Assembly (NCBI RefSeq): GCF_009017275.1
Contig: NZ_WBZC01000010.1
Location: 124,001-188,000 of the forward strand
Length of the DNA: 64,000 nt
Source of the DNA: Alkaliphilus pronyensis
Lineage (GTDB): Bacteria > Bacillota > Clostridia > Peptostreptococcales > Natronincolaceae
Reading direction: 5' to 3'
The notes beneath the pieces are model-generated. The model had not been told where the DNA came from, searched no databases, and was given only the letters and a program-made list of their open reading frames with translations. Position numbers and translations under genes: made by a program. Each line of letters begins with the position of its first letter. The first letter of the stretch is position 1. Below are positions 1 through 64,000 of the stretch, piece after piece.

Positions 1-1
1 A

Positions 2-622
2 CATGAACAGGAGAATGAGCATACATTAAAAGGACACTATGAGGCCCTTGAATATTTTGTCAAAATGAAGGAAAAGGGTTATATAAAAGCTATTGGTATT
101 TCTACACATCATATAGCAGCTATAAAGGCTAGTCTTTCTATAAAGGAAATTGAGGTGCTTCATCCAATAGTTAATATATCAGGCTTAGGAATTCAAGATG
201 GGACAATAGAAGAAATGCTTCTAGCCTTAGAGTCTGCAAAAAAAGCAGGTAAGGGCATATATGGAATGAAACCCCTTGGTGGAGGAAATCTACTAAAAAG
301 CTTTAAAGAGTGCTTTAAGTTTGTACTTCAGTTAAAATCCTTAGATTCAATAGCTATTGGTATGCAAAGTATTGAAGAAATTGATATGAATGTTACGATA
401 GTTAATGAAGGGTTAGAAGCTTTAGCAGATATTGAAATTAATTTTGATAATAAAAGACTCAATATTGCCTATTGGTGTGAAGGCTGCGGTAAGTGTATAG
501 AGGGTTGTAGTCACAGTGCATTAAGCTTAACTAATAATCAGCTTATCATAAATCATACTAAATGTGTTCTATGTGGTTATTGTTCTAAGCATTGCCCTCA
601 GTTCTGCATTAAAGTTGTCTAA
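2..622 (+). CDS. Aldo/keto reductase with C-terminal ferredoxin domain (5' end outside window)
   Basis: The reading frame is open to the left edge, so only the C-terminal part of the enzyme is present; the ATG at 65 is internal. The first two thirds look like the end of an aldo/keto reductase TIM barrel. The tail carries two ferredoxin-type cysteine clusters, CEGCGKCIEGC and CVLCGYCSKHCP, each expected to bind a [4Fe-4S] centre. Clostridia carry many such ferredoxin-linked aldo/keto reductases; their substrates are mostly unknown and the sequence does not indicate one here. The stop lies 14 bases before ruvX, so the two may be co-transcribed. Confidence 0.85.
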   Translation, partial: HEQENEHTLKGHYEALEYFVKMKEKGYIKAIGISTHHIAAIKASLSIKEIEVLHPIVNISGLGIQDGTIEEMLLALESAKKAGKGIYGMKPLGGGNLLKSFKECFKFVLQLKSLDSIAIGMQSIEEIDMNVTIVNEGLEALADIEINFDNKRLNIAYWCEGCGKCIEGCSHSALSLTNNQLIINHTKCVLCGYCSKHCPQFCIKVV

Positions 623-636
623 AGAGGAGGATTTAA

Positions 637-1050
637 ATGACTAGAGTAATGGGATTAGATGTAGGGGATAAAACTATTGGTGTTGCGGTCAGCGATCCTT
701 TAGGGTGGACAGCTCAAGGAATAGAAACAATTCAAAGGATAGGAATAAAAAAGGATCTTCAACGATTAGAGGAAGTAATTAAAGGGTATGAGGTTAATGT
801 AATAGTTGTTGGACTACCTAAAAATATGAATGGAAGTATTGGTCCTCAAGGTGAGAAGGTATTAGAATTTACTGAAAGACTAAAAAAAAGATTTAATATA
901 GAAGTAATGCTATGGGATGAGAGACTAACTACTGTTGCTGCAGAAAGAGCCTTGATTAAAGCTGATGTAAGTAGAAAAAAAAGAAAAAAAGTAATTGATA
1001 AAATGGCAGCTGTTTATATTTTACAAGGATACCTAGATAGCAAAAAATAA
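637..1050 (+). CDS. ruvX: Putative Holliday junction resolvase RuvX (YqgF/YrrK family)
   Basis: A 137-residue protein of the RNase H-fold YqgF family. The N-terminal [17 protein letters not shown] motif carries the first catalytic Asp, [11 protein letters not shown] the middle motif, and [12 protein letters not shown] the conserved acidic motif; all family hallmarks are present at normal length. Members are implicated in resolving recombination intermediates and in trimming the 5' end of pre-16S rRNA. The ATG has a strong AGAGGAGG site 7 bases upstream. In many Firmicutes ruvX sits next to a DUF1292 gene, as here. Confidence 0.93.
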
Positions 1051-1134
1051 ATAATATTAAGTAAATAGTATTTTTTTAATCATTATTAGTATATAATACA
1101 AATGTGTGAATTCAATAAGGAAAGGAGTAATAAA

Positions 1135-1401
1135 ATGGAAGAGCGAGATAATATAATTTCTTTAGTTGATGAAGAAGGTAATGAAGAGGATTTTGAGGTG
1201 TTAATGACCCTTGAAGTGGAGGATAGTGAATACGCAATTTTAATGGCCCTTGAATCCAATGAAGATGATGAGGCATACATATTTAAGATATTAAATGAAG
1301 AAAACGATGAATATACATTAGTTGCAATTGAAGATGATGAAGAATACGAGAATGTAATAGCTGCTTATGAAGCTATTATTGATGAAGAAGGGGAAGAGTA
1401 A
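1135..1401 (+). CDS. DUF1292 family acidic protein (YrzB-like)
   Basis: An 88-residue, very acidic protein matching the DUF1292/YrzB pattern: an opening like IISLVDEEGNEEDFEVL followed by short beta-strand-like stretches with repeated Glu/Asp. The ATG at 1135 is preferred over an ATG at 1102 in the same frame because AAGGAAAGGAG lies 6-16 bases before it and family members start at this point. Function is unknown; the gene is strongly linked to ruvX and alaS in Firmicutes. It ends just before a strong hairpin terminator. Confidence 0.85.
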   Translation: MEERDNIISLVDEEGNEEDFEVLMTLEVEDSEYAILMALESNEDDEAYIFKILNEENDEYTLVAIEDDEEYENVIAAYEAIIDEEGEE

Positions 1402-1430
1402 AACAAAACCCTTAAAAGGGTTTTGTTATA
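1402..1430. terminator. Bidirectional intrinsic terminator
   Basis: A perfect 12-bp inverted repeat (AACAAAACCCTT, 2-base loop, AAGGGTTTTGTT) directly follows the DUF1292 stop. The arms end in T-rich and A-rich runs, so the hairpin can serve both this gene and the convergent reverse-strand gene ending at 1443. Confidence 0.8.
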
Positions 1431-1442
1431 GGAGGTGGACCT

Positions 1443-1895
1443 TTACCAAGTCCATCTTTTCTTTTTATTAATTGAAAAACTAGAAATAAAAGCAATTACA
1501 AAAGTTATTGTAATAAAAAAACTAAAGAGATAAGTAGCAAGCTGAGTATCTAAGCCAGATAATCCTATACCCTCCTTAAAAATAATAGGTGGTAAGCTAA
1601 TTAATCTGTCTATACCTATAAAATATACTAATATAGAAGATAATAGTATAGGTGTTAAGATAACGGCAGCAGTAGAAAACATAAAGGATAAGAACCTTAC
1701 CTTGTCTTTATATCCTCTAACAAAACCAATTATACCTCCTAATAAAGCTAAAACAAGAAAAGCATAGGATGGATTAAATAGTGCTTCAATATCAGGGTAT
1801 AATTCATTTAATAAAATGGTTAAGGTAATACCTAGTATAAATCCTAAAAACAAACCATGAATAGTATGAAGAAAAAGAACCTTAGTTGTTTTCAT
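1443..1895 (-). CDS. Hypothetical integral membrane protein
   Basis: A 150-residue protein I do not recognise. It shows four hydrophobic segments, roughly residues 8-30, 43-60, 70-95 and 118-142, and a basic C-terminus (NKKKRWTW), consistent with a small polytopic membrane protein with its tail in the cytoplasm. The start has a good GAGGGGGG ribosome site on the reverse strand. It stands alone between two forward genes, divergent from sfsA and convergent with the DUF1292 gene. Confidence 0.65.
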   Translation of the reverse strand: MKTTKVLFLHTIHGLFLGFILGITLTILLNELYPDIEALFNPSYAFLVLALLGGIIGFVRGYKDKVRFLSFMFSTAAVILTPILLSSILVYFIGIDRLISLPPIIFKEGIGLSGLDTQLATYLFSFFITITFVIAFISSFSINKKKRWTW

Positions 1896-1950
1896 TACAA
1901 CCCCCCTCGTTTAACTTATAATCTTATTATAACATAAGTAGGTGAAATTT

Positions 1951-2649
1951 ATGAAAATATTTGTTGAAGGTGATCTACTGGAAGGGTATTTTGTAAGGCG
2001 ATTAAATAGATTTATTGCAGAAGTTAATGTTAATGGAAGAACAGAAATTAGTCATGTACCAAATACAGGAAGAATGAAGGAGCTTCTATTACCAAAGGCT
2101 AAGGTGATTTTAAGAAGAGTAAATGACCCCAAAAGAAAAACTATCTTTGACCTTTTAATGGTATATAAGGATGGGTTATTAATAGCAATAGATTCAAAGC
2201 TACCAAATACGATGCTTGATAAGGCCTTTAAAGCTAAGGCTATTGAGGGCTTCAATTACTTTACCGAAGTTAAAAGGGAGGTAAGGTTTGGAAATAGTAA
2301 ATTTGACTTTTCACTTAATAATGGTAGAGAACACGCCCTAATTGAAGCAAAATGTGTAACATTAGTTAAAGATAATTTCAGGGCTTCTTTTCCAGATGCC
2401 CCTACAGAAAGGGGAACAAAGCATGTAATGGAGCTTATTGAAGCGAAAAAATGCGGAATAAGGGGAGCAGTCTTTTTTATAGTTCAAAGGGAGGATTGTA
2501 ACAAATTCATACCAAATCTTGAAATGGATGAAAGCTTTTATGAGGCTGTAAAGCTAGGATTAGATTATGGTGTAGAGTTCTATGCATACAAATGTAAAGT
2601 TACACCAGACTATGTAGAATTAAAGGAGACTATTGAGGTTACAATATAA
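1951..2649 (+). CDS. sfsA: DNA/RNA nuclease SfsA (sugar fermentation stimulation protein)
   Basis: A 232-residue protein with SfsA family features: an N-terminal OB-like part (GYFVRRLNRF, HVPNTGRM) and a PD-(D/E)XK-like catalytic half containing LIEAKCVTL, FPDAPTERGTKH and FFIVQR. In Escherichia coli SfsA was named for its effect on maltose metabolism, and structural relatives are nucleases; the physiological substrate is unclear. I prefer ATG 1951 to the in-frame GTG at 1942 because AGGTGA at 1940-1945 is then correctly spaced. Confidence 0.92.
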   Translation: MKIFVEGDLLEGYFVRRLNRFIAEVNVNGRTEISHVPNTGRMKELLLPKAKVILRRVNDPKRKTIFDLLMVYKDGLLIAIDSKLPNTMLDKAFKAKAIEGFNYFTEVKREVRFGNSKFDFSLNNGREHALIEAKCVTLVKDNFRASFPDAPTERGTKHVMELIEAKKCGIRGAVFFIVQREDCNKFIPNLEMDESFYEAVKLGLDYGVEFYAYKCKVTPDYVELKETIEVTI

Positions 2650-2672
2650 TATAATATATCATAAGGAAATCA

Positions 2673-2701
2673 TTGACAAAATACTATTTAAAGTATATAC
2701 T
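2673..2701 (+). promoter_or_regulatory. Sigma-A type promoter for the fur-family gene
   Basis: TTGACA at 2673-2678 and TATACT at 2696-2701 are separated by 17 bases, a near-consensus vegetative promoter. The predicted transcription start is about 35 bases before the Fur-family start codon. Confidence 0.75.
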
Positions 2702-2743
2702 ATTGTTTGAAAAGCTTTATTATATGAGAAGTGGGGTGTATAT

Positions 2744-3178
2744 ATGGATAGCCTAACGGATATTTTAAAGGATAAGCTTAAGGAGAAGGGTTTTAAGCTA
2801 ACACCACAAAGAAGAGCAACCCTTGATGTGGTCTTTGGAAATAAAGGAAAACACTTAAATACAGAGGAAATATATGGATTTGTTAAAGAAAAATGTCCTG
2901 AAATTGGCTTGGCCACCGTATATAGAACTTTACAGCTTCTCGAAGAAATGGAACTTGTTTCAAAGATAAACCTAGATGATGGCTGTATTAGATACGAGTT
3001 TAATACCCATGATGATGACCATCAACATCATCATCTGATATGTCAAAGCTGTGGAAAAATAATTGAGGTTGAGTTAGATTTATTGGATCAGCTAGAGCAG
3101 GAAATTGAAAATACTTATAAATTTAAGGTTATTGATCATAAAGTTAAGTTTTTTGGAATTTGCTCAAAATGTTCCTAG
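2744..3178 (+). CDS. Fur family transcriptional regulator
   Basis: A 144-residue metalloregulator. The N-terminal winged helix includes LTPQRRATLDVV and the recognition-helix signature LATVYRTL (residues 56-63). The C-terminal dimerisation half has the Fur HDDDHQHHHLIC metal site and two CxxC zinc pairs (Cys100/103 and Cys140/143). The histidine pattern suits iron-sensing Fur better than peroxide-sensing PerR, but Fur, Zur and PerR cannot be separated with certainty by eye. It has its own promoter and terminator and so is likely monocistronic. Confidence 0.9.
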   Translation: MDSLTDILKDKLKEKGFKLTPQRRATLDVVFGNKGKHLNTEEIYGFVKEKCPEIGLATVYRTLQLLEEMELVSKINLDDGCIRYEFNTHDDDHQHHHLICQSCGKIIEVELDLLDQLEQEIENTYKFKVIDHKVKFFGICSKCS

Positions 3179-3184
3179 ATTAAC

Positions 3185-3213
3185 AGTCTTGTGGCTTCAT
3201 GCAAGACTTTTTT
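3185..3213 (+). terminator. Intrinsic terminator after the fur-family gene
   Basis: AGTCTTG (3185-3191) pairs with CAAGACT (3202-3208), followed by a run of T residues to 3213. It lies 7 bases after the stop codon. Confidence 0.8.
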
Positions 3214-3466
3214 ATGTGTATTTTAAATTAGAAATTAATCTACAAAGTAATATAAAAGTAATGGTTTATCCTGCTTTTAAAAAAAATACTTTGGGTTAGA
3301 ATATATATATGTAAATGTTTTTTATTAGCAAAATGTATTGTTAAGCTAAAATAATAAAGCAATATCATATTAAAAGCTTAAGCTATTTGATTTTTTTGTT
3401 CGGAAAGTTCATCGATAGGTGACTTTTAGATATATAGGGCGGAATTAATATTTAAGGAGTGATATT

Positions 3467-5131
3467 TTGGGGAGAAAACCAACAAAATTAAAAATTATTC
3501 CTCTTGGAGGCTTAAACGAAGTCGGTAAAAATATGACAGCCTTTGAATACAAGGATGAAATATTAGTGCTAGATTGTGGACTAAGCTTTCCAGAGGACGA
3601 AATGTTAGGGATAGATATAGTAATACCTGATATTACCTATTTAATCAAAAACAAAGACAAGGTAAAGGGTATTGTTCTTACCCATGGGCATGAAGACCAC
3701 ATTGGTGCGTTGCCTTATGTTCTTAAGAAGATCAATGCACCAGTATATGGCAGCAGATTAACATTAGGTCTTGTAGAAAACAAACTAAAAGAGCATAAAA
3801 TGACTAATCAACATTTACAAAGAATTAAACCAAGAGAAACCATTCAGCTTGGCTCATTTAGTATTGAGTTTATTCATACAAACCATAGTATACCTGATGC
3901 CTGCGCTTTAGCAATCCATACACCAGTAGGAACAATTTTTCATACTGGAGATTTTAAAATTGACTATACACCTATTGATGGTGAAATGATAGACCTTCAT
4001 AAAATCGCTGAATTAGGCCAAAAAGGTGTATTGCTAATGCTAGCAGATAGTACGAATTCTGAAAGACGTGGATCAACTATGTCTGAAAGAAGTGTAGGTG
4101 TTACCTTTGAAAATATATTTAAAAATACTAATAAGAGAATAATTGTAGCAACCTTTGCTTCAAATGTCCATAGAATACAACAGGTTATGGAAGCCGCCCA
4201 TAAGTATAACCGCAAAGTTGTTGTGTCTGGAAGAAGCATGATAAATGTAGTTAATGTTGCAAATGAGTTAGGAGCATTAAATGTACCAGAGGACTTAATA
4301 ATAGATATAGATAATATGGATCAGTATGAAGATGAAAGAATAGTTATTATTACCACAGGAAGCCAAGGAGAACCAATGGCTGCATTATCAAGAATGGCAA
4401 GCTCAGACCATAGAAAGGTAGAGATTAGACAAGGAGATTTAGTTGTTTTTTCTTCTACACCTATTCCAGGAAACGAAAAGCTAGTCAGTAGAGTAATTAA
4501 TCAGCTATTTGAAAAAGGAGCCGAGGTTATATATGAAAGCTTGGCAGAAATTCATGTATCTGGACATGCATGTCAAGAAGAGCTAAAGCTAATGCATCGA
4601 CTTGTAAAGCCCAAATACTTTATACCTGTACACGGTGAGTACAAACACTTAAAAAAGCATGCTCAGCTGGCAGAAGAGCTTGGTATGCCAAAAGAAAACA
4701 TATTTATAATTCAAAATGGCTCAATAGTGGAAGTATCTAAGGACTATGCAAAAGTAAATGGAAATGTACCTGCAGGTAGAATACTGGTGGATGGTTTAGG
4801 TGTAGGAGATGTAGGTAATATAGTATTAAGAGACAGAAAGCATTTAGCAGAGGACGGATTAATGGTTATAGTTGTAACTATATCAAGAGAAACAGGAAAA
4901 ATAATAGCTGGGCCTGATATTATTTCAAGAGGGTTTGTGTATGTAAGAGAATCAGAGGATTTAATGGTAGAAGCAAAGGTTGTAGTTAAAAATGCCCTTG
5001 ATGGATGCAACCAACAAAATATAAGAGAATGGTCTGTTTTGAAAAGCTCCATAAGAGATGCCTTAAAGGATTTTCTATATGAAAAAACCAAAAGACGACC
5101 AATGATACTGCCTGTAATAATGGAGGCGTAG
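3467..5131 (+). CDS. rnj: Ribonuclease J
   Basis: A 554-residue metallo-beta-lactamase/beta-CASP ribonuclease that degrades and matures mRNA and rRNA, with 5'-to-3' exonuclease and endonuclease activity. The metal motif HGHEDH is at residues 73-78, further ligands lie in FHTGDFKID and in GHACQEEL and PVHGEYKHLKKHA, and the C-terminal RNase J domain is complete. The start is TTG with AAGGAGTGAT upstream. The 250-base leader upstream is long for this segment and contains an imperfect hairpin around 3406-3428; whether it is regulatory is unknown. Confidence 0.95.
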   Translation: MGRKPTKLKIIPLGGLNEVGKNMTAFEYKDEILVLDCGLSFPEDEMLGIDIVIPDITYLIKNKDKVKGIVLTHGHEDHIGALPYVLKKINAPVYGSRLTLGLVENKLKEHKMTNQHLQRIKPRETIQLGSFSIEFIHTNHSIPDACALAIHTPVGTIFHTGDFKIDYTPIDGEMIDLHKIAELGQKGVLLMLADSTNSERRGSTMSERSVGVTFENIFKNTNKRIIVATFASNVHRIQQVMEAAHKYNRKVVVSGRSMINVVNVANELGALNVPEDLIIDIDNMDQYEDERIVIITTGSQGEPMAALSRMASSDHRKVEIRQGDLVVFSSTPIPGNEKLVSRVINQLFEKGAEVIYESLAEIHVSGHACQEELKLMHRLVKPKYFIPVHGEYKHLKKHAQLAEELGMPKENIFIIQNGSIVEVSKDYAKVNGNVPAGRILVDGLGVGDVGNIVLRDRKHLAEDGLMVIVVTISRETGKIIAGPDIISRGFVYVRESEDLMVEAKVVVKNALDGCNQQNIREWSVLKSSIRDALKDFLYEKTKRRPMILPVIMEA

Positions 5132-5139
5132 GGAGAAAG

Positions 5140-5226
5140 AAAGTTAAAAGTGAAAAGTTAAAAGTTAAAAGTTAAAAATGAAAAGTTAAGAGTTAAGAGT
5201 TAAGAATTAAGAATTAAGAGTTAAAA
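5140..5226. repeat. Degenerate heptamer repeat block (GTTAAAA/GTTAAGA type)
   Basis: About a dozen tandem 7-base units such as GTTAAAA, GTTAAGA and ATTAAGA follow the ribonuclease J stop. Units differ by one or two bases but stay in a 7-base register. No gene is visible here. The composition resembles the two blocks that flank the major pilin gene near 20.7 and 21.4 kb. Confidence 0.8.
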
Positions 5227-5346
5227 ACATAAAAGAAATTTTGAATGTTGAATGAAATCAAAAAACATTTAAACCATCAAAATATACGTTAGAGATTAAA
5301 GCAAAAAGAATAAAATTAACAATTCAAAATTTACGAGTATATAAGA

Positions 5347-5379
5347 AATGAAGTCTTATTATAATGACTTCATTTTTTA
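5347..5379 (+). terminator. Intrinsic terminator upstream of lysO
   Basis: AATGAAGTC (5347-5355) pairs perfectly with GACTTCATT (5366-5374) and runs into a T-tract. It probably ends transcripts coming through the repeat block from ribonuclease J. Confidence 0.75.
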
Positions 5380-5412
5380 TATTGTGTATAATAATTCTTG
5401 GAGGTGTTTATT

Positions 5413-5712
5413 TTGAATATTCTATTATATCTTTTTATTCTACTAATTGGTGCTTTTATTGGTAGTAAAGATTTTTTAAAGCCAAAATTACTGAATAGAA
5501 TTGGAAGTATCCAAACGCTATCACTATTGTTTTTATTGTTTATTATGGGTGTGAAAATTGGATTAGATAAAGAAATCATATTCTCATTAGCTACAATAGG
5601 ACTACACAGCATTATACTGGCGGTAGCTTCTATAGTATTCAGTATTTTAGGGGTAAAGCTGGTTTCTAGTAAAATTCTAAGGGAGAAGGTGAAGGTAGGA
5701 GATGACATATAA
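5413..5712 (+). CDS. LysO family transporter, N-terminal subunit
   Basis: A 99-residue hydrophobic protein with three predicted membrane helices, matching the N-terminal third of the lysine exporter LysO (DUF340). The TTG at 5413 is preferred to an in-frame TTG at 5398 because GGAGGTG at 5400-5406 is correctly placed for it. Together with the next gene it adds up to the roughly 299 residues of single-chain LysO from E. coli. The end overlaps the next gene by 11 bases, which suggests translational coupling and a two-subunit exporter rather than a recent frameshift. Confidence 0.8.
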   Translation: MNILLYLFILLIGAFIGSKDFLKPKLLNRIGSIQTLSLLFLLFIMGVKIGLDKEIIFSLATIGLHSIILAVASIVFSILGVKLVSSKILREKVKVGDDI

Positions 5713-6301
5713 AATCTTGACAGCTGTTGTGGCAGGTATTTTAACAGGCTTTTTTATTTATCCTGATTACTTAGTTCAGTATATAGGTTTACTAATAGAT
5801 TTAGGCTTATGTCTTTTATTATTCTTTGTAGGTATTGATATTGGTAGACAAAAAGATATTTTATTAAAGGTTAAGGTTATGGGATTTAAGATTTTATTAG
5901 TTCCAATCATGATTGGTTTAGGAAGTATAGTAGGAGCCATCTTTGGAGGAATAGTAATTGAATTGCCCATCAATGAAGCTGCTGCAGTAGGGGCAGGCTT
6001 TGGCTGGTATTCCTTATCTGCAATTGAGCTTTCTAAACATAGTGCTGAACTGGGCACTCTAGCATTCACCACCAATGTAACCCGTGAAGTAATTGCATTA
6101 ATAACAATACCTATTATAGCCAAATACATTGGCAAGCTAGAAAGTATAGCACCAGCTGGGGCTACTGCAATGGATACTACACTGCCAATTATTTCTAGGT
6201 CGACTGATGGAAGTGTAGCAATAATATCCTTTATTACTGGAGTTGTTCTATCTTCTCTTGTTCCAGTATTAGTACCCCTAATGATGAAGCTTACATTTTA
6301 A
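5702..6301 (+). CDS. lysO: Lysine exporter LysO family protein, C-terminal subunit
   Basis: A 199-residue membrane protein with about six hydrophobic segments, corresponding to the C-terminal two thirds of LysO (DUF340), which exports lysine and the toxic analogue thialysine in E. coli. The conserved stretch GAGFGWYSLSAIELSKHS and the AMDTTLP motif are present. It overlaps the upstream LysO-like gene by 11 bases and has its own AGGTAGGAG site inside that gene. The substrate is inferred from family membership only. Confidence 0.85.
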   Translation: MTYKILTAVVAGILTGFFIYPDYLVQYIGLLIDLGLCLLLFFVGIDIGRQKDILLKVKVMGFKILLVPIMIGLGSIVGAIFGGIVIELPINEAAAVGAGFGWYSLSAIELSKHSAELGTLAFTTNVTREVIALITIPIIAKYIGKLESIAPAGATAMDTTLPIISRSTDGSVAIISFITGVVLSSLVPVLVPLMMKLTF

Positions 6302-6472
6302 CTATAATTTTATCTCTTAAAGTACCTTACCCATTGATGTTCTAACTATATTGATATAGAATATAAATATATTAAGCTTTTTACTGGCTAAGCAAAGTAA
6401 TAATATAATACTTTAATAAGGATAAATTGTCTTTCTAGTAGTAATTAATAATAGAAAGAGGGGGAAAGCTGT

Positions 6473-6820
6473 ATGAATCCATATGATTACGCTCACCAAC
6501 TGGCCCGTGCTTTAAAAAATAGTGAAGAATATAAAAACTATAAGCAGCTGGAGGAAAAAATCAATGGCAACCCAGAAATAAAAAACACAATGAATGACTT
6601 TAGACGAAGACAATTTGAAGTTCAAAGTGCTCAAATGATGGGTAAAACAGTAGAAGAGGAAAAGATTACAAAGCTTCAAGAACTCCACAACATACTGATG
6701 AAGGATAGAATTATAAGTGAATTTATGGAATCAGAGTTTCGTTTAACACAAATGATGTCAGATATTTATAAGATTTTAGGGGAGGCACTAGAGCTTGATT
6801 TCAGCTTTGGACAAGATTAA
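6473..6820 (+). CDS. YlbF family regulator (DUF964)
   Basis: A 115-residue, largely helical protein of the YlbF/YmcA family. In B. subtilis YlbF, YmcA and YaaT form an Fe-S containing complex that modulates RNase Y activity and so affects sporulation, competence and biofilm genes. Matching features are the N-terminal AHQLARALKNSEEYKNY helix and the FRRRQFEVQ segment. Only one family member is seen here, so it cannot be assigned to YlbF or YmcA. An AGAGGGGGA ribosome site precedes the ATG. Confidence 0.82.
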   Translation: MNPYDYAHQLARALKNSEEYKNYKQLEEKINGNPEIKNTMNDFRRRQFEVQSAQMMGKTVEEEKITKLQELHNILMKDRIISEFMESEFRLTQMMSDIYKILGEALELDFSFGQD

Positions 6821-6851
6821 ATTATTATTAAATAGAAGGAAGCTATAGGAG

Positions 6852-6884
6852 GCTGGAGGTAAATTATAACCTCTAGCTTTTACT
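6852..6884 (+). terminator. Intrinsic terminator after the ylbF-like gene
   Basis: GCTGGAGGT (6852-6860) pairs with ACCTCTAGC (6869-6877) with one mismatch and is followed by TTTTACTTTA. The remaining spacer to 7102 is AT-rich and holds a GCGTGG/CCACGC hairpin (7058-7078) just before the next gene; no gene is visible in it. Confidence 0.65.
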
Positions 6885-7102
6885 TTATCTACAAGGACAA
6901 GATAGGAGCTTGTTTTTTTTTGACGATAATTATATAATAATATAGAAAATTTTACTTATATAAAGCTATTTAATACAAATACCTCTAAGGCTATTATAAG
7001 GTATTTACATATAAATAATGGTTAAAATGAATTATATATGGATAAAAACATGATAGTGCGTGGTATACAACCCCACGCTTTATTAGTAAGGAGATGTTTT
7101 TA

Positions 7103-7747
7103 TTGAGTAATATAACTGATGGATATGTTGAAAAATACATAAGAGAGGTTCTTGTAGAAAACAAAGGATTATTAATGGAGCTAGAGCTATATGCTAAAGA
7201 GCATAATGTTCCAATTGTTCATAAAGAAGTAGCTGCATTATTAAAGGTTTTAACTAAGTCTGTAAAGGCAAAGAAAATATTAGAGGTTGGTACAGCAATT
7301 GCATATTCAACAATTATTTTTTCCTATGCAATGGGTTCAGATGGACATATTACAACAATAGAAAGAAATGAAAAAATGATTGAAGAAGCAAAGAATAATA
7401 TTAAACGAGCAGGTTTAGAAAAAAACATAAGACTAATTCAAGGTGATGCAGAGGATATACTTAAGTTTCTTGATGCAGAGTATGATATTATATTTCTTGA
7501 TGGAGCAAAGGGTCAATACAATGAGTTTTTAAATGATTGTCTTCAACAGCTGAAGTCAGGAGGATTATTGATATCAGATAATATACTTTTTAAAGGAATG
7601 GTGGCAACAGACAATTACGCTGTTAGAAGAAAAAGAACAATAACTAACAGAATGAGGACATACCTAGAAACAATATGTAATCATCCTCAATTAGATACCA
7701 GTATAATTCCTATTGGTGATGGATTAGCTATAAGCTACAAAAAGTAG
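7103..7747 (+). CDS. trmR: tRNA 5-hydroxyuridine methyltransferase TrmR (YrrM-type O-methyltransferase)
   Basis: A 214-residue class I SAM-dependent O-methyltransferase. The glycine-rich SAM loop is ILEVGTAIAYST and the metal/catalytic Asp lies in IIFLDGAKGQY. In B. subtilis TrmR methylates 5-hydroxyuridine at wobble position 34 to 5-methoxyuridine, and its gene lies next to the U32-family trhP genes and udk, the same order as here. TTG 7103 is preferred to ATG 7094 because AAGGAG directly abuts that ATG and is properly spaced only for the TTG. The specific tRNA role rests on synteny plus family. Confidence 0.86.
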   Translation: MSNITDGYVEKYIREVLVENKGLLMELELYAKEHNVPIVHKEVAALLKVLTKSVKAKKILEVGTAIAYSTIIFSYAMGSDGHITTIERNEKMIEEAKNNIKRAGLEKNIRLIQGDAEDILKFLDAEYDIIFLDGAKGQYNEFLNDCLQQLKSGGLLISDNILFKGMVATDNYAVRRKRTITNRMRTYLETICNHPQLDTSIIPIGDGLAISYKK

Positions 7748-7758
7748 GAGGCTATAAA

Positions 7759-8988
7759 ATGACAAAAGTTGAGCTGTTAGCACCAGCTGGTGACTTAGAA
7801 AGATTAAAAATAGCAATTATGTACGGAGCGGATGCAGTTTATGTAGGAGGACAAATATTTGGATTAAGGGCGGCTGCAAAAAACTTTACATTAGAAGAGC
7901 TAGAAGAAGCTGTTAAATTTGCCCACCATAGGGGAGTTAAGGTGTTTGTTACTGCAAATATAATACCCCATAACGATGACCTGTATGAGCTACCTGATTA
8001 TTTGAAAAAACTTGAATTTATTGGTATAGATGCAGTTATAGTATCTGACCCAGGAACATTTTCAATTGTTAAAGAAGCTGTACCAAATATGGAGGTACAT
8101 ATAAGTACACAGGCCAATAATGCCAACTATAGAACCCTTCAATTTTGGCATAAGCAGGGGGCGAAAAGAGTAGTTCTTGCAAGAGAGCTGTCGTTTAATG
8201 AGATTAATGAGATGAGAGAAAAAACCCCTGCAGATTTAGAGCTTGAAGCCTTTATTCATGGTGCGATGTGTATTTCCTACTCTGGACGATGCCTGTTAAG
8301 TAATTATATGGCTAACAGAGATGCCAATAGAGGAGAATGTGCCCAACCCTGTAGGTGGAAATATGCTTTAGTTGAAGAAAAACGTCCAGGAGAATATATG
8401 CCTGTATATGAAGATGAAAGAGGAACATACATTATGAATGCTAAGGATTTATGTATGATAAATCATATAGATAAGGCTATAAAGGCTGGTATTAAAAGCT
8501 TAAAAATTGAAGGCAGAATGAAAACTACATATTATGTTGCTACAGTAGTTAGAGCATATAGAAAGGCAATCGACAGCTATTTAAAAAGCCCCCAAAATTG
8601 GACTTGTCCTCCAGAATTGTATGAAGAGCTGCAAAAAGCCAGCCATAGAGAGTTTACAACAGGCTTTTATTTTGAAAAACCTGGTAAAGATGAGCATCTT
8701 TACTCAGACCACTCCTATGTAAGGAATTATGAATTTATTGGAATGGTATTAGAGGGAGACAAAGGAAATGGGTTAACTGTTGTTGAGCAGCGTAATAGGT
8801 TTTACAAAGGAGATAAGATAGAAGTACTTAGCCCTAGAGATGAAATTATTTATACAACAATAGAAAATATGTGGGACGAAGCTGGAAATGAAATAGAGGT
8901 AGCACCACACCCAAAGCAAATAGTAAAAATGAAGCTAAACTGTAAATTGAAGCCCTATGACATTCTAAGAAAAGAAAGAGTTGACTAA
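7759..8988 (+). CDS. trhP: U32 family tRNA hydroxylation protein TrhP
   Basis: A 409-residue peptidase-U32-like protein. The four conserved cysteines (171, 178, 194 and 198, in GAMCISYSGRC and GECAQPC) are expected to bind an Fe-S cluster. TrhP proteins are required for prephenate-dependent 5-hydroxylation of U34, the step before TrmR methylation. The start codon follows the trmR stop by 11 bases with an AGGAGG site, so the two form one operon. The protein has the length of a single YrrO-type protein; a second YrrN-like copy is not present here. Confidence 0.88.
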   Translation: MTKVELLAPAGDLERLKIAIMYGADAVYVGGQIFGLRAAAKNFTLEELEEAVKFAHHRGVKVFVTANIIPHNDDLYELPDYLKKLEFIGIDAVIVSDPGTFSIVKEAVPNMEVHISTQANNANYRTLQFWHKQGAKRVVLARELSFNEINEMREKTPADLELEAFIHGAMCISYSGRCLLSNYMANRDANRGECAQPCRWKYALVEEKRPGEYMPVYEDERGTYIMNAKDLCMINHIDKAIKAGIKSLKIEGRMKTTYYVATVVRAYRKAIDSYLKSPQNWTCPPELYEELQKASHREFTTGFYFEKPGKDEHLYSDHSYVRNYEFIGMVLEGDKGNGLTVVEQRNRFYKGDKIEVLSPRDEIIYTTIENMWDEAGNEIEVAPHPKQIVKMKLNCKLKPYDILRKERVD

Positions 8989-9005
8989 TGTAAATAAAGA
9001 AAGGA

Positions 9006-9647
9006 ATGACTAAATTGAAAAGGCCGATTCTCATTGGTATTACTGGGGGGACAGGATCGGGAAAGAGTACTGTCGCACAAGCAATATTTAAATGCCTATC
9101 ACGTAAAAATATAGTTATAATTGAACAGGATTCATATTACAAAGATCAAAGCCACTTAAACATTGAAGAAAGAATAAAAACTAACTATGATCATCCATTT
9201 GCTTTTGACACAGAGCTATTAATCCAACATATGAAATCCTTATTAGATAATAAACAAATAGAAAAACCTATTTATGATTTTGAAAAGCATAATAGAAAAA
9301 AAGAAGTAGAGCTTATTTATCCAAAGGATATTATTATATTAGAAGGAATAATGCTTCTTGACATAGCAGATTTAAGAGAAATGATGGATATTAAAATTTT
9401 TGTTGACACTGATGCAGATGTACGAATAATAAGAAGAATAGTTAGAGATATAAATTCCAGAGGTCGAACTCTTGACAGCGTTATAAATCAATATCTAACA
9501 ACAGTGAGACCAGCACATCTACAGTTTGTTGAACCAAACAAGAAGTATGCAGATATCATTATACCAGAAGGTGGCAATAATCAAGTTGCAATCGATATTA
9601 TGGTTGCAAAAATCAAATCAATTATTGCCGAAAGAAACATCTTATAA
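9006..9647 (+). CDS. udk: Uridine kinase
   Basis: A 213-residue P-loop kinase that phosphorylates uridine and cytidine for pyrimidine salvage. The Walker A loop is GGTGSGKST near residue 14, and [26 protein letters not shown] and [16 protein letters not shown] match uridine kinases along the whole length. The start is uncertain: ATG 9006 lies almost on top of its AAAGG site, whereas TTG 9015 would be spaced 10 bases from it. It is 17 bases after trhP and probably in the same operon. Confidence 0.95.
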
Positions 9648-9709
9648 ACTCAGTTTAAACCTCCAAGCTTTTGATAATACTAAAAAGAAAAAGGCTGGGG
9701 GTTGTTTTT

Positions 9710-11392
9710 ATGAGTTTTAGCCCAAAGGATGGTTTTGATAAAAAGCCTATAGCAAAAAAGCTTATACTATTGGGGGTATTGTCAACTATATGTATTTTAG
9801 GGCTGGGAATCCGTTTATTTTATATTCAAATAGTCAAGCATGATTTGTTTCTAACAGAGGTAAACAAGCAAAGAAGCCTTACTATACCAATAAACAGCGG
9901 TAGAAGCTACTTTTTTGATAGAAGCTTTATTCCATTAACAGATAGAACAGAAGAGGCTGTTGCTATTATATTTCCTCAATTATTTAAGACTAATGAGGAT
10001 AGCTTAAAAGTACTAGAGGAAATTACAAAAATACCTACATATAAATTAGAAGAAAAAATAAGCTCCTCAAAAGAACCGTTAGAATTCAACATCATTGGAG
10101 AGATAGATTCAAATTCAGAAAAAATAATACAAACTAGAGGACTTTTTATAGTTAATAAAAGACTAAGGTACAGTCAAAGTAAGCCCTTGCTTACACATGT
10201 TTTAGGATATTATAACAGAAAAGATAACAGTGGTATGTATGGCTTAGAAAAATCCTTAAATGAAGTACTAATAAATTCAGACTTAAAGACAATAGGTGCA
10301 ATAGTAGATGGTAAAAAAAGATTATTGCCAGGTGAGGGATACTATTTTAAATCCCAGAAGGAGGGTATCCATGTTCAATTAACTATAGATTATCCTATTC
10401 AAAGTATTGTAGAGGAAGTGCTTGATAAATACAATTATAGGGGGGCAGTAATAATAAGTGAAGTAGAAACTGGTGAAATTTTAGCACTAGCCAGTAGACC
10501 AACCTTTGATCCCAATAATATAGATAACCATTTAAAAAGCAGCGGAGATGAGCTATACAACAAAGCCCTTCAAATGACCTTTCCCCCAGGTTCCATATTT
10601 AAGCTGGTGGTAACAGCAGAGGGACTAGAGGAAAGGATGATTGATTTAAACGAGATTTACAACTGTAGCGGAAGTGAAACAATAGGGAATACCAAAATCA
10701 GATGTAGCTCCCATGAAAGAGGCGGTCACGGAGATATTAGCTTTATTGATTCCTTTGCAGAGTCCTGTAATTCTACCTTTATTAAAATAGGACAGGAACT
10801 AGGTCCAACCAATATCTTAGATATGGCTAGGAGATTTGGCTTTGGAGAAAAGGTAGACATCGGGCTGGAAGAAGAAAGAGGTAACTTACCGTCAGGGGAT
10901 TATATACGTGGACCAGCTATAGGTAATATATCCATTGGACAAGGGGACATAGAGGTTACCCCCTTGCAAATTAATCAGTTTACACAAATTTTAGCAAATG
11001 ATGGAGTAAAAAAGAAGCTTTCATTAATTAAAGGCTTTGTAGATGATAACTATGGTTTAATAGAGTCTATGGAAATTAAGGACGAAGAGTTTATTATTTC
11101 AAAGGATATAGCTAGTATACTTCAACAGCTTATGCATCAAGTAATGGTGGAGGGTACCGGAAAGGCTATAGGAGAATTGTCGGAATTTACAGCTGGAAAA
11201 ACAGGCTCTGCTGAATCAACTGAAAGGGGTGAAAAAGTCTTACATGGTTGGTTCACTGGCTATTACCCTTTAGTAGAGCCAAGATATGCAGTTACAGTAT
11301 TAATTCAGAATGGAGGCTTTGGAAGCCAAGCTGCAGTTCCAGTATTTAGAGATATTATAGAAAAAATAATAGAAGGCGGTATAGAACCTTAA
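9710..11392 (+). CDS. Class B penicillin-binding protein (PBP2/PbpI-like transpeptidase)
   Basis: A 560-residue peptidoglycan transpeptidase. A single N-terminal membrane anchor lies at about residues 18-38, followed by a dimerisation domain and the transpeptidase domain with the three active-site motifs: SIFK near residue 295, SCN near 351 and KTGSAE near 497. In B. subtilis the udk-greA-yrrS-pbpI run places a class B PBP in the same neighbourhood. ATG 9710 is preferred to an in-frame ATG 39 bases upstream because the anchor then starts normally. Whether it acts in division, elongation or sporulation is not visible. Confidence 0.88.
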   Translation: MSFSPKDGFDKKPIAKKLILLGVLSTICILGLGIRLFYIQIVKHDLFLTEVNKQRSLTIPINSGRSYFFDRSFIPLTDRTEEAVAIIFPQLFKTNEDSLKVLEEITKIPTYKLEEKISSSKEPLEFNIIGEIDSNSEKIIQTRGLFIVNKRLRYSQSKPLLTHVLGYYNRKDNSGMYGLEKSLNEVLINSDLKTIGAIVDGKKRLLPGEGYYFKSQKEGIHVQLTIDYPIQSIVEEVLDKYNYRGAVIISEVETGEILALASRPTFDPNNIDNHLKSSGDELYNKALQMTFPPGSIFKLVVTAEGLEERMIDLNEIYNCSGSETIGNTKIRCSSHERGGHGDISFIDSFAESCNSTFIKIGQELGPTNILDMARRFGFGEKVDIGLEEERGNLPSGDYIRGPAIGNISIGQGDIEVTPLQINQFTQILANDGVKKKLSLIKGFVDDNYGLIESMEIKDEEFIISKDIASILQQLMHQVMVEGTGKAIGELSEFTAGKTGSAESTERGEKVLHGWFTGYYPLVEPRYAVTVLIQNGGFGSQAAVPVFRDIIEKIIEGGIEP

Positions 11393-11410
11393 AGGGCCAA
11401 TTTGGCCCTT
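11392..11410. terminator. GC-rich hairpin between convergent pbp and sigK genes
   Basis: AAGGGCCA (11392-11399) and TGGCCCTT (11403-11410) form a perfect 8-bp stem between the two convergent genes. Neither side has a strong T-tract, so it is a weak or Rho-assisted terminator candidate. Confidence 0.5.
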
Positions 11411-11427
11411 ATGATGTTAAATAAATA

Positions 11428-12132
11428 CTAATCATTATTTTGAAAGGATTTTAATAGCTTTTTTACTGCTCTTTTTTCAATTCTTGAGACATATGATCTA
11501 GAGATACCCAATAGCTTAGCAATTTCCCTTTGAGTCATACTTCCACCTGCAGAAATTCCATATCTAAGCTCTAAAACTATTCTTTCTCTTTTCTTTAATA
11601 CAGAAGACATTTTATTATATAATTTTTTAACTTGCATTTTAAGCTCAACCTCTTCTAATACCTTATCAGGCTCTGTACCAAGCAAATCCAGAAGAGAAAT
11701 TTCATTTCCCTCCTTATCCATACCAATTGGCTCTTGTAATGACACCTCTGTTTTTAATTTTTTATTTGATCTTATAGTCATTAAGATTTCATTTTCTATA
11801 CATCTTGCTGCATATGTTGCTAATCTAGTTCCTTTACCGCGGTCAAATGTTGTAATACCTTTAATTAAGCCTATTGTTCCTATAGATATTAAATCGTCAC
11901 TGTCACAGCCTATATTGCCATACTTTTTAACTATATGTGCAACTAATCTTAAGTTCCTTTCAACAAGAATATTTCTAGCCTCTTCATCTCCCTCCTCAAA
12001 GCGTTGCAAATACTCTGTCTCCTCCTCAGGGCTCAAGGGCTGAGGAAAGGAAGTACTGCTGGAGATGTAAGAAACTGAAAGCAGAAAGGGTTTTAAAATC
12101 AAAGGAAATATTTCAGTTAAAACTGCCCACAT
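11428..12132 (-). CDS. sigK: RNA polymerase sporulation sigma factor, pro-sigma-K
   Basis: A 234-residue sigma-70 family factor for late mother-cell transcription. Region 2 contains NLRLVAHIVKKYG, DDLISIGTIGLIKGI and TYAARCIENEILM; region 4 ends in REIAKLLGISRSYVSRIEKRA. The first 20 or so residues are hydrophobic (LTEIFPLILKPFLL) and precede the mature start near SYISSSTSFPQPLS, as in pro-sigma-K that must be cut by SpoIVFB. The gene is continuous, with no skin-type insertion. GGAAGGAG precedes the ATG on the reverse strand. Confidence 0.95.
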   Translation of the reverse strand: MWAVLTEIFPLILKPFLLSVSYISSSTSFPQPLSPEEETEYLQRFEEGDEEARNILVERNLRLVAHIVKKYGNIGCDSDDLISIGTIGLIKGITTFDRGKGTRLATYAARCIENEILMTIRSNKKLKTEVSLQEPIGMDKEGNEISLLDLLGTEPDKVLEEVELKMQVKKLYNKMSSVLKKRERIVLELRYGISAGGSMTQREIAKLLGISRSYVSRIEKRAVKKLLKSFQNND

Positions 12133-12252
12133 GTAGATCAGCTCCTTCCATAAACCTAATAATAGGTCACTCTTAATAATATGTTGAATAATCTACATAT
12201 GTGCATGTACTTAAGTAATTTGAATTTGTCTACTATATTTTTCTTCAAACAT

Positions 12253-12293
12253 AAAAAAAGCCTACCTATGTAAACCTATACAATAAGTAGACC
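12253..12293 (-). terminator. Intrinsic terminator after the DUF881 gene
   Basis: Read on the reverse strand, GTCTACTTATTGT pairs with the complement of GCCTACCTATGT (with G-U pairs and one bulge) and is followed by seven T residues. It separates the DUF881 gene from sigK, which is therefore transcribed from its own promoter. Confidence 0.7.
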
Positions 12294-12316
12294 CTTTATT
12301 ACAACTGCTTATTTAA

Positions 12317-13048
12317 TTAATTATTACGTATAACAGGCTGGGCAAACTCAAATGTTTGTATTCGATTATAGCTAGGTACAACAACAAGATTTTCCTTCCT
12401 AATATTTACCTGTATACTAGAAAACTTTTTGATTTCATATAGAATTCCATAATTAATATTTAGTGCAGCCTCTAATGCTTTAGAGTCTCCTATAGCTGCA
12501 ATGTTTATTGGTGGAGTTACAGGAACTGAGTTAACAATTAAACTTCTTGCAGAAGGATATATTTCTGTTGTGGCCAGTATTCTCTGATCGTTAATAGTTA
12601 TGGCTTCTGCTCCAGCACCATTTAAAATATTTATTATATCTATAATGAACATATAATTATAGATTATTTGACTTTCATACTGACCAGAGTAGCTTTCCCC
12701 TTGGGGGTCAGAAATGCTTACAACTAACCCAGGACCTTCTAAGCTCTTCATTCCTGCAATTTCCTGATATTTTCTCAGTTCAGTTTGTAAATTTTTAGTT
12801 ATGAGGTTTTCATCAGCATCAGACAATTCATAGGACTTAATTTCTTTTTCGATAATAGCCAATCGATCCTTTAGGGATTGAGATTCATTTCTAAGAATTT
12901 CAAGCTTCTTCATTTGCTGCTGTGCTTTTTGGGTTGATAAAAGACCTTCACCAGCAGTATTTTTTACAGTTTGAAATTGCATTGCAATTACTAGACCTAA
13001 AATCATTAGTAATCCACCCATAACAATGTTTTTTTTTTGGACTTTCAT
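12317..13048 (-). CDS. DUF881 family protein with N-terminal membrane anchor
   Basis: A 243-residue protein with a basic N-terminus, one membrane helix (about residues 9-26), a coiled coil (about 38-95) and a C-terminal DUF881 domain with GPGLVVSISDP, LNGAGAEAITINDQRI and PPINIAAIGD. The architecture matches YlxX/YlxW-type proteins, which often lie near cell-division genes in Firmicutes; their role is unknown. The domain faces outside. Here it sits alone next to sigK. A run of eight T residues on the forward strand (AAAAAAAA in the mRNA) lies just inside the start. Confidence 0.8.
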   Translation of the reverse strand: MKVQKKNIVMGGLLMILGLVIAMQFQTVKNTAGEGLLSTQKAQQQMKKLEILRNESQSLKDRLAIIEKEIKSYELSDADENLITKNLQTELRKYQEIAGMKSLEGPGLVVSISDPQGESYSGQYESQIIYNYMFIIDIINILNGAGAEAITINDQRILATTEIYPSARSLIVNSVPVTPPINIAAIGDSKALEAALNINYGILYEIKKFSSIQVNIRKENLVVVPSYNRIQTFEFAQPVIRNN

Positions 13049-13290
13049 ATAAAAGCCTCCAATTTATTATTAGTTAAACAGCAATATATATAGGCTATTA
13101 TATCATAAAAGCTGTATTGTTTTCTATTTGTATATGTAAATATAATTAAATAGTAAATCTTCAATAAATCAAAGGACATACAATGGAAGTAACAAATATT
13201 TAGACTTTTAACGGATATTTTGTTACTATAATTAATATAAAAGTATCTTTATTAATGATATTATGAAAAGCCATTTGAGGAGGAAAACAA

Positions 13291-14595
13291 ATGGAAATAA
13301 TTAGCTCTGGTAAAAAAATACGCATGCTTAGGCAAAAAATTGGTTTAAGGCAAGATCAATTAACTGATGACAAAATAACTAGAAGCCTTATTAGTATGAT
13401 TGAAAACGGTAAAAGAAGCTTAAATCATAAAACGGCATCTATAATATGCGATAAACTAAACCTGTACTATAGGAATTTAGGAGAAAAGGTGACGGTTGAA
13501 TGTTTACTAGAAACAGAGGAAAAGCAAGCAGAAAAAATAATAGATAAGCAAATGAAAATTCTTTTAGCCCTCATTAATGATGGAGAAAGAGTTGATCATA
13601 ACCACATATTAGAAGCATTTAATAGAATTATAAGTATCGCTGAAGAGTGGAGCTTAAATCACAAAATAGCAGAAATTCATAAAATAAAAGGTGAGTATAA
13701 CTTAAAATACTGTAAATACTCTGAAGCGCTGAGGGATCTATTTAGGTCAGTGGAGTTTTATCTAAATGATATAAAAAGCCCAAAAGTAGTAGATGTGTAC
13801 TTCTCTATTGTAAAAGCCTATGGATCTATTGGTATGATAGATGAAGCTATTTACTTTTGTGATAGAATATATGCTATAGCAGATACCTATAAAGTGTCTA
13901 ATTATCAACATGTTAAAATTTTATCCCTCCTTAACAAGTCTAAGCTTTTTCTAAAGGTAGAAAAATTCGATCTAGCACTTAATACAATTTATCAGCTTAA
14001 GGAAATAGGAAGAATTAAGGATAGCATTCAGGACTGGATTATATACATAGAAGCTACAGCTTTATTAAGCTTAAAAAACTACGATAAAGCAATAAAGCTA
14101 TTTGAAAAACTCATTAATAGAGAAAATAAAAAAACTAAGGCTATAGTTGAAGCACTAACCTATATTTCTTTAGCAAAGTACAATATTGAAATAGGCTGTA
14201 AGGATAATGGCCATAGCTACATTAAAATGACAAATGACCTGTATAATGTCTTAAATCCTGTGGAGGCTGTTGAGATAGGTCTTGAAATAGCAAAGACTTA
14301 TATTATACTAGAAAACTACGAAGCAGCTCAAAAAACCCTTGAGAAGACCAGTAGTCTATTAAGCATAAACAATGATTATAGAGTAAAAATAAAAATAATA
14401 TATGCAGTAATCTTCATGAAGCTAAGGGATTGGGGAATGTCACTAAACTACTTAAAAGAAGCAGAGCAAATAGCAAAAGAAATTAATAGCAAAATATTAT
14501 TAAAGGAAACATATTGCCTTATGGGGGAAATACATAGCAAAAGACAGAATTATGAGGAATGTGAAGGGCTTTTTGCTTCAATAAGGAATATTTAA
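13291..14595 (+). CDS. HTH-XRE regulator with TPR domain (RRNPP-like)
   Basis: A 434-residue protein with an N-terminal XRE helix-turn-helix (residues 6-62: GKKIRMLRQKIGLRQDQL, SLISMIENGKR) followed by about eight tetratricopeptide-like helical repeats with recurrent FDLALNTIYQL, YDKAIKLFEKL and YEAAQKTLEK patterns. This is the layout of peptide-sensing regulators such as PlcR and NprR. I see no small secreted-peptide gene in the 130 bases downstream, so the cue is unknown. GAGGAGG precedes the ATG. Neighbouring targets are not obvious. Confidence 0.85.
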   Translation: MEIISSGKKIRMLRQKIGLRQDQLTDDKITRSLISMIENGKRSLNHKTASIICDKLNLYYRNLGEKVTVECLLETEEKQAEKIIDKQMKILLALINDGERVDHNHILEAFNRIISIAEEWSLNHKIAEIHKIKGEYNLKYCKYSEALRDLFRSVEFYLNDIKSPKVVDVYFSIVKAYGSIGMIDEAIYFCDRIYAIADTYKVSNYQHVKILSLLNKSKLFLKVEKFDLALNTIYQLKEIGRIKDSIQDWIIYIEATALLSLKNYDKAIKLFEKLINRENKKTKAIVEALTYISLAKYNIEIGCKDNGHSYIKMTNDLYNVLNPVEAVEIGLEIAKTYIILENYEAAQKTLEKTSSLLSINNDYRVKIKIIYAVIFMKLRDWGMSLNYLKEAEQIAKEINSKILLKETYCLMGEIHSKRQNYEECEGLFASIRNI

Positions 14596-14731
14596 AAAAA
14601 GGGCTATGGCATTATATTTATTATGAGTTTATTAAAGTTAATATAATAAAAAGGAATAATAAGGCTCTATAGAGAATTAAATACTTTGAAAGTATTTCTA
14701 GTAGGTTTCCACAAAAAAAGGAGGATTGCTT

Positions 14732-15256
14732 ATGATTCTTTCAGGTAGAGAAATAGAGCGAAAAATGGGTAGAGAAATATCCATTGAGCCCTTTAACAAA
14801 AGCCAGCTTAACCCCAATAGCTATAATTTAAGACTCCATAATGAGCTTTTGGTATATGAAGAGCAAATACTAGATATGAAAAAAGTGAATAATGCCAAAA
14901 AAATTGTTATTCCATCAGAAGGACTGCTTTTAGAAGCTGGAAAGCTATATCTAGGTAGAACACTTGAATATACTAAGACAGACGGGTATGTTCCTATGCT
15001 GGAGGGAAGGTCTTCAATTGGAAGATTAGGTTTATTTGTACATGTTACAGCAGGTTTTGGTGATGTTGGCTTTAATGGTTTTTGGACTTTAGAAATCTTT
15101 TGCGTTCATCCTATAAAAATATATCCTGAAGTTGAAATATGTCAAATTTTTTATCATAAAATCGAAGGTGATTATGATAAATATAAAAGTGGTAAATATC
15201 AAAATAATAAGGGTATACAACCAAGTCTTCTATATAAAGACTTTAAAAACAAATAA
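14732..15256 (+). CDS. dcd: dCTP deaminase
   Basis: A 174-residue dUTPase-fold enzyme converting dCTP to dUTP (or to dUMP in bifunctional forms) for thymidylate synthesis. Family motifs are ILSGREIER at the start, LNPNSYNLRLHNEL, the catalytic EGRSSIGRLGLFVH, and HVTAGFGDVGFNGFWTLEI. ATG 14732 is preferred to TTG 14726 because AAAGGAGGA lies 7 bases before it. Monofunctional and bifunctional enzymes cannot be told apart with confidence here. Confidence 0.93.
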   Translation: MILSGREIERKMGREISIEPFNKSQLNPNSYNLRLHNELLVYEEQILDMKKVNNAKKIVIPSEGLLLEAGKLYLGRTLEYTKTDGYVPMLEGRSSIGRLGLFVHVTAGFGDVGFNGFWTLEIFCVHPIKIYPEVEICQIFYHKIEGDYDKYKSGKYQNNKGIQPSLLYKDFKNK

Positions 15257-15421
15257 ACGACTTAATATTTTTACATATTCTACTAAAATAAACCTATATA
15301 ACTATTGTTTTGATTGTACTACAGATATAAAATAGTGTATAATACTAGTTTTTTAGAATACCTTATAGCTTTAGTATTACATATTATATTATAATCAATT
15401 AAAGATTAAGGGTGAATAATC

Positions 15422-15847
15422 ATGAAAACTGCAAATAACTCCCCTAAGGTTAGAGCCTGTAAAAAATGTAAAGCACCTGTTCATGAAAATTCTATTTATG
15501 ATTACTGTTCAAGCTGCATTAAATTAGTAGAGGATACCTTTGACTCTATAAGAGAGTATTTAAGACAGTATCCAAATTCGACAGCCTTCGAGATAGAACA
15601 AAGACTAGGAATACCAATTCATGTGGTTAATAATTATGTAAGGGATGGTCGTTTAGTAGAAATACCAAATGAGTTTTTAAATCTTGTATGTACAAGGTGT
15701 GGTTGCTTGTTGCTTTCGGCTCATCACAAATATTGTCCTCAATGTGAAGTTAAGATGCTGAGGGAAATGGAAGATGCAAAAAGTGAACTAAAAAGCAATA
15801 TTGAAGTAAGCAAAAAAGGCAAAATGAGATTTAAAACATATTGGTAA
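15422..15847 (+). CDS. YvyF-like zinc-ribbon protein (flagellar operon TIGR03826-type)
   Basis: A 141-residue protein with two CxxC pairs near the N-terminus (CKKC, CSSC), a central helix-turn-helix-like part (TAFEIEQRLGIPIHVVNNYVRDGRL) and a second zinc ribbon (CTRCGC, CPQC). This layout fits YvyF, found in flagellar operons of Bacillus and possibly a MerR-like adaptor. No flagellar genes are in this window; the nearest surface-motility genes are the type IV pilus genes 850 bases downstream. Function not established. Confidence 0.7.
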   Translation: MKTANNSPKVRACKKCKAPVHENSIYDYCSSCIKLVEDTFDSIREYLRQYPNSTAFEIEQRLGIPIHVVNNYVRDGRLVEIPNEFLNLVCTRCGCLLLSAHHKYCPQCEVKMLREMEDAKSELKSNIEVSKKGKMRFKTYW

Positions 15848-15929
15848 ATTTAGCTTTAAATACTGAAGGTTTTTATATTTTCTTTAGTTTTGGGGACTAT
15901 ATATAGAAAGTGATGTAAGAGGTGATGAA

Positions 15930-16436
15930 ATGAAGCTTTTAACTCCTGATTTATATGTAGAATCAATTTTTCATTTGAATCTGCAAAAGCTTAAGGATAG
16001 AGGTGTAAAGGGCTTAATAATTGATATTGATAATACTCTAGTTGCATGGGATATTAAATTCGCCAGTGAAGAGACTAAAAAGTGGTTGCTTAAATTATTA
16101 GATGATGGCTTTAAGGTTTGCTTAGTATCAAATAATACAGAGGATAGAGTCGTGGTTTTTAATGAGGAGCTTAAGCTACCTGCTATACATAGGGCAACTA
16201 AACCAAGAAGGGTACCCTTTAAAAGGGCAATGGAAAAGCTAGGCACCAATATTGGTAATACTGCAGTAATCGGTGATCAAATCTTTACAGATGTATTAGG
16301 AGGAAATAGAATGGGACTTTATACTGTTTTAGTTGTTCCTATCGCGAGTAAAGAGTTTTGGTGGACTACATTTGTCAGAAAAATAGAGAGACGTGTTTTA
16401 AAAATTGTTATACCAGGCCATAGAGGCGATATTTAA
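15930..16436 (+). CDS. YqeG family HAD-type phosphatase
   Basis: A 168-residue HAD-superfamily phosphatase of the YqeG/PGP class. The catalytic motif is LIIDIDNTLVAWD (both Asp present), motif II is CLVSNNTE, the lysine motif is near KPRRVPFKRA, and motif IV is VIGDQIFTDVLGG. Related phosphatases act on phosphatidylglycerophosphate; the Firmicutes substrate is not settled. AGAGGTGAT precedes the ATG. A strong terminator follows, so the gene closes this transcription unit. Confidence 0.9.
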   Translation: MKLLTPDLYVESIFHLNLQKLKDRGVKGLIIDIDNTLVAWDIKFASEETKKWLLKLLDDGFKVCLVSNNTEDRVVVFNEELKLPAIHRATKPRRVPFKRAMEKLGTNIGNTAVIGDQIFTDVLGGNRMGLYTVLVVPIASKEFWWTTFVRKIERRVLKIVIPGHRGDI

Positions 16437-16452
16437 TAAAAGAATATACTGT

Positions 16453-16489
16453 AGCTCGGCTAGATTATTTATGCCGAGCTTTTTATTTT
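16453..16489 (+). terminator. Intrinsic terminator before the pilus locus
   Basis: AGCTCGGC (16453-16460) pairs perfectly with GCCGAGCT (16473-16480), followed by TTTTATTTT. It isolates the type IV pilus locus from upstream genes. The 200 bases that follow are AT-rich, hold no gene, and must contain the pilus promoter; no convincing c-di-GMP riboswitch is visible there. Confidence 0.85.
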
Positions 16490-16697
16490 CAAATTTTAGC
16501 TTTGATAAGGAAATTATTAGTAAAAAAAGCAAAAATCAATATATAAACAAATTTTGATAAAATAATTTATTTTTAACGTAAACTAAACAGGATTTTCCTT
16601 ATTTCGGTAGAATAAATATATAAGACCATAGACCTATATTTACAATAATATACAAAGGTTTAAGGTTAAGCAAATATTTTAAGGGAGTAGGTTAACC

Positions 16698-18371
16698 ATG
16701 TTAAAGAAAAGATTAGGAGACTTATTAACCGATGCAGGTTTACTTACTAAAGCCGATATGGAATATGCACTTCAAGTTCAGAAAAAAAAGGGCAAAAAAC
16801 TTGGTGAAATCCTTATAGAAGAGGATTTAGTTAGTGAAAAGCAGATAATAGAAGTTCTTGAATTTCAGCTGGGTATACCCCATATGGACATAACAAAATA
16901 TTACATTGATCCTGAAATAACAAAGCTCGTCAGTGAAAAGCTAGCTAGAAGACATGAATTAATACCAATTAAAATTGACAGAAGTAAATTAATAGTAGCA
17001 ATGACAGATCCTTTAAATATCTATGCAATAGATGATGTAAAAATTGAAACAGGTATGGAAATAGAGCCAGCAATATCCACTAAGCAAGATGTTTTAAATG
17101 CAATTGAACAGTACTATGAGAAGCAAAGTGCTGAAAAGGCACTAGAAGAGTTTAAAGAGCAATACAATATGGAAAGCATTGAAAACATTGATGAAGAGAT
17201 ATTAAATGTTATTAATAATGCACCTGTTGTTAAGCTAGTAAATTCGATAATTAAACAGGCTATTAAATATAGAGCTAGTGATGTTCATATAGAGCCATTT
17301 GAAAAGCATTTAAGGGTACGCTTTAGAGTTGATGGTGATTTACAGGAGATAATGACTCCTGCAAAATCAACCCATTCAGCTATAGTTACCAGAATTAAAA
17401 TAATGGGAAAAATGGACATAGCAGAAAAAAGATTGCCTCAAGATGGAAGAATTGAAACTGTAATAGACGGTGAAGAAATAGATTTAAGGATTTCCACCTT
17501 ACCAACTGTTTATGGAGAGAAAATTGTAATTAGAATACTAGACAGAAGGAGCTTTTTAAAATCAAAAAATCAAATTGGCTTTACAGAAGAAAACCTTAAT
17601 TTATTCAATAGTATAGTTAAAAATCCAAATGGAATTATCTTAGTTACAGGTCCAACAGGAAGTGGTAAAAGCACCACCCTATATTCCATTGTTAAAGAGC
17701 TAAATAAAATTAATAAGAATATAATCACTGTAGAAGACCCTGTAGAGTATCAAGTTGATGGAGTTACACAGGTACAGGTTAATAGCAAGGCAGGGTTAAC
17801 CTTTGCCAGTGGATTAAGATCAATCTTAAGGCAGGACCCAGATATAATTATGATAGGAGAAATAAGAGATGTTGAAACAGCTCAAATTGCTGTTAGAGCA
17901 GCTATAACAGGGCATCTAGTTCTAAGCACAATGCATACAAATGATACTGCTTCAACTATTTCAAGACTTTTAGATATGGGCATTGACTCTTACCTAGTTT
18001 CATCATCAATTGTTGGAGTAGTAGCACAAAGACTGGTTAAAAAGCTATGTAACCAATGCAAGGTTAAATATACACCAGATGAAAAGGAAAAGACAATTTT
18101 AAGCATCAGTAAGGATACTTATATTTATAGAAGGGAAGGCTGTGGAGCATGTAATAATACTGGCTATAAGGGCAGAACAGCTGTTCATGAAATAGTGTCG
18201 ATAAATAAGGATATTAGAGGTATTATTGATAGAGGTGGTAGTATAGATGAAATTAGAGATTCTGCTGCAAGAAAGGGTATGACAACTCTGAAGGGCTCCT
18301 GTAGTCAGTTGGTGTTGGAGGGCATTACATCAATGGAGGAATTAATAAAAGTAGCCTACAGTACAGACTAG
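16698..18371 (+). CDS. pilB: Type IV pilus assembly ATPase PilB
   Basis: A 557-residue extension ATPase of the GspE/PilB family. The N-terminal GspE_N domain (residues 1-150) precedes the motor domain with Walker A GPTGSGKST (near 317), the Asp box, Walker B IIMIGEIRD and the His box. The tetracysteine zinc site is CNQCKVKY...CGACNNTGY near residues 450-485. It energises pilin addition at the cytoplasmic face of the membrane. It is the first gene of the locus and pilT follows after 11 bases. Confidence 0.95.
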   Translation: MLKKRLGDLLTDAGLLTKADMEYALQVQKKKGKKLGEILIEEDLVSEKQIIEVLEFQLGIPHMDITKYYIDPEITKLVSEKLARRHELIPIKIDRSKLIVAMTDPLNIYAIDDVKIETGMEIEPAISTKQDVLNAIEQYYEKQSAEKALEEFKEQYNMESIENIDEEILNVINNAPVVKLVNSIIKQAIKYRASDVHIEPFEKHLRVRFRVDGDLQEIMTPAKSTHSAIVTRIKIMGKMDIAEKRLPQDGRIETVIDGEEIDLRISTLPTVYGEKIVIRILDRRSFLKSKNQIGFTEENLNLFNSIVKNPNGIILVTGPTGSGKSTTLYSIVKELNKINKNIITVEDPVEYQVDGVTQVQVNSKAGLTFASGLRSILRQDPDIIMIGEIRDVETAQIAVRAAITGHLVLSTMHTNDTASTISRLLDMGIDSYLVSSSIVGVVAQRLVKKLCNQCKVKYTPDEKEKTILSISKDTYIYRREGCGACNNTGYKGRTAVHEIVSINKDIRGIIDRGGSIDEIRDSAARKGMTTLKGSCSQLVLEGITSMEELIKVAYSTD

Positions 18372-18382
18372 GAGGAAAATAG

Positions 18383-19438
18383 ATGAATATACATGAAATG
18401 CTGGAAAGAGCCATAAAGGAAGGGGCTTCAGATATACACATTACTGTAGCTGTAGAACCAACAATTAGGGTCAATGGTAGTCTGATATCCATTGGGGGAG
18501 AAGAATTAAAGCCTGAGGACACCAAAAACCTAGTAAAGCAGGTGTTAAGAGAAGAGGATTTTTCTTATCTACAACAGAATGGTGAGGTGGATTGCTCCTA
18601 TTCAAGCCCTGGACTTGGCAGGTTTAGAGTAAATGCCTTTAAGCAAAGGGGCAGCTATGGAATGGCATTAAGAATTGTTTCTTTAACAATACCTACCATG
18701 GAGGAATTAGGTGTTCCAATGATTGTAAAGGAAATGGCAACAAGACCAAGGGGCTTAATACTTGTGACAGGTCCAACTGGAAGTGGAAAATCAACTACTT
18801 TAGCTTCTATGATAGATCTTATAAATAAAGAAAAGAACTGCCATATTCTAACACTTGAAGACCCTATAGAGTATTTACATAAACATAATAAAAGTATTGT
18901 TAATCAAAGAGAAATAGGCAATGATTCCTATAGCTTTTCAAACGCCCTAAGATCTGCCCTTAGGCAAGACCCAGATGTTATATTGGTGGGTGAGATGAGG
19001 GATTTAGAAACAATTGCAATAGCAATTACTGCTGCCGAAACTGGTCATCTTGTCCTTTCTACACTTCATACCTTAGGAGCAGCAAAAACAATAGATAGAA
19101 TAATTGATGTATTCCCCCCCCATCAACAGCAGCAAATAAGGGTTCAATTAGCATCGGTTATACAAGGGATTATTTCTCAGCAACTATTACCAAAAGCTGA
19201 TGGCAATGGAAGGGTTGCAGCCTTTGAAGTAATGACAGCAACACCTGCCCTGCGGAATTTAATCAGGGAGGGGAAGACCCATCAAATTCAAAATTCAATA
19301 CAAACTGGCTCGAAATTCGGTATGCAAACAATGGATTCATCCTTAGTTAATCTTTATAAAAGGAATGAAATATCTAAGGAAACCCTTTTAAACCAGGGAA
19401 TGGATAGAGAGGGAATAAAACGTATGATAGAGATTTAA
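18383..19438 (+). CDS. pilT: Type IV pilus retraction ATPase PilT
   Basis: A 351-residue hexameric ATPase that powers pilus retraction and twitching. It has the short PilT-type N-terminal domain (SDIHITVAVEPTIRVNG), Walker A GPTGSGKST near residue 130, Walker B VILVGEMRD, and ALRNLIREGK, which matches the AIRNLIRE box that marks true PilT rather than PilB. Its presence implies a retractable pilus. It has an AGGAGG site overlapping the pilB stop region. Confidence 0.95.
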   Translation: MNIHEMLERAIKEGASDIHITVAVEPTIRVNGSLISIGGEELKPEDTKNLVKQVLREEDFSYLQQNGEVDCSYSSPGLGRFRVNAFKQRGSYGMALRIVSLTIPTMEELGVPMIVKEMATRPRGLILVTGPTGSGKSTTLASMIDLINKEKNCHILTLEDPIEYLHKHNKSIVNQREIGNDSYSFSNALRSALRQDPDVILVGEMRDLETIAIAITAAETGHLVLSTLHTLGAAKTIDRIIDVFPPHQQQQIRVQLASVIQGIISQQLLPKADGNGRVAAFEVMTATPALRNLIREGKTHQIQNSIQTGSKFGMQTMDSSLVNLYKRNEISKETLLNQGMDREGIKRMIEI

Positions 19439-19468
19439 TACACTCATATATTAAAATGAGGTGAAAAA

Positions 19469-20683
19469 ATGCAAACCTTTAAATATAAGGCAACTACTGC
19501 TGAGGGCAATACAATTGAAGGAACACATCTAGCCAATAATAGGGATGATGTTGTAGTTATGCTAAGAGAAAAAAAGCATTATCCAATAAAGGTCGAGGAA
19601 TTCCATGAAGGTAAGGATATTAAGGATTTATCATTTAGCTTTGGCAAATCAGTTAAAACCAAGGATATAGCGATATTCTGTCGCCAGTTCTATACTATGC
19701 TAAACGCAGGAATAAGCATCGTGGCTTCCTTAGATATATTGAGAAGACAAACAGACAATGGAAAGCTAAGAGAAGAAATAGCAGGAGTTTATGAGGATGT
19801 CCAAAAGGGACAAACCCTCTCGGAGGCAATGAAAAATAGGAAAAGAACCTTTCCAGGCTTATTATTAAATATGGTTGAGGCTGGAGAGGTAAGTGGTAAT
19901 TTAGATGCTATTATGAGTAGATTAGCCTCTCATTTTGAAAAGGAAAATAAAATAAACAATAAGGTTAAAACAGCAATGGTGTATCCAATAATCTTAAGTG
20001 TTCTTGCTGTTGGGGTTGTAGTTTTCCTATTAACCTTTGTTATGCCAACCTTTATTGGAATGTTTGAAGGTAGCGGAGTAGCTTTGCCTCTTCCTACAAG
20101 GATTCTTTTAGATGTAAGCAACATCTTAACCACCTATTGGTATATATTCACTGTCTTTATAATTATAGCAATAGTTGGCTTTAAGGCCTTTATCACCACT
20201 GAAGCTGGAAGATATTCCTTTGATGAGTTTAAACTAAAGCTTCCAGTTATAAAAGAAACAATAAAAAAAATATCAACTTCAAGATTTTCAAGAACGTTAT
20301 CTACACTACTTGCAAGTGGTATACCTCTACTTGAGGCCCTAGACATTGTTTCTAGGGTGGTTGGCAATAAGGTTTTAGAAAAGGGAATATTAAAATCAAT
20401 AGATGAGGTTAGAAGAGGTTCGACACTGGCGAAACCAATAAAAGCCATTGGATTTTTCCCTCCTATGCTTGATTCAATGATAAAAATTGGAGAAGAGTCT
20501 GGTGCTTTAGACGATATTTTAGAGAAAACTGCAAGCTTCTATGATGAAGAGGTGGACTCAGCAATTCAAAAGCTAACAGCAATGCTGGAGCCATTAATGA
20601 TAATAATTATGGCATTAATTATAGGTGCTATAGTAATTGCGATGATATTACCAATGTTTGATATGATGAACACGATACAGTAA
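19469..20683 (+). CDS. pilC: Type IV pilus inner membrane platform protein PilC
   Basis: A 404-residue membrane platform protein with the duplicated GspF domain: first copy about residues 65-190 (FCRQFYTMLNAGISIVASLD), second about 270-395 (FSRTLSTLLASGIPLLEALD). Membrane segments lie near 168-192, 215-238 and 373-395. It couples the PilB and PilT motors to the pilin in the membrane. It follows pilT by 30 bases. The long repeat-filled gap downstream separates it from the pilin gene. Confidence 0.94.
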   Translation: MQTFKYKATTAEGNTIEGTHLANNRDDVVVMLREKKHYPIKVEEFHEGKDIKDLSFSFGKSVKTKDIAIFCRQFYTMLNAGISIVASLDILRRQTDNGKLREEIAGVYEDVQKGQTLSEAMKNRKRTFPGLLLNMVEAGEVSGNLDAIMSRLASHFEKENKINNKVKTAMVYPIILSVLAVGVVVFLLTFVMPTFIGMFEGSGVALPLPTRILLDVSNILTTYWYIFTVFIIIAIVGFKAFITTEAGRYSFDEFKLKLPVIKETIKKISTSRFSRTLSTLLASGIPLLEALDIVSRVVGNKVLEKGILKSIDEVRRGSTLAKPIKAIGFFPPMLDSMIKIGEESGALDDILEKTASFYDEEVDSAIQKLTAMLEPLMIIIMALIIGAIVIAMILPMFDMMNTIQ

Positions 20684-20689
20684 AGGCAG

Positions 20690-20885
20690 GGAATAGGGAA
20701 TAAGTAATAAGTAATAAGTAGAATTGAAAATTGAAAATTGAAAATGGAAAATTGAAAATGGAAACAAGAAGACATAAACAAAATTAAAAGTGAAAAGTGA
20801 AAAATTAAAAACACTAACCAAGTTAAAAATTGAAAATGGAAAATTAAAAATAAAAACACAAAACCTAGTTGAAAATTGAAAATTG
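20690..20885. repeat. Degenerate heptamer repeat block upstream of the major pilin
   Basis: Tandem, degenerate 7-base units: AATAAGT near 20700, then AAAATTG/AAAATGG from about 20720 to 20760, with scattered further units to 20885. No gene is visible; open frames crossing it are low-complexity. Its units resemble the reverse complement of the block downstream of the pilin, so the pilin gene lies between inverted-type repeat arrays. Confidence 0.8.
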
Positions 20886-20947
20886 TAGTTAATACCTACC
20901 AGTAATTACTGGTGGTATATATATAAAAAAACTAAGGAGGAGATTAT

Positions 20948-21304
20948 ATGATTAAAATGTTTAGTAAAAGACTAAAAAACAGAAAAGGCTTTACTTTGAT
21001 TGAACTTATTGTTGTTATTGCTATTTTAGGTATATTAGCAGCAATAGCTGTACCAAGGTTTGCAGATGTTACATCAAATGCACAACAAAGGGCTAATGAA
21101 TCAACTATTAGAACCATAAAGAGTGCTGTAACAATGGTAGAAGCTCATTTTGCAACTTCTTTTGATGGTACTGAGTCAAGCCATATTGATAAGCTTAATG
21201 AATTTCTAGATCAAGTAACAGTAGTAAATGGTGATACACCGGTTGACGATAATTGGGCAATTTCCGATGATGGAAGTACAATATTACACCCTGCTAATCA
21301 ATAA
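20948..21304 (+). CDS. pilA: Major type IV pilin
   Basis: A 118-residue prepilin. A short basic leader ends KNRKG and cleavage before FTLIELIVVIAILGILAAIAVPRF gives a mature pilin with the conserved Glu at position 5. The remaining 90 residues form a small globular head without a cysteine pair. AAGGAGGAG precedes the ATG. It is set apart from pilC and pilD by about 260 and 320 bases of repeats, which fits separate, stronger expression of the pilus subunit, but no promoter is obvious in the repeats. Confidence 0.93.
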   Translation: MIKMFSKRLKNRKGFTLIELIVVIAILGILAAIAVPRFADVTSNAQQRANESTIRTIKSAVTMVEAHFATSFDGTESSHIDKLNEFLDQVTVVNGDTPVDDNWAISDDGSTILHPANQ

Positions 21305-21327
21305 ACGAGTCTTATAAAAACTTATAC

Positions 21328-21346
21328 GGAGGGGGAAAGCCCCTCC
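21328..21346 (+). terminator. GC-rich hairpin after the major pilin gene
   Basis: GGAGGGG (21328-21334) pairs perfectly with CCCCTCC (21340-21346) around a GAAAG loop, 24 bases after the pilin stop. No T-tract follows, so it may stabilise the pilin mRNA 3' end or pause polymerase rather than terminate fully. Confidence 0.6.
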
Positions 21347-21595
21347 AACCACAATTCAACATTTAACATTTAACATTCAACATTAATCATTATTCATTAC
21401 TCATTTAACAATGTCTTTATGTTTTCATTACTCATTACTAATTACTAATTACTCATTGTTCTTTTATTACTCATTAATCATTAATCATTTAACAATGTAT
21501 TTATGTTTTCATTACTCAATAATAATTGCTTTTTCATTACTAATTACTCATTACTAATTACTAATTGCTCTTACATTACTCATTGCTCTTTAAAC
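21347..21595. repeat. Degenerate heptamer repeat block downstream of the major pilin
   Basis: A 250-base stretch of tandem 7-base units: ATTTAAC/ATTCAAC first, then ATTACTC/ATTACTA. Inside it a 33-base segment at 21402-21434 recurs at 21486-21518 with one mismatch; the offset is 84 bases, exactly twelve heptamers. No gene is visible in the block, and the prepilin peptidase starts 27 bases after it. Confidence 0.82.
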
Positions 21596-21621
21596 TTTAT
21601 GTCAACAAAAGGAGGACAAGC

Positions 21622-22380
21622 ATGGTTTTTTTAGCTTTTATACTTGGTTTATTAATAGGCTCCTTCTTAAATGTATGTATTTTTAGAATTCCTCTAAATA
21701 AGTCCATCGTTTTTCCTAGCTCCCATTGCACAAGCTGTTCTAGTAGCTTGAAGGCAATAGATTTAATACCTGTATTTAGCTATGTGATGAACAGAGGCAG
21801 GTGTAGGTATTGTAGCAGTAAAATCTCAACTCAGTATCCTATTATTGAGTTTTTAAATGGTATTACTTATATGCTTTTATTTATAAATTTTGGTGCTTCT
21901 ATAGAGTTTTTAAAGTATGCACTTCTTTGTAGTGTATTGATTGTAGTTTTTGCTATCGACTATTATCATCAAATAATACCTGATGGCTTAAATCTATTTC
22001 TTTTTGCATCAGGAATAATATTACTTGGTATTGAAAATATAAACAACCCTAGGGCTCTGTTAACCAACCTATTGGGTTTATTATTGGCCGGTGGCTTCTT
22101 TCTACTAATAGCTATTATATCAAAGGGTGCTATGGGTGGAGGAGATATTAAGCTCATGGCAGTATTGGGCTTTTGGTTTGGAATAAAAGAAGTGGTTTTA
22201 ATCACCTTTTTATCCTTTCTAATAGGTGGAATATTATCCCTAGTATTTATTTTATTAAAGCTAAAGGAAAAAAAAGACTTTATACCCTTTGGGCCCTTTA
22301 TTGTAGTTGCCACCATAGCAACAATATTTTATGGTGGCGAAATTATAAACTGGTATTTTTCAACCTTTAGCGTGCTTTAA
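21622..22380 (+). CDS. pilD: Prepilin peptidase (leader peptidase / N-methyltransferase)
   Basis: A 252-residue membrane aspartyl protease that cuts prepilins after Gly and methylates the new N-terminus. The N-terminal methyltransferase part has two CxxC pairs (CTSC, CRYC); the catalytic aspartates lie in AIDYYHQIIPD and GGGDIK. Seven to eight membrane helices are predicted. ATG 21622, with AGGAGGAC in front, is preferred to an upstream in-frame ATG inside the repeats. It serves the four prepilins of this locus. Confidence 0.94.
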   Translation: MVFLAFILGLLIGSFLNVCIFRIPLNKSIVFPSSHCTSCSSSLKAIDLIPVFSYVMNRGRCRYCSSKISTQYPIIEFLNGITYMLLFINFGASIEFLKYALLCSVLIVVFAIDYYHQIIPDGLNLFLFASGIILLGIENINNPRALLTNLLGLLLAGGFFLLIAIISKGAMGGGDIKLMAVLGFWFGIKEVVLITFLSFLIGGILSLVFILLKLKEKKDFIPFGPFIVVATIATIFYGGEIINWYFSTFSVL

Positions 22381-22415
22381 TGTGTTGAATTGTTTATTGT
22401 TGAGGTGAAGCAATA

Positions 22416-24149
22416 GTGTTTAGATATGATTTTAATATAAAAAAGACAAGTGGATTTACTTTAATAGAAATAATTATTGCAATTACCATTATTGGAATAA
22501 TTTCTGTGTCTATACCCCCTGTTTTTGCCTTTGTAGCCCGCAGTAACGAATACAATAGAATTAGCTTTACAGCTGCAAATTTAGCAAACGAAAAAATGGA
22601 ATATATAAGGTCCTTAAGCTTTGCAGAAATTGGAACTGTTGGAGGTAATCCCTCTGGTACATTAGAAATGACTGAAGCTAAAGAAATAAATGGTAGAAGC
22701 TATACAATACAAACTATAGTGAATTGGGTGGAAGAGGGTGACTGCTCAGCTGGAGGTAGTGCAGACTGGGACTATAAATCCATTAGAGTAATAGCAACAT
22801 CTACAGCCACAGCAAGTGGTATAAATGTTTCAAAGGAGCTTGAATCATTAATTGCCCGTGATTCTGAACAGCCTGCCTTTACTGGCTCAAATCTTAGAGT
22901 CTGTGTTTTTAGAGGATGGAATCCTAGCTTTGATCCTCTTAATCCAGTTTATGTTGGACCTGTTAAAGACGTTTCTGTATCAATAATTGGTCCTTCAATT
23001 GCAACCGTCATTTCCAATCATAAGGGGTCAGCACTTTTCTTAGACATAAATAATGGCACCTATGATGTAGAGGTGGATGCAGGATTTTTAAATATGATTG
23101 TACTCCCTAACACCTTTCCTAAGGAGATAGAGATTACTGACGGAAATACAACCCAAGAATTTGCCTTTGTAGAGTATCCCTGTAGACTAAGTATTAAACT
23201 AATAGATTTAGATACAAAGAATCCAATTGTTTTAAATGAGGAAAGCTTTTCAGGTGGTCAGTTAACCCTTAACCATCCATATGATAATATTTGGGTAAAA
23301 ACCTTTAACTCTACTGATTCAATGGGTCTATTACCAAATGACCTATTTTCTGGACTATGGCCTGTAGGTGCCGGTTATTCAGGTTTATATTCATTTGATG
23401 ATATTAACATACCTGGTTATATCCCTTCCCAAAAACCGGTATGGGATGCTGATAAGGATGAAGAGTGGATGGGAGATTTTGAAGCACCAGATACAACTAA
23501 AAACCTTAAGCTTCTAATAATACCACTACCACTTCCTAGTGATACTACAGTGGAGTCCTTAGATGAAAACTGGACCATGGCAGACAGTGTAAATATAACA
23601 GCCAATAACCCATTAAAGGATGGTATTGCCTATTATACAGAAGATGATATCAAATACTTAACAGATAGTATATTTTCAACTAACCACCCCGCTGACAAGC
23701 TAGTTTTAGCAGGTGGTAGCCCTCAGTATACTGCAGGTGGATTATTTTTCACCAACAGCAAATTAGAGGTTTCATCCCACTCTAATCTGAGATTAAAGGC
23801 AAACAATGTGGTCATTAAGGGTCAGGTAGAAATTCATAAGCACAGTCATCCAGATAATGATGGTAAGCTGACACTAAATATTATTAATGGTGACATTGAA
23901 TCTAGCTTTGGTACTATAGCTGTTAATCAGTTTATAATAGAAGAGCTAAAGGATGGGTCAGAATTAGAGGATGGCAACGGAAATAAAGGAATTAGTGGTA
24001 GACAATATGGTAAAGTGTATTTTGCATCAGATGTTTTATTGGATGATACCCTTTTAATAGAAAAGGGGGCTTATTATTTTCCCGATGGATTTCAATTACC
24101 AACCGATGCAAGCAAGTCTCCACAAGAAGGCGGATTAATTTCTAGATAA
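22416..24149 (+). CDS. Large minor prepilin (PilV-like)
   Basis: A 577-residue protein starting at GTG with GAGGTGAAG upstream. The N-terminus TSGFTLIEIIIAITIIGIISVSIPP is a class III prepilin signal with Glu5. The very long extracellular part includes an Ig/carboxypeptidase-like region near residues 165-260 (VKDVSVSIIGP, NNGTYDVEVDAG) and a repetitive beta-rich region near 420-560 (LEVSSHSNLRLKANNVVIKGQVEI). Most minor pilins are under 250 residues, so this is probably a tip-located adhesive pilin. Exact function unknown. Confidence 0.82.
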   Translation: MFRYDFNIKKTSGFTLIEIIIAITIIGIISVSIPPVFAFVARSNEYNRISFTAANLANEKMEYIRSLSFAEIGTVGGNPSGTLEMTEAKEINGRSYTIQTIVNWVEEGDCSAGGSADWDYKSIRVIATSTATASGINVSKELESLIARDSEQPAFTGSNLRVCVFRGWNPSFDPLNPVYVGPVKDVSVSIIGPSIATVISNHKGSALFLDINNGTYDVEVDAGFLNMIVLPNTFPKEIEITDGNTTQEFAFVEYPCRLSIKLIDLDTKNPIVLNEESFSGGQLTLNHPYDNIWVKTFNSTDSMGLLPNDLFSGLWPVGAGYSGLYSFDDINIPGYIPSQKPVWDADKDEEWMGDFEAPDTTKNLKLLIIPLPLPSDTTVESLDENWTMADSVNITANNPLKDGIAYYTEDDIKYLTDSIFSTNHPADKLVLAGGSPQYTAGGLFFTNSKLEVSSHSNLRLKANNVVIKGQVEIHKHSHPDNDGKLTLNIINGDIESSFGTIAVNQFIIEELKDGSELEDGNGNKGISGRQYGKVYFASDVLLDDTLLIEKGAYYFPDGFQLPTDASKSPQEGGLISR

Positions 24150-24170
24150 ATATTTATAGAGGAGAAAGAA

Positions 24171-24719
24171 ATGGGTAAATTGTCAAGCAACATTATTAAT
24201 TTAAAAAATAAGGGCTTTACAATGCTTGAACTAATATTGGTAGTAGCCCTAATGCTAATTGTTCTAAGTGGCATATATGGTCTTTTTTTCTTTTCTTTAA
24301 ATAGCTATAATGACTCCATTGACGAAGCTAATTTACTACAGGAGTCCAGTACCACCCTTATGTGGATGGATAGGGAAATTAGACAGGCCACTAGGCCCAT
24401 TCCAGCTACAGCAGCAGTAGAATTGGTAGGTAATAATAGATTAGATATTTATACCTATATAAATGATGATCTTAAAAGGGTTAGCTATAGAATTCAAGAT
24501 GGAGCATTACAAAAATCAATAAATGAAACAAATGAAGACCCAGTTAGCTGGGAAAGTATTATAACGGCAGTCGAACCGTTATTAGATCAATTCAGTAACC
24601 CACTACCCTATTTTCAATTAGATAATAAAAGTGTTAATGTAAGGTTTAAAGTAACTATAGGGGATAAGTCTATTGATATTAATAATACATATTTTGTTAG
24701 GTCTAAGGGGGTTATATAA
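24171..24719 (+). CDS. Minor prepilin (PilW-like)
   Basis: A 182-residue protein with the prepilin signal KNKGFTMLELILVVALMLIVLSG near residues 12-35, including Glu5, followed by the helical spine and a beta-rich head. The SSTTLMWMDREIRQATRPI segment is typical of PilW/ComGF-like minor pilins. GAGGAGAAAG precedes the ATG. It overlaps the next gene by one base (TAATG), indicating coupled translation. Confidence 0.82.
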   Translation: MGKLSSNIINLKNKGFTMLELILVVALMLIVLSGIYGLFFFSLNSYNDSIDEANLLQESSTTLMWMDREIRQATRPIPATAAVELVGNNRLDIYTYINDDLKRVSYRIQDGALQKSINETNEDPVSWESIITAVEPLLDQFSNPLPYFQLDNKSVNVRFKVTIGDKSIDINNTYFVRSKGVI

Positions 24720-26176
24720 TGCTTCAAAAATGCTTTAGATCTGAGGATGGACTTATAATGCCCATTGTTTTAGTACTAATTATGATTATAATGCTTTATG
24801 CCTTATCAGCTATATCTATAGCCAGTAATCAAACAAAGCAAAGGGACTTGCAGGCTTCAATGACAGATGCATTACATTATGCAGAGGCAGGTGTACATCG
24901 TTATTTATGGAGCCTTAATAAGATAGAAGCAGACCAACTGGAGCTAGATAATCCCTTTAGCTTTGGAGAGGGCAAATACATAATTGAAATAATTGAGAAT
25001 GGCGAGGGGACAGTAAGGCTTCGATCTACAGGATGGGCTAACTCAAATGAGAATACAAAGAGAACAATAGAGGCACAGCTAACAAAAAGAACCTTTACAC
25101 AAAATGTATATTTATCAAACAATGATGGATCAAATATATGGTGGACTTCAGGTGATACAGTATATGGACCTATGCATACCAACACAAAGCTAAGAGTATG
25201 GAATGAACCAGTATTCTATGGACGTGTTACTCATTCCAATAATATTGTTTATTATCCTAGCACTGAAAGATATGAGCATACAGGCTCTGTAGGAAGTAAT
25301 AATCCTCAATTTTTAGGAGGTATAGATAGAGTTCAACCAATGATATTTCCTGAATCAAACACTGAGTTACTTACAAGAGCAGAACAGGATGGATATGTTT
25401 ACTATGGAAGAACCTCTATAATGCTTAATAGTAATGGAACAATAACAACCCGTAATGGTAACAGAAACGGAGGTAGCCCTGAAACAAGACCATTACCAAA
25501 CAATGGTGTCATATACATAAATGGTACATCAAGCTCTACAGCCTATGAAAGCATATCAAGCAAGTTTAATATTAATAGAGGAAATGCTTTTATATCAGGA
25601 ACCTTAAGTGGAAAACTAACCATTGCAGCAGCAAACAACATATATGTAACCAGTAAAGATCCAACAAATTATAATTTTCACTCTGCCACCGATACAGGAG
25701 GAGTAAAATATTCAACCACTGGTTTTAGCTTGAACAGCCTAACAGGTGAAGTAAATGTAACTGATCCTGAGGAAGATATCTTAGGCTTAATTGCCAACAA
25801 CTACATATGGGTTTTAACAACTGGATGGTTTACAACCAATGGTGGCACATCAACCATATCAGCCGCTAATATTATAGAAATAAATGCTGCCATATTTGCA
25901 ATAAATGGGGGCTTTGGTAATGATAGTGCAGATAGCTATAACAGCACTTACCCAAGACTGAGTGGTACAGAAGGGACAATAATCATAAGGGGAGCCTTAA
26001 TTCAAGATAGACGTTATCCAGTAGCATGGATAAGCTGGAGCAATTTTAGGGGCTATAATAAAGACTATGCCCATGACCCACGGATGCTACATCAATCGCC
26101 ACCTCATTTTATTGAGCCTACAAATGCAGGCTGGGAAATCTTCAGCTGGAGAGAGGTAAACCAACATGTAGAATAA
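24719..26176 (+). CDS. PilX-like minor pilus protein, DUF4900-type
   Basis: A 485-residue protein. The N-terminal helix (EDGLIMPIVLVLIMIIMLYALSA) resembles PilX proteins, in which the prepilin site is atypical (here DGLIMPI in place of GFTLIE). The extracellular part contains NVYLSNNDGSNIWWTSGDTVYGPMHTN, similar as I recall to the DUF4900 domain that follows PilX-type N-termini, then a long Asn/Thr/Ser/Gly-rich beta region. No cell-wall anchor is seen, so it is probably assembled at the pilus tip with the two minor pilins upstream. Confidence 0.75.
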   Translation: MLQKCFRSEDGLIMPIVLVLIMIIMLYALSAISIASNQTKQRDLQASMTDALHYAEAGVHRYLWSLNKIEADQLELDNPFSFGEGKYIIEIIENGEGTVRLRSTGWANSNENTKRTIEAQLTKRTFTQNVYLSNNDGSNIWWTSGDTVYGPMHTNTKLRVWNEPVFYGRVTHSNNIVYYPSTERYEHTGSVGSNNPQFLGGIDRVQPMIFPESNTELLTRAEQDGYVYYGRTSIMLNSNGTITTRNGNRNGGSPETRPLPNNGVIYINGTSSSTAYESISSKFNINRGNAFISGTLSGKLTIAAANNIYVTSKDPTNYNFHSATDTGGVKYSTTGFSLNSLTGEVNVTDPEEDILGLIANNYIWVLTTGWFTTNGGTSTISAANIIEINAAIFAINGGFGNDSADSYNSTYPRLSGTEGTIIIRGALIQDRRYPVAWISWSNFRGYNKDYAHDPRMLHQSPPHFIEPTNAGWEIFSWREVNQHVE

Positions 26177-26223
26177 TTTTAACTACAAAGACTTTACTAT
26201 AATAAAAAATGGGAGGAAAACAC

Positions 26224-27300
26224 TTGAAAAATATACTATTAAATTTGTTCTATGGACCAATATTATCTATAGATATTGGAAGTCACACCACTAAAATTCT
26301 TGAGGGAAAAGCTAGTGGAGGCTCTTTAAATATTGACAAGGCAATGACTATACCAACACCTACAGAAACCTATCGAGATGGTAGAATATTAGATATTGAT
26401 GAGCTTAGTAATTCAATAGGCTCTGCACTTAAAAAAGAGAATATTAAGGGTAAAAGGGTTGTTTTCTCCATAGAAAGCACCTCCATTATTACAAGAGAAA
26501 TAATTCTTCCATCTGTTAAGGCTGATGAAATAAAAGCTATGTTAGATTTTGAAATAAAGCAATATTTACCCATTGATTTAGAAAGCTATATTATTCAAAG
26601 CCGCCTTATAGAAGAAACAGTAATTGAAGGAATAAGAAAGTCTAAAATTCAAGTTGCTGCACTACCTAAGGATATAGCCAGTGAATACCATAGTCTATCT
26701 CAAAAACTGGGATTAAAGCCAATGGCACTAGATTTAAACTCAAACTCTATCCATAAGCTTGTAACCCTTAATGGAGTCATCAATAGAGAGGATTTTATAA
26801 AGGACAGGACAATTGCAATTATTGATTTAGGCTTTAGCTTTAGCAATCTAGTAATTATAAAAAATGGTATTTTCAAGTTTAACAGACTTATGAAGCTTGG
26901 GGGAGTAGAAATCGATCATAGTATTGCAAACTCATTTAATTTATCATTGAAAGAGGCTGAAGGCCTTAAAATTAAAGCTAAATCTATTAATGAAATTGCT
27001 AACAGTTATGAAGAAAGGGAGACTTTAAATTTAATAAAAATCAATGTAGATAACTGGGTAATTGAAATTGATAGACTATTTAAATATTACACTTCAAGAG
27101 AGAACAACAACACAATTAACAGCATCTACATATGTGGTGGCAGTAGTAATATTGAAGGCTTAGATACTTACCTAAGGGAGGAATTTCAAATACCAGCCCA
27201 TAAGCTAGTAGAAGTTGGGGAAATTAGTTCTGGTAAGAGCTTTATTAATATAGGCATAGAAAAATATGTAAATGCAATGGGAGCATTAATAAGGAAATAA
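26224..27300 (+). CDS. pilM: Type IV pilus assembly protein PilM
   Basis: A 358-residue actin-like (FtsA-fold) cytoplasmic ATPase. Motifs are LSIDIGSHTTKI for phosphate binding, MLDFEIKQYLPIDLESY in the 1C region, and IYICGGSSNIEGL near the C-terminus. PilM binds the cytoplasmic N-terminus of PilN and links the motors to the membrane complex. TTG 26224 is preferred to ATG 26209 because GGGAGG lies between them, correctly spaced for the TTG. Confidence 0.93.
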   Translation: MKNILLNLFYGPILSIDIGSHTTKILEGKASGGSLNIDKAMTIPTPTETYRDGRILDIDELSNSIGSALKKENIKGKRVVFSIESTSIITREIILPSVKADEIKAMLDFEIKQYLPIDLESYIIQSRLIEETVIEGIRKSKIQVAALPKDIASEYHSLSQKLGLKPMALDLNSNSIHKLVTLNGVINREDFIKDRTIAIIDLGFSFSNLVIIKNGIFKFNRLMKLGGVEIDHSIANSFNLSLKEAEGLKIKAKSINEIANSYEERETLNLIKINVDNWVIEIDRLFKYYTSRENNNTINSIYICGGSSNIEGLDTYLREEFQIPAHKLVEVGEISSGKSFINIGIEKYVNAMGALIRK

Positions 27301-27316
27301 GGGAGGCAAGATCCTG

Positions 27317-27877
27317 GTGAGAGACTTTAACTTTTTCGAAATCTATACAGAAAAATACGAAAAGCAAGATTTTAAAAGATTGTTAGTTATAGGAATAGTT
27401 ACTTTAATAGGTGGCTTGCTAGTAATATATCCATTATTTAACTTCCTCTCAATCACTAGACTAAACAATGAGGTTATGACAATGAAGGAGGTTTTAGACT
27501 CATCTAATACCTATGAAACAATAAATAGGGTAGAGAAAAAAAAGTTAGAGGTAGAAGGTTTAAGGTCAGCCTTAAAAAATTTAAATGCTGTAGATGCTGA
27601 GTTTAAAAACAAAGATACCATAGATAATCCATTAATTAAACTTATTATAACAGCTATACCAGATGGAGTTTTCTTCGAATCCATTAATATTATTGGAAAT
27701 GCAGTTCAAATAAAGGGGATAGCTAGGTCTAAAGATGAAATAGCAGCTCTAGAATATAACTTAAAGGGCAAGACATCCTTTACGGAGGTATTTATACCCA
27801 GTATAAATTTTAGTGATAATATTTATAACTTCACTTTAACTTTTAATGTAAAGGATGTGAACACCAATGAGAACTAG
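27317..27877 (+). CDS. pilN: Type IV pilus assembly protein PilN
   Basis: A 186-residue bitopic membrane protein: a short cytoplasmic N-terminus starting RDFNFFEIY (the PilM-binding segment), one membrane helix (about residues 24-45), a coiled coil, and a small ferredoxin-like fold (LIKLIITAIPDGVFFESINI). It starts at GTG with GGGAGG 10 bases upstream. It overlaps the next gene by 11 bases, in keeping with a PilN-PilO pair. Confidence 0.88.
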   Translation: MRDFNFFEIYTEKYEKQDFKRLLVIGIVTLIGGLLVIYPLFNFLSITRLNNEVMTMKEVLDSSNTYETINRVEKKKLEVEGLRSALKNLNAVDAEFKNKDTIDNPLIKLIITAIPDGVFFESINIIGNAVQIKGIARSKDEIAALEYNLKGKTSFTEVFIPSINFSDNIYNFTLTFNVKDVNTNEN

Positions 27878-29204
27878 TAAAAGAGAAAAAGTTCTAGTAA
27901 TGGCTCTAGTTTTCGTAATCTTTTTATTTGGATATAATAGATTAGTCATATTAGGACAAGGTGCTAAGCTTGATGAATTAAGATCAGAACATGCAATACA
28001 TCAGGAAGATATTATTATGCTTAATAGTATTGCTGAGTCAGAATTAGAATATGACACTATGCTTTCAGAATTAGCCCAAAAAAGTGATGCTTTGACTAAA
28101 AACTACTTTAATACCATCAAGCAGGAGGAAATCATTTTATTGATTAATGATTTTGTAGAAAAATCTAATTTATCTACTATAAATATGAATTTTACACCTA
28201 TTAATAAGGAAATTATTGAAGAGATTCCACTTGATTTAATGGAGGTTCATATAGCATATGAAGCTGGGTTTTTATCCTTATTAGATTTTATTGAAGAGAT
28301 TAATAAACATGATAAAAAAATTATTATAAAGAACTTAACCATTACTTCTGAAAAAGATGGATATTTAAGGGGAGATATTGCTTTATCCTTTTATGGCTTA
28401 CCTAACTCATTGAATGACATCTTAACAAGCTTTAATTATTCTTCAAATGAAAGCACTTATACATTTAATCCTTTTCAAGGGTTTGATTTAGAAAATGATA
28501 ATGATGATTCTAATTCTATAGCCATTTCAATTGGTCCAAGCCGTGTTTTATTAGAGGATTTTGAAGAGGATAGTTTCATTTTTAAAGGCTCCCATATGTC
28601 AATAAAGGGAGATGGATATATTATTAAGAGTTCAAAAGTAGGCAAGCATTCCTTAAGGCTAGAATATGATTATGAAAAACGTGATGAAAATACTGAAGCC
28701 TATTTAATACTTAATGAAAACAAATGGATTAACGAACCACCTGTTAGTATATCAATGTGGGTTTACTCCTACAACTCAGTTGATACTCCATTAAAGGGTA
28801 GGCTGACAGATAAACAGGGCAATGAATATACAATTGATTTCACTCAGGATATTAATTGGGTAGGCTGGAAAAAAGTAGAAGCAATGGCTCCCCAAGATAA
28901 AAGCCTATACCCCTTAGCACTAACAGACATTTGTTTAGATATACAAGCTGGTGAGTCAGGTGGTGGGGTTATATTACTTGACGGCTTAGAAGCTGTATAT
29001 GAAGAGGAGCAGTTGATTAACCCAATAAAGAAAGATAATACCCACTTTATACATTATGAAGTTCAACATAATGATACTTTAAATAAAATTAGCTTGAAGT
29101 TTTTCAATAATACAGAGTCAATTGAAAAAATAATGCAATTAAATGGATTAGAAAATAGTAAGGATATTCAGCCTGGTAAAATATTATTAATACCCAAGCA
29201 ATAA
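27867..29204 (+). CDS. PilO-like protein fused to a jelly-roll domain and LysM
   Basis: A 445-residue protein. Residues 1-170 look like PilO: one membrane helix (10-30), a coiled coil, and a small fold with LLIN and LLDFIEEINKHDKKIII. Residues about 225-385 resemble a galactose-binding jelly roll (LLEDFEEDSF, GKHSLRLEYDY, WVGWKKVEAMAPQ, ILLDGLEAVYE). The last 50 residues are a LysM domain (YEVQHNDTLNKISLKFF...IQPGKILLIP). Normal PilO is about 200 residues, so this is a fusion that probably contacts peptidoglycan. Confidence 0.85.
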   Translation: MRTSKREKVLVMALVFVIFLFGYNRLVILGQGAKLDELRSEHAIHQEDIIMLNSIAESELEYDTMLSELAQKSDALTKNYFNTIKQEEIILLINDFVEKSNLSTINMNFTPINKEIIEEIPLDLMEVHIAYEAGFLSLLDFIEEINKHDKKIIIKNLTITSEKDGYLRGDIALSFYGLPNSLNDILTSFNYSSNESTYTFNPFQGFDLENDNDDSNSIAISIGPSRVLLEDFEEDSFIFKGSHMSIKGDGYIIKSSKVGKHSLRLEYDYEKRDENTEAYLILNENKWINEPPVSISMWVYSYNSVDTPLKGRLTDKQGNEYTIDFTQDINWVGWKKVEAMAPQDKSLYPLALTDICLDIQAGESGGGVILLDGLEAVYEEEQLINPIKKDNTHFIHYEVQHNDTLNKISLKFFNNTESIEKIMQLNGLENSKDIQPGKILLIPKQ

Positions 29205-29226
29205 TTTATATAAAGGAGTGACTCCA

Positions 29227-30720
29227 ATGAAAAGGATAATAGCTATAAGTATAATACTGAATATATTGCTTGCACTAGTATTAGGTAATATAGCCTATGC
29301 CAATACAGTTTCAGATTATGAGCAGGGGAGGAATGATGGAAGTGAAATGGGGAAATTTCTAGGTGAAATCTATGGCATGGATGATTATAGTCATGGAAGA
29401 AGTAATGATTGGGAAAGGGCTCTCCCAAGTGATAAGTTTATAAAGGAATACTTTAATCTATCAAGGGAGGCTTCTGGCTATAGAACATCCTTTGTACAAA
29501 GCTTTAAGTCGGCCTTTAGAGAAGCCTATAAAAGAGGCTTTAGAGACTCCAACCTAGAAATAGGAGAGGTGGATACAGATAGCTCAGGTGTTAATGATGG
29601 TATTTTAGTAGGCTCATTAGCAGGTGAATTAGCTGGTAGACAGGACTTTTTAGATAATATAATAAGCAATTGGTCTAAAGCATTACCCTCTGAAAAGGCT
29701 ATTATTAATGACTATAACCTAAACCGTGAAATAGACTCCTATAAAAATGGTTTTATTGAGGGCTTTGAAAAGGCCTTTAAAACCTACTATATATTAGGCT
29801 TCAGAAATGCGAATTTAGAAGAAATTCTCATAGGCTTTGAAAAATCTATTGATACTGATGAATATACTAATATAAACATATTTGGAGGTACTATTTCCAC
29901 CACCGATAACATAATGACAGTAGAATTTCAAGAAGGAGGCCTTTATAGAGATAATTATATAAAGGTAGAAAAAATTGATTTAGCTGCTATTGACCCCCGA
30001 CAAATGCTATCTCCAGTAACGGACTCATACCTACTGGCAATTAAAGATGATAGTATAATACCACAGAAGCCATTTAAGCTGAGCTTTAAATACTATGGAC
30101 CTGATTCTGGGGGGATTTATCAACTGATAGAGGATAAGTGGGTGTATATGCCAAGTCTAATTGTGGATGATGAAATTTACACACAAATTGAGTCCTCAAT
30201 TTACAGAGGTGGTCGGTATGCTGTTCTCATAAAAAGGGGATATACACCATTAGAGGATATTGAACTGCATTGGGCAGAAAAGGAAATAGACTACTTTCAT
30301 AGAATGGATTATGTAAAGGGAAATGATGATAACCTATTTCAACCGGATAGTATTATGAAAAGGGGAGAGTTTATTGCTTTACTAGACAACCTTTATAATT
30401 GGTCCTTAGAAGAAGAAGTTAATTTAGATAGCTATAAGGATTCTGCAATACTTCATGAATATAAAGAAGCAGTTGAAAAGGCATTATCAAATGGGTACAT
30501 TTCTGGATATTCTGACAAAACATTAAGGGCCCATATGCCAATTTCCTATCAGGAGGTAGAATGGATACTGCAAAAAGTATTAGAAAATACAGATTTCAAA
30601 TGGAAGGAAATAGCCGAAGAGCTTGTAATAGAAAAAAATATATACTCTAAGGGTTTAACTAATAATAAAAACTTCATTACAAAGGCAGAGGCAGTCTATC
30701 TTTTATTTAAGCTGAGATAA
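29227..30720 (+). CDS. Secreted surface protein with internal duplication and SLH domain
   Basis: A 497-residue exported protein. A signal peptide (MKRIIAISIILNILLALVLG) ends near NIAYA. Residues about 30-120 and 130-205 are two copies of one module, both carrying a NDWERALPS/SNWSKALPS segment, a YNLNREIDSY-type helix and a final RGFRDSNLE/LGFRNANLE. The C-terminus has S-layer homology signatures (HWAEKEIDYFHRMDYVKGNDDNLFQPD, MKRGEFIALL), usually bound to pyruvylated wall polymer. AAAGGAGTG sets the start. I do not recognise the duplicated module. Confidence 0.8.
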   Translation: MKRIIAISIILNILLALVLGNIAYANTVSDYEQGRNDGSEMGKFLGEIYGMDDYSHGRSNDWERALPSDKFIKEYFNLSREASGYRTSFVQSFKSAFREAYKRGFRDSNLEIGEVDTDSSGVNDGILVGSLAGELAGRQDFLDNIISNWSKALPSEKAIINDYNLNREIDSYKNGFIEGFEKAFKTYYILGFRNANLEEILIGFEKSIDTDEYTNINIFGGTISTTDNIMTVEFQEGGLYRDNYIKVEKIDLAAIDPRQMLSPVTDSYLLAIKDDSIIPQKPFKLSFKYYGPDSGGIYQLIEDKWVYMPSLIVDDEIYTQIESSIYRGGRYAVLIKRGYTPLEDIELHWAEKEIDYFHRMDYVKGNDDNLFQPDSIMKRGEFIALLDNLYNWSLEEEVNLDSYKDSAILHEYKEAVEKALSNGYISGYSDKTLRAHMPISYQEVEWILQKVLENTDFKWKEIAEELVIEKNIYSKGLTNNKNFITKAEAVYLLFKLR

Positions 30721-30760
30721 TCGGCTTTGTATAGATGGCTGTGCTAAAGGAGGTAATCCA

Positions 30761-31783
30761 TTGATTAAAAATAATTTTAAGCTTTGTATAACATTAATTG
30801 TTTTACTATTGTCGGTTAATTTAGGCTTTGCTGCTTATCAGGAGGATAGCTTTAAGGCAAAGCTAATAATAAACTATGGAGAAACCGTTACACAAAGTAA
30901 TTTGGTTATTTTAGATTTAGAGGTAGTAGAGGAAAATATTAAGGATATTAGTTATGTGAAATTTTCTCTTGATAAAGAAAATTGGATTGGCTATGACAAA
31001 AAGGAAAACAAATGGAAGGATGGCTTTACAGGGAGCTATCAAAAATATTATACAGATTTTGACATTGGAGAAATAGAAGGCTTAAAGACCGTATATGTAA
31101 AAATAGTTGATAATAAAGGGCAAGACTTTTATACTAGTGGCGAAATAACCTATAGTCCAGAGGAAAACACTCCCGCCGTTAATGAAGCCACACCAGAAGT
31201 GACTACTGCTGGTAACCATAAACAATCTGGAAGCAGCTCTAATCCCTATGTTATTTCTAAAAACAATACAGCTATTACCTTAAGTACTGAAAATGTAAAG
31301 GTGATTTCCCTATCAATAGACGGAGAAGACTTTACAGAATGGAAGGCTGTATCAAATAAGAAGGAAGACATAGAGGTGGTCTTTGACGGTACTGAGGGTG
31401 AAAAGCTTGTATATGTTAGAAGCAGAAATTCTTATGGTATAGAGGGGAATATATATCAAATTCACTTTTTAATAGATAAAACTCCTCCTGATATAAGCAT
31501 AACAAGTAATTATTATAGACTGGCAGCAGCCGATGGAAGCTTAGATTTTGATTTACATTTATTTGATAGCCTCTCACCATATGTAGATTTTTATGTTGAA
31601 GTGTTAGTTAATAATGAGGTCATTAGCCAACAGGGTAAGGTTAAAATGTATATGGAGGAGGAAGCCACCATCAGTAGAGTTTCTATAAGCAATTTACCTA
31701 AAGAAGACTTTAAATTAAATATTATAGCTACCGACGAAGCAGGAAACAAAACAACAAAGGCTATTGATATAGAAAGCTATTAA
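30761..31783 (+). CDS. Secreted protein with Ig-like repeats, function unknown
   Basis: A 340-residue exported protein starting at TTG with AAAGGAGGT upstream. The signal peptide (LCITLIVLLLSVNLGFA) is cleaved near AAYQ. The rest is beta-rich with three Ig/fibronectin-like stretches: VKFSLDKENWIGYDKKENKW, ISLSIDGEDFTEWKAVSNK and the YQIHFLIDKTPPDISI pattern common in bacterial Ig-like domains. There is no LPXTG, SLH or lipobox anchor. As last gene of the pilus locus it is probably a pilus-linked surface protein. Confidence 0.75.
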   Translation: MIKNNFKLCITLIVLLLSVNLGFAAYQEDSFKAKLIINYGETVTQSNLVILDLEVVEENIKDISYVKFSLDKENWIGYDKKENKWKDGFTGSYQKYYTDFDIGEIEGLKTVYVKIVDNKGQDFYTSGEITYSPEENTPAVNEATPEVTTAGNHKQSGSSSNPYVISKNNTAITLSTENVKVISLSIDGEDFTEWKAVSNKKEDIEVVFDGTEGEKLVYVRSRNSYGIEGNIYQIHFLIDKTPPDISITSNYYRLAAADGSLDFDLHLFDSLSPYVDFYVEVLVNNEVISQQGKVKMYMEEEATISRVSISNLPKEDFKLNIIATDEAGNKTTKAIDIESY

Positions 31784-31804
31784 AGCAAAGCCAACCTTTT
31801 TTGC

Positions 31805-31840
31805 ACACCTAAGATTTAAAATCTGAGGTGTTTTCTTTTT
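31805..31840 (+). terminator. Intrinsic terminator closing the pilus locus
   Basis: ACACCT-A-AGATTT pairs with AAATCT-G-AGGTGT (one internal mismatch), followed by TTTTCTTTTT. This marks the 3' end of the pilus locus. Confidence 0.85.
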
Positions 31841-31926
31841 ATTGAGGGAGGGGTAAATAGATAAATACCTATTAATAGTGTTAATTTTAAGTTACTTTAA
31901 AATATTTAGTCCTATTTCTAAAGGTA

Positions 31927-31955
31927 TTACAAAAAGGATGTAGAATTGTTATAAT
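31927..31955 (+). promoter_or_regulatory. Possible promoter for comFB
   Basis: TATAAT at 31950-31955 is a perfect -10 box; 17 bases upstream lies a weak -35 candidate, TTACAA at 31927-31932. It is about 45 bases before the comFB start. Confidence 0.5.
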
Positions 31956-31999
31956 TATATTACTTTAGCGGAACAATTATTTAGGGGGTATAAATTCAA

Positions 32000-32266
32000 A
32001 TGAAGGTAAAAAATTATATGGAGGATGTAGTAGATAACCTCATTCCAGTATTATTAAAGGAGTTTACTAATATATGTACCTGTGAAAGATGTGTAGCAGA
32101 CATAAAGGCATTGGCTTTAAATAATTTAAAACCTAAATACGTTGCTACAGTAGAGGGAGAGGTTTACACGAAGGTTAATGAATTATCAGTACAATTTGAA
32201 GCAGATTCAATTAGCGCCATTGTTGATGCCATTAACAAGGTAACGAAAAGCCCAAGGCATTTTTAA
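32000..32266 (+). CDS. comFB: Late competence development ComFB family protein
   Basis: An 88-residue protein of the ComFB family: N-terminal NYMEDVVDNLIPVLLKEF, the metal-type CTCERC pair, and DIKALALNNLKPKYV. In B. subtilis comFB lies in the comF operon without a clear role; cyanobacterial homologues have been reported to bind cyclic dinucleotides and affect pilus-based motility and competence. Here it stands alone 200 bases after the pilus locus, with its own probable promoter, so a regulatory link to the pilus is a reasonable but untested idea. Confidence 0.85.
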   Translation: MKVKNYMEDVVDNLIPVLLKEFTNICTCERCVADIKALALNNLKPKYVATVEGEVYTKVNELSVQFEADSISAIVDAINKVTKSPRHF

Positions 32267-32338
32267 GTAAAGCTATTCAAAGCTTTAAAAGTATGGTATG
32301 ATATTATAGGATTTTTAAGAAGGAAGGGTTTAACAGCT

Positions 32339-32794
32339 GTGGAAAAATATTTAGTTATTCATGGACCAAGCTTAAATCTATTGGGAGCAAGAGAACCACA
32401 TATTTATGGAAATTTAACCTTAGACGAGATTAATAATAAGCTATACAACGAAGCAGAAAAGTATTCTGTAGAAATGGAAATAGTTCAAAGCAATAGCGAG
32501 GGAGAAATAATAGACCTTATCCATAAGAACAGTAACATTATGGGTATAATAATTAATCCAGCAGCCTACACCCACTATAGCTATGCTATACTTGATGCAA
32601 TAAGAGCCGTAAAAACTCCTGTAGTGGAGGTTCATATTAGCAATATTCATGCTAGAGACAGCTATAGATGTAAATCAGTTACTGCTGAGGCATGCATAGG
32701 TATTATAAGTGGTTTTGGTTTTCAAAGCTACATACTTGCCTTTTATAGTCTTTTGGCTAATAATGGTAAAATAGAGTTAGGGGGAAGAATATGA
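32339..32794 (+). CDS. aroQ: Type II 3-dehydroquinate dehydratase
   Basis: A 151-residue enzyme of the shikimate pathway converting 3-dehydroquinate to 3-dehydroshikimate. Conserved parts are LNLLGAREPHIYG with the catalytic Arg and Tyr, IINPAAYTHYSYAI, VEVHISNIHARDSYR and GIISGFGFQSY. The usual NGPN motif reads HGPS here, so the active-site Asn appears to be Ser. It starts at GTG and overlaps pepQ by 4 bases (ATGA), so the pair is coupled. aroQ-pepQ-efp is the order seen in B. subtilis. Confidence 0.93.
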   Translation: MEKYLVIHGPSLNLLGAREPHIYGNLTLDEINNKLYNEAEKYSVEMEIVQSNSEGEIIDLIHKNSNIMGIIINPAAYTHYSYAILDAIRAVKTPVVEVHISNIHARDSYRCKSVTAEACIGIISGFGFQSYILAFYSLLANNGKIELGGRI

Positions 32795-33849
32795 GTAGAA
32801 TAGAAGGGATTAGAAGCTTATTAAAGGAACTTGATATCGATGGAATTTTATTATTTAAGCCTGAGAACCGCCTTTATTCATCTGGCTTCACTGGAAGCAC
32901 GGGCTATGCATTAATAACTGAAAATAGTGCTAAATTTCTTACAGATTTTCGATACCTAGAGCAGGCTAAAGAGCAGTGCCCTGACTTTGAAATAGTTGAG
33001 ATTAGTAGAGTAAAGCCTTTAACTGATGTTTTGAAGGGCTTAAGCATTAAAACACTTGGCTTTGAAGAGGATTTTGTAACCTATAGTCAGTATAATGATT
33101 TTTGCCAAAAGCTAGAGGATGTTAAATTAGTTCCATTGGATGGTGGAATTTTAAAGCTACGTTCAGTAAAATCAAAAGAGGAGCTTCAAATAATAGAAAA
33201 GGCTGCCGACATAACAGACCTTGCCTTTCAACATATATTAAACTTTATAAAGCCAGGACAAAAGGAAACTGATGTAGCCTTAGAGCTTGAGTACTATATG
33301 AAAAAAAATGGTGCCAGTAAAGTTAGCTTCGAGTCTATTGTTGCCTCGGGAAAAAGATCAGCCTTACCCCATGGTGTTGCATCTGAAAAAATAATTGAAG
33401 CTGGAGATTTAGTTACACTTGATTTTGGATGTACCTATAAAGGCTATGCCTCAGATATGACTAGAACTTTAATTATTGGAAAAGCTACTGAAAAGCAAAA
33501 AGAGATTTATAACATAGTACTGGATGCTCAAATAAAATCTTTAAATGCTGTTAAACCAGGCTTAACTGGAAAAGAGCTAGATAAAGTAGCTAGAGATTAC
33601 ATAACTGATAAGGGCTATGGTGAATATTTTGGACATGGCTTAGGCCACGGTGTTGGTCTGAATGTCCATGAATTACCCCATGTAAATCATATAGGTGATG
33701 TACCTATGGAACCAGGCATGGTACTTACTATAGAGCCAGGCATATATTTACCTAATTATGGCGGTGTAAGAATTGAGGACCTTGTTGTGGTTACAGAAAA
33801 TGGCTTTAGGGTACTATCAAAATCAACCAAAGAGCTAATAGAGCTATAG
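32791..33849 (+). CDS. Xaa-Pro aminopeptidase/dipeptidase (M24 family, PapA/PepQ-like)
   Basis: A 352-residue M24 metallopeptidase cutting peptide bonds next to proline. The N-terminal creatinase-like domain (1-125) precedes the pita-bread domain with the five metal ligands visible: Asp in LDFGC, Asp in SDMTRT, His in GHGLGHGVGL, Glu in IEPGIY and Glu in RIEDLV. It overlaps aroQ and lies 80 bases before efp, the same arrangement as the papA gene of B. subtilis. Amino- versus dipeptidase activity cannot be decided by eye. Confidence 0.92.
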   Translation: MSRIEGIRSLLKELDIDGILLFKPENRLYSSGFTGSTGYALITENSAKFLTDFRYLEQAKEQCPDFEIVEISRVKPLTDVLKGLSIKTLGFEEDFVTYSQYNDFCQKLEDVKLVPLDGGILKLRSVKSKEELQIIEKAADITDLAFQHILNFIKPGQKETDVALELEYYMKKNGASKVSFESIVASGKRSALPHGVASEKIIEAGDLVTLDFGCTYKGYASDMTRTLIIGKATEKQKEIYNIVLDAQIKSLNAVKPGLTGKELDKVARDYITDKGYGEYFGHGLGHGVGLNVHELPHVNHIGDVPMEPGMVLTIEPGIYLPNYGGVRIEDLVVVTENGFRVLSKSTKELIEL

Positions 33850-33931
33850 CTATATTAAATAGCAATTAATATATATACAACTATTGTTTATATTTAATAA
33901 CATATAAACCAATTAACTTGGAGGGATTATA

Positions 33932-34489
33932 ATGATTTCAGCAGGTGATTTTAGAAAAGGAAACACATTTGAAATGAATGGAGAACCATATGTTGTACTA
34001 GACTTCCAGCATGTAAAGCCTGGAAAAGGAGCAGCCTTTGTAAGAACAAAATATAAAAATTTAAAAACAGGCTCAATTAGAGAGGAAGCATTTAACCCAA
34101 GTGATAAATTCCCAAGGGCACATATTGAGACAAAGGAAATGCAGTATCTATATAATGATGGAGAGCTATATTATTTTATGGACAATGAAACCTATGAGCA
34201 AATTCCATTGACCTTTGCAGAAGTAGAGGATGCCATTAAATTTTTAAAGGAAAATGACAGTGCAACAATTAAGTTTTATCAAGGGAAGCCCTTTCAGGTT
34301 GATCCACCAAACTTCGTAGAACTTACAATTGTGGAAACTGAACCTGGTGTTAAAGGAGATACTGCATCAAATGTTACAAAGTCAGCAACCTTAGAAACTG
34401 GAGCTGTTATTCAGGTTCCACTGTTTATTAATGAAGGTGACATAGTCCGTGTCGATACACGTGATGGAGAATATATGTCAAGAGCATAA
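33932..34489 (+). CDS. efp: Translation elongation factor P
   Basis: A 185-residue factor that rescues ribosomes stalled at polyproline. All three beta-barrel domains are present: KOW-like N-terminus ([17 protein letters not shown]), the tip loop [10 protein letters not shown] with Lys32 as the residue that is modified in many species, and the C-terminal OB domain ending [24 protein letters not shown] precedes the ATG. No modification enzyme gene is close by. Confidence 0.96.
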
Positions 34490-34541
34490 AAACTATGTTT
34501 CAAAGTAATACTAAATAAACATAAGAATAAGGAGGAACAAA

Positions 34542-35003
34542 ATGGAGTACTTATATGAAAAGGTAGCATATTTAAAGGGTTTAGCAGATGGATTAGAGCT
34601 AAAAGGGTCATCAAAGGAGGGCAAGCTTCTACTTAGTGTGATAGACATACTTGAGGATTATGCAGATGCTATAGTAGAAATAAGCCAAGAGCAAGATGAT
34701 TTATCAGAATATGTTGAAGCATTAGATGAAGACTTAATGGACGTAGAAGATGAGCTGTTTGAAGAAGATGATTATGATGATTATGATGATTATGATGATG
34801 ATGAAGATGATGTAGAATTTGCTGAAGTAGAGTGTCCATATTGTGGTGATGAGTTATATGTGGATGAAGACTTATTGGAAGAGGAAGAAGTTGAGGTGGC
34901 ATGTCCTAAGTGTAATAGAACTATAACAGTTATAGAGGATATTGAATTAGACCACTGTCATGATGATTGCTGTGGACATCACAATCATGAGGATGAAGAA
35001 TAG
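34542..35003 (+). CDS. CD1247-type protein with acidic linker and Cys/His-rich tail
   Basis: A 153-residue protein I match to the clostridial CD1247 N-terminal domain family (YLYEKVAYLKGLADGLEL, residues 3-20). The middle is extremely acidic with DDYDDYDDYDD, encoded by three perfect 9-base GATGATTAT repeats. Then comes a zinc ribbon (CPYC near residue 99, CPKC near 124) and a tail of HCHDDCCGHHNHEDEE that looks like a metal-binding cluster. Function is unknown. AAGGAGGAAC precedes the ATG. Confidence 0.8.
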   Translation: MEYLYEKVAYLKGLADGLELKGSSKEGKLLLSVIDILEDYADAIVEISQEQDDLSEYVEALDEDLMDVEDELFEEDDYDDYDDYDDDEDDVEFAEVECPYCGDELYVDEDLLEEEEVEVACPKCNRTITVIEDIELDHCHDDCCGHHNHEDEE

Positions 35004-35023
35004 TAACGGCATATAAGAAAAAA

Positions 35024-35065
35024 ACTAAGTCAATGATTTTTAATCATTGTCTTAGTTTTTTTTTT
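35024..35065 (+). terminator. Strong intrinsic terminator before the spoIIIA operon
   Basis: ACTAAG-T-CAATGATT pairs with AATCATTG-T-CTTAGT around a TTT loop and is followed by a long T-tract. It insulates the spoIIIA operon from the efp-region genes. Confidence 0.9.
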
Positions 35066-35128
35066 GCTTTAAAGAATAATTACGATACTTCGTCAATATT
35101 TATTATATATAAGGAGGGACATGTTGTA

Positions 35129-36160
35129 ATGATAAATGCAAATAATTATTTTGTTAATAAAATAGAAGCTTCTCAAATTCCAATAAAGCAGGTGGAGGAG
35201 TATTTGTGTCCTGAAGTTAGATGCCATATAAAGGGGTTACCTACTGACTTTAAGGGTGCTATAGAAGAAATAAGATTAAGAGTTAATAAGCCCTTAATGG
35301 TCTATGGTAATTATTCAGATTATTTTGTTGGTACCAGTGGACAACTTCTTAAGAATGAATATAATGCTGTAATAACTAATAAAAAAAATATAGAAAACAC
35401 ATTAAATTTTATCTCCAACTACTCAATGTATGCTGTAGAGGAGGAATTAAAAAGAGGATATATTACTATAGAAGGTGGACATAGAATAGGAATAACAGGA
35501 AGAATTATTAGGGATGAAAAGGGAATAAAGGCTATGAAGGAGTTTAATGGATTAAACTTTCGAATTTCCAGAGAAAAAAAGGGTGTGTCAGCTGCAATTA
35601 TTAACTATTTATATGATTTAGGAGAATTCCAAAATACGCTAATTGTATCACCTCCACAGTGTGGTAAAACCACTTTACTAAGGGATATTATTCGCTGTAT
35701 TAGCAATGGGATACCTCAACAAAAGATAAAGGGAATGAAGGTGGGTGTTGTAGATGAAAGATCAGAAATAGGTGCCAGCTGCCAGGGTATACCTCAAATG
35801 GACATTGGAATTAGGACAGACCTGTTGGATAGCTGCCCAAAGGCAGAAGGTATGCTAATGCTAATTCGTGCCATGTCACCACAAGTAATTGCAACAGATG
35901 AAATAGGTAAAGAAAGTGATAGCCTAGCAATAGAAGAAGCCTTAAAGGCAGGAATTAAACTAATAACAACTGTACATGGTAAGTCTATTGAGGATATTTC
36001 CAGCAAAAAGGTTATAGGAGCTATTGTAAAAAGTAGAATTTTTAAGCGTATTATAATATTGTCCAACAAGAATGATGTTGGAACAATTGAAGCTATTATA
36101 GATGGAGATACCATGAAGAACTTATTATCTAAGCCTTTAAAAAACAAGGTGGTGAGTTAA
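35129..36160 (+). CDS. spoIIIAA: Stage III sporulation protein AA (secretion-type ATPase)
   Basis: A 343-residue ATPase of the SpoIIIA-SpoIIQ channel linking mother cell and forespore, related to secretion ATPases. Walker A is SPPQCGKTTLLRD, Walker B-like MLIRAMSPQVIATDEIG. ATG 35129 is chosen because AAGGAGGG lies 10 bases upstream and the frame before it runs through the terminator. In B. subtilis the operon is driven by sigma-E in the mother cell; I could not identify a convincing sigma-E site here by eye. Confidence 0.95.
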   Translation: MINANNYFVNKIEASQIPIKQVEEYLCPEVRCHIKGLPTDFKGAIEEIRLRVNKPLMVYGNYSDYFVGTSGQLLKNEYNAVITNKKNIENTLNFISNYSMYAVEEELKRGYITIEGGHRIGITGRIIRDEKGIKAMKEFNGLNFRISREKKGVSAAIINYLYDLGEFQNTLIVSPPQCGKTTLLRDIIRCISNGIPQQKIKGMKVGVVDERSEIGASCQGIPQMDIGIRTDLLDSCPKAEGMLMLIRAMSPQVIATDEIGKESDSLAIEEALKAGIKLITTVHGKSIEDISSKKVIGAIVKSRIFKRIIILSNKNDVGTIEAIIDGDTMKNLLSKPLKNKVVS

Positions 36161-36682
36161 TTGCTTATAAAGGTAATATCATCAATAGTAATTATAATCT
36201 CCTTTACTCTAATAGGAGGAATACATGCTAATACCTATTCTAATAGAACAAAGCTTTTGAGTCAGCTGCTAATATCACTACAAATGCTTGAAACAGAGAT
36301 TTCCTACAGTGCAACACCATTACCAATACTGCTTAGTAATATTGGTAAAAAAAGCAAGGAGGATATCGGAAGTATTTTTTTAAAGGCCTCAGAAATCCTG
36401 TCAAAAAAGGAAGGCTATACATTCAGCTATTTGTGGAGCATGATATTAGATTCTGAAGGAATGGCTTTAGATTTATATCCCGAGGATTTAGAGATATTTA
36501 AGCAGCTTGGAAATAATCTAGGAGCAACTGATATCAATAATCAAATTAAGCATATAAGGTTAATAATGGAGGAGCTTCGTAGAAATCATGAGGATGCTAT
36601 TATAGCAGAAAAGAGAAATGTAAAGCTATACAAACAGCTGGGTCTATTGGCAGGGTTTGCCATAGCAATAGTACTATTCTAG
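36161..36682 (+). CDS. spoIIIAB: Stage III sporulation protein AB
   Basis: A 173-residue protein starting at TTG immediately after the spoIIIAA stop. It has N- and C-terminal membrane helices (ISSIVIIISFTLIGG and LGLLAGFAIAIVLF) with a helical GspF-like domain between (QLLISLQMLETEISYSATPLP). It is the platform-like partner of the SpoIIIAA ATPase in the channel complex. Confidence 0.93.
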   Translation: MLIKVISSIVIIISFTLIGGIHANTYSNRTKLLSQLLISLQMLETEISYSATPLPILLSNIGKKSKEDIGSIFLKASEILSKKEGYTFSYLWSMILDSEGMALDLYPEDLEIFKQLGNNLGATDINNQIKHIRLIMEELRRNHEDAIIAEKRNVKLYKQLGLLAGFAIAIVLF

Positions 36683-36693
36683 GGGGGAGCAAA

Positions 36694-36894
36694 ATGATAA
36701 ATGTAGATTTGATATTTAAAATTGCAGCTATAGGAATAATAGTATCTGTCTTAAATATGGTTTTGAACAAAGCTGGTCGAGAAGAGCAAGCAATGATGAC
36801 GACACTGGTGGGAATAATAGTTGTTTTGATGATGGTTATAAACCTTGTCAGTGAACTATTCGAAACTGTTAAAGCTATGTTCCAATTATATTAA
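36694..36894 (+). CDS. spoIIIAC: Stage III sporulation protein AC
   Basis: A 66-residue membrane protein with two hydrophobic helices joined by VLNKAGREEQAM, the conserved loop of SpoIIIAC. It is a small membrane component of the SpoIIIA channel. AGGGGGGAGC precedes the ATG; spoIIIAD follows after 14 bases. Confidence 0.94.
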   Translation: MINVDLIFKIAAIGIIVSVLNMVLNKAGREEQAMMTTLVGIIVVLMMVINLVSELFETVKAMFQLY

Positions 36895-36908
36895 GGAAGT
36901 GATAGTAA

Positions 36909-37295
36909 ATGGAAATATTTCAAATTGTAGCCATAGGAATTATTGCTACAGTGTTAGCAGTTTTAATTAAAAATCAAAAGCCAGAGATTGGCATATATGT
37001 AAGTATTGTGACGGGCTTTATTATATTCCTTTTTGTGATAACTAAGCTTCAAGCGGTTTTACAGGTACTGGGTCAATTGGCCAATAAAATAAGTATAGAA
37101 GATATATACCTTTCTACAATACTAAAAATTGTTGCAATTGCATATATAGCAGAATTTGGTGCACAAATATGTAAGGATGCAGGTGAAGGGGTAATAGCTT
37201 CTAAAATTGAGTTTGCAGGAAAAATATTAATAATGGTTATGGCAGTACCAATATTGGTTACTTTAATGGAGGTTATTATAAATATGGTACCTTAG
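36909..37295 (+). CDS. spoIIIAD: Stage III sporulation protein AD
   Basis: A 128-residue protein with about four membrane helices; its first part resembles SpoIIIAC, as usual for this pair. Conserved IKNQKPEIGIYVSI and YIAEFGAQICKDAGE segments are present. It is a membrane component of the feeding-tube channel across the septal membranes. Confidence 0.94.
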   Translation: MEIFQIVAIGIIATVLAVLIKNQKPEIGIYVSIVTGFIIFLFVITKLQAVLQVLGQLANKISIEDIYLSTILKIVAIAYIAEFGAQICKDAGEGVIASKIEFAGKILIMVMAVPILVTLMEVIINMVP

Positions 37296-37306
37296 GATGT
37301 GAAAAC

Positions 37307-38479
37307 ATGAAAAAAATCATAATTTTAGTCACTATATTAATTAGTATATTTTTAGGGTTTTCTTGGGGAGATTCGGGAGATATAAATCCAGAAAAAATTA
37401 TTTTAGACCAATTTGACGGATTAGAAACCCAAGAGCTACAGAATATTATGGACGGGATTAATAAAGATTTAAATGAGTATTTACCTAACATTAATTTTCG
37501 ACAACTAATCGTTAAATTAATAAGAGGTGAAACAACATTATCATTAAATACCATAATAAAGGGGACTATGAACTTTCTATTTAAAGAGGTTATAGCTAAT
37601 TGGAAGCTGATGACACAAATTATCGTTTTAGCCTCTATTTACGCTATTTTAAGCAATTTACAGAGTGCCTTTGAGAAGGATGTAGTAGGTCAATTGGCAC
37701 ATAATGTATGCTATTTAGTTATAATTACAATTACTATAAGAAGCTTTTTAATTGCAATAGACCTAGGAAAGGATGCAATAGATATGATGGTTAGCTTTAT
37801 GCAAGCCTTGCTACCTGTACTTCTAGCAGTGCTCTTAGCAATGGGTGGTATTACTACCTCCGCCTTCTTTCATCCTGTTTTACTTGGTGCAATAGGCTTA
37901 ATAGGCACAATTATTAAAAGCATTATATTACCATTAATATTTTTTTCAGCTGTACTAGCAATTGTTAACAATCTTACAACAAATATACAGGTGTCAAGGC
38001 TTGCAGGACTATTAAAGCAAACAGCCGCTGTAATTTTAGGCTTCATATTGACAGCCTTTGTAGGTGTTATTTCAATACAAGGAATAACAGCTGCCACTGT
38101 AGATGGGGTTACTATAAGAACAGCTAAATTTGCTGTAGATAAGTTTATACCAATAGTAGGTAGCTTTTTATCAGATGCTATGGATACCGTAATAGGCTGC
38201 TCATTACTCTTAAAAAACGCAGTAGGAGCTATTGGATTAATAGCTATATTTTTAATCTGCCTTTCGCCTATGATTAAAATATTAGCTTTAATAATTATTT
38301 ACAAGGTATGTGCAGCTGTGATAGAGCCAATAGCAAATAGTCAACTGGTGGACTGCCTAAATAAAATGAGCAACTCTTTAATACTTCTTTTTGCAACCGT
38401 ATCATCGGTGGCAATAATGTTTTTCATTACAATTACGATTATAGTAGGGGCAGGTAATATAACCCTAATGATGAGGTGA
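37307..38479 (+). CDS. spoIIIAE: Stage III sporulation protein AE
   Basis: A 390-residue polytopic protein with an N-terminal signal-like segment (IIILVTILISIFLGFSWG), an extracytoplasmic stretch to about residue 85, then six or seven membrane helices. Conserved SpoIIIAE stretches include FMQALLPVLLAVLLAMGG and LLKQTAAVILGF. It forms a membrane part of the channel and is related to permease-like proteins. It lies 11 bases after spoIIIAD. Confidence 0.94.
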   Translation: MKKIIILVTILISIFLGFSWGDSGDINPEKIILDQFDGLETQELQNIMDGINKDLNEYLPNINFRQLIVKLIRGETTLSLNTIIKGTMNFLFKEVIANWKLMTQIIVLASIYAILSNLQSAFEKDVVGQLAHNVCYLVIITITIRSFLIAIDLGKDAIDMMVSFMQALLPVLLAVLLAMGGITTSAFFHPVLLGAIGLIGTIIKSIILPLIFFSAVLAIVNNLTTNIQVSRLAGLLKQTAAVILGFILTAFVGVISIQGITAATVDGVTIRTAKFAVDKFIPIVGSFLSDAMDTVIGCSLLLKNAVGAIGLIAIFLICLSPMIKILALIIIYKVCAAVIEPIANSQLVDCLNKMSNSLILLFATVSSVAIMFFITITIIVGAGNITLMMR

Positions 38480-38483
38480 TAAA

Positions 38484-39101
38484 ATGGATTTATTTAGGCA
38501 ATGGATCATTAGAATTTTATCAGTAATTATATTTGTTACCTTTGTAGATATAATTCTACCTAATTCTAATTATAGAAGATACATAAATGTAGTAGTTGGG
38601 CTATTAGTTATGCTTATTATTTTAAAGCCATTAATGGGTTTAATGAGTGAGGGCATGGCTTTAGGGGACGGTATTCTAAAAAATAATAATGAAATTCAGC
38701 TTAAAACAACACAAAACAGAGTAAATAATCTTCAGCTTAATAATAATGAAAGCATTATAATGCTTTACAAAAACAATTTAAAATCACAAATGCAAAACAG
38801 AATAGAAAAGCAATTGGGCTTTAAGGTTCATGACATACATTTAGAGATAGAAGAAGAAAATGATAACTTTGGTGCAATTAATGGCTTGACTATAATACTA
38901 GATGAGAATAAAGAGGAACAGTACTTAAATGAGGAAATAGAAGAGGTTGAAGTTAACGTATCAATTTCTGAAGACAGTAATAAATTTAAAAGCAATAGCA
39001 TAATGTTAGGTAATGAAGGAGAAGAAATAAAAAAGGATTTTAGTAGCTTTTATGAGATTTCAGAGGAAAAAATCAGCATTTCTGTACTTAAGAATAATTA
39101 A
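38484..39101 (+). CDS. spoIIIAF: Stage III sporulation protein AF
   Basis: A 205-residue protein with two N-terminal membrane helices (about 8-27 and 35-55; typical ILPNSNYRRYINVVVGLLVML) followed by a hydrophilic domain that resembles the ring-building motif shared with SpoIIIAG and AH. It follows spoIIIAE by 4 bases and has GAGGTGAT upstream, indicating coupled translation. Confidence 0.92.
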   Translation: MDLFRQWIIRILSVIIFVTFVDIILPNSNYRRYINVVVGLLVMLIILKPLMGLMSEGMALGDGILKNNNEIQLKTTQNRVNNLQLNNNESIIMLYKNNLKSQMQNRIEKQLGFKVHDIHLEIEEENDNFGAINGLTIILDENKEEQYLNEEIEEVEVNVSISEDSNKFKSNSIMLGNEGEEIKKDFSSFYEISEEKISISVLKNN

Positions 39102-39116
39102 CGGGGAGGAACTAAA

Positions 39117-39701
39117 ATGGAAAAGTGGAGAGATTCATTTAAAAAACTATTGTCAAAAAAATATGTTGCTAACTTAATAGTCCTTATTGCAGCAGCAATT
39201 ATGGTATTAATAATATCAGGGGACTTTAGCTTTAAAGCTACCCCCTCTAAAAACATAAATCATAATTCCCTTGAGGACACCCTAGTAGAGGAAGTAAATT
39301 CTAACAAAACAGAAGAGGATATAGTTGAGGCAAGATTAAAAAAAATACTTGAAGCTATTAGAGGAGCAGGAAATATAGAGGTAATGGTGACCTTTGAAAT
39401 GGGATCAGAAATTATACCTGCTTTTAACACTACTAAATCAACAGATACCACAGAAGAAAGGGATTCAAATGGTGGAACAAGGGTGGTTATTTCAAATAAT
39501 ACTACAGAGTCTATTGCAACAACTAATCATAACAGTGGAAATAACCCTTTAGTTATAAAGGAAATAAAGCCCCAAATAAAGGGAGTTATTGTTGTAGCTG
39601 AGGGTGCTGATGATTTAAAGGTTAAGTCACAACTATATGAAGCAGTAAAAACTGTACTTCAAATACCAGGGCATCGAGTTGAAATTTACCCAATGAATTA
39701 G
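39117..39701 (+). CDS. spoIIIAG: Stage III sporulation protein AG
   Basis: A 194-residue bitopic protein. One membrane helix (about residues 20-38) is followed by a ring-building domain: the LKKILEAIRGAGNIEVMVTFEMGSE and KPQIKGVIVVAEGADDLKVKSQL segments match SpoIIIAG, which assembles a large ring in the intermembrane space. GGGGAGGA precedes the ATG. Confidence 0.95.
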   Translation: MEKWRDSFKKLLSKKYVANLIVLIAAAIMVLIISGDFSFKATPSKNINHNSLEDTLVEEVNSNKTEEDIVEARLKKILEAIRGAGNIEVMVTFEMGSEIIPAFNTTKSTDTTEERDSNGGTRVVISNNTTESIATTNHNSGNNPLVIKEIKPQIKGVIVVAEGADDLKVKSQLYEAVKTVLQIPGHRVEIYPMN

Positions 39702-39714
39702 AGGAGGCGTTAAC

Positions 39715-40407
39715 ATGAAAATTGGTGGAGTTAGGAGAAAAAACTTTGTAATCTTCTCACTTGTATTAATTCTAGGCTTGATAGGCTACATAAATTATAG
39801 CTTGAATAAGCAATCTTTACTTCAAACCTCCAGTGAGCTAGAGGGCTATGAACTAATGATGATGGAGGTCAACAAAGGAGATGTGGAATTAGGCATTGAA
39901 GAAGGCGAAGAAGGTGACCTAGTAAGCAGTAATGTTGAGGAAGTAAATGTGGAGGACACAATTATAGTTGATAGTCTAGGTGATGACCCCTTAAACATTG
40001 CAGAAGAAACCAGTGCAGAAATATCAAAGATAATAACTAGTAAAGAAAATATGCAAAGCAGTGCCTATTTTATTGAAGGTAGGCTAGAGCGTGATAAAAA
40101 GAGAAGTGAATTGGTTAGTCATTTAGATGGAATAATAAGTAGTCAGCATACAACTGAAGAATATAGAAATCAAGCCCAAAATATGAAGCTATCTATAATA
40201 ACAAATTCTGAAAAGGAAATGCTAATAGAAAAAATGATTGTTGCTAAGGGATTCAATGATGTAATTGTCTATTTAAGTGATAACTCAATTAATATTGTTG
40301 TACAAAGTGAAGGATTGGTTCAACAGGAGGTAGCACAAATAGTTGATATTGTAACAAGAGAAACAGATATTGCTATGGATAATATAATTATTATGGAAAA
40401 GGAATGA
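39715..40407 (+). CDS. spoIIIAH: Stage III sporulation protein AH
   Basis: A 230-residue bitopic protein: membrane helix (about 12-30), an acidic linker, then the EscJ-like ring domain with YFIEGRLERDKKRSELVSHL and NIVVQSEGLVQQEVAQIVDIV. In B. subtilis it pairs across the septum with forespore SpoIIQ. No spoIIQ gene is in this window. It is the last gene of the spoIIIA operon; the next gene has its own promoter. Confidence 0.95.
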   Translation: MKIGGVRRKNFVIFSLVLILGLIGYINYSLNKQSLLQTSSELEGYELMMMEVNKGDVELGIEEGEEGDLVSSNVEEVNVEDTIIVDSLGDDPLNIAEETSAEISKIITSKENMQSSAYFIEGRLERDKKRSELVSHLDGIISSQHTTEEYRNQAQNMKLSIITNSEKEMLIEKMIVAKGFNDVIVYLSDNSINIVVQSEGLVQQEVAQIVDIVTRETDIAMDNIIIMEKE

Positions 40408-40412
40408 ACTGT

Positions 40413-40441
40413 TTGTCAATTTTAAAGGAATTTGTTATAAT
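40413..40441 (+). promoter_or_regulatory. Sigma-A type promoter for the Asp23 gene
   Basis: TTGTCA at 40413-40418 and TATAAT at 40436-40441 are exactly 17 bases apart. It lies between spoIIIAH and the Asp23 gene and allows vegetative expression of the latter independent of the sporulation operon. Confidence 0.8.
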
Positions 40442-40476
40442 AGGTCTAGAATAATTGACATTCAGGGGGTGAAGTA

Positions 40477-40875
40477 ATGGAAGCAGTACAAAGACTAGAT
40501 AATGGCGAAATAAAAATTGCTGATGAGGTTATAGCAACAATTGCTGGCTTAGCAGCAACCGATATAAAGGGTGTTGCCGGTATGAGTGGTGATATAGTCG
40601 GAGATATAGCAGAAATATTAGGAAAAAGAAACTTATCAAAGGGTGTTAAGGTTGATATAGATGAAAAGGGTGCAAAAATAGATTTATACTTAATTGTAGA
40701 GTATGGAACAAGGATACCAGATGTAGCATGGCAAACACAAGACAAAGTAAAAGCATCAATACAAAATATGACAAATTTAAATGTTTTAGAGGTTAATATA
40801 CATATTCAGGGAGTAAGATTCCCAAAAGAGAAGGAAGAAGAAAAAAAGCCACAGAATACACAGAATACAAAGTAA
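40477..40875 (+). CDS. Asp23/Gls24 family envelope stress protein (YqhY-like)
   Basis: A 132-residue protein of the Asp23/Gls24 family: GEIKIADEVIATIAGLAATDIKGVAGM and VKVDIDEKGAKIDLYLIVEYGTRIPDVAWQTQDKVKASIQNM style segments, with a Lys/Glu-rich tail. B. subtilis YqhY, encoded between accC and nusB, influences acetyl-CoA carboxylase; here it also precedes nusB but accB and accC are absent. A terminator follows directly. Confidence 0.9.
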   Translation: MEAVQRLDNGEIKIADEVIATIAGLAATDIKGVAGMSGDIVGDIAEILGKRNLSKGVKVDIDEKGAKIDLYLIVEYGTRIPDVAWQTQDKVKASIQNMTNLNVLEVNIHIQGVRFPKEKEEEKKPQNTQNTK

Positions 40876-40880
40876 TATAA

Positions 40881-40908
40881 TAAACCCTCTTACTAAGAGG
40901 GTTTATTT
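40881..40908 (+). terminator. Intrinsic terminator after the Asp23 gene
   Basis: AAACCCTCTTA (40882-40892) pairs with TAAGAGGGTTT (40894-40904), followed by ATTT. A near-perfect long stem. Confidence 0.8.
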
Positions 40909-41038
40909 AGGTTATAATTAAGCCCTAAAGTGGGACAATCTATAAAGAAAACTTTTGATTTTAAATATGTTTGGTTAAAACTAGAGATGTTATCTAACAA
41001 TAATAGTATTAAACTCTATATAAGGAGGTAGGAGTTCT

Positions 41039-41452
41039 TTGAAAAGAAAAGAAGCTAGGGAGCTATGCATGAAGGTATTGTTTGAAATGAGTATACATAA
41101 TGAATATGAAAAGAAGCTTGTAGATTATCACCTACAGGATGAATCAATAGGGGAGCAAAAACATTATATAGAAGAGCTGATAGAGAAGGCTATAAGCAAT
41201 TTAGAAGAAATAAATAGCACTATTGATGCTTTTTCAAATAGCTGGAAACTAAGCAGAATTGCTAAGGTAGATTTGGCAATACTACGGCTTGCAATAGCAG
41301 AGATATTATATTTAGAAGATATTCCATATGCTGTTTCAATTAATGAGGCTGTTGAGCTAGCTAAAAAATATAGCTCTAATGAAGCTGATTCATACATAAA
41401 TGGTATTCTTGGTAAATTAGTTGAAGCTAAGGGTATAAAGAATAATGAATAA
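41039..41452 (+). CDS. nusB: Transcription antitermination factor NusB
   Basis: A 137-residue, all-helical RNA-binding factor needed for antitermination in rRNA operons. Conserved segments are KEARELCMKVLFEM, LSRIAKVDLAILRLAIAEILY and INEAVELAKKYSSNEADSYINGILG. It starts at TTG with AAGGAGGTAGGAG upstream. It begins the run nusB-TsaD-like-folD-xseA-xseB-ispA and overlaps the next gene by 8 bases. Confidence 0.95.
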   Translation: MKRKEARELCMKVLFEMSIHNEYEKKLVDYHLQDESIGEQKHYIEELIEKAISNLEEINSTIDAFSNSWKLSRIAKVDLAILRLAIAEILYLEDIPYAVSINEAVELAKKYSSNEADSYINGILGKLVEAKGIKNNE

Positions 41453-42416
41453 AAGTGGTTATATTCTAGGGATAGATACCAGTAACTATACCACCTCCTT
41501 GTCATTAGTAGACTTAATGGGTAATTTAGTAGATGATATAAGGATGATGCTGCCTGTTGAATTAGGAAATGTGGGCTTACGTCAATCAGATGCTTTATTT
41601 CACCATATAAAAAATATTCCCCAGGCTTCAAAACCCTTAATGGATAATATAAAGCTTAAGGGAGAATTAGTAGCTATAGCAGCAGCAACTACCCCTAGAC
41701 CGGTTAAGGATTCATATATGCCAGTGTTTATGGCTGCAAAATCCTATGGAGAAACAATTGCAAATATACTTCAAATACCATTTTATGAGTTTAGTCACCA
41801 AGAGGGGCATATTGAAGCAGGAATATGGTCAATAGATAGGAAAGTAAACAAAGAGTTTATGGTTTTACATATATCAGGAGGCACAACTGAGCTTCTTAAG
41901 GTTGATAAGACCAATAGTGGTTATAATATTGAAATAGCTGGAGGTACAAGTGATTTAAGTGCAGGACAATTTATTGATAGAATAGGAGTAAAGCTTGGTT
42001 TACCCTTTCCAGCAGGGCCCACTCTTGAGGAGCTTGCATTAAAATGGAGGGGCAACTCTATAGAAATACCTGTTTCTGTTAAACAAACAGAAGTAAGCTT
42101 CTCAGGACCCGAAACATTTTTACGTAGAAAAATCAATGAAATAAAGAGTAAAGAACAGATAGCCTATTCAGTATTCAGCTGTATAGGCAGCTCCCTATCA
42201 AAGCTAATAATTAATGGATTTAATAAATATCCATTAGAGGATATAATTATTGTTGGTGGTGTTGCAGCAAATAGTCAAATAAAATCCCTTATTAAGGGAG
42301 CTAAAAAGCTTCAAAACATAAATATACATTTTGCAGATTCAAGGTATTGCTCTGATAATGCCGTAGGAATTGCAATCTTAGGCTTAAATAATTACTTAAG
42401 GAGGAATAAAGTCTAA
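41445..42416 (+). CDS. TsaD-like paralogue (clostridial O-sialoglycoprotein endopeptidase-type)
   Basis: A 323-residue ASKHA-fold protein related to the tRNA t6A enzyme TsaD. N-terminal LGIDTSNYTTSLSLVD, the metal motif in FSHQEGHIEAG (His-x3-His), HISGGTTELLKV, VGGVAANSQIK and the CSDNAVGIAI Asp are all present. It departs from housekeeping TsaD in the RQSDALFHHIKNIP and RPVKDSYMPVF regions. In many Clostridia this second TsaD-like gene lies between nusB and folD; its substrate is unknown. Overlaps nusB by 8 bases and folD by 1. Confidence 0.85.
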   Translation: MNKSGYILGIDTSNYTTSLSLVDLMGNLVDDIRMMLPVELGNVGLRQSDALFHHIKNIPQASKPLMDNIKLKGELVAIAAATTPRPVKDSYMPVFMAAKSYGETIANILQIPFYEFSHQEGHIEAGIWSIDRKVNKEFMVLHISGGTTELLKVDKTNSGYNIEIAGGTSDLSAGQFIDRIGVKLGLPFPAGPTLEELALKWRGNSIEIPVSVKQTEVSFSGPETFLRRKINEIKSKEQIAYSVFSCIGSSLSKLIINGFNKYPLEDIIIVGGVAANSQIKSLIKGAKKLQNINIHFADSRYCSDNAVGIAILGLNNYLRRNKV

Positions 42417-43264
42417 TGGCAAAAATTATTGATGGAAAAGTTATTTCTAAGGATATAAGAGAGGATATTAGCAAACATGTTAGTGATTTAAAGGAAAAGC
42501 ATAATATAACTCCAGGCTTAGCTGTTGTAATTGTGGGAAACGATCCCGCCTCCCACACCTATGTAGGAATGAAGGAAAAGGCATGTACTTCAGTTGGAAT
42601 GTATTCAGAGGTACACCGTTTACCCGAAGAAACCACACAGGAGCAGCTACTACATTTAATTAATAGGCTTAATGGAGATACCAAAATCCATGGTATTCTT
42701 GTACAGGTGCCTCTACCTAAGGGTATTAATGAAAATATAGTAAACTCCCACATAATACCTGAGAAGGATGTAGATGGTTTTCATGCCATAAATACAGGGA
42801 ATTTATTATTAGGAGAGGATACTATTGTTCCCTGCACACCAAAGGGTATTATTGAGCTTATAAAATCAACTGGGGCTAGTATTAGCGGTAAAAATGCTGT
42901 TGTTATCGGAAGAAGCAACATTGTAGGTAAGCCTGCTGCTGTACTACTTTTACAGGAAAATGCAACAGTTACAATTTGTCACTCTAAAACAAATAATTTA
43001 AAGGAGCATATTCTTAATGCAGATATAGTTGTTGCTGCAGTAGGAAAACCAGAGCTTATAAAGGGAGACATGATTAAGCCAGGGGCCATTGTAATCGATG
43101 CAGGTACTACAGTTGTTGATGGTAAATTAATAGGTGATGTTGAGTTTTCTAAAGCCAGTGGGGTAGCTTCATATATTACACCAGTACCAGGTGGAGTTGG
43201 TCCAATGACAATAGCTATGCTCTTGAAAAATACATTGGAGGCTGCAAAGAAAAAATGCAAATAA
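42416..43264 (+). CDS. folD: Bifunctional methylenetetrahydrofolate dehydrogenase/cyclohydrolase
   Basis: A 282-residue one-carbon enzyme interconverting methylene-, methenyl- and formyl-tetrahydrofolate. Conserved are SHTYVGMKEKAC with the catalytic Lys, GILVQVPLPKGI, the NAD(P) site VVIGRSNIVGKPAA, and the C-terminal TPVPGGVGPMTIAMLL. Start overlaps the previous stop (TAATG) and its end overlaps xseA by 10 bases, so translation is coupled through the run. Confidence 0.96.
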   Translation: MAKIIDGKVISKDIREDISKHVSDLKEKHNITPGLAVVIVGNDPASHTYVGMKEKACTSVGMYSEVHRLPEETTQEQLLHLINRLNGDTKIHGILVQVPLPKGINENIVNSHIIPEKDVDGFHAINTGNLLLGEDTIVPCTPKGIIELIKSTGASISGKNAVVIGRSNIVGKPAAVLLLQENATVTICHSKTNNLKEHILNADIVVAAVGKPELIKGDMIKPGAIVIDAGTTVVDGKLIGDVEFSKASGVASYITPVPGGVGPMTIAMLLKNTLEAAKKKCK

Positions 43265-44463
43265 AGGTGTTAACTGTCTCAGAGGTAAATTCCTATATTA
43301 AGAGAATCATAACTGCTGACCCGATTTTATATAATATTAGGGTTAAGGGTGAAATATCTAACTATAAATTACATAGTAGTGGACATGCTTACTTTACCCT
43401 TAAGGATCAGAATAGTAGAATACGCTGTGTTATGTTTAAGAATAATACTCAGCTTTTGAAGTTTGATTTAGAAGAGGGAATGGAGGTTAATATAAAAGGA
43501 TATATATCCATTTATGAAAGAGATGGACAATATCAGTTATATGTTAATGACCTAGAGCCCTCTGGTATTGGTTCATTATACAAGGCTTTTCAACAATTAA
43601 AGGAACGCCTTGATAAAGAAGGTCTATTTGATAAGAATAAAAAGAAGCCAATTCCCTTTATATCCAAAAAAATTGCAGTTATAACCTCCCCTACAGGCTC
43701 AGTTATAAAGGATATACTATCGGTTATAGATAGACGTTTTCCGCAGGTTCATATACTTCTATACCCTGTGGCAGTACAGGGAGAAGAGTCTGCAGTTAAA
43801 ATCAGCAATGCAATTTCAATGGCAAATAGAAATGAAGCCATAGATTTGATAATATTAGCTAGAGGTGGAGGATCAATAGAAGAACTTTGGTCCTTTAACG
43901 AAGAGATAGTAGCTAGAGCCATTTATAATAGCAGTATACCAATTATCTCTGCTGTTGGACATGAAACTGATTATACTATTTCCGATTTTGTAGCAGATTT
44001 AAGGGCACCTACACCATCAGCAGCAGCTGAATTAGCCCTACCAGATTATAAGGAGGTTAAAGGATACTTATTGACATTATCCCAAAAACTAATATATCTA
44101 CTGGATTCTAAAATATATACTTTAAGGGAGAAGCTGGAAGCCTTTCAAAATAGCTATCCAGTAAAATATCCCTATCATCATATAAATAACTACCGCCAGG
44201 AGTTAGATAAAAATACAGAAAATCTAATGAAGGCAATTGAAAGTAATAAGAATAGTAAAAGAGAATACCTTTTCTATTTAGGTGAGAAATTGAATAGCCT
44301 AAGTCCATTATCCATACTAACTAGAGGTTATTCATTGGCTACCAATGAAAAGGGGCAGGTATTAAGTAGCGTGTCAATGTTTAAGCTCCAAGACTCTATA
44401 AAGCTAACAGTAAAGGATGGCACTATTAAATGTAGAGTTACGGATGTTTTAAAGGAGGATTAA
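43255..44463 (+). CDS. xseA: Exodeoxyribonuclease VII large subunit
   Basis: A 402-residue nuclease subunit. The N-terminal OB fold (VKGEISNYKLHSSGHAYFTLKD) binds single-stranded DNA; the catalytic domain has KIAVITSPTGSVIKDIL, RGGGSIEELWSFNEE and GHETDYTISDFVADLRAPTPSAAAE. With XseB it degrades single-stranded DNA to short oligonucleotides. The gene overlaps folD by 10 bases. Confidence 0.96.
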   Translation: MQIKVLTVSEVNSYIKRIITADPILYNIRVKGEISNYKLHSSGHAYFTLKDQNSRIRCVMFKNNTQLLKFDLEEGMEVNIKGYISIYERDGQYQLYVNDLEPSGIGSLYKAFQQLKERLDKEGLFDKNKKKPIPFISKKIAVITSPTGSVIKDILSVIDRRFPQVHILLYPVAVQGEESAVKISNAISMANRNEAIDLIILARGGGSIEELWSFNEEIVARAIYNSSIPIISAVGHETDYTISDFVADLRAPTPSAAAELALPDYKEVKGYLLTLSQKLIYLLDSKIYTLREKLEAFQNSYPVKYPYHHINNYRQELDKNTENLMKAIESNKNSKREYLFYLGEKLNSLSPLSILTRGYSLATNEKGQVLSSVSMFKLQDSIKLTVKDGTIKCRVTDVLKED

Positions 44464-44470
44464 TGAACTG

Positions 44471-44698
44471 ATGAAAAAAGGGTTTGAAGAGGCTATTAAA
44501 GAACTGGAATCAATAATTACTAATCTTGAAAATAGAGAATTGAGCTTAGAGGAATCCTTAAAATTATTTAAAGAGGGTGTTGATTTATATCAATATTGCA
44601 ATAATCAGTTAGATAAGGCAGAGAAAAAAATATCTATGATTATTGACGAAAATGGAATTCTAAAGGAAGTTCCCTTTCAAAAAAAGGAGGAGGAATAA
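44471..44698 (+). CDS. xseB: Exodeoxyribonuclease VII small subunit
   Basis: A 75-residue helical protein with the family signature FEEAIKELESIITNLENRELSLEESLKLFKEGV. Multiple copies assemble on XseA. It follows xseA by 7 bases and its stop overlaps the ispA start by one base. Confidence 0.95.
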   Translation: MKKGFEEAIKELESIITNLENRELSLEESLKLFKEGVDLYQYCNNQLDKAEKKISMIIDENGILKEVPFQKKEEE

Positions 44699-45582
44699 TG
44701 GAATTTCAACAGCAGTTTAAGGAGTATATTAAAAGGGTAAATAATAAATTAGAGTTTTATTTATCTATTAAAGAGGGTAAGAATAAAAGACTTTTTCAAG
44801 CAATGGGCTATAGTGTGTTTGCAGGTGGTAAAAGACTCAGACCAGTTCTTTCCCTGTCGGCCTATGATATGTTTAGTGATGATACTGAGGCTGTGCTACC
44901 TTATGCCTGTGGTATAGAAATGATTCATACCTACTCATTAATCCATGACGATTTACCTGCTATGGACGATGACGACTTTAGGAGAAATAAACCAACTAAT
45001 CATAAGGTTTTTGGAGAAGGCACTGCAATTTTAGCAGGTGATGGACTTTTAAACTATGCCTTTGAGGTTATGCTACAGGATGCACTATTACGTAATAATG
45101 GTAAATATTACAGTTCTATATATGAAATTATAAAGGCAGCTGGAGTAAACGGTATGATAGGGGGACAATTAGTTGATTTAGAAAGCGAAGGGGTATCTAT
45201 TGACGGCGAAACCTTAGACTATATTCACCTTAACAAAACCGCAGCTTTAATAATAGCCTCTTTAAAGGTTGGAGCAATAATTGGAGATGGAAATATAGCA
45301 GATATAAAAAACATGGAGATAGTGGGAAAGAATTTAGGACTAGCCTTCCAGATAAGGGACGATATACTTGATATTATAGGTAGTAAGGATAAGCTAGGTA
45401 AGGACATTGGTAGCGATGAAAATAATAATAAATCCACATATCCATCTATATATGGATTAGAGTACTCTAAGAATAAAGTAAAGGCATTAACTGGAGAAGT
45501 GAAGGAAATACTTCAAGGCTATGGAAAAAAAGCTGATTTTCTGAGAAGCTTAAGCCTGCACTTAATGGAACGTGAGTATTAA
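44698..45582 (+). CDS. ispA: Farnesyl/geranylgeranyl diphosphate synthase
   Basis: A 294-residue short-chain trans-prenyltransferase. The first Asp-rich motif is HDDLPAMDDDDFRRN, the second FQIRDDILDIIG, with GGKRLRPVL for diphosphate binding. It condenses IPP with DMAPP or geranyl-PP to supply precursors for undecaprenyl phosphate and quinones. It belongs with dxs downstream, and OLE RNA lies between the two. Confidence 0.94.
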   Translation: MEFQQQFKEYIKRVNNKLEFYLSIKEGKNKRLFQAMGYSVFAGGKRLRPVLSLSAYDMFSDDTEAVLPYACGIEMIHTYSLIHDDLPAMDDDDFRRNKPTNHKVFGEGTAILAGDGLLNYAFEVMLQDALLRNNGKYYSSIYEIIKAAGVNGMIGGQLVDLESEGVSIDGETLDYIHLNKTAALIIASLKVGAIIGDGNIADIKNMEIVGKNLGLAFQIRDDILDIIGSKDKLGKDIGSDENNNKSTYPSIYGLEYSKNKVKALTGEVKEILQGYGKKADFLRSLSLHLMEREY

Positions 45583-45600
45583 AGTAAGGAGGAAAATTCT

Positions 45601-46044
45601 TTGATTCAATCTATTGGCAACAACAGAGTATTATTAATATCGTTATTAGCTTGGTTTATCGCACAGACATTAAAGGTAATTTATACATTTGTTGTTGATA
45701 AACACTTTAATGCTTGGAGATTTGTTGGTTCAGGAGGTATGCCCAGTTCACATTCTGCCTTTGTAATGAGCTTATCTACATCAATTGGATTAATCCATGG
45801 ATGGGACTCAAGCATATTTGCCCTTTCAATTTGCTTTTCCCTAATAGTTATGTATGACGCGGCAGGAGTAAGAAGGGCAGTAGGAAAACAGGCCATAATT
45901 CTTAATAAGATTATTGAGAATCTTCATAAGAAAAAGGAGAAAAAGGAAACAGAGCAAAGATTAAAGGAGCTAATTGGGCATACACCAATAGAAGTGGTGG
46001 CAGGTGCTTTCTTAGGTGTTATTATTGCTTATTTAATGGTTTGA
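45601..46044 (+). CDS. Divergent PAP2 family membrane protein (DUF212)
   Basis: A 147-residue membrane protein of the DUF212 family. The signature RFVGSGGMPSSHSAFVMSLSTSIG resembles part of the PAP2 phosphatase motif, with AAGVRRAVGKQA and the C-terminal GHTPIEVVAGAFLGVI. A phosphatase role is plausible but unproven. The TTG start has AAGGAGGAAAA upstream. The -35 element of the downstream OLE promoter overlaps its stop codon. Confidence 0.88.
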   Translation: MIQSIGNNRVLLISLLAWFIAQTLKVIYTFVVDKHFNAWRFVGSGGMPSSHSAFVMSLSTSIGLIHGWDSSIFALSICFSLIVMYDAAGVRRAVGKQAIILNKIIENLHKKKEKKETEQRLKELIGHTPIEVVAGAFLGVIIAYLMV

Positions 46045-46069
46045 TACACCTATCTTATTATGCTATAAT
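46041..46069 (+). promoter_or_regulatory. Sigma-A type promoter for OLE RNA
   Basis: TTGATA at 46041-46046 and a perfect TATAAT at 46064-46069 are 17 bases apart. The -35 overlaps the stop codon of the DUF212 gene. The predicted start, near 46076, coincides with the beginning of the structured RNA region. Confidence 0.85.
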
Positions 46070-46075
46070 TCATCT

Positions 46076-46640
46076 ATAATATGATAATTAATAGTAGTGG
46101 TACAGTATTCTAGTCAATCGAGCTAGCTGGGAAGACGGGGCTAAAAATCCGTTGAAGGGCACATCGATGAAGTTCTTTGTTCTGGCTGCCGACGCCCAGT
46201 CGGGGGTCATTTCAGGGAGTAAGGAGATGGGGGCGATCCACAATGGCATGTGGGCGTTGACCCTCACTTCGTGGAGACCAGCTTTATCCTGTGATAAAGT
46301 GGGGGAAACCTATAGCTTTCAAAAAAATAACTATAGTGTAGCCTGCCTTGAGTGGGTTAGGTGGATAAGAAGATCAGGTTTTGGAAAAAAGGGCCCTTTG
46401 GAAAAAATCATTGCTACTTGAAACCTACTCTGCAAAAGAGGCTAATAGCTAGTTAGATTGTTGAGGAAAACTCCTAGACTGTTCTATTGAAGTATATAAA
46501 GGATTACAGTGCGGACTAAGTGGTAATCCAGTCCTGCTTTTGGTGACAAGGTAGAAGTTAGTTTAAAGGGAAACCGCTGCTATGGCGACATGCAGTACTA
46601 ATTTGGGAAATCCAACTGGACCTAAGCCGTAAAATTTACT
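46076..46640 (+). ncRNA. ole: OLE RNA (ornate, large, extremophilic RNA)
   Basis: A roughly 560-base stretch, clearly richer in G and C than its surroundings, without a credible gene. It is full of self-complementary segments, for example 46192-46198 with 46251-46257, CTTTATC with GATAAAG at 46282-46299, and GGATTAC with GTAATCC at 46501-46529. OLE RNAs are about 600 nt, occur in anaerobic and extremophilic Firmicutes, and lie in this very context next to ispA, dxs and a gene for the membrane partner OapA, which follows here. In Bacillus halodurans the OLE ribonucleoprotein is membrane-bound and needed for tolerance of cold, alcohols and magnesium. Exact ends are estimates. Identification is from size, structure, context and recall. 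Confidence 0.88.
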
Positions 46641-46672
46641 TTATATATTACCACTACGATTTTAATAAATAT

Positions 46673-46702
46673 GCTGATAGTGTAGCTATCAGCTTTCTAT
46701 TT
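46673..46702 (+). terminator. Intrinsic terminator after OLE RNA
   Basis: GCTGATAG (46673-46680) pairs perfectly with CTATCAGC (46686-46693), followed by TTTCTATTT. It would end OLE RNA before oapA, or allow partial read-through. Confidence 0.75.
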
Positions 46703-46797
46703 ATGCAGATATTTATTTTAACTTTTTATTTTTGTTTATTTTTGGTATGATGTTTATTAACAAATAATAAATGGTGAAAATATATGGAGGGATATTT

Positions 46798-47445
46798 TTG
46801 TCCAGTGACAGTAAAGATATTAAAGTAATGAAAAAAGGTAGTAAAGGGACTAATGAAATGAATGGATTATGGAAAAAATATAACTTAAAATGGGTGCTAT
46901 TAATCTCAGTATGGACATTTTTACTAACGATTGTGTTTAGTGTTTTATCAGAGGTAATATTAACAAACACATCTGTTATATTTGCATTTCTAATTCTGTT
47001 AATCATAATCTTTATTGGTGTTTTTAGTGATATGGTTGGTATAGCAGTGGCTGCCTCAGATGCAAAGCCCTTTCATGCAATGGCTGCCGACAAGGTAAAC
47101 GGGTCTAAAATAGCAATTAAGCTGGTTAAAAATGCAAGTGTAGTATCAAGCTTTTGCAACGATGTAATTGGTGACATTTGCGGTATTGTAAGTGGTGTTG
47201 CAGGTGCCAGCATTGTTATTCAGCTACCCTTTAATGATGCCTTTACAAAAGCTATTATAACAATTATACTGACGGGATTTGTGGCCTCCTTAACTGTAGG
47301 AGGCAAAGCAGTAGGGAAAACCATTGCTATAAAGCAGTGGCAAATAATAGTTTTTCAAGTGGCAAAACTGCTATTCATAATATATGATAAATTAGGAATT
47401 GATGTTTTACCTGAAGCAAACGGAAAAAATAAGAAAGAGAGATGA
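46798..47445 (+). CDS. oapA: OLE-associated membrane protein OapA
   Basis: A 215-residue membrane protein with four to five hydrophobic helices (about residues 30-50, 58-80, 130-155 and 165-185). The central FSDMVGIAVAASDAKPFHAMAADKV, with two conserved acidic residues, is the stretch I associate with OapA; mutation of a paired-Asp motif in B. halodurans OapA gives a dominant-negative protein. OapA binds OLE RNA and holds it at the membrane. TTG 46798 is preferred to ATG 46771 because GGAGGG (46786-46791) is spaced for it. The gene directly follows OLE RNA. Confidence 0.87.
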   Translation: MSSDSKDIKVMKKGSKGTNEMNGLWKKYNLKWVLLISVWTFLLTIVFSVLSEVILTNTSVIFAFLILLIIIFIGVFSDMVGIAVAASDAKPFHAMAADKVNGSKIAIKLVKNASVVSSFCNDVIGDICGIVSGVAGASIVIQLPFNDAFTKAIITIILTGFVASLTVGGKAVGKTIAIKQWQIIVFQVAKLLFIIYDKLGIDVLPEANGKNKKER

Positions 47446-47449
47446 TATA

Positions 47450-49348
47450 GTGTATACGTATCTATCTAAAATTAGTAGTCCAGAAGACTTAAAACAGCTG
47501 AAGGAAAATGAAATAGAATTATTAGCACAGGAAATAAGGTGCTTTTTAATAGATTCAGTTTCAAAAACTGGAGGTCATCTTGCTTCAAATCTAGGGGTTG
47601 TAGAGTTAACTCTAGCCCTACATATGATGTTTGATAGTCCTAAGGATAAGCTTATTTGGGATGTAGGCCATCAAAGCTATATTCATAAAATTATATGTGG
47701 GAGAAAAGAGGCTTTCGCATCCCTAAGACAGTATAAAGGCTTAAGTGGTTTTCCAAAAAGAGTTGAAAGCCCCCATGATCATTTTGAAACTGGTCATAGT
47801 AGCACATCAATATCAGCCGCATTAGGAATGGCCTTTGCCAGAGACCTAAAGAAGGAGAGCTTTTCGATAGTAGCAGTAATAGGTGATGGTGCCTTAACAG
47901 GGGGCATGGCCTTTGAAGCATTAAATCATGCTGGTCAAAGCAAGAAAAATATTACCGTAGTTTTAAATGATAATGAGATGTCTATATCCCATAATGTGGG
48001 CGGATTATCTGATTATTTAAATAGAATTAGAACTACTCCAATATATTCAAAGGTTAAAGGAGATATGGAGCATATTCTAAGTAATATACCTGCCATTGGC
48101 AAAAGTGTAGTAAAAACTGCTGAAAAGGCAAAGGATTGCATTAAATATTTCTTTGTCCCGGGAGTATTGTTTGAGGAGCTTGGCTTTACCTATATTGGAC
48201 CTATAGATGGACATAATTTTCAAGCCATGTGTAAAGCATTAAAGCAATGCAAAAACATTAGTGGGCCAGTGCTATTACATGTATTAACTAAAAAGGGCAA
48301 AGGCTATAAGCCGGCAGAAACCTTTCCCGATGAATACCACGGTGTTAGTCCCTTTAAGGTGGACTCAGGAAAACCAGTAGCTAAAGCCTCAAAGATTAGT
48401 TTTTCAGATGTTGCAGGAGCTGCTTTAGTAGAAAAAGCAGAAGAAAACCCCAAAATAGTAGCTATAACTGCTGCAATGCCTTCTGGAACTGGGTTATCCA
48501 CTTTTGCAGAAAAATTTCCTGACAGATTTTTTGATGTTGGTATTGCAGAACAACATGCAGTAACATTGGCGGCAGGCTTTGCAGCAGAAGGATATAAGCC
48601 CTTTTTTCCAGTGTATTCTACTTTTCTACAAAGAGGCTTTGATCAAGTAATACATGATGTTTGTATTCAAAGCTTACCTGTTACATTACTACTAGACAGA
48701 GCTGGGGTAGTGGGGAATGATGGAGAAACCCATCATGGGGTATTTGATATATCCTTTTTATCCTGTATACCTAACCTCACCTTTATGGCGCCAAAAGATG
48801 GTAATGAGCTTAAGCAAATGATAGATTATGCTGTCAATAGTAATGGACCAGTTGCTATAAGATACCCTAGGGGTAATACAGATGTAATAGAGACTGACAA
48901 CTCTAAGGAAATAGCTACAGGTAGAGGTGAGATAGTCTATGAAGCAGGTAAAGACGCCTTAATTATTGCATTAGGACCCATGTGCCAAAGGGCATTAGAG
49001 GCATGCAAGCAATTGGAGGAAAGGGGCATATTTTGTACCATACTAAATCCACGATTTATTAAGCCGATGGATGAGTTTTTGATTTTACAATATGTAAGTA
49101 AATGCAAAAGGGTTTATACTATTGAAGACCATGTGAAGCATGGAGGCTTTGGTAGTCAGGTGGTAAACCTATTAAATGACCATAATATTATGAAGGAAGT
49201 TACAATATTAGCATATCCCGATGTTTTTATTGAGCATGGAGACATAAATACTATTATGGAGGTTTATGGCTTAAGTAGTCAACAACTATTTAATATAATT
49301 GATAAGGACTTTGCAGGAAAAAAGTCAAGAATTGCAATGACAAGATAA
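47450..49348 (+). CDS. dxs: 1-deoxy-D-xylulose-5-phosphate synthase
   Basis: A 632-residue thiamine-diphosphate enzyme, first step of the MEP isoprenoid pathway, from pyruvate and glyceraldehyde 3-phosphate. Conserved are KTGGHLASNLGVVELTLALH, the ThDP motif GDGALTGGMAFEALNHAG...NDNEMSIS, GPIDGHN, FFDVGIAEQHAVTLAAG and DRAGVVGNDGETHHG. GTG 47450 is preferred to the frame-open ATG at 47399, which would overlap oapA by 47 bases; from 47450 the N-terminus aligns with known Dxs proteins. Confidence 0.95.
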   Translation: MYTYLSKISSPEDLKQLKENEIELLAQEIRCFLIDSVSKTGGHLASNLGVVELTLALHMMFDSPKDKLIWDVGHQSYIHKIICGRKEAFASLRQYKGLSGFPKRVESPHDHFETGHSSTSISAALGMAFARDLKKESFSIVAVIGDGALTGGMAFEALNHAGQSKKNITVVLNDNEMSISHNVGGLSDYLNRIRTTPIYSKVKGDMEHILSNIPAIGKSVVKTAEKAKDCIKYFFVPGVLFEELGFTYIGPIDGHNFQAMCKALKQCKNISGPVLLHVLTKKGKGYKPAETFPDEYHGVSPFKVDSGKPVAKASKISFSDVAGAALVEKAEENPKIVAITAAMPSGTGLSTFAEKFPDRFFDVGIAEQHAVTLAAGFAAEGYKPFFPVYSTFLQRGFDQVIHDVCIQSLPVTLLLDRAGVVGNDGETHHGVFDISFLSCIPNLTFMAPKDGNELKQMIDYAVNSNGPVAIRYPRGNTDVIETDNSKEIATGRGEIVYEAGKDALIIALGPMCQRALEACKQLEERGIFCTILNPRFIKPMDEFLILQYVSKCKRVYTIEDHVKHGGFGSQVVNLLNDHNIMKEVTILAYPDVFIEHGDINTIMEVYGLSSQQLFNIIDKDFAGKKSRIAMTR

Positions 49349-49363
49349 ATATGGGAGTTATAT

Positions 49364-50173
49364 ATGAGTGAAAAAATGCGATTAGATCAGTTTTTGTTTC
49401 AAGAAGGATATTTTGATAGTAGAGAAAAGGCTAGAAGATCAATTATGGCGGGGGTAGTATTTGTTGATAATCAAAAAATAGACAAGCCTGGTACAAAAAT
49501 CTCTATAGCTTCAAATATCTATATAAAAGAAAATCCTATACCCTATGTCAGTAGAGGTGGATTAAAGCTTGAAAAGGCTTTAAAAGAGTTCAACATCACT
49601 TTAAATGATAATGTATGTATTGATATTGGAGCTTCAACAGGTGGCTTTACAGATTGCATGCTAAAAAACGGTGCAATAAAAGTGTTTTCTATAGATGTTG
49701 GCTATGGGCAATTAGATTGGAGGCTACGGCAAGATCCTAGAGTTACTTGCATGGAGAGAACCAATATAAGATATGTAGAAGCCTCAATGCTTGATGGAAT
49801 AAAGCCAGATTTTGCTTCTATAGATGTATCCTTTATTTCATTAAAGCTAGTATTACCCGTAGTAAAAAATCTATTGAAAGAAAATGCTGAAATTGTTGCC
49901 TTAATAAAACCACAATTTGAGGCAGGTAAAGAAAAGGTCGGTAAAAAAGGTGTTGTAAGAGATATTGAGGTTCATAAAGAGGTGGTAAAAAATATTGTTG
50001 ATTTTACACAAGACATAGGCCTATCAGTTTTAGGACTTTCCTTTTCCCCAATAAAGGGCCCAGAAGGTAATATTGAATATCTACTATACATAAAAAACAC
50101 CTATAATATAGATTTATGCTTTTCAAAGGATAAGATTAATAGCATTATTGAAAAATCCCATAGGGATTTGTAA
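49364..50173 (+). CDS. TlyA family rRNA 2'-O-methyltransferase (hemolysin-type)
   Basis: A 269-residue protein with an N-terminal S4 RNA-binding domain (MRLDQFLFQEGYFDSREKAR) and a C-terminal FtsJ-like SAM methyltransferase (DIGASTGGFTDCML, YGQLDWRLRQDPRV, LIKPQFEAGKE). Mycobacterial TlyA makes 2'-O-methylcytidines in 16S and 23S rRNA; the Firmicutes homologue YqxC is less studied. It lies 15 bases after dxs, the usual order in this class. Confidence 0.93.
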   Translation: MSEKMRLDQFLFQEGYFDSREKARRSIMAGVVFVDNQKIDKPGTKISIASNIYIKENPIPYVSRGGLKLEKALKEFNITLNDNVCIDIGASTGGFTDCMLKNGAIKVFSIDVGYGQLDWRLRQDPRVTCMERTNIRYVEASMLDGIKPDFASIDVSFISLKLVLPVVKNLLKENAEIVALIKPQFEAGKEKVGKKGVVRDIEVHKEVVKNIVDFTQDIGLSVLGLSFSPIKGPEGNIEYLLYIKNTYNIDLCFSKDKINSIIEKSHRDL

Positions 50174-50216
50174 AGGTAGCATAATTAATAACATTAACTA
50201 TATGTTTGTATTAATT

Positions 50217-50255
50217 AAGCCAGTATATTTCAAATATACTGGCTTTAGTTATTTT
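50217..50255. terminator. Bidirectional intrinsic terminator
   Basis: AAGCCAGTATATTT (50217-50230) pairs perfectly over 14 bp with AAATATACTGGCTT (50232-50245) around a single base, followed by TTAGTTATTTTT. It serves tlyA and the convergent lipoprotein gene. Confidence 0.88.
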
Positions 50256-51223
50256 TAAATATTATTGTTGGGCATATACAGTGATTTAACATACATATAA
50301 CCTGTATCACAACTCTTCTTATATACAAATGAATTTGATAATAAACCTATAAACTGTCCTTCGCATAGTATTTTTATTTCACCCTCTATACTGGTAATAA
50401 CTTGATAACCTTTAGCATTTGTATATTTATGTCCTATTATAATATCTGATGAATTCAAAAAAGCTAATTCACCATATGAGCAATAATTACCTTCTTCATC
50501 AAATTCTACGAACTCATTTAAGGTTATTGCTTCTCTAGTCTTTAGGTTATATTTTTTTATATATCTTTTATTATTTACAATGTCTTCGTATAAAACCCAC
50601 TCTTTATATATGTCTACAATTTTAAAAGCCTTATCTTCTAACCCTTCAACTTTACTCATATTTCTATCATCACTTAACAAATAGACACTCTTATCTACAT
50701 GATAATCCATCTCATACCATTGTGTTCGCTTTTGCAAATATATCCCTCTATCTGTCCACTTAATTAAAAATAATGGTTCATCATATTCAAAGAAAATTTC
50801 TTCTTCACCAGTTTCTGTATCTACTAAAATAATTTGTGTTTTTTCTTCATTATATAAGAACTTTGTTGCAATGAACTCTTTACCCGAAGGAGATATTTTC
50901 ACATAAAAATATTTATTTTTTTCCTCTAACATAAAGGTATCTTTTGAATATAATAATTTACCATCTTTGAAAACATGAACATTATCACCATAAGTATCAT
51001 TTAAAACAGAGTAAACCCCTGAACTGCTCCAACTTTTAGATACAAACTCTTTACATTCAACATCTAGTAATCTATATTCGCTCTCAACTTGGTCATTAAT
51101 TTTTAATTCCTCAGGGTTTAGTTCTGGATTACTACTCTTTGTAGACTCATTATATGGAGTGTTACAACCTGTAAAGAATAATACGATAATAATAAATAGC
51201 AAAACATTGCTTAGTTTAAACAT
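50255..51223 (-). CDS. Putative lipoprotein, beta-propeller-like
   Basis: A 322-residue protein I do not recognise. The N-terminus is a lipoprotein signal (VLLFIIIVLFFTGC, lipobox Cys near residue 20). The rest is rich in short strands with repeated patterns such as KYFYVKISPSGKEFIATKF, QIILVDTETGEEEIFF, LIKWTDRGIYLQ and ITSIEGEIKIL, resembling TolB/WD40-type propeller blades. It lies on the opposite strand to all genes around it, at the place where nadK is normally found. Its own spacer contains a palindrome. Confidence 0.7.
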   Translation of the reverse strand: MFKLSNVLLFIIIVLFFTGCNTPYNESTKSSNPELNPEELKINDQVESEYRLLDVECKEFVSKSWSSSGVYSVLNDTYGDNVHVFKDGKLLYSKDTFMLEEKNKYFYVKISPSGKEFIATKFLYNEEKTQIILVDTETGEEEIFFEYDEPLFLIKWTDRGIYLQKRTQWYEMDYHVDKSVYLLSDDRNMSKVEGLEDKAFKIVDIYKEWVLYEDIVNNKRYIKKYNLKTREAITLNEFVEFDEEGNYCSYGELAFLNSSDIIIGHKYTNAKGYQVITSIEGEIKILCEGQFIGLLSNSFVYKKSCDTGYMYVKSLYMPNNNI

Positions 51224-51556
51224 TAACCCTCCACCTTTTCTTATTTACTAGAATAAACTTTAGATAAATAGTTATGATTAGTAGATAACAGTTTGTTAAC
51301 TACTTGTAAGTATATTATCAACATAAATGGAACATTTATATAATTTTACCACATATTAAAAGGAAGTGATACTTTTAAAGTAAATGCTGGTAGAACATCT
51401 ATATAAAAACTATTATATGTTGAAAATTTTTTAGAGCATGTCAAGAAAATATAAAGGATATTGTAGATTAATGAAGAATAATAAAAATACATAGAAATGC
51501 ATATGCTTAAATTATTTGGGGGTAAAGAGTTTTAAACTGAACTAGGGAGGGATATC
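51224..51556. other. Gene-free spacer between the lipoprotein gene and argR
   Basis: This 333-base AT-rich spacer separates two divergent genes and must hold both promoters. The clearest element is an imperfect palindrome at 51281-51303: GTAGATAACA, GTT, TGTTAACTAC, which gives GTAG/CTAC and TAACA/TGTTA arms. No small gene or riboswitch is visible. Confidence 0.6.
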
Positions 51557-52006
51557 ATGAAGTACACAAGACACGCTAAAATCTTAGAAATAATTGACAA
51601 TAAGGAAATAGAAACTCAAGAAGAATTATCAGAAGAATTAAGAAAAATAGGATTAAATGTTACTCAAGCAACTGTTTCAAGAGATATTAAGGAGTTAAGA
51701 TTAATTAAGGTCTTATCTAAAACAGGAAAATATAAGTATGCTACTTTAAAGAGTCAAGACTCTGTTTTATCCGATAGACTCATTAGATTATTTAAAGATT
51801 CAATACTTTCAATAGAACATTCTGGGAACTTACTTGTATTGAAAACGATTCCAGCTGCGGCACAGGCAGCCGCATCTGCTATTGATGCTGCAGGCTTCGA
51901 AGGCGTTGTAGGAACAGTGGCTGGAGATGATACAATCTTTGTTTTAATTAGAGAGAATTCTAATATGGAAGAGGTAAAGGACAAGTTTAGAAAGCTTATG
52001 AAGTGA
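51557..52006 (+). CDS. argR: Arginine repressor ArgR
   Basis: A 149-residue regulator with an N-terminal winged helix (RHAKILEIIDNKEIETQEELSEELRK, TQATVSRDIKELRLIKV) and the C-terminal hexamerisation and arginine-binding domain (LVLKTIPAAAQAAASAIDAAG, GTVAGDDTIFVLIR). It represses arginine synthesis and controls catabolism. GGGAGGG precedes the ATG. Its stop overlaps an in-frame GTG of the recN frame, and recN follows after 11 bases. Confidence 0.95.
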   Translation: MKYTRHAKILEIIDNKEIETQEELSEELRKIGLNVTQATVSRDIKELRLIKVLSKTGKYKYATLKSQDSVLSDRLIRLFKDSILSIEHSGNLLVLKTIPAAAQAAASAIDAAGFEGVVGTVAGDDTIFVLIRENSNMEEVKDKFRKLMK

Positions 52007-52017
52007 GGGGGCAACTT

Positions 52018-53724
52018 ATGCTATTAGAGCTGGAGGTTAAAAATTTTGCACTTATTGATAAATTACATCTTCAGTTTGAGAATGGATTGAACATACTAAC
52101 GGGTGAAACGGGGGCAGGTAAATCTATTATCATTGATGCTGTTAATATGGCAATAGGTGAAAGGGCAGACAGGGAATTTGTAAGAAGGGGAGAAAATAAA
52201 TCTACTATACAGGCAATTTTTAATACTGAAGACACCGATGGCTTTAGAGAATTATTTATATCCCAGGGTATTGAATGGGAAGATGATGGAAATATAATAG
52301 TTACTAGAGAAATATATGCAAATGGTAGAAGTATTGCTCGTGTTAATGGCACTATTGTAACACAGGGTTTTTTAAAAACCATCACTGAAAAATTAATTGA
52401 CATTCATGGTCAGCACCAACACCAATCCCTGTTGAATTCAAATCATCATATAGATATGCTAGATGCATATGGTGGAAAAGAAATAGAGGGAATACGAAGA
52501 GCTATAGAAGAAAAATATAAAAAGCTAACAAGTTTAAAAAATAGATTACAGAGTATTTGCGGAAATGAGATGGAAAGAGAAAGAAAAATAGATTTACTTA
52601 AATTTCAAGTTGAAGAGATTAACTCTGCAAACCTTAATGTAGATGAAGAAGAGAGGCTTTTAAAGGAAAGGAACCTGCTTGTAAATAGTGAAAAAATATT
52701 TAATACCTTAGCAAATACCTATGAAGGCTTATATGAGGGTAGTGGTTTTCCAGCTGTTACAGAAGTAATTTCTAAAAGTGTTATGCAGCTTAGTAATATT
52801 ATAGATGTTGATGAAAGGCTTAATTATTTTTTTCAATGCCTTGAAGAGGTTCAGTATAAGCTTGAAGATTTATCACGTGATATTAGGGATTACAGGGATA
52901 CCATAGAGTTTAACCCTCAAGCAATTGATGAAATAGAGGGTAGATTAGACTTAATAAATGGCTTGAAAAGAAAGTATGGCACATCTATAGCTCAAATACT
53001 TGAATATAAAAATAAAACTCAAGAGGAGCTAAATATCCTTATAAATAGTGAGGAAGAAATCAATACTATACAAGAAGAAATTAATAATATTAATAATGAG
53101 CTAGAAATCCTATCATTAAGCCTAAGTGAAAAGAGACAAAAGACTGCCTTGTTGTTAGAGGAGGGGCTAACAAATATTTTATCAGATCTTAACATGAAGA
53201 ATGTATCCTTTAAAGTTGATATTAATCAACTAACAGACACAAAGGGTAGCTTTAAATTTTCTAGCAAAGGTATAGACTCGGTGGAGTTTCTGATTTCTCC
53301 AAATTTAGGAGAACCAATGAAGCAATTATCAAAAATTGCATCAGGTGGAGAAATGTCCAGAATTATGCTGGCTCTTAAAAGGATTTTAGCAGATATTGAC
53401 AAGATAGGAACATTAGTGTTTGACGAAATTGACACAGGGATAAGTGGACATACAGCCCATATTGTCTCAGAAAAGCTTTATGAAATCTCAAAAACCCATC
53501 AGGTTATTTGTATCACCCACTTGCCACAAATTGCTGCAATGGGGAAGGCTCATTTCTTAATTAATAAAACAGAGGAAGAGGGTACAACTAAAACATTTGT
53601 TGAAAAATTAGATTATAATAGCAGAATAAAAGAGGTAGGCAGATTATTAGGAGGACAATTAACCGATATAACCCTAAAGCATGCTAAGGAAATGATAAAG
53701 CAAGGAAGCTTGAAAAGAATTTAA
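52018..53724 (+). CDS. recN: DNA repair protein RecN
   Basis: A 568-residue SMC-like ATPase for double-strand break repair. Walker A is GETGAGKS near residue 30, followed by a coiled-coil middle (150-360), the signature ASGGEMSRIMLALK, Walker B TLVFDEIDTGISG and the His motif CITHLPQIAAM. ATG 52018 is preferred to GTG 52003 because GAGGGGG at 52005-52011 is then correctly spaced. In Clostridia argR-recN-spoIVB-spo0A is a standard order. Confidence 0.95.
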   Translation: MLLELEVKNFALIDKLHLQFENGLNILTGETGAGKSIIIDAVNMAIGERADREFVRRGENKSTIQAIFNTEDTDGFRELFISQGIEWEDDGNIIVTREIYANGRSIARVNGTIVTQGFLKTITEKLIDIHGQHQHQSLLNSNHHIDMLDAYGGKEIEGIRRAIEEKYKKLTSLKNRLQSICGNEMERERKIDLLKFQVEEINSANLNVDEEERLLKERNLLVNSEKIFNTLANTYEGLYEGSGFPAVTEVISKSVMQLSNIIDVDERLNYFFQCLEEVQYKLEDLSRDIRDYRDTIEFNPQAIDEIEGRLDLINGLKRKYGTSIAQILEYKNKTQEELNILINSEEEINTIQEEINNINNELEILSLSLSEKRQKTALLLEEGLTNILSDLNMKNVSFKVDINQLTDTKGSFKFSSKGIDSVEFLISPNLGEPMKQLSKIASGGEMSRIMLALKRILADIDKIGTLVFDEIDTGISGHTAHIVSEKLYEISKTHQVICITHLPQIAAMGKAHFLINKTEEEGTTKTFVEKLDYNSRIKEVGRLLGGQLTDITLKHAKEMIKQGSLKRI

Positions 53725-53742
53725 AACTTTTCAAGCTTTTTA
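53707..53742 (+). terminator. Intrinsic terminator overlapping the recN 3' end
   Basis: AGCTTGAAAAG (53707-53717) pairs perfectly with CTTTTCAAGCT (53727-53737), followed by TTTT. The stem includes the last recN codons. Confidence 0.75.
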
Positions 53743-53866
53743 AAATATATCCAAAACAGGATAAAGCTGTTATCTTTATAATTATTTATATATAATAATC
53801 ACTCTACTAAAAAGCCAAATTAAAGTTAGCTTATATTTTTAATTGGCTCCAAAGGAGAGTGATAAA

Positions 53867-55162
53867 ATGAAGACTTATAGTAGGCTATTTAAAAGTGCTT
53901 TAGCCACTTTGCTAATAATATTTTTATTTTATGCTTTGGTATTCGAAATAAGAAATAATCTACCCACAGAATACAATATTCAAATAGGCGAGTCCCATAC
54001 AATAAATACTACATTTCCGTTTTTCTTATCCTTTGACGAAACAATAGCAGATATAGTTGAAATTAAAACCATAAATAATGAAGCCAGTAATTTTCTAAGC
54101 AATGAAATTCAGTTAAAATCATTAGAAAAAGGAACCAAAGAATTAAGATATAATATATTTGGATTAATTCCATATAAAACAGTTAGAGTAAATGTAGTAC
54201 CAAAAACCTATCTATACCCTGGAGGGCAATCCATAGGTGTCAGGCTTAATACAGAAGGAGTTTTAATAGTAGGTATTGCAGAAATTCAAGACAATATGGG
54301 TGTAAGGCATAATTTAGCAGAAGGTAATGGTATACGAATAGGCGACTCATTGATGGCAATAAATGGAGAGGCGGTTGAAAATAAGTACCACGTAATTGAG
54401 CTACTTCAAAATAGTAATGGAGAGGAAGTTAAGCTTACAATTAAAAGAGACGATAAATACTTTGATACTACAATTAAACCAGTAAAGTCAGTAGATGATG
54501 AAAAATATAAGCTAGGTTTTTGGGTAAGAGATAAAACTGCAGGTGTTGGAACATTAACTTTTTTTCATGAGGAAAGCAAAAAATTTGGTGCATTAGGTCA
54601 CGCAATAACTGATATTGAAACAGGAAAAATACTCTCAGTTAAGGATGGAGAAATAATAAAATCTAAAGTAGTATCAATACAGGAGGGTAAAAAAGGTAGA
54701 CCTGGTGAAATTCGAGGATTGTTTTACGAGCTTGATAAACCATTAGGAAAGCTGTATATAAACTCAATACACGGAATCTATGGTGAGTTAATTAATAATA
54801 TATCTAACAATGAATATTTAAAGCCCCTTGAAATAGCATATCAACATGAAATAACAGAGGGCCCAGCTTATATTTTAACTACATTAGATGATAATAAAGT
54901 TGAAAAGTATAGTATAGAAATTGTAAAAATAAATAATCAATCTAAAGCCAACACAAAGAGCATGATTATAAGAGTTACTGACCCTAAGCTGCTAGAAAAG
55001 ACAGGAGGAATAGTGCAAGGTATGAGTGGAAGTCCAATTATTCAGAAGGGTAAACTTGTGGGGGCTGTAACCCATGTTCTGATAAATGATCCTACAAGCG
55101 GATATGGTATTTTTATACAGTGGATGGTGGATGAATCGGGAATATTCGATAAATATCAATAA
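53867..55162 (+). CDS. spoIVB: SpoIVB peptidase (S55 family)
   Basis: A 431-residue serine protease made in the forespore that triggers pro-sigma-K processing through the SpoIVF complex. An N-terminal membrane helix (about 10-28) is followed by a PDZ domain (about 115-205: NGIRIGDSLMAINGEAV) and the S55 domain with LGHAITD (His near 245), RVTDPKLL (Asp) and GMSGSPI (Ser near 387). ATG 53867 is chosen for its AAAGGAGAG site. Its target pathway fits the pro-sequence on sigK in this window. Confidence 0.94.
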   Translation: MKTYSRLFKSALATLLIIFLFYALVFEIRNNLPTEYNIQIGESHTINTTFPFFLSFDETIADIVEIKTINNEASNFLSNEIQLKSLEKGTKELRYNIFGLIPYKTVRVNVVPKTYLYPGGQSIGVRLNTEGVLIVGIAEIQDNMGVRHNLAEGNGIRIGDSLMAINGEAVENKYHVIELLQNSNGEEVKLTIKRDDKYFDTTIKPVKSVDDEKYKLGFWVRDKTAGVGTLTFFHEESKKFGALGHAITDIETGKILSVKDGEIIKSKVVSIQEGKKGRPGEIRGLFYELDKPLGKLYINSIHGIYGELINNISNNEYLKPLEIAYQHEITEGPAYILTTLDDNKVEKYSIEIVKINNQSKANTKSMIIRVTDPKLLEKTGGIVQGMSGSPIIQKGKLVGAVTHVLINDPTSGYGIFIQWMVDESGIFDKYQ

Positions 55163-55244
55163 AAATTTCAAGTGAAAATGTAAAAATTAAATGAATTTAT
55201 AACAAATTTGATGAGCGAAAATATAATAATAATTTTTATACTGG

Positions 55245-55273
55245 GAAGGAATAACATTTCATTTGTCGAATTT
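55245..55273 (+). promoter_or_regulatory. Sigma-H promoter overlapping a Spo0A box, upstream of spo0A
   Basis: GAAGGAATA (55245-55253), 11 bases, then GTCGAATTT (55265-55273) fits the sigma-H consensus RnAGGAwWW-N11-12-RnnGAATww at every fixed position. TTTGTCGAA at 55262-55270 matches the Spo0A binding box and overlaps the -10 region. Both point to autoregulated, sigma-H dependent spo0A expression, as known in B. subtilis. Confidence 0.8.
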
Positions 55274-55323
55274 GTAAATTAATTCAACTATTCTTAATAA
55301 ATGTTGGTACAGGGGGGATACTT

Positions 55324-56121
55324 TTGAAAAATGATAGAATTAAGGTTTTAATTGCCGATGACAATGAAGATTTCTGTGATATTTTGAGTGAGTATTTAGA
55401 AAGACAGCAGGATATTGAAGTTGTTGGCATAGCTAAGGATGGTATTGAGGCTGTAGAATTAATACCAGAAACTTCGCCTGATATAGTGGTATTAGACATA
55501 ATTATGCCACATCTAGACGGGCTTGGTGTATTGGAACAATTGAATGAGAGCAAATTAGAGGTTTTTCCCAAAATTATTATTTTATCTGCTGTAGGGCAGG
55601 ATAAAATTACTCAAAGAGCTATTGGTTTAGGAGCAGATTATTATGTTATAAAGCCATTTGACTTTGAAGTGTTTATTGAAAGGATAAGACAGATGGTAAA
55701 GGGCTCTGGTTCTTCAGAAAGGAAGAGACCACAAAAACCTCTACAAAAAACACTTGTTAATAACAACAGAAGCTTAGAAGCAGACATAACTAATATAATA
55801 CATGAGATTGGCGTTCCTGCACATATAAAGGGGTATTTATATTTAAGGGAAGCTATAACAATGGTGGTTGAAAACATGGAATTACTAAGTGCTGTTACTA
55901 AAGAGCTCTATCCTAATATTGCAAAAAAATATAATACTACTGCCAGTAGAGTAGAAAGAGCTATACGACATGCAATAGAGGTAGCATGGAGTAGAGGAAA
56001 GGTAGATACAATAGATAATTTATTTGGCTACACCATTAATACCGATAAAGGTAAACCTACAAATTCTGAGTTTATTGCTATGGTGGCAGATAAATTAAGG
56101 CTAGAAAAGCAGGTGGGGTAA
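55324..56121 (+). CDS. spo0A: Sporulation master regulator Spo0A
   Basis: A 265-residue response regulator. The receiver domain has the acidic pair in IADDNED, phospho-acceptor Asp58 in VVLDIIMP and Lys in YVIKPFDF. The Spo0A-specific C-terminal DNA-binding domain has [42 protein letters not shown] (recognition helix) and [14 protein letters not shown]. The TTG start has AGGGGGGAT upstream. It decides entry into sporulation. Preceded by spoIVB as in most spore formers. Confidence 0.97.
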
Positions 56122-56134
56122 TAGGGAAGTTTCT

Positions 56135-56179
56135 AGGGTTGGTTTACATAATAATATTATGCAAATCAACCCTTTTTAA
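56135..56179. terminator. Bidirectional terminator between spo0A and recX
   Basis: AGGGTTGGTTTACATAATA and its near-perfect complement ending in CAACCCT form a long stem at 56135-56174, followed by TTTTT. It lies between convergent genes and can serve both. Confidence 0.85.
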
Positions 56180-56183
56180 TGAT

Positions 56184-57002
56184 TTAATAGTCATTTATAA
56201 TATCCTTTATTAAGTCTGATTTATAGCCCTTCCTAAATAATGCCTGTGCAACCTTGTTTTTTATTACATATGAATTGCTTTCCCTTTTACTGTATTGCTT
56301 AAAATATTTTTCAACTAATTTTTTTGCTTCCTCTATGCGAAGGCTTTCCATTTGGTCTAATTCTTCAATTACAACCTCATCCCTCTCAATAATAGAAATA
56401 GCTTTATCTATAGTATCCCATAAATAACCCTTCATTAATAATTTATTATAAAGCTTTTCTTTTATTTTGTTTACTGGAGTTTTAGTATTAAGTAAAAAAA
56501 ACCTCTTTCCTATATCTATTGCATTTTGTAGCTGCTGTTCAGCATCGTACTTATCTAATGCAATATCAGCTAGATTTTCATCTATACCCTTTTCCTTCAA
56601 ATTATGCTTTATTTTTTTAATACCGTTTAACTTATGCATGCTATTGTTCTTCACGTAGTTCTTTGCATAATCTTCATCATTTATGTAATTATAATACTCA
56701 AGCCTCTTTAAAGTCTCCAGTATTACGTTTTCTTCATAGCCTTTAGACATTAAATGTTTTATGGTTTCAGCCTTTGTACGTGGTTTTGTCGATAGATAGG
56801 TTAAAGCCATATTAAATGCAGCTTTAATATTACTGGTATAAATTATTTCCTTTAGCTTATCTTCATCAACCATTAAGCCTACCTTTAAGTTATGTAAAGC
56901 AACAATTTCTAAGCTACAGGAAAAGCAATACTCATTATTAATATAAATATTAAATTTATCTTTGTTTTGCCTCTGCTGTTGTACATCAGTTATTTTTTTC
57001 AT
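56184..57002 (-). CDS. recX: Regulatory protein RecX
   Basis: A 272-residue helical-repeat protein that modulates RecA filaments. Three-helix repeats are recognisable by AFNMALTYLSTKPRTKAETIKHL, LKRLEYYNYINDEDYAKNYV, GIKKIKHNLKEKGI and VAQALFRKGYKSDLIKDI. ATG 57002 is preferred to ATG 57011, because the AAAGGA site directly abuts the latter. It stands alone on the reverse strand; recA is not in the window. Confidence 0.9.
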   Translation of the reverse strand: MKKITDVQQQRQNKDKFNIYINNEYCFSCSLEIVALHNLKVGLMVDEDKLKEIIYTSNIKAAFNMALTYLSTKPRTKAETIKHLMSKGYEENVILETLKRLEYYNYINDEDYAKNYVKNNSMHKLNGIKKIKHNLKEKGIDENLADIALDKYDAEQQLQNAIDIGKRFFLLNTKTPVNKIKEKLYNKLLMKGYLWDTIDKAISIIERDEVVIEELDQMESLRIEEAKKLVEKYFKQYSKRESNSYVIKNKVAQALFRKGYKSDLIKDIINDY

Positions 57003-57166
57003 CTTACTCATCCTTTGGTTTTTTAATTAACTGTATTTTATATTATTTAGCCTTATATTAAAAGCCTTAATACAGGTAAATTTTAATATATTAAGTAATT
57101 AGGAATGTTTATCTATATATTACTAATACTATACTAAACAAAAAACTTAAAAATGGAGGTTAAAGG

Positions 57167-58288
57167 ATGTTCATAGGAGCACCTTTAAAAATTGATAAAA
57201 AAACTAAAAATCTCATTGGCAGGTTAAGCAATAACGATATTGCAATTATTAATCATAAGGATTTAGATGAAATAGCAGCCTTATCCTTAGTGAAAAAAAA
57301 AGTACAGGCTGTAATTAATTGTGAATCATTTATTAGTGGAAAATATCCTAATCTTGGACCTTCATTACTATTAAAGAGCAATATACTAATGTATGAAGTA
57401 AAGAGGGGTGATCTTTTTTCAATTCTTAAGGACGATTACTATGTAGAAATACGGGAAAAACAATTATTCTTTAAGGATAAAGCTGTAGCAGAGCTTGAGT
57501 TAATTGATGAAGATCAGATTAAAGCTGCTTTGATTGATGCAGAAAATAATTTAGATAATGAACTGGAAAGATTTATAGACAACACTCTACATTATGCAGA
57601 TAAAGAAAAAAAATTACTTCTAAAGGATACAGAGATTCCGAAAACTAGTATTTCAATTATGGGTAAGCATGCTTTGGTAGTAGTAAGAGGAAGGGACTAT
57701 AAAGAGGATTTAGAGACTATACTTCCATATATAAAACAGGAAAAGCCAGTAATTATAGGGGTAGACGGAGGTGGCGACGCACTGTTGGATTTTGGTATAG
57801 TACCTGACATCTTAATAGGAGATATGGATAGCGTAAGTGATATATGCTTAAAAAAAAGTAAAGAGGTATTTGTTCATGCTTACCCAAATGGTTACTCTCC
57901 AGGCATGGAAAGAGTAAAGGCTTTAGGCATAGAAGCAGTCTCATTTCCAGCTCCTGGCACCAGTGAAGATATAGCTATGCTTTTAGCCTATGAAAATGGT
58001 GCAGACCTAATTGTGGCGGTAGGAACTCATTCAAATATGGTGGATTTTTTAGAGAAGGGAAGGGCAGGCATGGCCAGTACACTACTGGTAAGAATGAAAA
58101 TAGGAACAAGATTAGTGGATGCAAAGGGAGTAAACCAACTATATCAAAACACTTTTAATGTAAAGCATATTTTATGGTTAGGGTTGGCATCAATTTTACC
58201 CATAGTTGTTATAGCTCTTGTGTCGAAGCCTATACAATATCTATTTAAAATAATTCATATGAGGCTAAGGCTTTTTTTAGGAGTATAA
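57167..58288 (+). CDS. steA: SteA-like cytokinetic ring protein (thiamin pyrophosphokinase-like domain)
   Basis: A 373-residue protein. The central domain (about residues 170-310) resembles thiamin pyrophosphokinase (VIIGVDGGGDALLDFGIVPDILIGDMDSVSD) but with altered surroundings, and a membrane helix lies near the C-terminus (ILWLGLASILPIVVIALV). This matches SteA of Corynebacterium, reported to act with SteB in cell separation and envelope assembly. AATGGAGGT precedes the ATG. steB follows after 18 bases. The role in Clostridia is inferred. Confidence 0.85.
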   Translation: MFIGAPLKIDKKTKNLIGRLSNNDIAIINHKDLDEIAALSLVKKKVQAVINCESFISGKYPNLGPSLLLKSNILMYEVKRGDLFSILKDDYYVEIREKQLFFKDKAVAELELIDEDQIKAALIDAENNLDNELERFIDNTLHYADKEKKLLLKDTEIPKTSISIMGKHALVVVRGRDYKEDLETILPYIKQEKPVIIGVDGGGDALLDFGIVPDILIGDMDSVSDICLKKSKEVFVHAYPNGYSPGMERVKALGIEAVSFPAPGTSEDIAMLLAYENGADLIVAVGTHSNMVDFLEKGRAGMASTLLVRMKIGTRLVDAKGVNQLYQNTFNVKHILWLGLASILPIVVIALVSKPIQYLFKIIHMRLRLFLGV

Positions 58289-58306
58289 GAGGAGGTGTGA
58301 CATTAT

Positions 58307-59206
58307 TTGATTAGCATGAGGTATTATATTGTAACAATAGCAGCTATTTTCATTGCATTAGGTACTGGCATTTTAATAGGTGTAAACTTAAATGAGTCAG
58401 ATTTTTATTTAAATCAACAGCAATTACTTTTAAATGACATAGAAAACAAGTTTAATCAGCTTCAGCAGGAAAGAGAGGATTATATCAATGAAATAGAGGG
58501 TCTACTGAATGAAAATCAAAAAAATAGTAGTCTTATTGATAGCTTATATGAAAAAATTGTTAATAAAAGATTAGAGGGCTATAATGTTGCAATTATTACA
58601 ACAAACCATAACTATTATTATGGTGAGATTAAAAAAGTACTTGAAAAGGCTGGTGCTAAAGTCCCCATTGAGATTAATTATAATAATAATATTTTTAATT
58701 ATGATGACGAAGCAGTGGCAAGACAATTTAGGGATTTCAGCATTTATGATAGCAAACAGCTAATAGATACTTTAAATAGTAGGGTTATAGATTTAATTAC
58801 CTTTGGTAATGAGGATGATCTACTTAAGCAACTTAAGGATATGAAAATTATAAACTACTCACTAGATTTAAGCATGGTTGCAAGTAATCCAATTCATTAT
58901 ATAGTGCTTGCTGGGGGAAGCATAAATAGCAACTATGAAAAATTCCAACAAATTGATTTAAGTCTTATCAATAGGTGTAAAAAGAATGTTATTCCAGTAG
59001 TAGGAGTAGAAGCCATAGATGTTAAGCATTCATACATTCCATATTATCAAGCTGAAGAAATATCCACCGTTGATAATGTAAACACTAAAATGGGAAAAAT
59101 CTCCTTGATATATGTTATCTCAGGCATTAACGGAAATTTTGGGGAAGGTGAGTTTTCTAAGGATTTTGTTCCAAATTTCATGAAGGAAAAGGAGGGTTTT
59201 AATTGA
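58307..59206 (+). CDS. steB: SteB-like protein (MctB/copper-transporter family annotation)
   Basis: A 299-residue protein with an N-terminal membrane helix (YYIVTIAAIFIALGTGILIG), a coiled coil (about 45-95) and a beta/alpha C-terminal domain outside the membrane. It matches the family often named copper transporter MctB after a mycobacterial protein and SteB in Corynebacterium; adjacency to steA favours the latter meaning. The TTG start has GAGGAGGTG upstream. It overlaps the next gene by 4 bases. Confidence 0.83.
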   Translation: MISMRYYIVTIAAIFIALGTGILIGVNLNESDFYLNQQQLLLNDIENKFNQLQQEREDYINEIEGLLNENQKNSSLIDSLYEKIVNKRLEGYNVAIITTNHNYYYGEIKKVLEKAGAKVPIEINYNNNIFNYDDEAVARQFRDFSIYDSKQLIDTLNSRVIDLITFGNEDDLLKQLKDMKIINYSLDLSMVASNPIHYIVLAGGSINSNYEKFQQIDLSLINRCKKNVIPVVGVEAIDVKHSYIPYYQAEEISTVDNVNTKMGKISLIYVISGINGNFGEGEFSKDFVPNFMKEKEGFN

Positions 59207-59892
59207 AACAGAATGTTACAGTATTGATTCCAGCCTTTAATGAAGGGAAAAATATTAGAGATACTCTAGTAGGTCTTAAAGGGGTAAAAGAAGTCAACCA
59301 AATATTAGTTATAGATGATGGGTCTACAGATAACACCTGCCAGATAGTAGAAGCATTTTCAGAGGTTACACTTTTAAAGCAAGGAAAGAACTTAGGTAAA
59401 GGGGCTGCATTAAAAAGAGGAATACTAGAAGCCCTAGATAAGGCAGATATAATAGTTTTTTTAGATGCTGACACTAAAAACACAAGTAATGAAATAAAAA
59501 AGCTAATTACACCAATAATAAATGAAATTACAGATGTGGCCATTGCAAAATTTCCACCCCCAAAAATAAAAGGGGGCTTTGGTTTTGTTAAGTCACTGGC
59601 AGAAACTGGAGTATATTTTCATACTGGCAAGACTTTAACAACCAGCTTGTCTGGACAAAGAGCATTCCACAGAGATGTTTTAAAAAACATAGCTATTGAT
59701 AGTAAAGGCTTTGGTGTTGAAATTGCCATGACTATTGATATATTAAAAAAGGGTTACCGTGTTTTAGAGGTGGAGGTTGCCATGAGCCATAGGGAAACCG
59801 ATAGAAGCGTTGAGGGCTTTATCCATAGAGGAAAGCAATTTATTGAGGTTTTTAAAGTAATTTACTTAAAAAAATTGCAGAGGATGAACTAA
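59203..59892 (+). CDS. Family 2 glycosyltransferase
   Basis: A 229-residue soluble GT2-type transferase: VTVLIPAFNEGKNI, VIDDGSTDNT, GKGAALKRGI and the DXD motif FLDADT. Similar enzymes transfer sugars to polyprenyl phosphate or glycerol-type acceptors. It starts at TTG overlapping the steB stop (TTGA) and is followed after 3 bases by an MraY-like gene, so the two probably act on one lipid-linked or wall glycan. The acceptor is unknown. Confidence 0.87.
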   Translation: MKQNVTVLIPAFNEGKNIRDTLVGLKGVKEVNQILVIDDGSTDNTCQIVEAFSEVTLLKQGKNLGKGAALKRGILEALDKADIIVFLDADTKNTSNEIKKLITPIINEITDVAIAKFPPPKIKGGFGFVKSLAETGVYFHTGKTLTTSLSGQRAFHRDVLKNIAIDSKGFGVEIAMTIDILKKGYRVLEVEVAMSHRETDRSVEGFIHRGKQFIEVFKVIYLKKLQRMN

Positions 59893-59895
59893 AAA

Positions 59896-60696
59896 GTGAT
59901 GCTATTAGTGTTAAGCTCCATATCAACATATATACTTATACCCTACGTTAATAGCCTACTAAAAAAAGCTAATGTATTAAGGCGTAATTATAATAATCAA
60001 TTAATACCAGTTGGTTTAGGAATAACACTTATACCTGTATTAATAATTAATTGTGGAATTCTATTAGCTTATAGGGAAATATCACAAAAGAATATATTAA
60101 TATTCATGACTGGTAATCTAACGATGGCCTTTATAGGTATAATTGATGACTTAATTGGCAATCGTGATACATTAGGCTTTAAAGGTCACATAGGTGCTTT
60201 ACTTAAAGGACAGCTAACAACTGGTGGACTTAAGGCAGTTATGGGAGGTTTAATGGCAGCTTTTATTAGTATAGCAATATCTAAAACAATAGGTCAGCTT
60301 TTCTACAACACAATAATAATTGCATTAACCACTAACCTAATAAATTTATTAGACCTAAGGCCAGGTAGAGGAGTTAAGGCTTTTTTTCTCATCTCATTAT
60401 TATTCCTTATGTTGGGACTTTCAAATGAGTCTAAGCTTTTTTTATACATAGTTCTTGGTTATACTTTAGTTTATTTTCCAATGGATTTAAAGGGCAAATC
60501 CATGATGGGGGATGTAGGCTCCAATACGCTAGGAATTAGCTTAGGAATAATAGCGGCTTTAAGCTTTTCAGATACTATAAAGCTTATAATTATCTTAATA
60601 TTAATAATAATACATTTAATTGCAGAAAAGTATTCTTTAACTAGAATTATCAAGAGAGTAAAAATATTTAATTATTTTGATGAGCTAGGTAGATAA
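59896..60696 (+). CDS. MraY/WecA-like glycosyl-phosphate transferase (GT4 superfamily)
   Basis: A 266-residue membrane protein with about nine hydrophobic segments. Conserved elements of the polyprenyl-phosphate N-acetylhexosamine-1-phosphate transferase family are seen: FIGIIDDLIGNRD (Asp-Asp), TNLINLLDLRPGRG (an NxxNxxDxxxG-like motif) and MGDVGSNTLG. It is shorter than MraY (about 320 residues). Start is GTG 59896 or ATG 59899. It likely primes a wall glycan or modifies a lipid carrier together with the GT2 enzyme. Confidence 0.82.
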   Translation: MMLLVLSSISTYILIPYVNSLLKKANVLRRNYNNQLIPVGLGITLIPVLIINCGILLAYREISQKNILIFMTGNLTMAFIGIIDDLIGNRDTLGFKGHIGALLKGQLTTGGLKAVMGGLMAAFISIAISKTIGQLFYNTIIIALTTNLINLLDLRPGRGVKAFFLISLLFLMLGLSNESKLFLYIVLGYTLVYFPMDLKGKSMMGDVGSNTLGISLGIIAALSFSDTIKLIIILILIIIHLIAEKYSLTRIIKRVKIFNYFDELGR

Positions 60697-60717
60697 AAAC
60701 AGCTAAGGGTGGTTTTT

Positions 60718-61812
60718 ATGATAGACAGCAAACAAGGGAAGATTATAGATATTATTGGTAAAAATGAAAAAGTTACTGAGGTTATTGTAGAAATAGCTAA
60801 TATAAGAGAAAAGGCTATTAATTATAATCTCTTTACAGGCAGACCTGAAATAGGAGATTATGTGATATTAAATACAACAGCAGTAGAATTAGGCTTAGGA
60901 ACAGGTGGCTACCATTTTATAATTGCAAATTTAAAAGGTAAGAACATAAAATCCAATTGTGAGGGACATATTATGAAGCTTAGATATACACCATTGCAGT
61001 TAAAGACAATGGCAGCAGAAGAGCAAAAGAGTCCTCACCACCAAGTATTTTTAGATTTTAAAACCCTTAATGGACTACCAGTTATCATTGGCTCCCTCCA
61101 CAGTATGCTAATGCCGATAGCAGCTACAATAAAATACCATAGGCCAGAGCTAAGGGTAACCTATATAATGACAGATACAGCAGCCCTACCAATAGACTTT
61201 AGTAAAACAGTAGCCCTATTAAAGGAAAAGTCACTAATAGATTATACTATTACTTTAGGAAATGCTTTTGGTGGAGATTTTGAATGCATTAATATATATA
61301 ATGGGTTAATAGCTGCTAAAGAAATAACAAAATGTGATATAGCTGTAATTACAATGGGACCAGGTATTGTTGGCACAGGAACCCCATATGGCTTTTCTGG
61401 TATAGATCAAGGAGCAAATATAGATGCAGTTAATACCTTAGGAGGTAGGGCAATAACCATACCTAGAATTAGCTTTGCAGACAAAAGACATAGACATAGA
61501 GGCATAAGCCATCATACCCTAACAGTGCTTGATAAAATAGCAAAAACAAAGTGTTATTTACCATTACCAATACTACCTAAAGCACAAGGCGAATATATTA
61601 AAAATCAAATAATTAACTTGAAAATAAACAAAAAACATTATATTGTAGAAATGAACACAGTTAACTTACCAAAAATATTAAAAAAATATAGCTTAAAGGT
61701 AAATTCTATGGGGAGAAGCTATTCTGATGATCCCTCTTTTTTTCAAGCTTGCTGCTGTGGTGCACAGCTTAGCTTAAGAGTTCTCCAAACTAATTTATGT
61801 AATAATAAATGA
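60718..61812 (+). CDS. DUF3866 family protein
   Basis: A 364-residue protein of unknown function, matching DUF3866: an N-terminal beta-rich part (IGDYVILNTTAVELGLGTGGYHFI) and a Rossmann-like middle with TMGPGIVGTGTPYGFSGI and DKRHRHRGISHHTL. No catalytic role is known to me. ATG 60718 is preferred to GTG 60709 because AAGGGTGG lies before it. In Clostridia this gene commonly sits between the steA-steB cluster and the Nudix gene. Confidence 0.8.
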   Translation: MIDSKQGKIIDIIGKNEKVTEVIVEIANIREKAINYNLFTGRPEIGDYVILNTTAVELGLGTGGYHFIIANLKGKNIKSNCEGHIMKLRYTPLQLKTMAAEEQKSPHHQVFLDFKTLNGLPVIIGSLHSMLMPIAATIKYHRPELRVTYIMTDTAALPIDFSKTVALLKEKSLIDYTITLGNAFGGDFECINIYNGLIAAKEITKCDIAVITMGPGIVGTGTPYGFSGIDQGANIDAVNTLGGRAITIPRISFADKRHRHRGISHHTLTVLDKIAKTKCYLPLPILPKAQGEYIKNQIINLKINKKHYIVEMNTVNLPKILKKYSLKVNSMGRSYSDDPSFFQACCCGAQLSLRVLQTNLCNNK

Positions 61813-61824
61813 GGAGGTTTAGTG

Positions 61825-62367
61825 ATGACACAAGAAGAAAAAACCATGAAAAGTGAACGAATATATGAAGGCAAAGTAATAAACTTAAGGGTAGATACAG
61901 TCGAGTTACCAGAACGTAAATACTCCAAGCGTGAAATCGTTGAACATAGTGGTGCAGTTGGAATAATTGCATTAACCGAAAAGGAAGAAATGATTTTTGT
62001 AAAGCAATACAGAAAATCTGTGGAAGAGGTGCTGCTAGAAATTCCAGCTGGTAGAATTGAAGCAGATGAAGAGCCTGAGATGACAGCAAAAAGAGAGCTT
62101 GAAGAGGAAACTGGTTATATTGCCAATAAGCTGACTAAGATAACTGAGTATTATACAAGCCCAGGCTTTTCTAACGAGATTTTACATATATACTTTGCAG
62201 AGGGCTTATCGGCAGGAGTAGCAATTCCAGATGAAGATGAATACATTGAAGTTACATATTTGTATATTGATGAAGCAATAAAAAAAATCACTAAGGGAGA
62301 AATAAAGGATAGTAAAACAATAAATGCTATTTTACTGTACAAAACTATGATAGAAGGAAAAAAGTAA
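61825..62367 (+). CDS. nudF: ADP-ribose pyrophosphatase-type Nudix hydrolase
   Basis: A 180-residue Nudix hydrolase. The Nudix box is complete: G-RIEAD-E-PEMTAKR-ELEEETGY, preceded by FVKQYRKSVEEVLLEIPAG as in ADP-ribose pyrophosphatases. It probably cleaves ADP-ribose to AMP and ribose 5-phosphate. The start is ATG 61825 (GAGGAGG 7 bases before) or GTG 61822. It lies 12 bases after the DUF3866 gene. Confidence 0.9.
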   Translation: MTQEEKTMKSERIYEGKVINLRVDTVELPERKYSKREIVEHSGAVGIIALTEKEEMIFVKQYRKSVEEVLLEIPAGRIEADEEPEMTAKRELEEETGYIANKLTKITEYYTSPGFSNEILHIYFAEGLSAGVAIPDEDEYIEVTYLYIDEAIKKITKGEIKDSKTINAILLYKTMIEGKK

Positions 62368-62411
62368 TTATTTTAGGTTGTCTAAAAAACTAATGGGGAC
62401 AAGGCATAAAA

Positions 62412-62461
62412 CCCCTATTTTTGGCATAAGGTTTTTGTAACAACATAAGCCAATAGGGGGG
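62412..62461 (+). promoter_or_regulatory. Hairpin masking the spoIIM ribosome binding site
   Basis: CCCCTATT (62412-62419) plus GGC (62423-62425) pair with GCC plus AATAGGGG (62449-62459), leaving a 3-base bulge. The 3' arm includes the GGGGGG ribosome site of spoIIM. An alternative pairing of GGGG (62393-62396) with CCCC (62412-62415) could free that site. Confidence 0.5.
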
Positions 62462-62468
62462 ACTAATA

Positions 62469-63104
62469 GTGCCAAAATCTTTTATTGAAATTTGCAAAAA
62501 CCATATAAAAGAAAACTTCCTACTATATTCAATTATATTGTTTTGCTTTTTAATTGGAATATCTGTAGGAGCTTTTACTGTTAAGGTTGTTAATGTCCAT
62601 CAGAAGCAGGAGCTTATATCATATTTACGTAGCTTTTTCCATTTATTAGATGAATCAAGTTTAACTGGTGTAGAAATTTTTAAGGAATCCTTTAGTAATA
62701 GTTTTCAACTATTATTTTTAAGTTGGTTTATGGGGTTATTATTGATAGGTGTACCATTAATTTTTATGATAATTGTTTTTAGAGGGTTTGTAATAGGCTT
62801 TACAGTTGGCTTAATAATTGAGGAGTTTAAGCTTTATGGAGTACTGCTATTTATATTAGCAATTTTTCCTCAAAACATACTATTAATACCCCTTTACATA
62901 GTTGCTGCAGTTACATCTGTTTCCTTTGCTATTATGATAATAAAGGGGAAATTCAACAAAGCCAAAGGCTTAAACTATGGAAGACTATTTCTAATATACA
63001 CCCTTACATACCTAGGTATACTTTTAATAGTTGTTTTATCTTCCTTTATAGAAGCTTTTATAGTTCCCTTCTTTATTAGATTTATTGTTAAATATTTACA
63101 TTAA
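62469..63104 (+). CDS. spoIIM: Stage II sporulation protein M
   Basis: A 211-residue membrane protein with five or six helices, matching SpoIIM: NFLLYSIILFCFLIGISVGAF, FLSWFMGLLLIGVPLIFMII, FRGFVIGFTVGLI and ILAIFPQNILLIPLYI. With SpoIIP and SpoIID it degrades septal peptidoglycan during engulfment. The start is GTG with AGGGGGGAC upstream, inside a potential hairpin. It precedes xerD, the usual clostridial order. Confidence 0.93.
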   Translation: MPKSFIEICKNHIKENFLLYSIILFCFLIGISVGAFTVKVVNVHQKQELISYLRSFFHLLDESSLTGVEIFKESFSNSFQLLFLSWFMGLLLIGVPLIFMIIVFRGFVIGFTVGLIIEEFKLYGVLLFILAIFPQNILLIPLYIVAAVTSVSFAIMIIKGKFNKAKGLNYGRLFLIYTLTYLGILLIVVLSSFIEAFIVPFFIRFIVKYLH

Positions 63105-63211
63105 CTATAGAGACTTTTTTTAAATAAAGCAAGTAAAAAATATTTTTAGCAGGAATTTCTCAATACTTCGTTGAATAATTTATAATGATTTAAAACGAGG
63201 GAGTTTTTAGT

Positions 63212-64000
63212 ATGGAAACAATTATTAATGATTTTATTAAGTATTTAAGTAATGAGAGAAAGCTGTCAAGTAATACGTTAGAATCATACAAAAGAGATAT
63301 TAATCAGTTTCATGATTACCTTAACACCATTAAAGCTAGTTCTTTAATTAAGACCAACAAAACCACTGTAATTACTTATTTAATACATATGCAAAACACA
63401 GGTAAAGCAATTTCTACAGTGTCAAGAAATCTTGCATCAATAAGATGCTTTTTTCAATATCTCTTAATGAAAAATATTATTAGTCAGGACCCAACTCTAA
63501 ATTTAGAATCACCAAAAAGTGAAAAAAAGCTACCTAGCATATTAACCCTAAAGGAGATAGACATTTTATTAAGTCAACCTCAGGATAAAACCTCTAAGGG
63601 CTTAAGGGATAAAGCTATGCTGGAGCTTATTTATGCAACAGGTATCAGAGTTAGTGAGCTAATATCCTTAGATGTGGAAGATGTTAATTTAGATATGGAA
63701 TACATAAAATGTAAAGGCAATAATAAAGAAAGGGTAATTCCAATAGGGTCAATAGCGTTAAAAGAATTAAAAACTTATCTTACGGAATATCGTAAGGATT
63801 TTGTTAAACCATCATCAGATAATTCATTATTTTTAAATTGTCAAGGTCAGAGATTAACGAGACAAGGCTTTTGGAAAATAATTAAAACATATACTAAAAA
63901 AGCAAACATAGATAAAAAAATAACGCCCCATACCCTTAGACATTCATTTGCAACCCATCTTATTCAAAATGGAGCAGATTTAAAATCAGTACAAGAAATG
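63212..64000 (+). CDS. xerD: Site-specific tyrosine recombinase XerD (3' end outside window)
   Basis: The frame stays open to the right edge after 263 codons, so the protein is cut shortly before its end. The N-terminal SAM-like domain (FIKYLSNERKLSSNTLESYKRDI) and the catalytic domain are visible: ATGIRVSEL (first Arg), KGNNKERVIPI (Lys), and HTLRHSFATHLIQNGADL (His-x2-Arg). The last His and the Tyr nucleophile lie beyond 64000. It resolves chromosome dimers at dif. CGAGGGAG precedes the ATG. Confidence 0.93.
   Translation, partial: METIINDFIKYLSNERKLSSNTLESYKRDINQFHDYLNTIKASSLIKTNKTTVITYLIHMQNTGKAISTVSRNLASIRCFFQYLLMKNIISQDPTLNLESPKSEKKLPSILTLKEIDILLSQPQDKTSKGLRDKAMLELIYATGIRVSELISLDVEDVNLDMEYIKCKGNNKERVIPIGSIALKELKTYLTEYRKDFVKPSSDNSLFLNCQGQRLTRQGFWKIIKTYTKKANIDKKITPHTLRHSFATHLIQNGADLKSVQEM

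Follow-up and report, generated by a model that had tools for sequence, protein, structure and literature searches.

The 64,000-nucleotide stretch of Alkaliphilus pronyensis DNA analyzed here (contig NZ_WBZC01000010.1, positions 124,001 to 188,000; hereafter the window, whose own numbering is used throughout) carries what is, to near certainty, an authentic ole-oapA locus from a member of the Alkaliphilus group. Judged by sequence, a complete OLE RNA gene is adjoined by a complete oapA gene, and homologues of OapB, OapC and bS21 are encoded elsewhere in the genome. In published work, OLE RNA is described as forming a dimer to which OapA binds at the membrane, together with OapB, OapC and bS21, and as needed for stress adaptation in Halalkalibacterium halodurans (PMC12265935, PMC11332333, PMC9723947, PMC12286853, PMC12054373, PMC10898510). 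We are highly confident that the region as a whole is best explained as a genuine ole-oapA locus with its partners encoded, presumably with the published ribonucleoprotein (RNP) role and, at lower confidence, with a transcription unit of its own for ole.

A preliminary description of this DNA, made from the sequence alone, had proposed OLE RNA in a GC-richer, gene-free stretch followed by a membrane protein resembling OapA. Using cmscan, we found that the Rfam covariance model RF01071 matches positions 46081-46670 of the forward strand end to end (model positions 1-616), at 486.6 bits against a gathering cut-off of 50 (E = 9.4e-141), which bears out the identification. This is the sole Rfam match at the gathering threshold in the 64 kb window and the sole OLE match in the 3.06 Mb genome. 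The GC content of 46000-46499 is 0.414, the highest of 23 intervals covering 44000-49999 (the rest lie between 0.302 and 0.404), in agreement with what had been described. Both a model hit for the RNA and homology of the adjoining protein to OapA are present.

The gene order is ispA, a DUF212 gene, ole, oapA, dxs. On the forward strand, ispA (farnesyl diphosphate synthase; NCBIfam NF045485, E = 1.9e-103) spans 44698-45582 and the DUF212, or divergent PAP2, gene (Pfam PF02681, E = 1.2e-51) spans 45601-46044, its stop codon being overlapped by the promoter-like site of ole discussed below. The dxs frame (TIGR00204, E = 2e-252) runs over 47399-49348 of the same strand when taken from its first start codon; the real start is probably slightly further in. 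The RNA had been placed between ispA and dxs, and dxs does follow oapA, but the immediate upstream neighbor is the DUF212 gene, with ispA one gene beyond. A few genes downstream of ole and oapA lies argR (51557-52006), named by eye from its sequence; ArgR is reported, in the text of PMC10898510, as a protein recovered in an OLE pull-down.

Within ole there is one forward-strand open reading frame, of 89 amino acids with a TTG start (46152-46421). The open frame is present in the window, as it would be if the stretch encoded a small protein, but we regard that reading as vanishingly improbable: the 89-residue product has no Pfam or NCBIfam family match, stops break the frame in 17 of 17 aligned relatives, and the OLE covariance model matches over the whole length. 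The stretch is gene-free in the sense of lacking conserved genes, and with the frame broken in every aligned relative there is no sign that it is translated.

Several structural features of OLE can be recognized in the RNA. The strands GUAGUGGUA (46094-46102) and UACCACUAC (46649-46657), both read on the forward strand, are complementary and would form the closing helix, presumably P1. The later OLE helices are present along the model, with a shortened P7 region: in the covariance-model alignment, most of a run of about 28 model positions near 204-231 is deleted. Published work separates a full-length type, which has a long P7-P9 and a P13 carrying the OapB site, from variants 1 and 2. Helix names are our own assignment, and variant boundaries were taken from published text only. 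The RNA also carries the dimer-contact loop strings CTAAAAATC, GACGCCCAGT and AATGGCATG and the palindrome GGGCCC, which we assign to L4, L5, L6 and L9, respectively, following the descriptions given in the text of PMC12286853 and PMC12265935. Of 79 OLE loci, the window among them, 74, 35, 44 and 28 have the exact strings for L4, L5, L6 and L9, respectively, so only the L4 string comes close to being universal as an exact match. By analogy with other species, OLE RNA here would fold as a dimer and bind an OapA dimer at the membrane, and the complex would aid adaptation to cold, alcohol, Mg2+ and carbon stress. Typical features of OLE RNA are an abundant transcript of about 600 nt and localization at the membrane. 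A soda-lake metatranscriptome is described as having about 1% of its ncRNA reads from OLE RNA (PMC6704655).

The next gene after ole belongs to the OapA family, as had been proposed, but the open reading frame 46771-47445 more probably starts at the TTG at 46798 than at the ATG at 46771. This choice gives an oapA gene at 46798-47445 (forward strand) with a product of 215 amino acids, with the putative ribosome-binding site GGAGGG at 46786-46791. The segment DMVGIAVAASDAKPFHAMA, previously singled out as OapA-like, is present, but the strictly invariant stretch of OapA is instead FCNDVIGD, further on. FCNDVIGD and GGK are invariant in 40 of 40 aligned sequences (alignment A2, with L036 left out), and DVIGD corresponds to the DxxxD motif, which the text of PMC11332333 calls distinctive of OapA. 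The window protein is 40-77% identical to its 39 aligned relatives, and the top-ranked of the relatives kept is that of Alkaliphilus peptidifermentans (77%); two Halalkalibacter loci in the alignment (L031 and L037) stand at 44-45%. An oapA open reading frame was found in 78 of 79 loci (L036 gave no start) and the DxxxD pattern in 72 of these 78, with L050 and L066, where 6-residue frames were picked by mistake, counted as misses.

Sequence searches with the window OapA returned no Pfam, NCBIfam or PDB match. An AlphaFold2 model built from the 40-row alignment has a mean pLDDT of 84.4 and predicts four long helices, at residues 21-56, 60-86, 113-142 and 148-179. The best PDB fold match to this model is the CNNM transmembrane domain (7m1t, Z = 11.9 over 137 residues at 3.0 Å), followed by 7m1u (Z = 11.7), 7cfg (Z = 10.7) and 7cff (Z = 10.6). 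These four are all of the CNNM family and set apart from the fifth row (Z = 8.7), although for helical bundles a Z below about 13 may mean only a common arrangement, and the 11.9-10.6 seen here lies below that level. Foldseek also placed CNNM entries first with a probability of 1.00, at E-values of 0.016 or worse (none below 0.001). The predicted fold of OapA, with four transmembrane helices, is thus CNNM-like, which agrees with what the text of PMC11332333 says of the H. halodurans protein; the same text describes OapA as lacking the conserved proline of CNNM domains.

Candidates for the other RNP partners were found in the genome. The OapB candidate was located through the gene order map-oapB-infA, which we take to be that of its usual setting, and then compared with the PDB. 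It lies on contig C10 between map and infA (both named by eye) and matches "OLE-associated protein B" (7k9b, E = 4.5e-16). The KOW Pfam model was rejected as a means of finding OapB, its two hits being a 103-residue product of a ribosomal-protein operon (by eye, rplX) and presumed nusG. The OapC candidate is an L7Ae-like protein encoded after what appears to be the C-terminal part of rpoC, and it matches YbxF (E = 9.4e-18), the protein equated with OapC in the text of PMC9723947; the genome has a second L7Ae-type gene. A bS21 homologue is encoded as well. On OLE RNA, OapC is known to bind a k-turn, and bS21 a site that mimics the anti-Shine-Dalgarno sequence. The genome has one separate CNNM protein (open frame of 415 amino acids), in line with the statement in the text of PMC11332333 that OLE species carry "no more than one" MpfA.

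The linkage of ole and oapA is almost without exception among relatives. A scan of species genomes confirmed at least 544 OapA relatives, and the loci studied are the best 80 of these. OLE lies upstream of oapA in 79 of the 80, which establishes the window protein as a member of an ole-linked family and upholds its homology to OapA; in the one exception (L011) the match lies only 2 bases from where the contig breaks off. Among 60 related genomes, 40 contain OLE, with 39 scoring over the cut-off; one of them is G001, which is of the same genus as the window's genome. A sample of 391 genomes of the class has OLE in 151, so the OLE family is common there and the window holds a member of a known family. 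The loci in these and the following counts are not independent, several coming from the same genera, and the counts are raw. Apparent OLE loss in two related genomes (G035, OLE absent; G046, partial) was discounted, both being cut by contig edges.

Three loci in this survey depart from the usual arrangement. In an Anaerosolibacter metagenome-assembled genome (L014, around 2430-2433), 2 bases stand where L022 has 126, so that the ole promoter and the 5' part of OLE are missing; the flanks of the two loci align at 81% and 94%, and the gap is either a real deletion or an assembly error. A record filed as "Bacteriophage sp." (MT835614.1; L082) begins with 9.4 kb that look like a piece of bacterial chromosome, with xseA-xseB, an oapA-like gene, tlyA, nadK, argR and recN recognized by eye. 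Its OapA-like protein (818-1432) keeps DVIGD and lacks PFHAMA, and no OLE was found in those first 9.4 kb. Finally, in a genome of the same family (G014; contig C51, around 2800-3000, reverse strand; L101), DUF212 and dxs remain with no oapA between them, and OLE is reduced to a short remnant of 22 bits, below the cut-off, while the promoter-like sequence, the OLE 5' end and a hairpin GCTGATAGC...GCTGTCAGC are still recognizable. By its sequence this is a decayed ole locus, and it fits a remark in the text of PMC11332333 about defective ole genes where OapA is missing.

Directly upstream of ole is a promoter-like site, TTGATA-17 nt-TATAAT (46041-46069, forward strand), with an extended -10 element (TATGCTATAAT) and 11 of 12 consensus bases. 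It is the best site of 45500-47500. That region holds 9 promoter-like sites, against 7.8 ± 2.8 by chance, and since there is no excess the case for an ole promoter rests on the relatives. Two of the 79 loci, L019 and L026, were dropped because a contig end lies too near. In 57 of the other 77, the 80 nt surrounding the 5' end of OLE include a site that scores 10 or more, compared with 3 of 296 control windows further upstream; the same score is reached in 4.4% of first-order shuffles. Measured from the 5' end of OLE, the site in these 77 loci mostly keeps to one position, give or take about 10 nt, and most of the 18 rows of alignment A1 have the extended -10 element TATGnTATAAT or something near it. 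We infer that the site is active.

Just past the 3' end of OLE, outside the Rfam model, lies a terminator-type hairpin (46673-46693, forward strand), GCTGATAG-TGTAG-CTATCAGC, followed by the T-rich tail TTTCTATTTA. It has 9 pairs, 4 of them G-C, and the fold of 46657-46706 has a computed energy of -13.8 kcal/mol (z = -3.5). The U tract is interrupted, so termination may be weak. Terminator-like sites are in slight excess in 45500-47500 (3 against 1.2 ± 1.3). Of 79 loci, 30 have a terminator-type hairpin in the interval from OLE to oapA and 49 have none by the criteria used; among control segments, such hairpins turned up in 35 of 3950 shuffled ones and 4 of 294 taken from upstream.

The specific stem, allowing up to 3 mismatches in 16, is found at the OLE 3' end in 28 of the 79 loci, one of them the window. 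These 28 include no record titled as a species of Bacilli (L028 is titled only Bacillota), and loci that are so titled have at least 5 mismatches to the stem. In its exact form the stem pattern has one site in its own genome, at 46673-46693, and occurs in 22 of the 60 relatives, next to OLE in 21 of these. In the exception (G043; C33:67851-67874, L118), GCTGATAG...CTATCAGC has on one side a gene identified by eye as probably encoding glutamate decarboxylase and on the other unrelated genes, and that genome has no OLE match. In the class sample the exact stem was found in 16 of 391 genomes, next to OLE in 10 and elsewhere in 6, and among those six only G200 has an OLE match, on another contig. 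The element is therefore lineage-restricted, and the palindrome is not unique to OLE. The reading as a genome-wide repeated terminator was rejected, given the single site in its own genome and the position next to OLE in 21 of 22 relatives, although 6 of the 16 class-sample hits lie elsewhere. In papers on OLE RNA, judged from titles, abstract openings and selected passages, we met no description of a conserved 3' hairpin.

From this anatomy, we think it reasonably likely that ole is a transcription unit of its own. RNA polymerase would start about 7 nt after the TATAAT of the 46041-46069 site, and transcription would yield OLE and mostly stop at the 46673-46693 hairpin, a stop that would fix the 3' end of the RNA. 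Expression of oapA would depend on read-through, to which a weak promoter belonging to oapA itself may add in this genus, and a leaky terminator would provide abundant RNA and little of the membrane protein OapA from one locus. The gap holds a possible extended -10 element of such a separate oapA promoter, TGGTATGAT (46743-46751, forward strand), and the same motif is in the gap of the closest relative (L002). This motif in the window and L002, and TGCTATAAT in L028, each in a longer gap, may represent an extra oapA promoter. The median distance from OLE to oapA is 37 nt in loci without a hairpin and 72 nt in loci with one.

The same arrangement could be read as part of a long isoprenoid-operon transcript from which RNases cut out OLE; the 3' hairpin would then be a stem for processing or stability, and the resemblance to a promoter would be incidental. 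The genes upstream of ole share its orientation and are separated by small gaps, promoter-like sites show no overall excess in the region, and the H. halodurans cluster is reported to be transcribed as one polycistronic RNA (PMC12265935), so the model of an autonomous unit cannot be general. In 9 of 28 hairpin loci, moreover, oapA begins only 19-43 nt past the hairpin by the start choice used (which is clearly wrong for L004 and L008); this leaves little room for a promoter, some transcripts must pass, and oapA there depends at least partly on read-through. Against excision from an operon transcript stand the position of the promoter-like site, mostly within about 10 nt of a fixed place in the 77 loci and far above the control windows, and the decayed locus of G014, where the promoter-like sequence and the hairpin are recognizable despite the loss of most of OLE and the adjacent oapA. 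We consider it rather unlikely for the window, and a separate ole unit remains our preferred reading.

We also asked whether the hairpin sequence is kept beyond what pairing and shared ancestry would give. In alignment A3 (28 hairpins), 97.9% of pair cells are standard and 4 of 10 pairs have changed on both sides (0-2 in slid controls), while 3 pairs never vary; the pairing is thus conserved. The arms are kept while the loops that join them differ in length and sequence. For comparison, we took the hairpins that follow tmRNA and RNase P genes within one group of relatives, finding hairpins in 29 of 38 OLE, 25 of 27 tmRNA and 25 of 29 RNase P loci. Arms were sought from 15 bases before to 75 bases after the end of the OLE match, and 0-90 bases after the gene end for tmRNA and RNase P. 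The controls were the 30 best-scoring loci each, of which 27 (tmRNA) and 29 (RNase P) were used; tmRNA of G014, G058 and G041 and RNase P of G014 were left out, the gene end not having been located. The RNase P hits are all below the Rfam cut-off, most with an RNase P-like 3' end, and the genome subsets for the three RNAs overlap without being identical. The mean similarity of 5' arms between families is 0.78 for OLE, 0.47 for tmRNA and 0.49 for RNase P; the corresponding within-family values are 0.87, 0.57 and 0.71. The most frequent 7-mer of the arms is shared by 21 of 38 OLE loci from four families, compared with 3 of 27 tmRNA loci and 4 of 29 RNase P loci, each from one family.

It would seem, then, that in part of the Clostridia the hairpin sequence is conserved more than pairing alone requires. 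We give an even chance to the hairpin being an ordinary intrinsic terminator whose sequence was conserved through shared ancestry only: it resembles a terminator, its range covers only part of the Clostridia (in exact form at the OLE 3' end in 10 of 151 OLE genomes of the class sample), 9 of 38 OLE genes among the relatives have no hairpin by the criteria used, and 6 of 391 genomes have the palindrome at a site not next to OLE. Ancestry alone fits less well with the tmRNA and RNase P stems, which are not kept between families to the extent that OLE stems are and lack a comparably widespread 7-mer, or with a loop that varies beside arms that stay. A more speculative reading, which we hold to be unlikely, is that in one lineage of Clostridia OLE carries an extra 3' helix, GCUGAUAG...CUAUCAGC, kept because it is recognized by a protein of the OLE RNP, by OapA or by another RNA, and doubling as a partial terminator that sets the ratio of OLE to OapA. 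If this were true, a single sequence-specific element would tie together the synthesis of OLE, the 3' end of the RNA and the dosage of its partner.

Two regulatory pairings of the hairpin were considered and rejected as general mechanisms. An antiterminator inside OLE would require a partner at a shared place, and the partners among the 27 arm-containing OLE loci (of 38) are scattered: the 3' arm has one in OLE in 5 of 27 (8 of 9 pairs) and the 5' arm in 3 of 27 (8 or 9 of 9). The segment GCTAATAGC, at 46441-46449 in the window, could pair with the hairpin 3' arm at 8 of 9 positions. Among the 27 loci compared, it is at a shared place only in the window's genome (G000) and G001, at offsets 360 and 366, and antiterminator pairing is possible in these two. 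Pairing of the hairpin with the oapA leader likewise failed as a general mechanism, since among 45 distinct hairpins only those of two Anaeromonas loci have a long downstream partner for the 3' arm. In these two (L018, 2854-2914; L033, 2861-2920) a 20-nt segment pairs with the 3' arm and the U tract, perfectly in the first and at 19 of 20 positions in the second. The segment ends shortly before the oapA ribosome-binding site and looks like one half of a terminator/antiterminator pair.

OLE is among the largest structured bacterial RNAs without a known biochemical function, and the sources cited describe genetic work in a single bacillus, H. halodurans. The locus of the Alkaliphilus type has those of the known partner genes that we looked for, and it seems to form a transcription unit complete in itself. 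If so, the native RNA ends could be predicted from the DNA, which would aid in vitro structure work on the 5'/3' domain, and the sequence-kept 3' hairpin is a well-defined target for mutation or for bait experiments. OLE RNA was already known and no new RNA class is proposed; what seems to be added here is the layout of promoter-like site and 3' hairpin, and this layout merits a note to OLE specialists.

Compared with the OLE RNAs of H. halodurans and Clostridium acetobutylicum, the window RNA shares the match to the whole model, the dimer-contact sequences, the place directly upstream of oapA, the isoprenoid-gene neighborhood and a nearby argR. It differs in its short P7, with part of the model deleted, in the promoter-like site with an extended -10 element belonging to ole itself, and in the terminator-type hairpin of conserved sequence past its 3' end, which was not found in loci titled as Bacilli. 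The window protein shares with known OapA its length of 215 amino acids, the invariant FCNDVIGD, the predicted CNNM-like fold and the place beside ole, and nothing notable sets it apart. With the CNNM, CorB and MpfA Mg2+ transporters it has the predicted transmembrane fold in common; unlike them, it has no CBS, CorC or Pfam CNNM match and carries DxxxD. The 3' hairpin resembles the intrinsic terminators of tmRNA and RNase P in relatives in being a stem-loop with a U-rich tail directly after a structured RNA, but whereas their stem sequences differ between families, that of OLE is kept.
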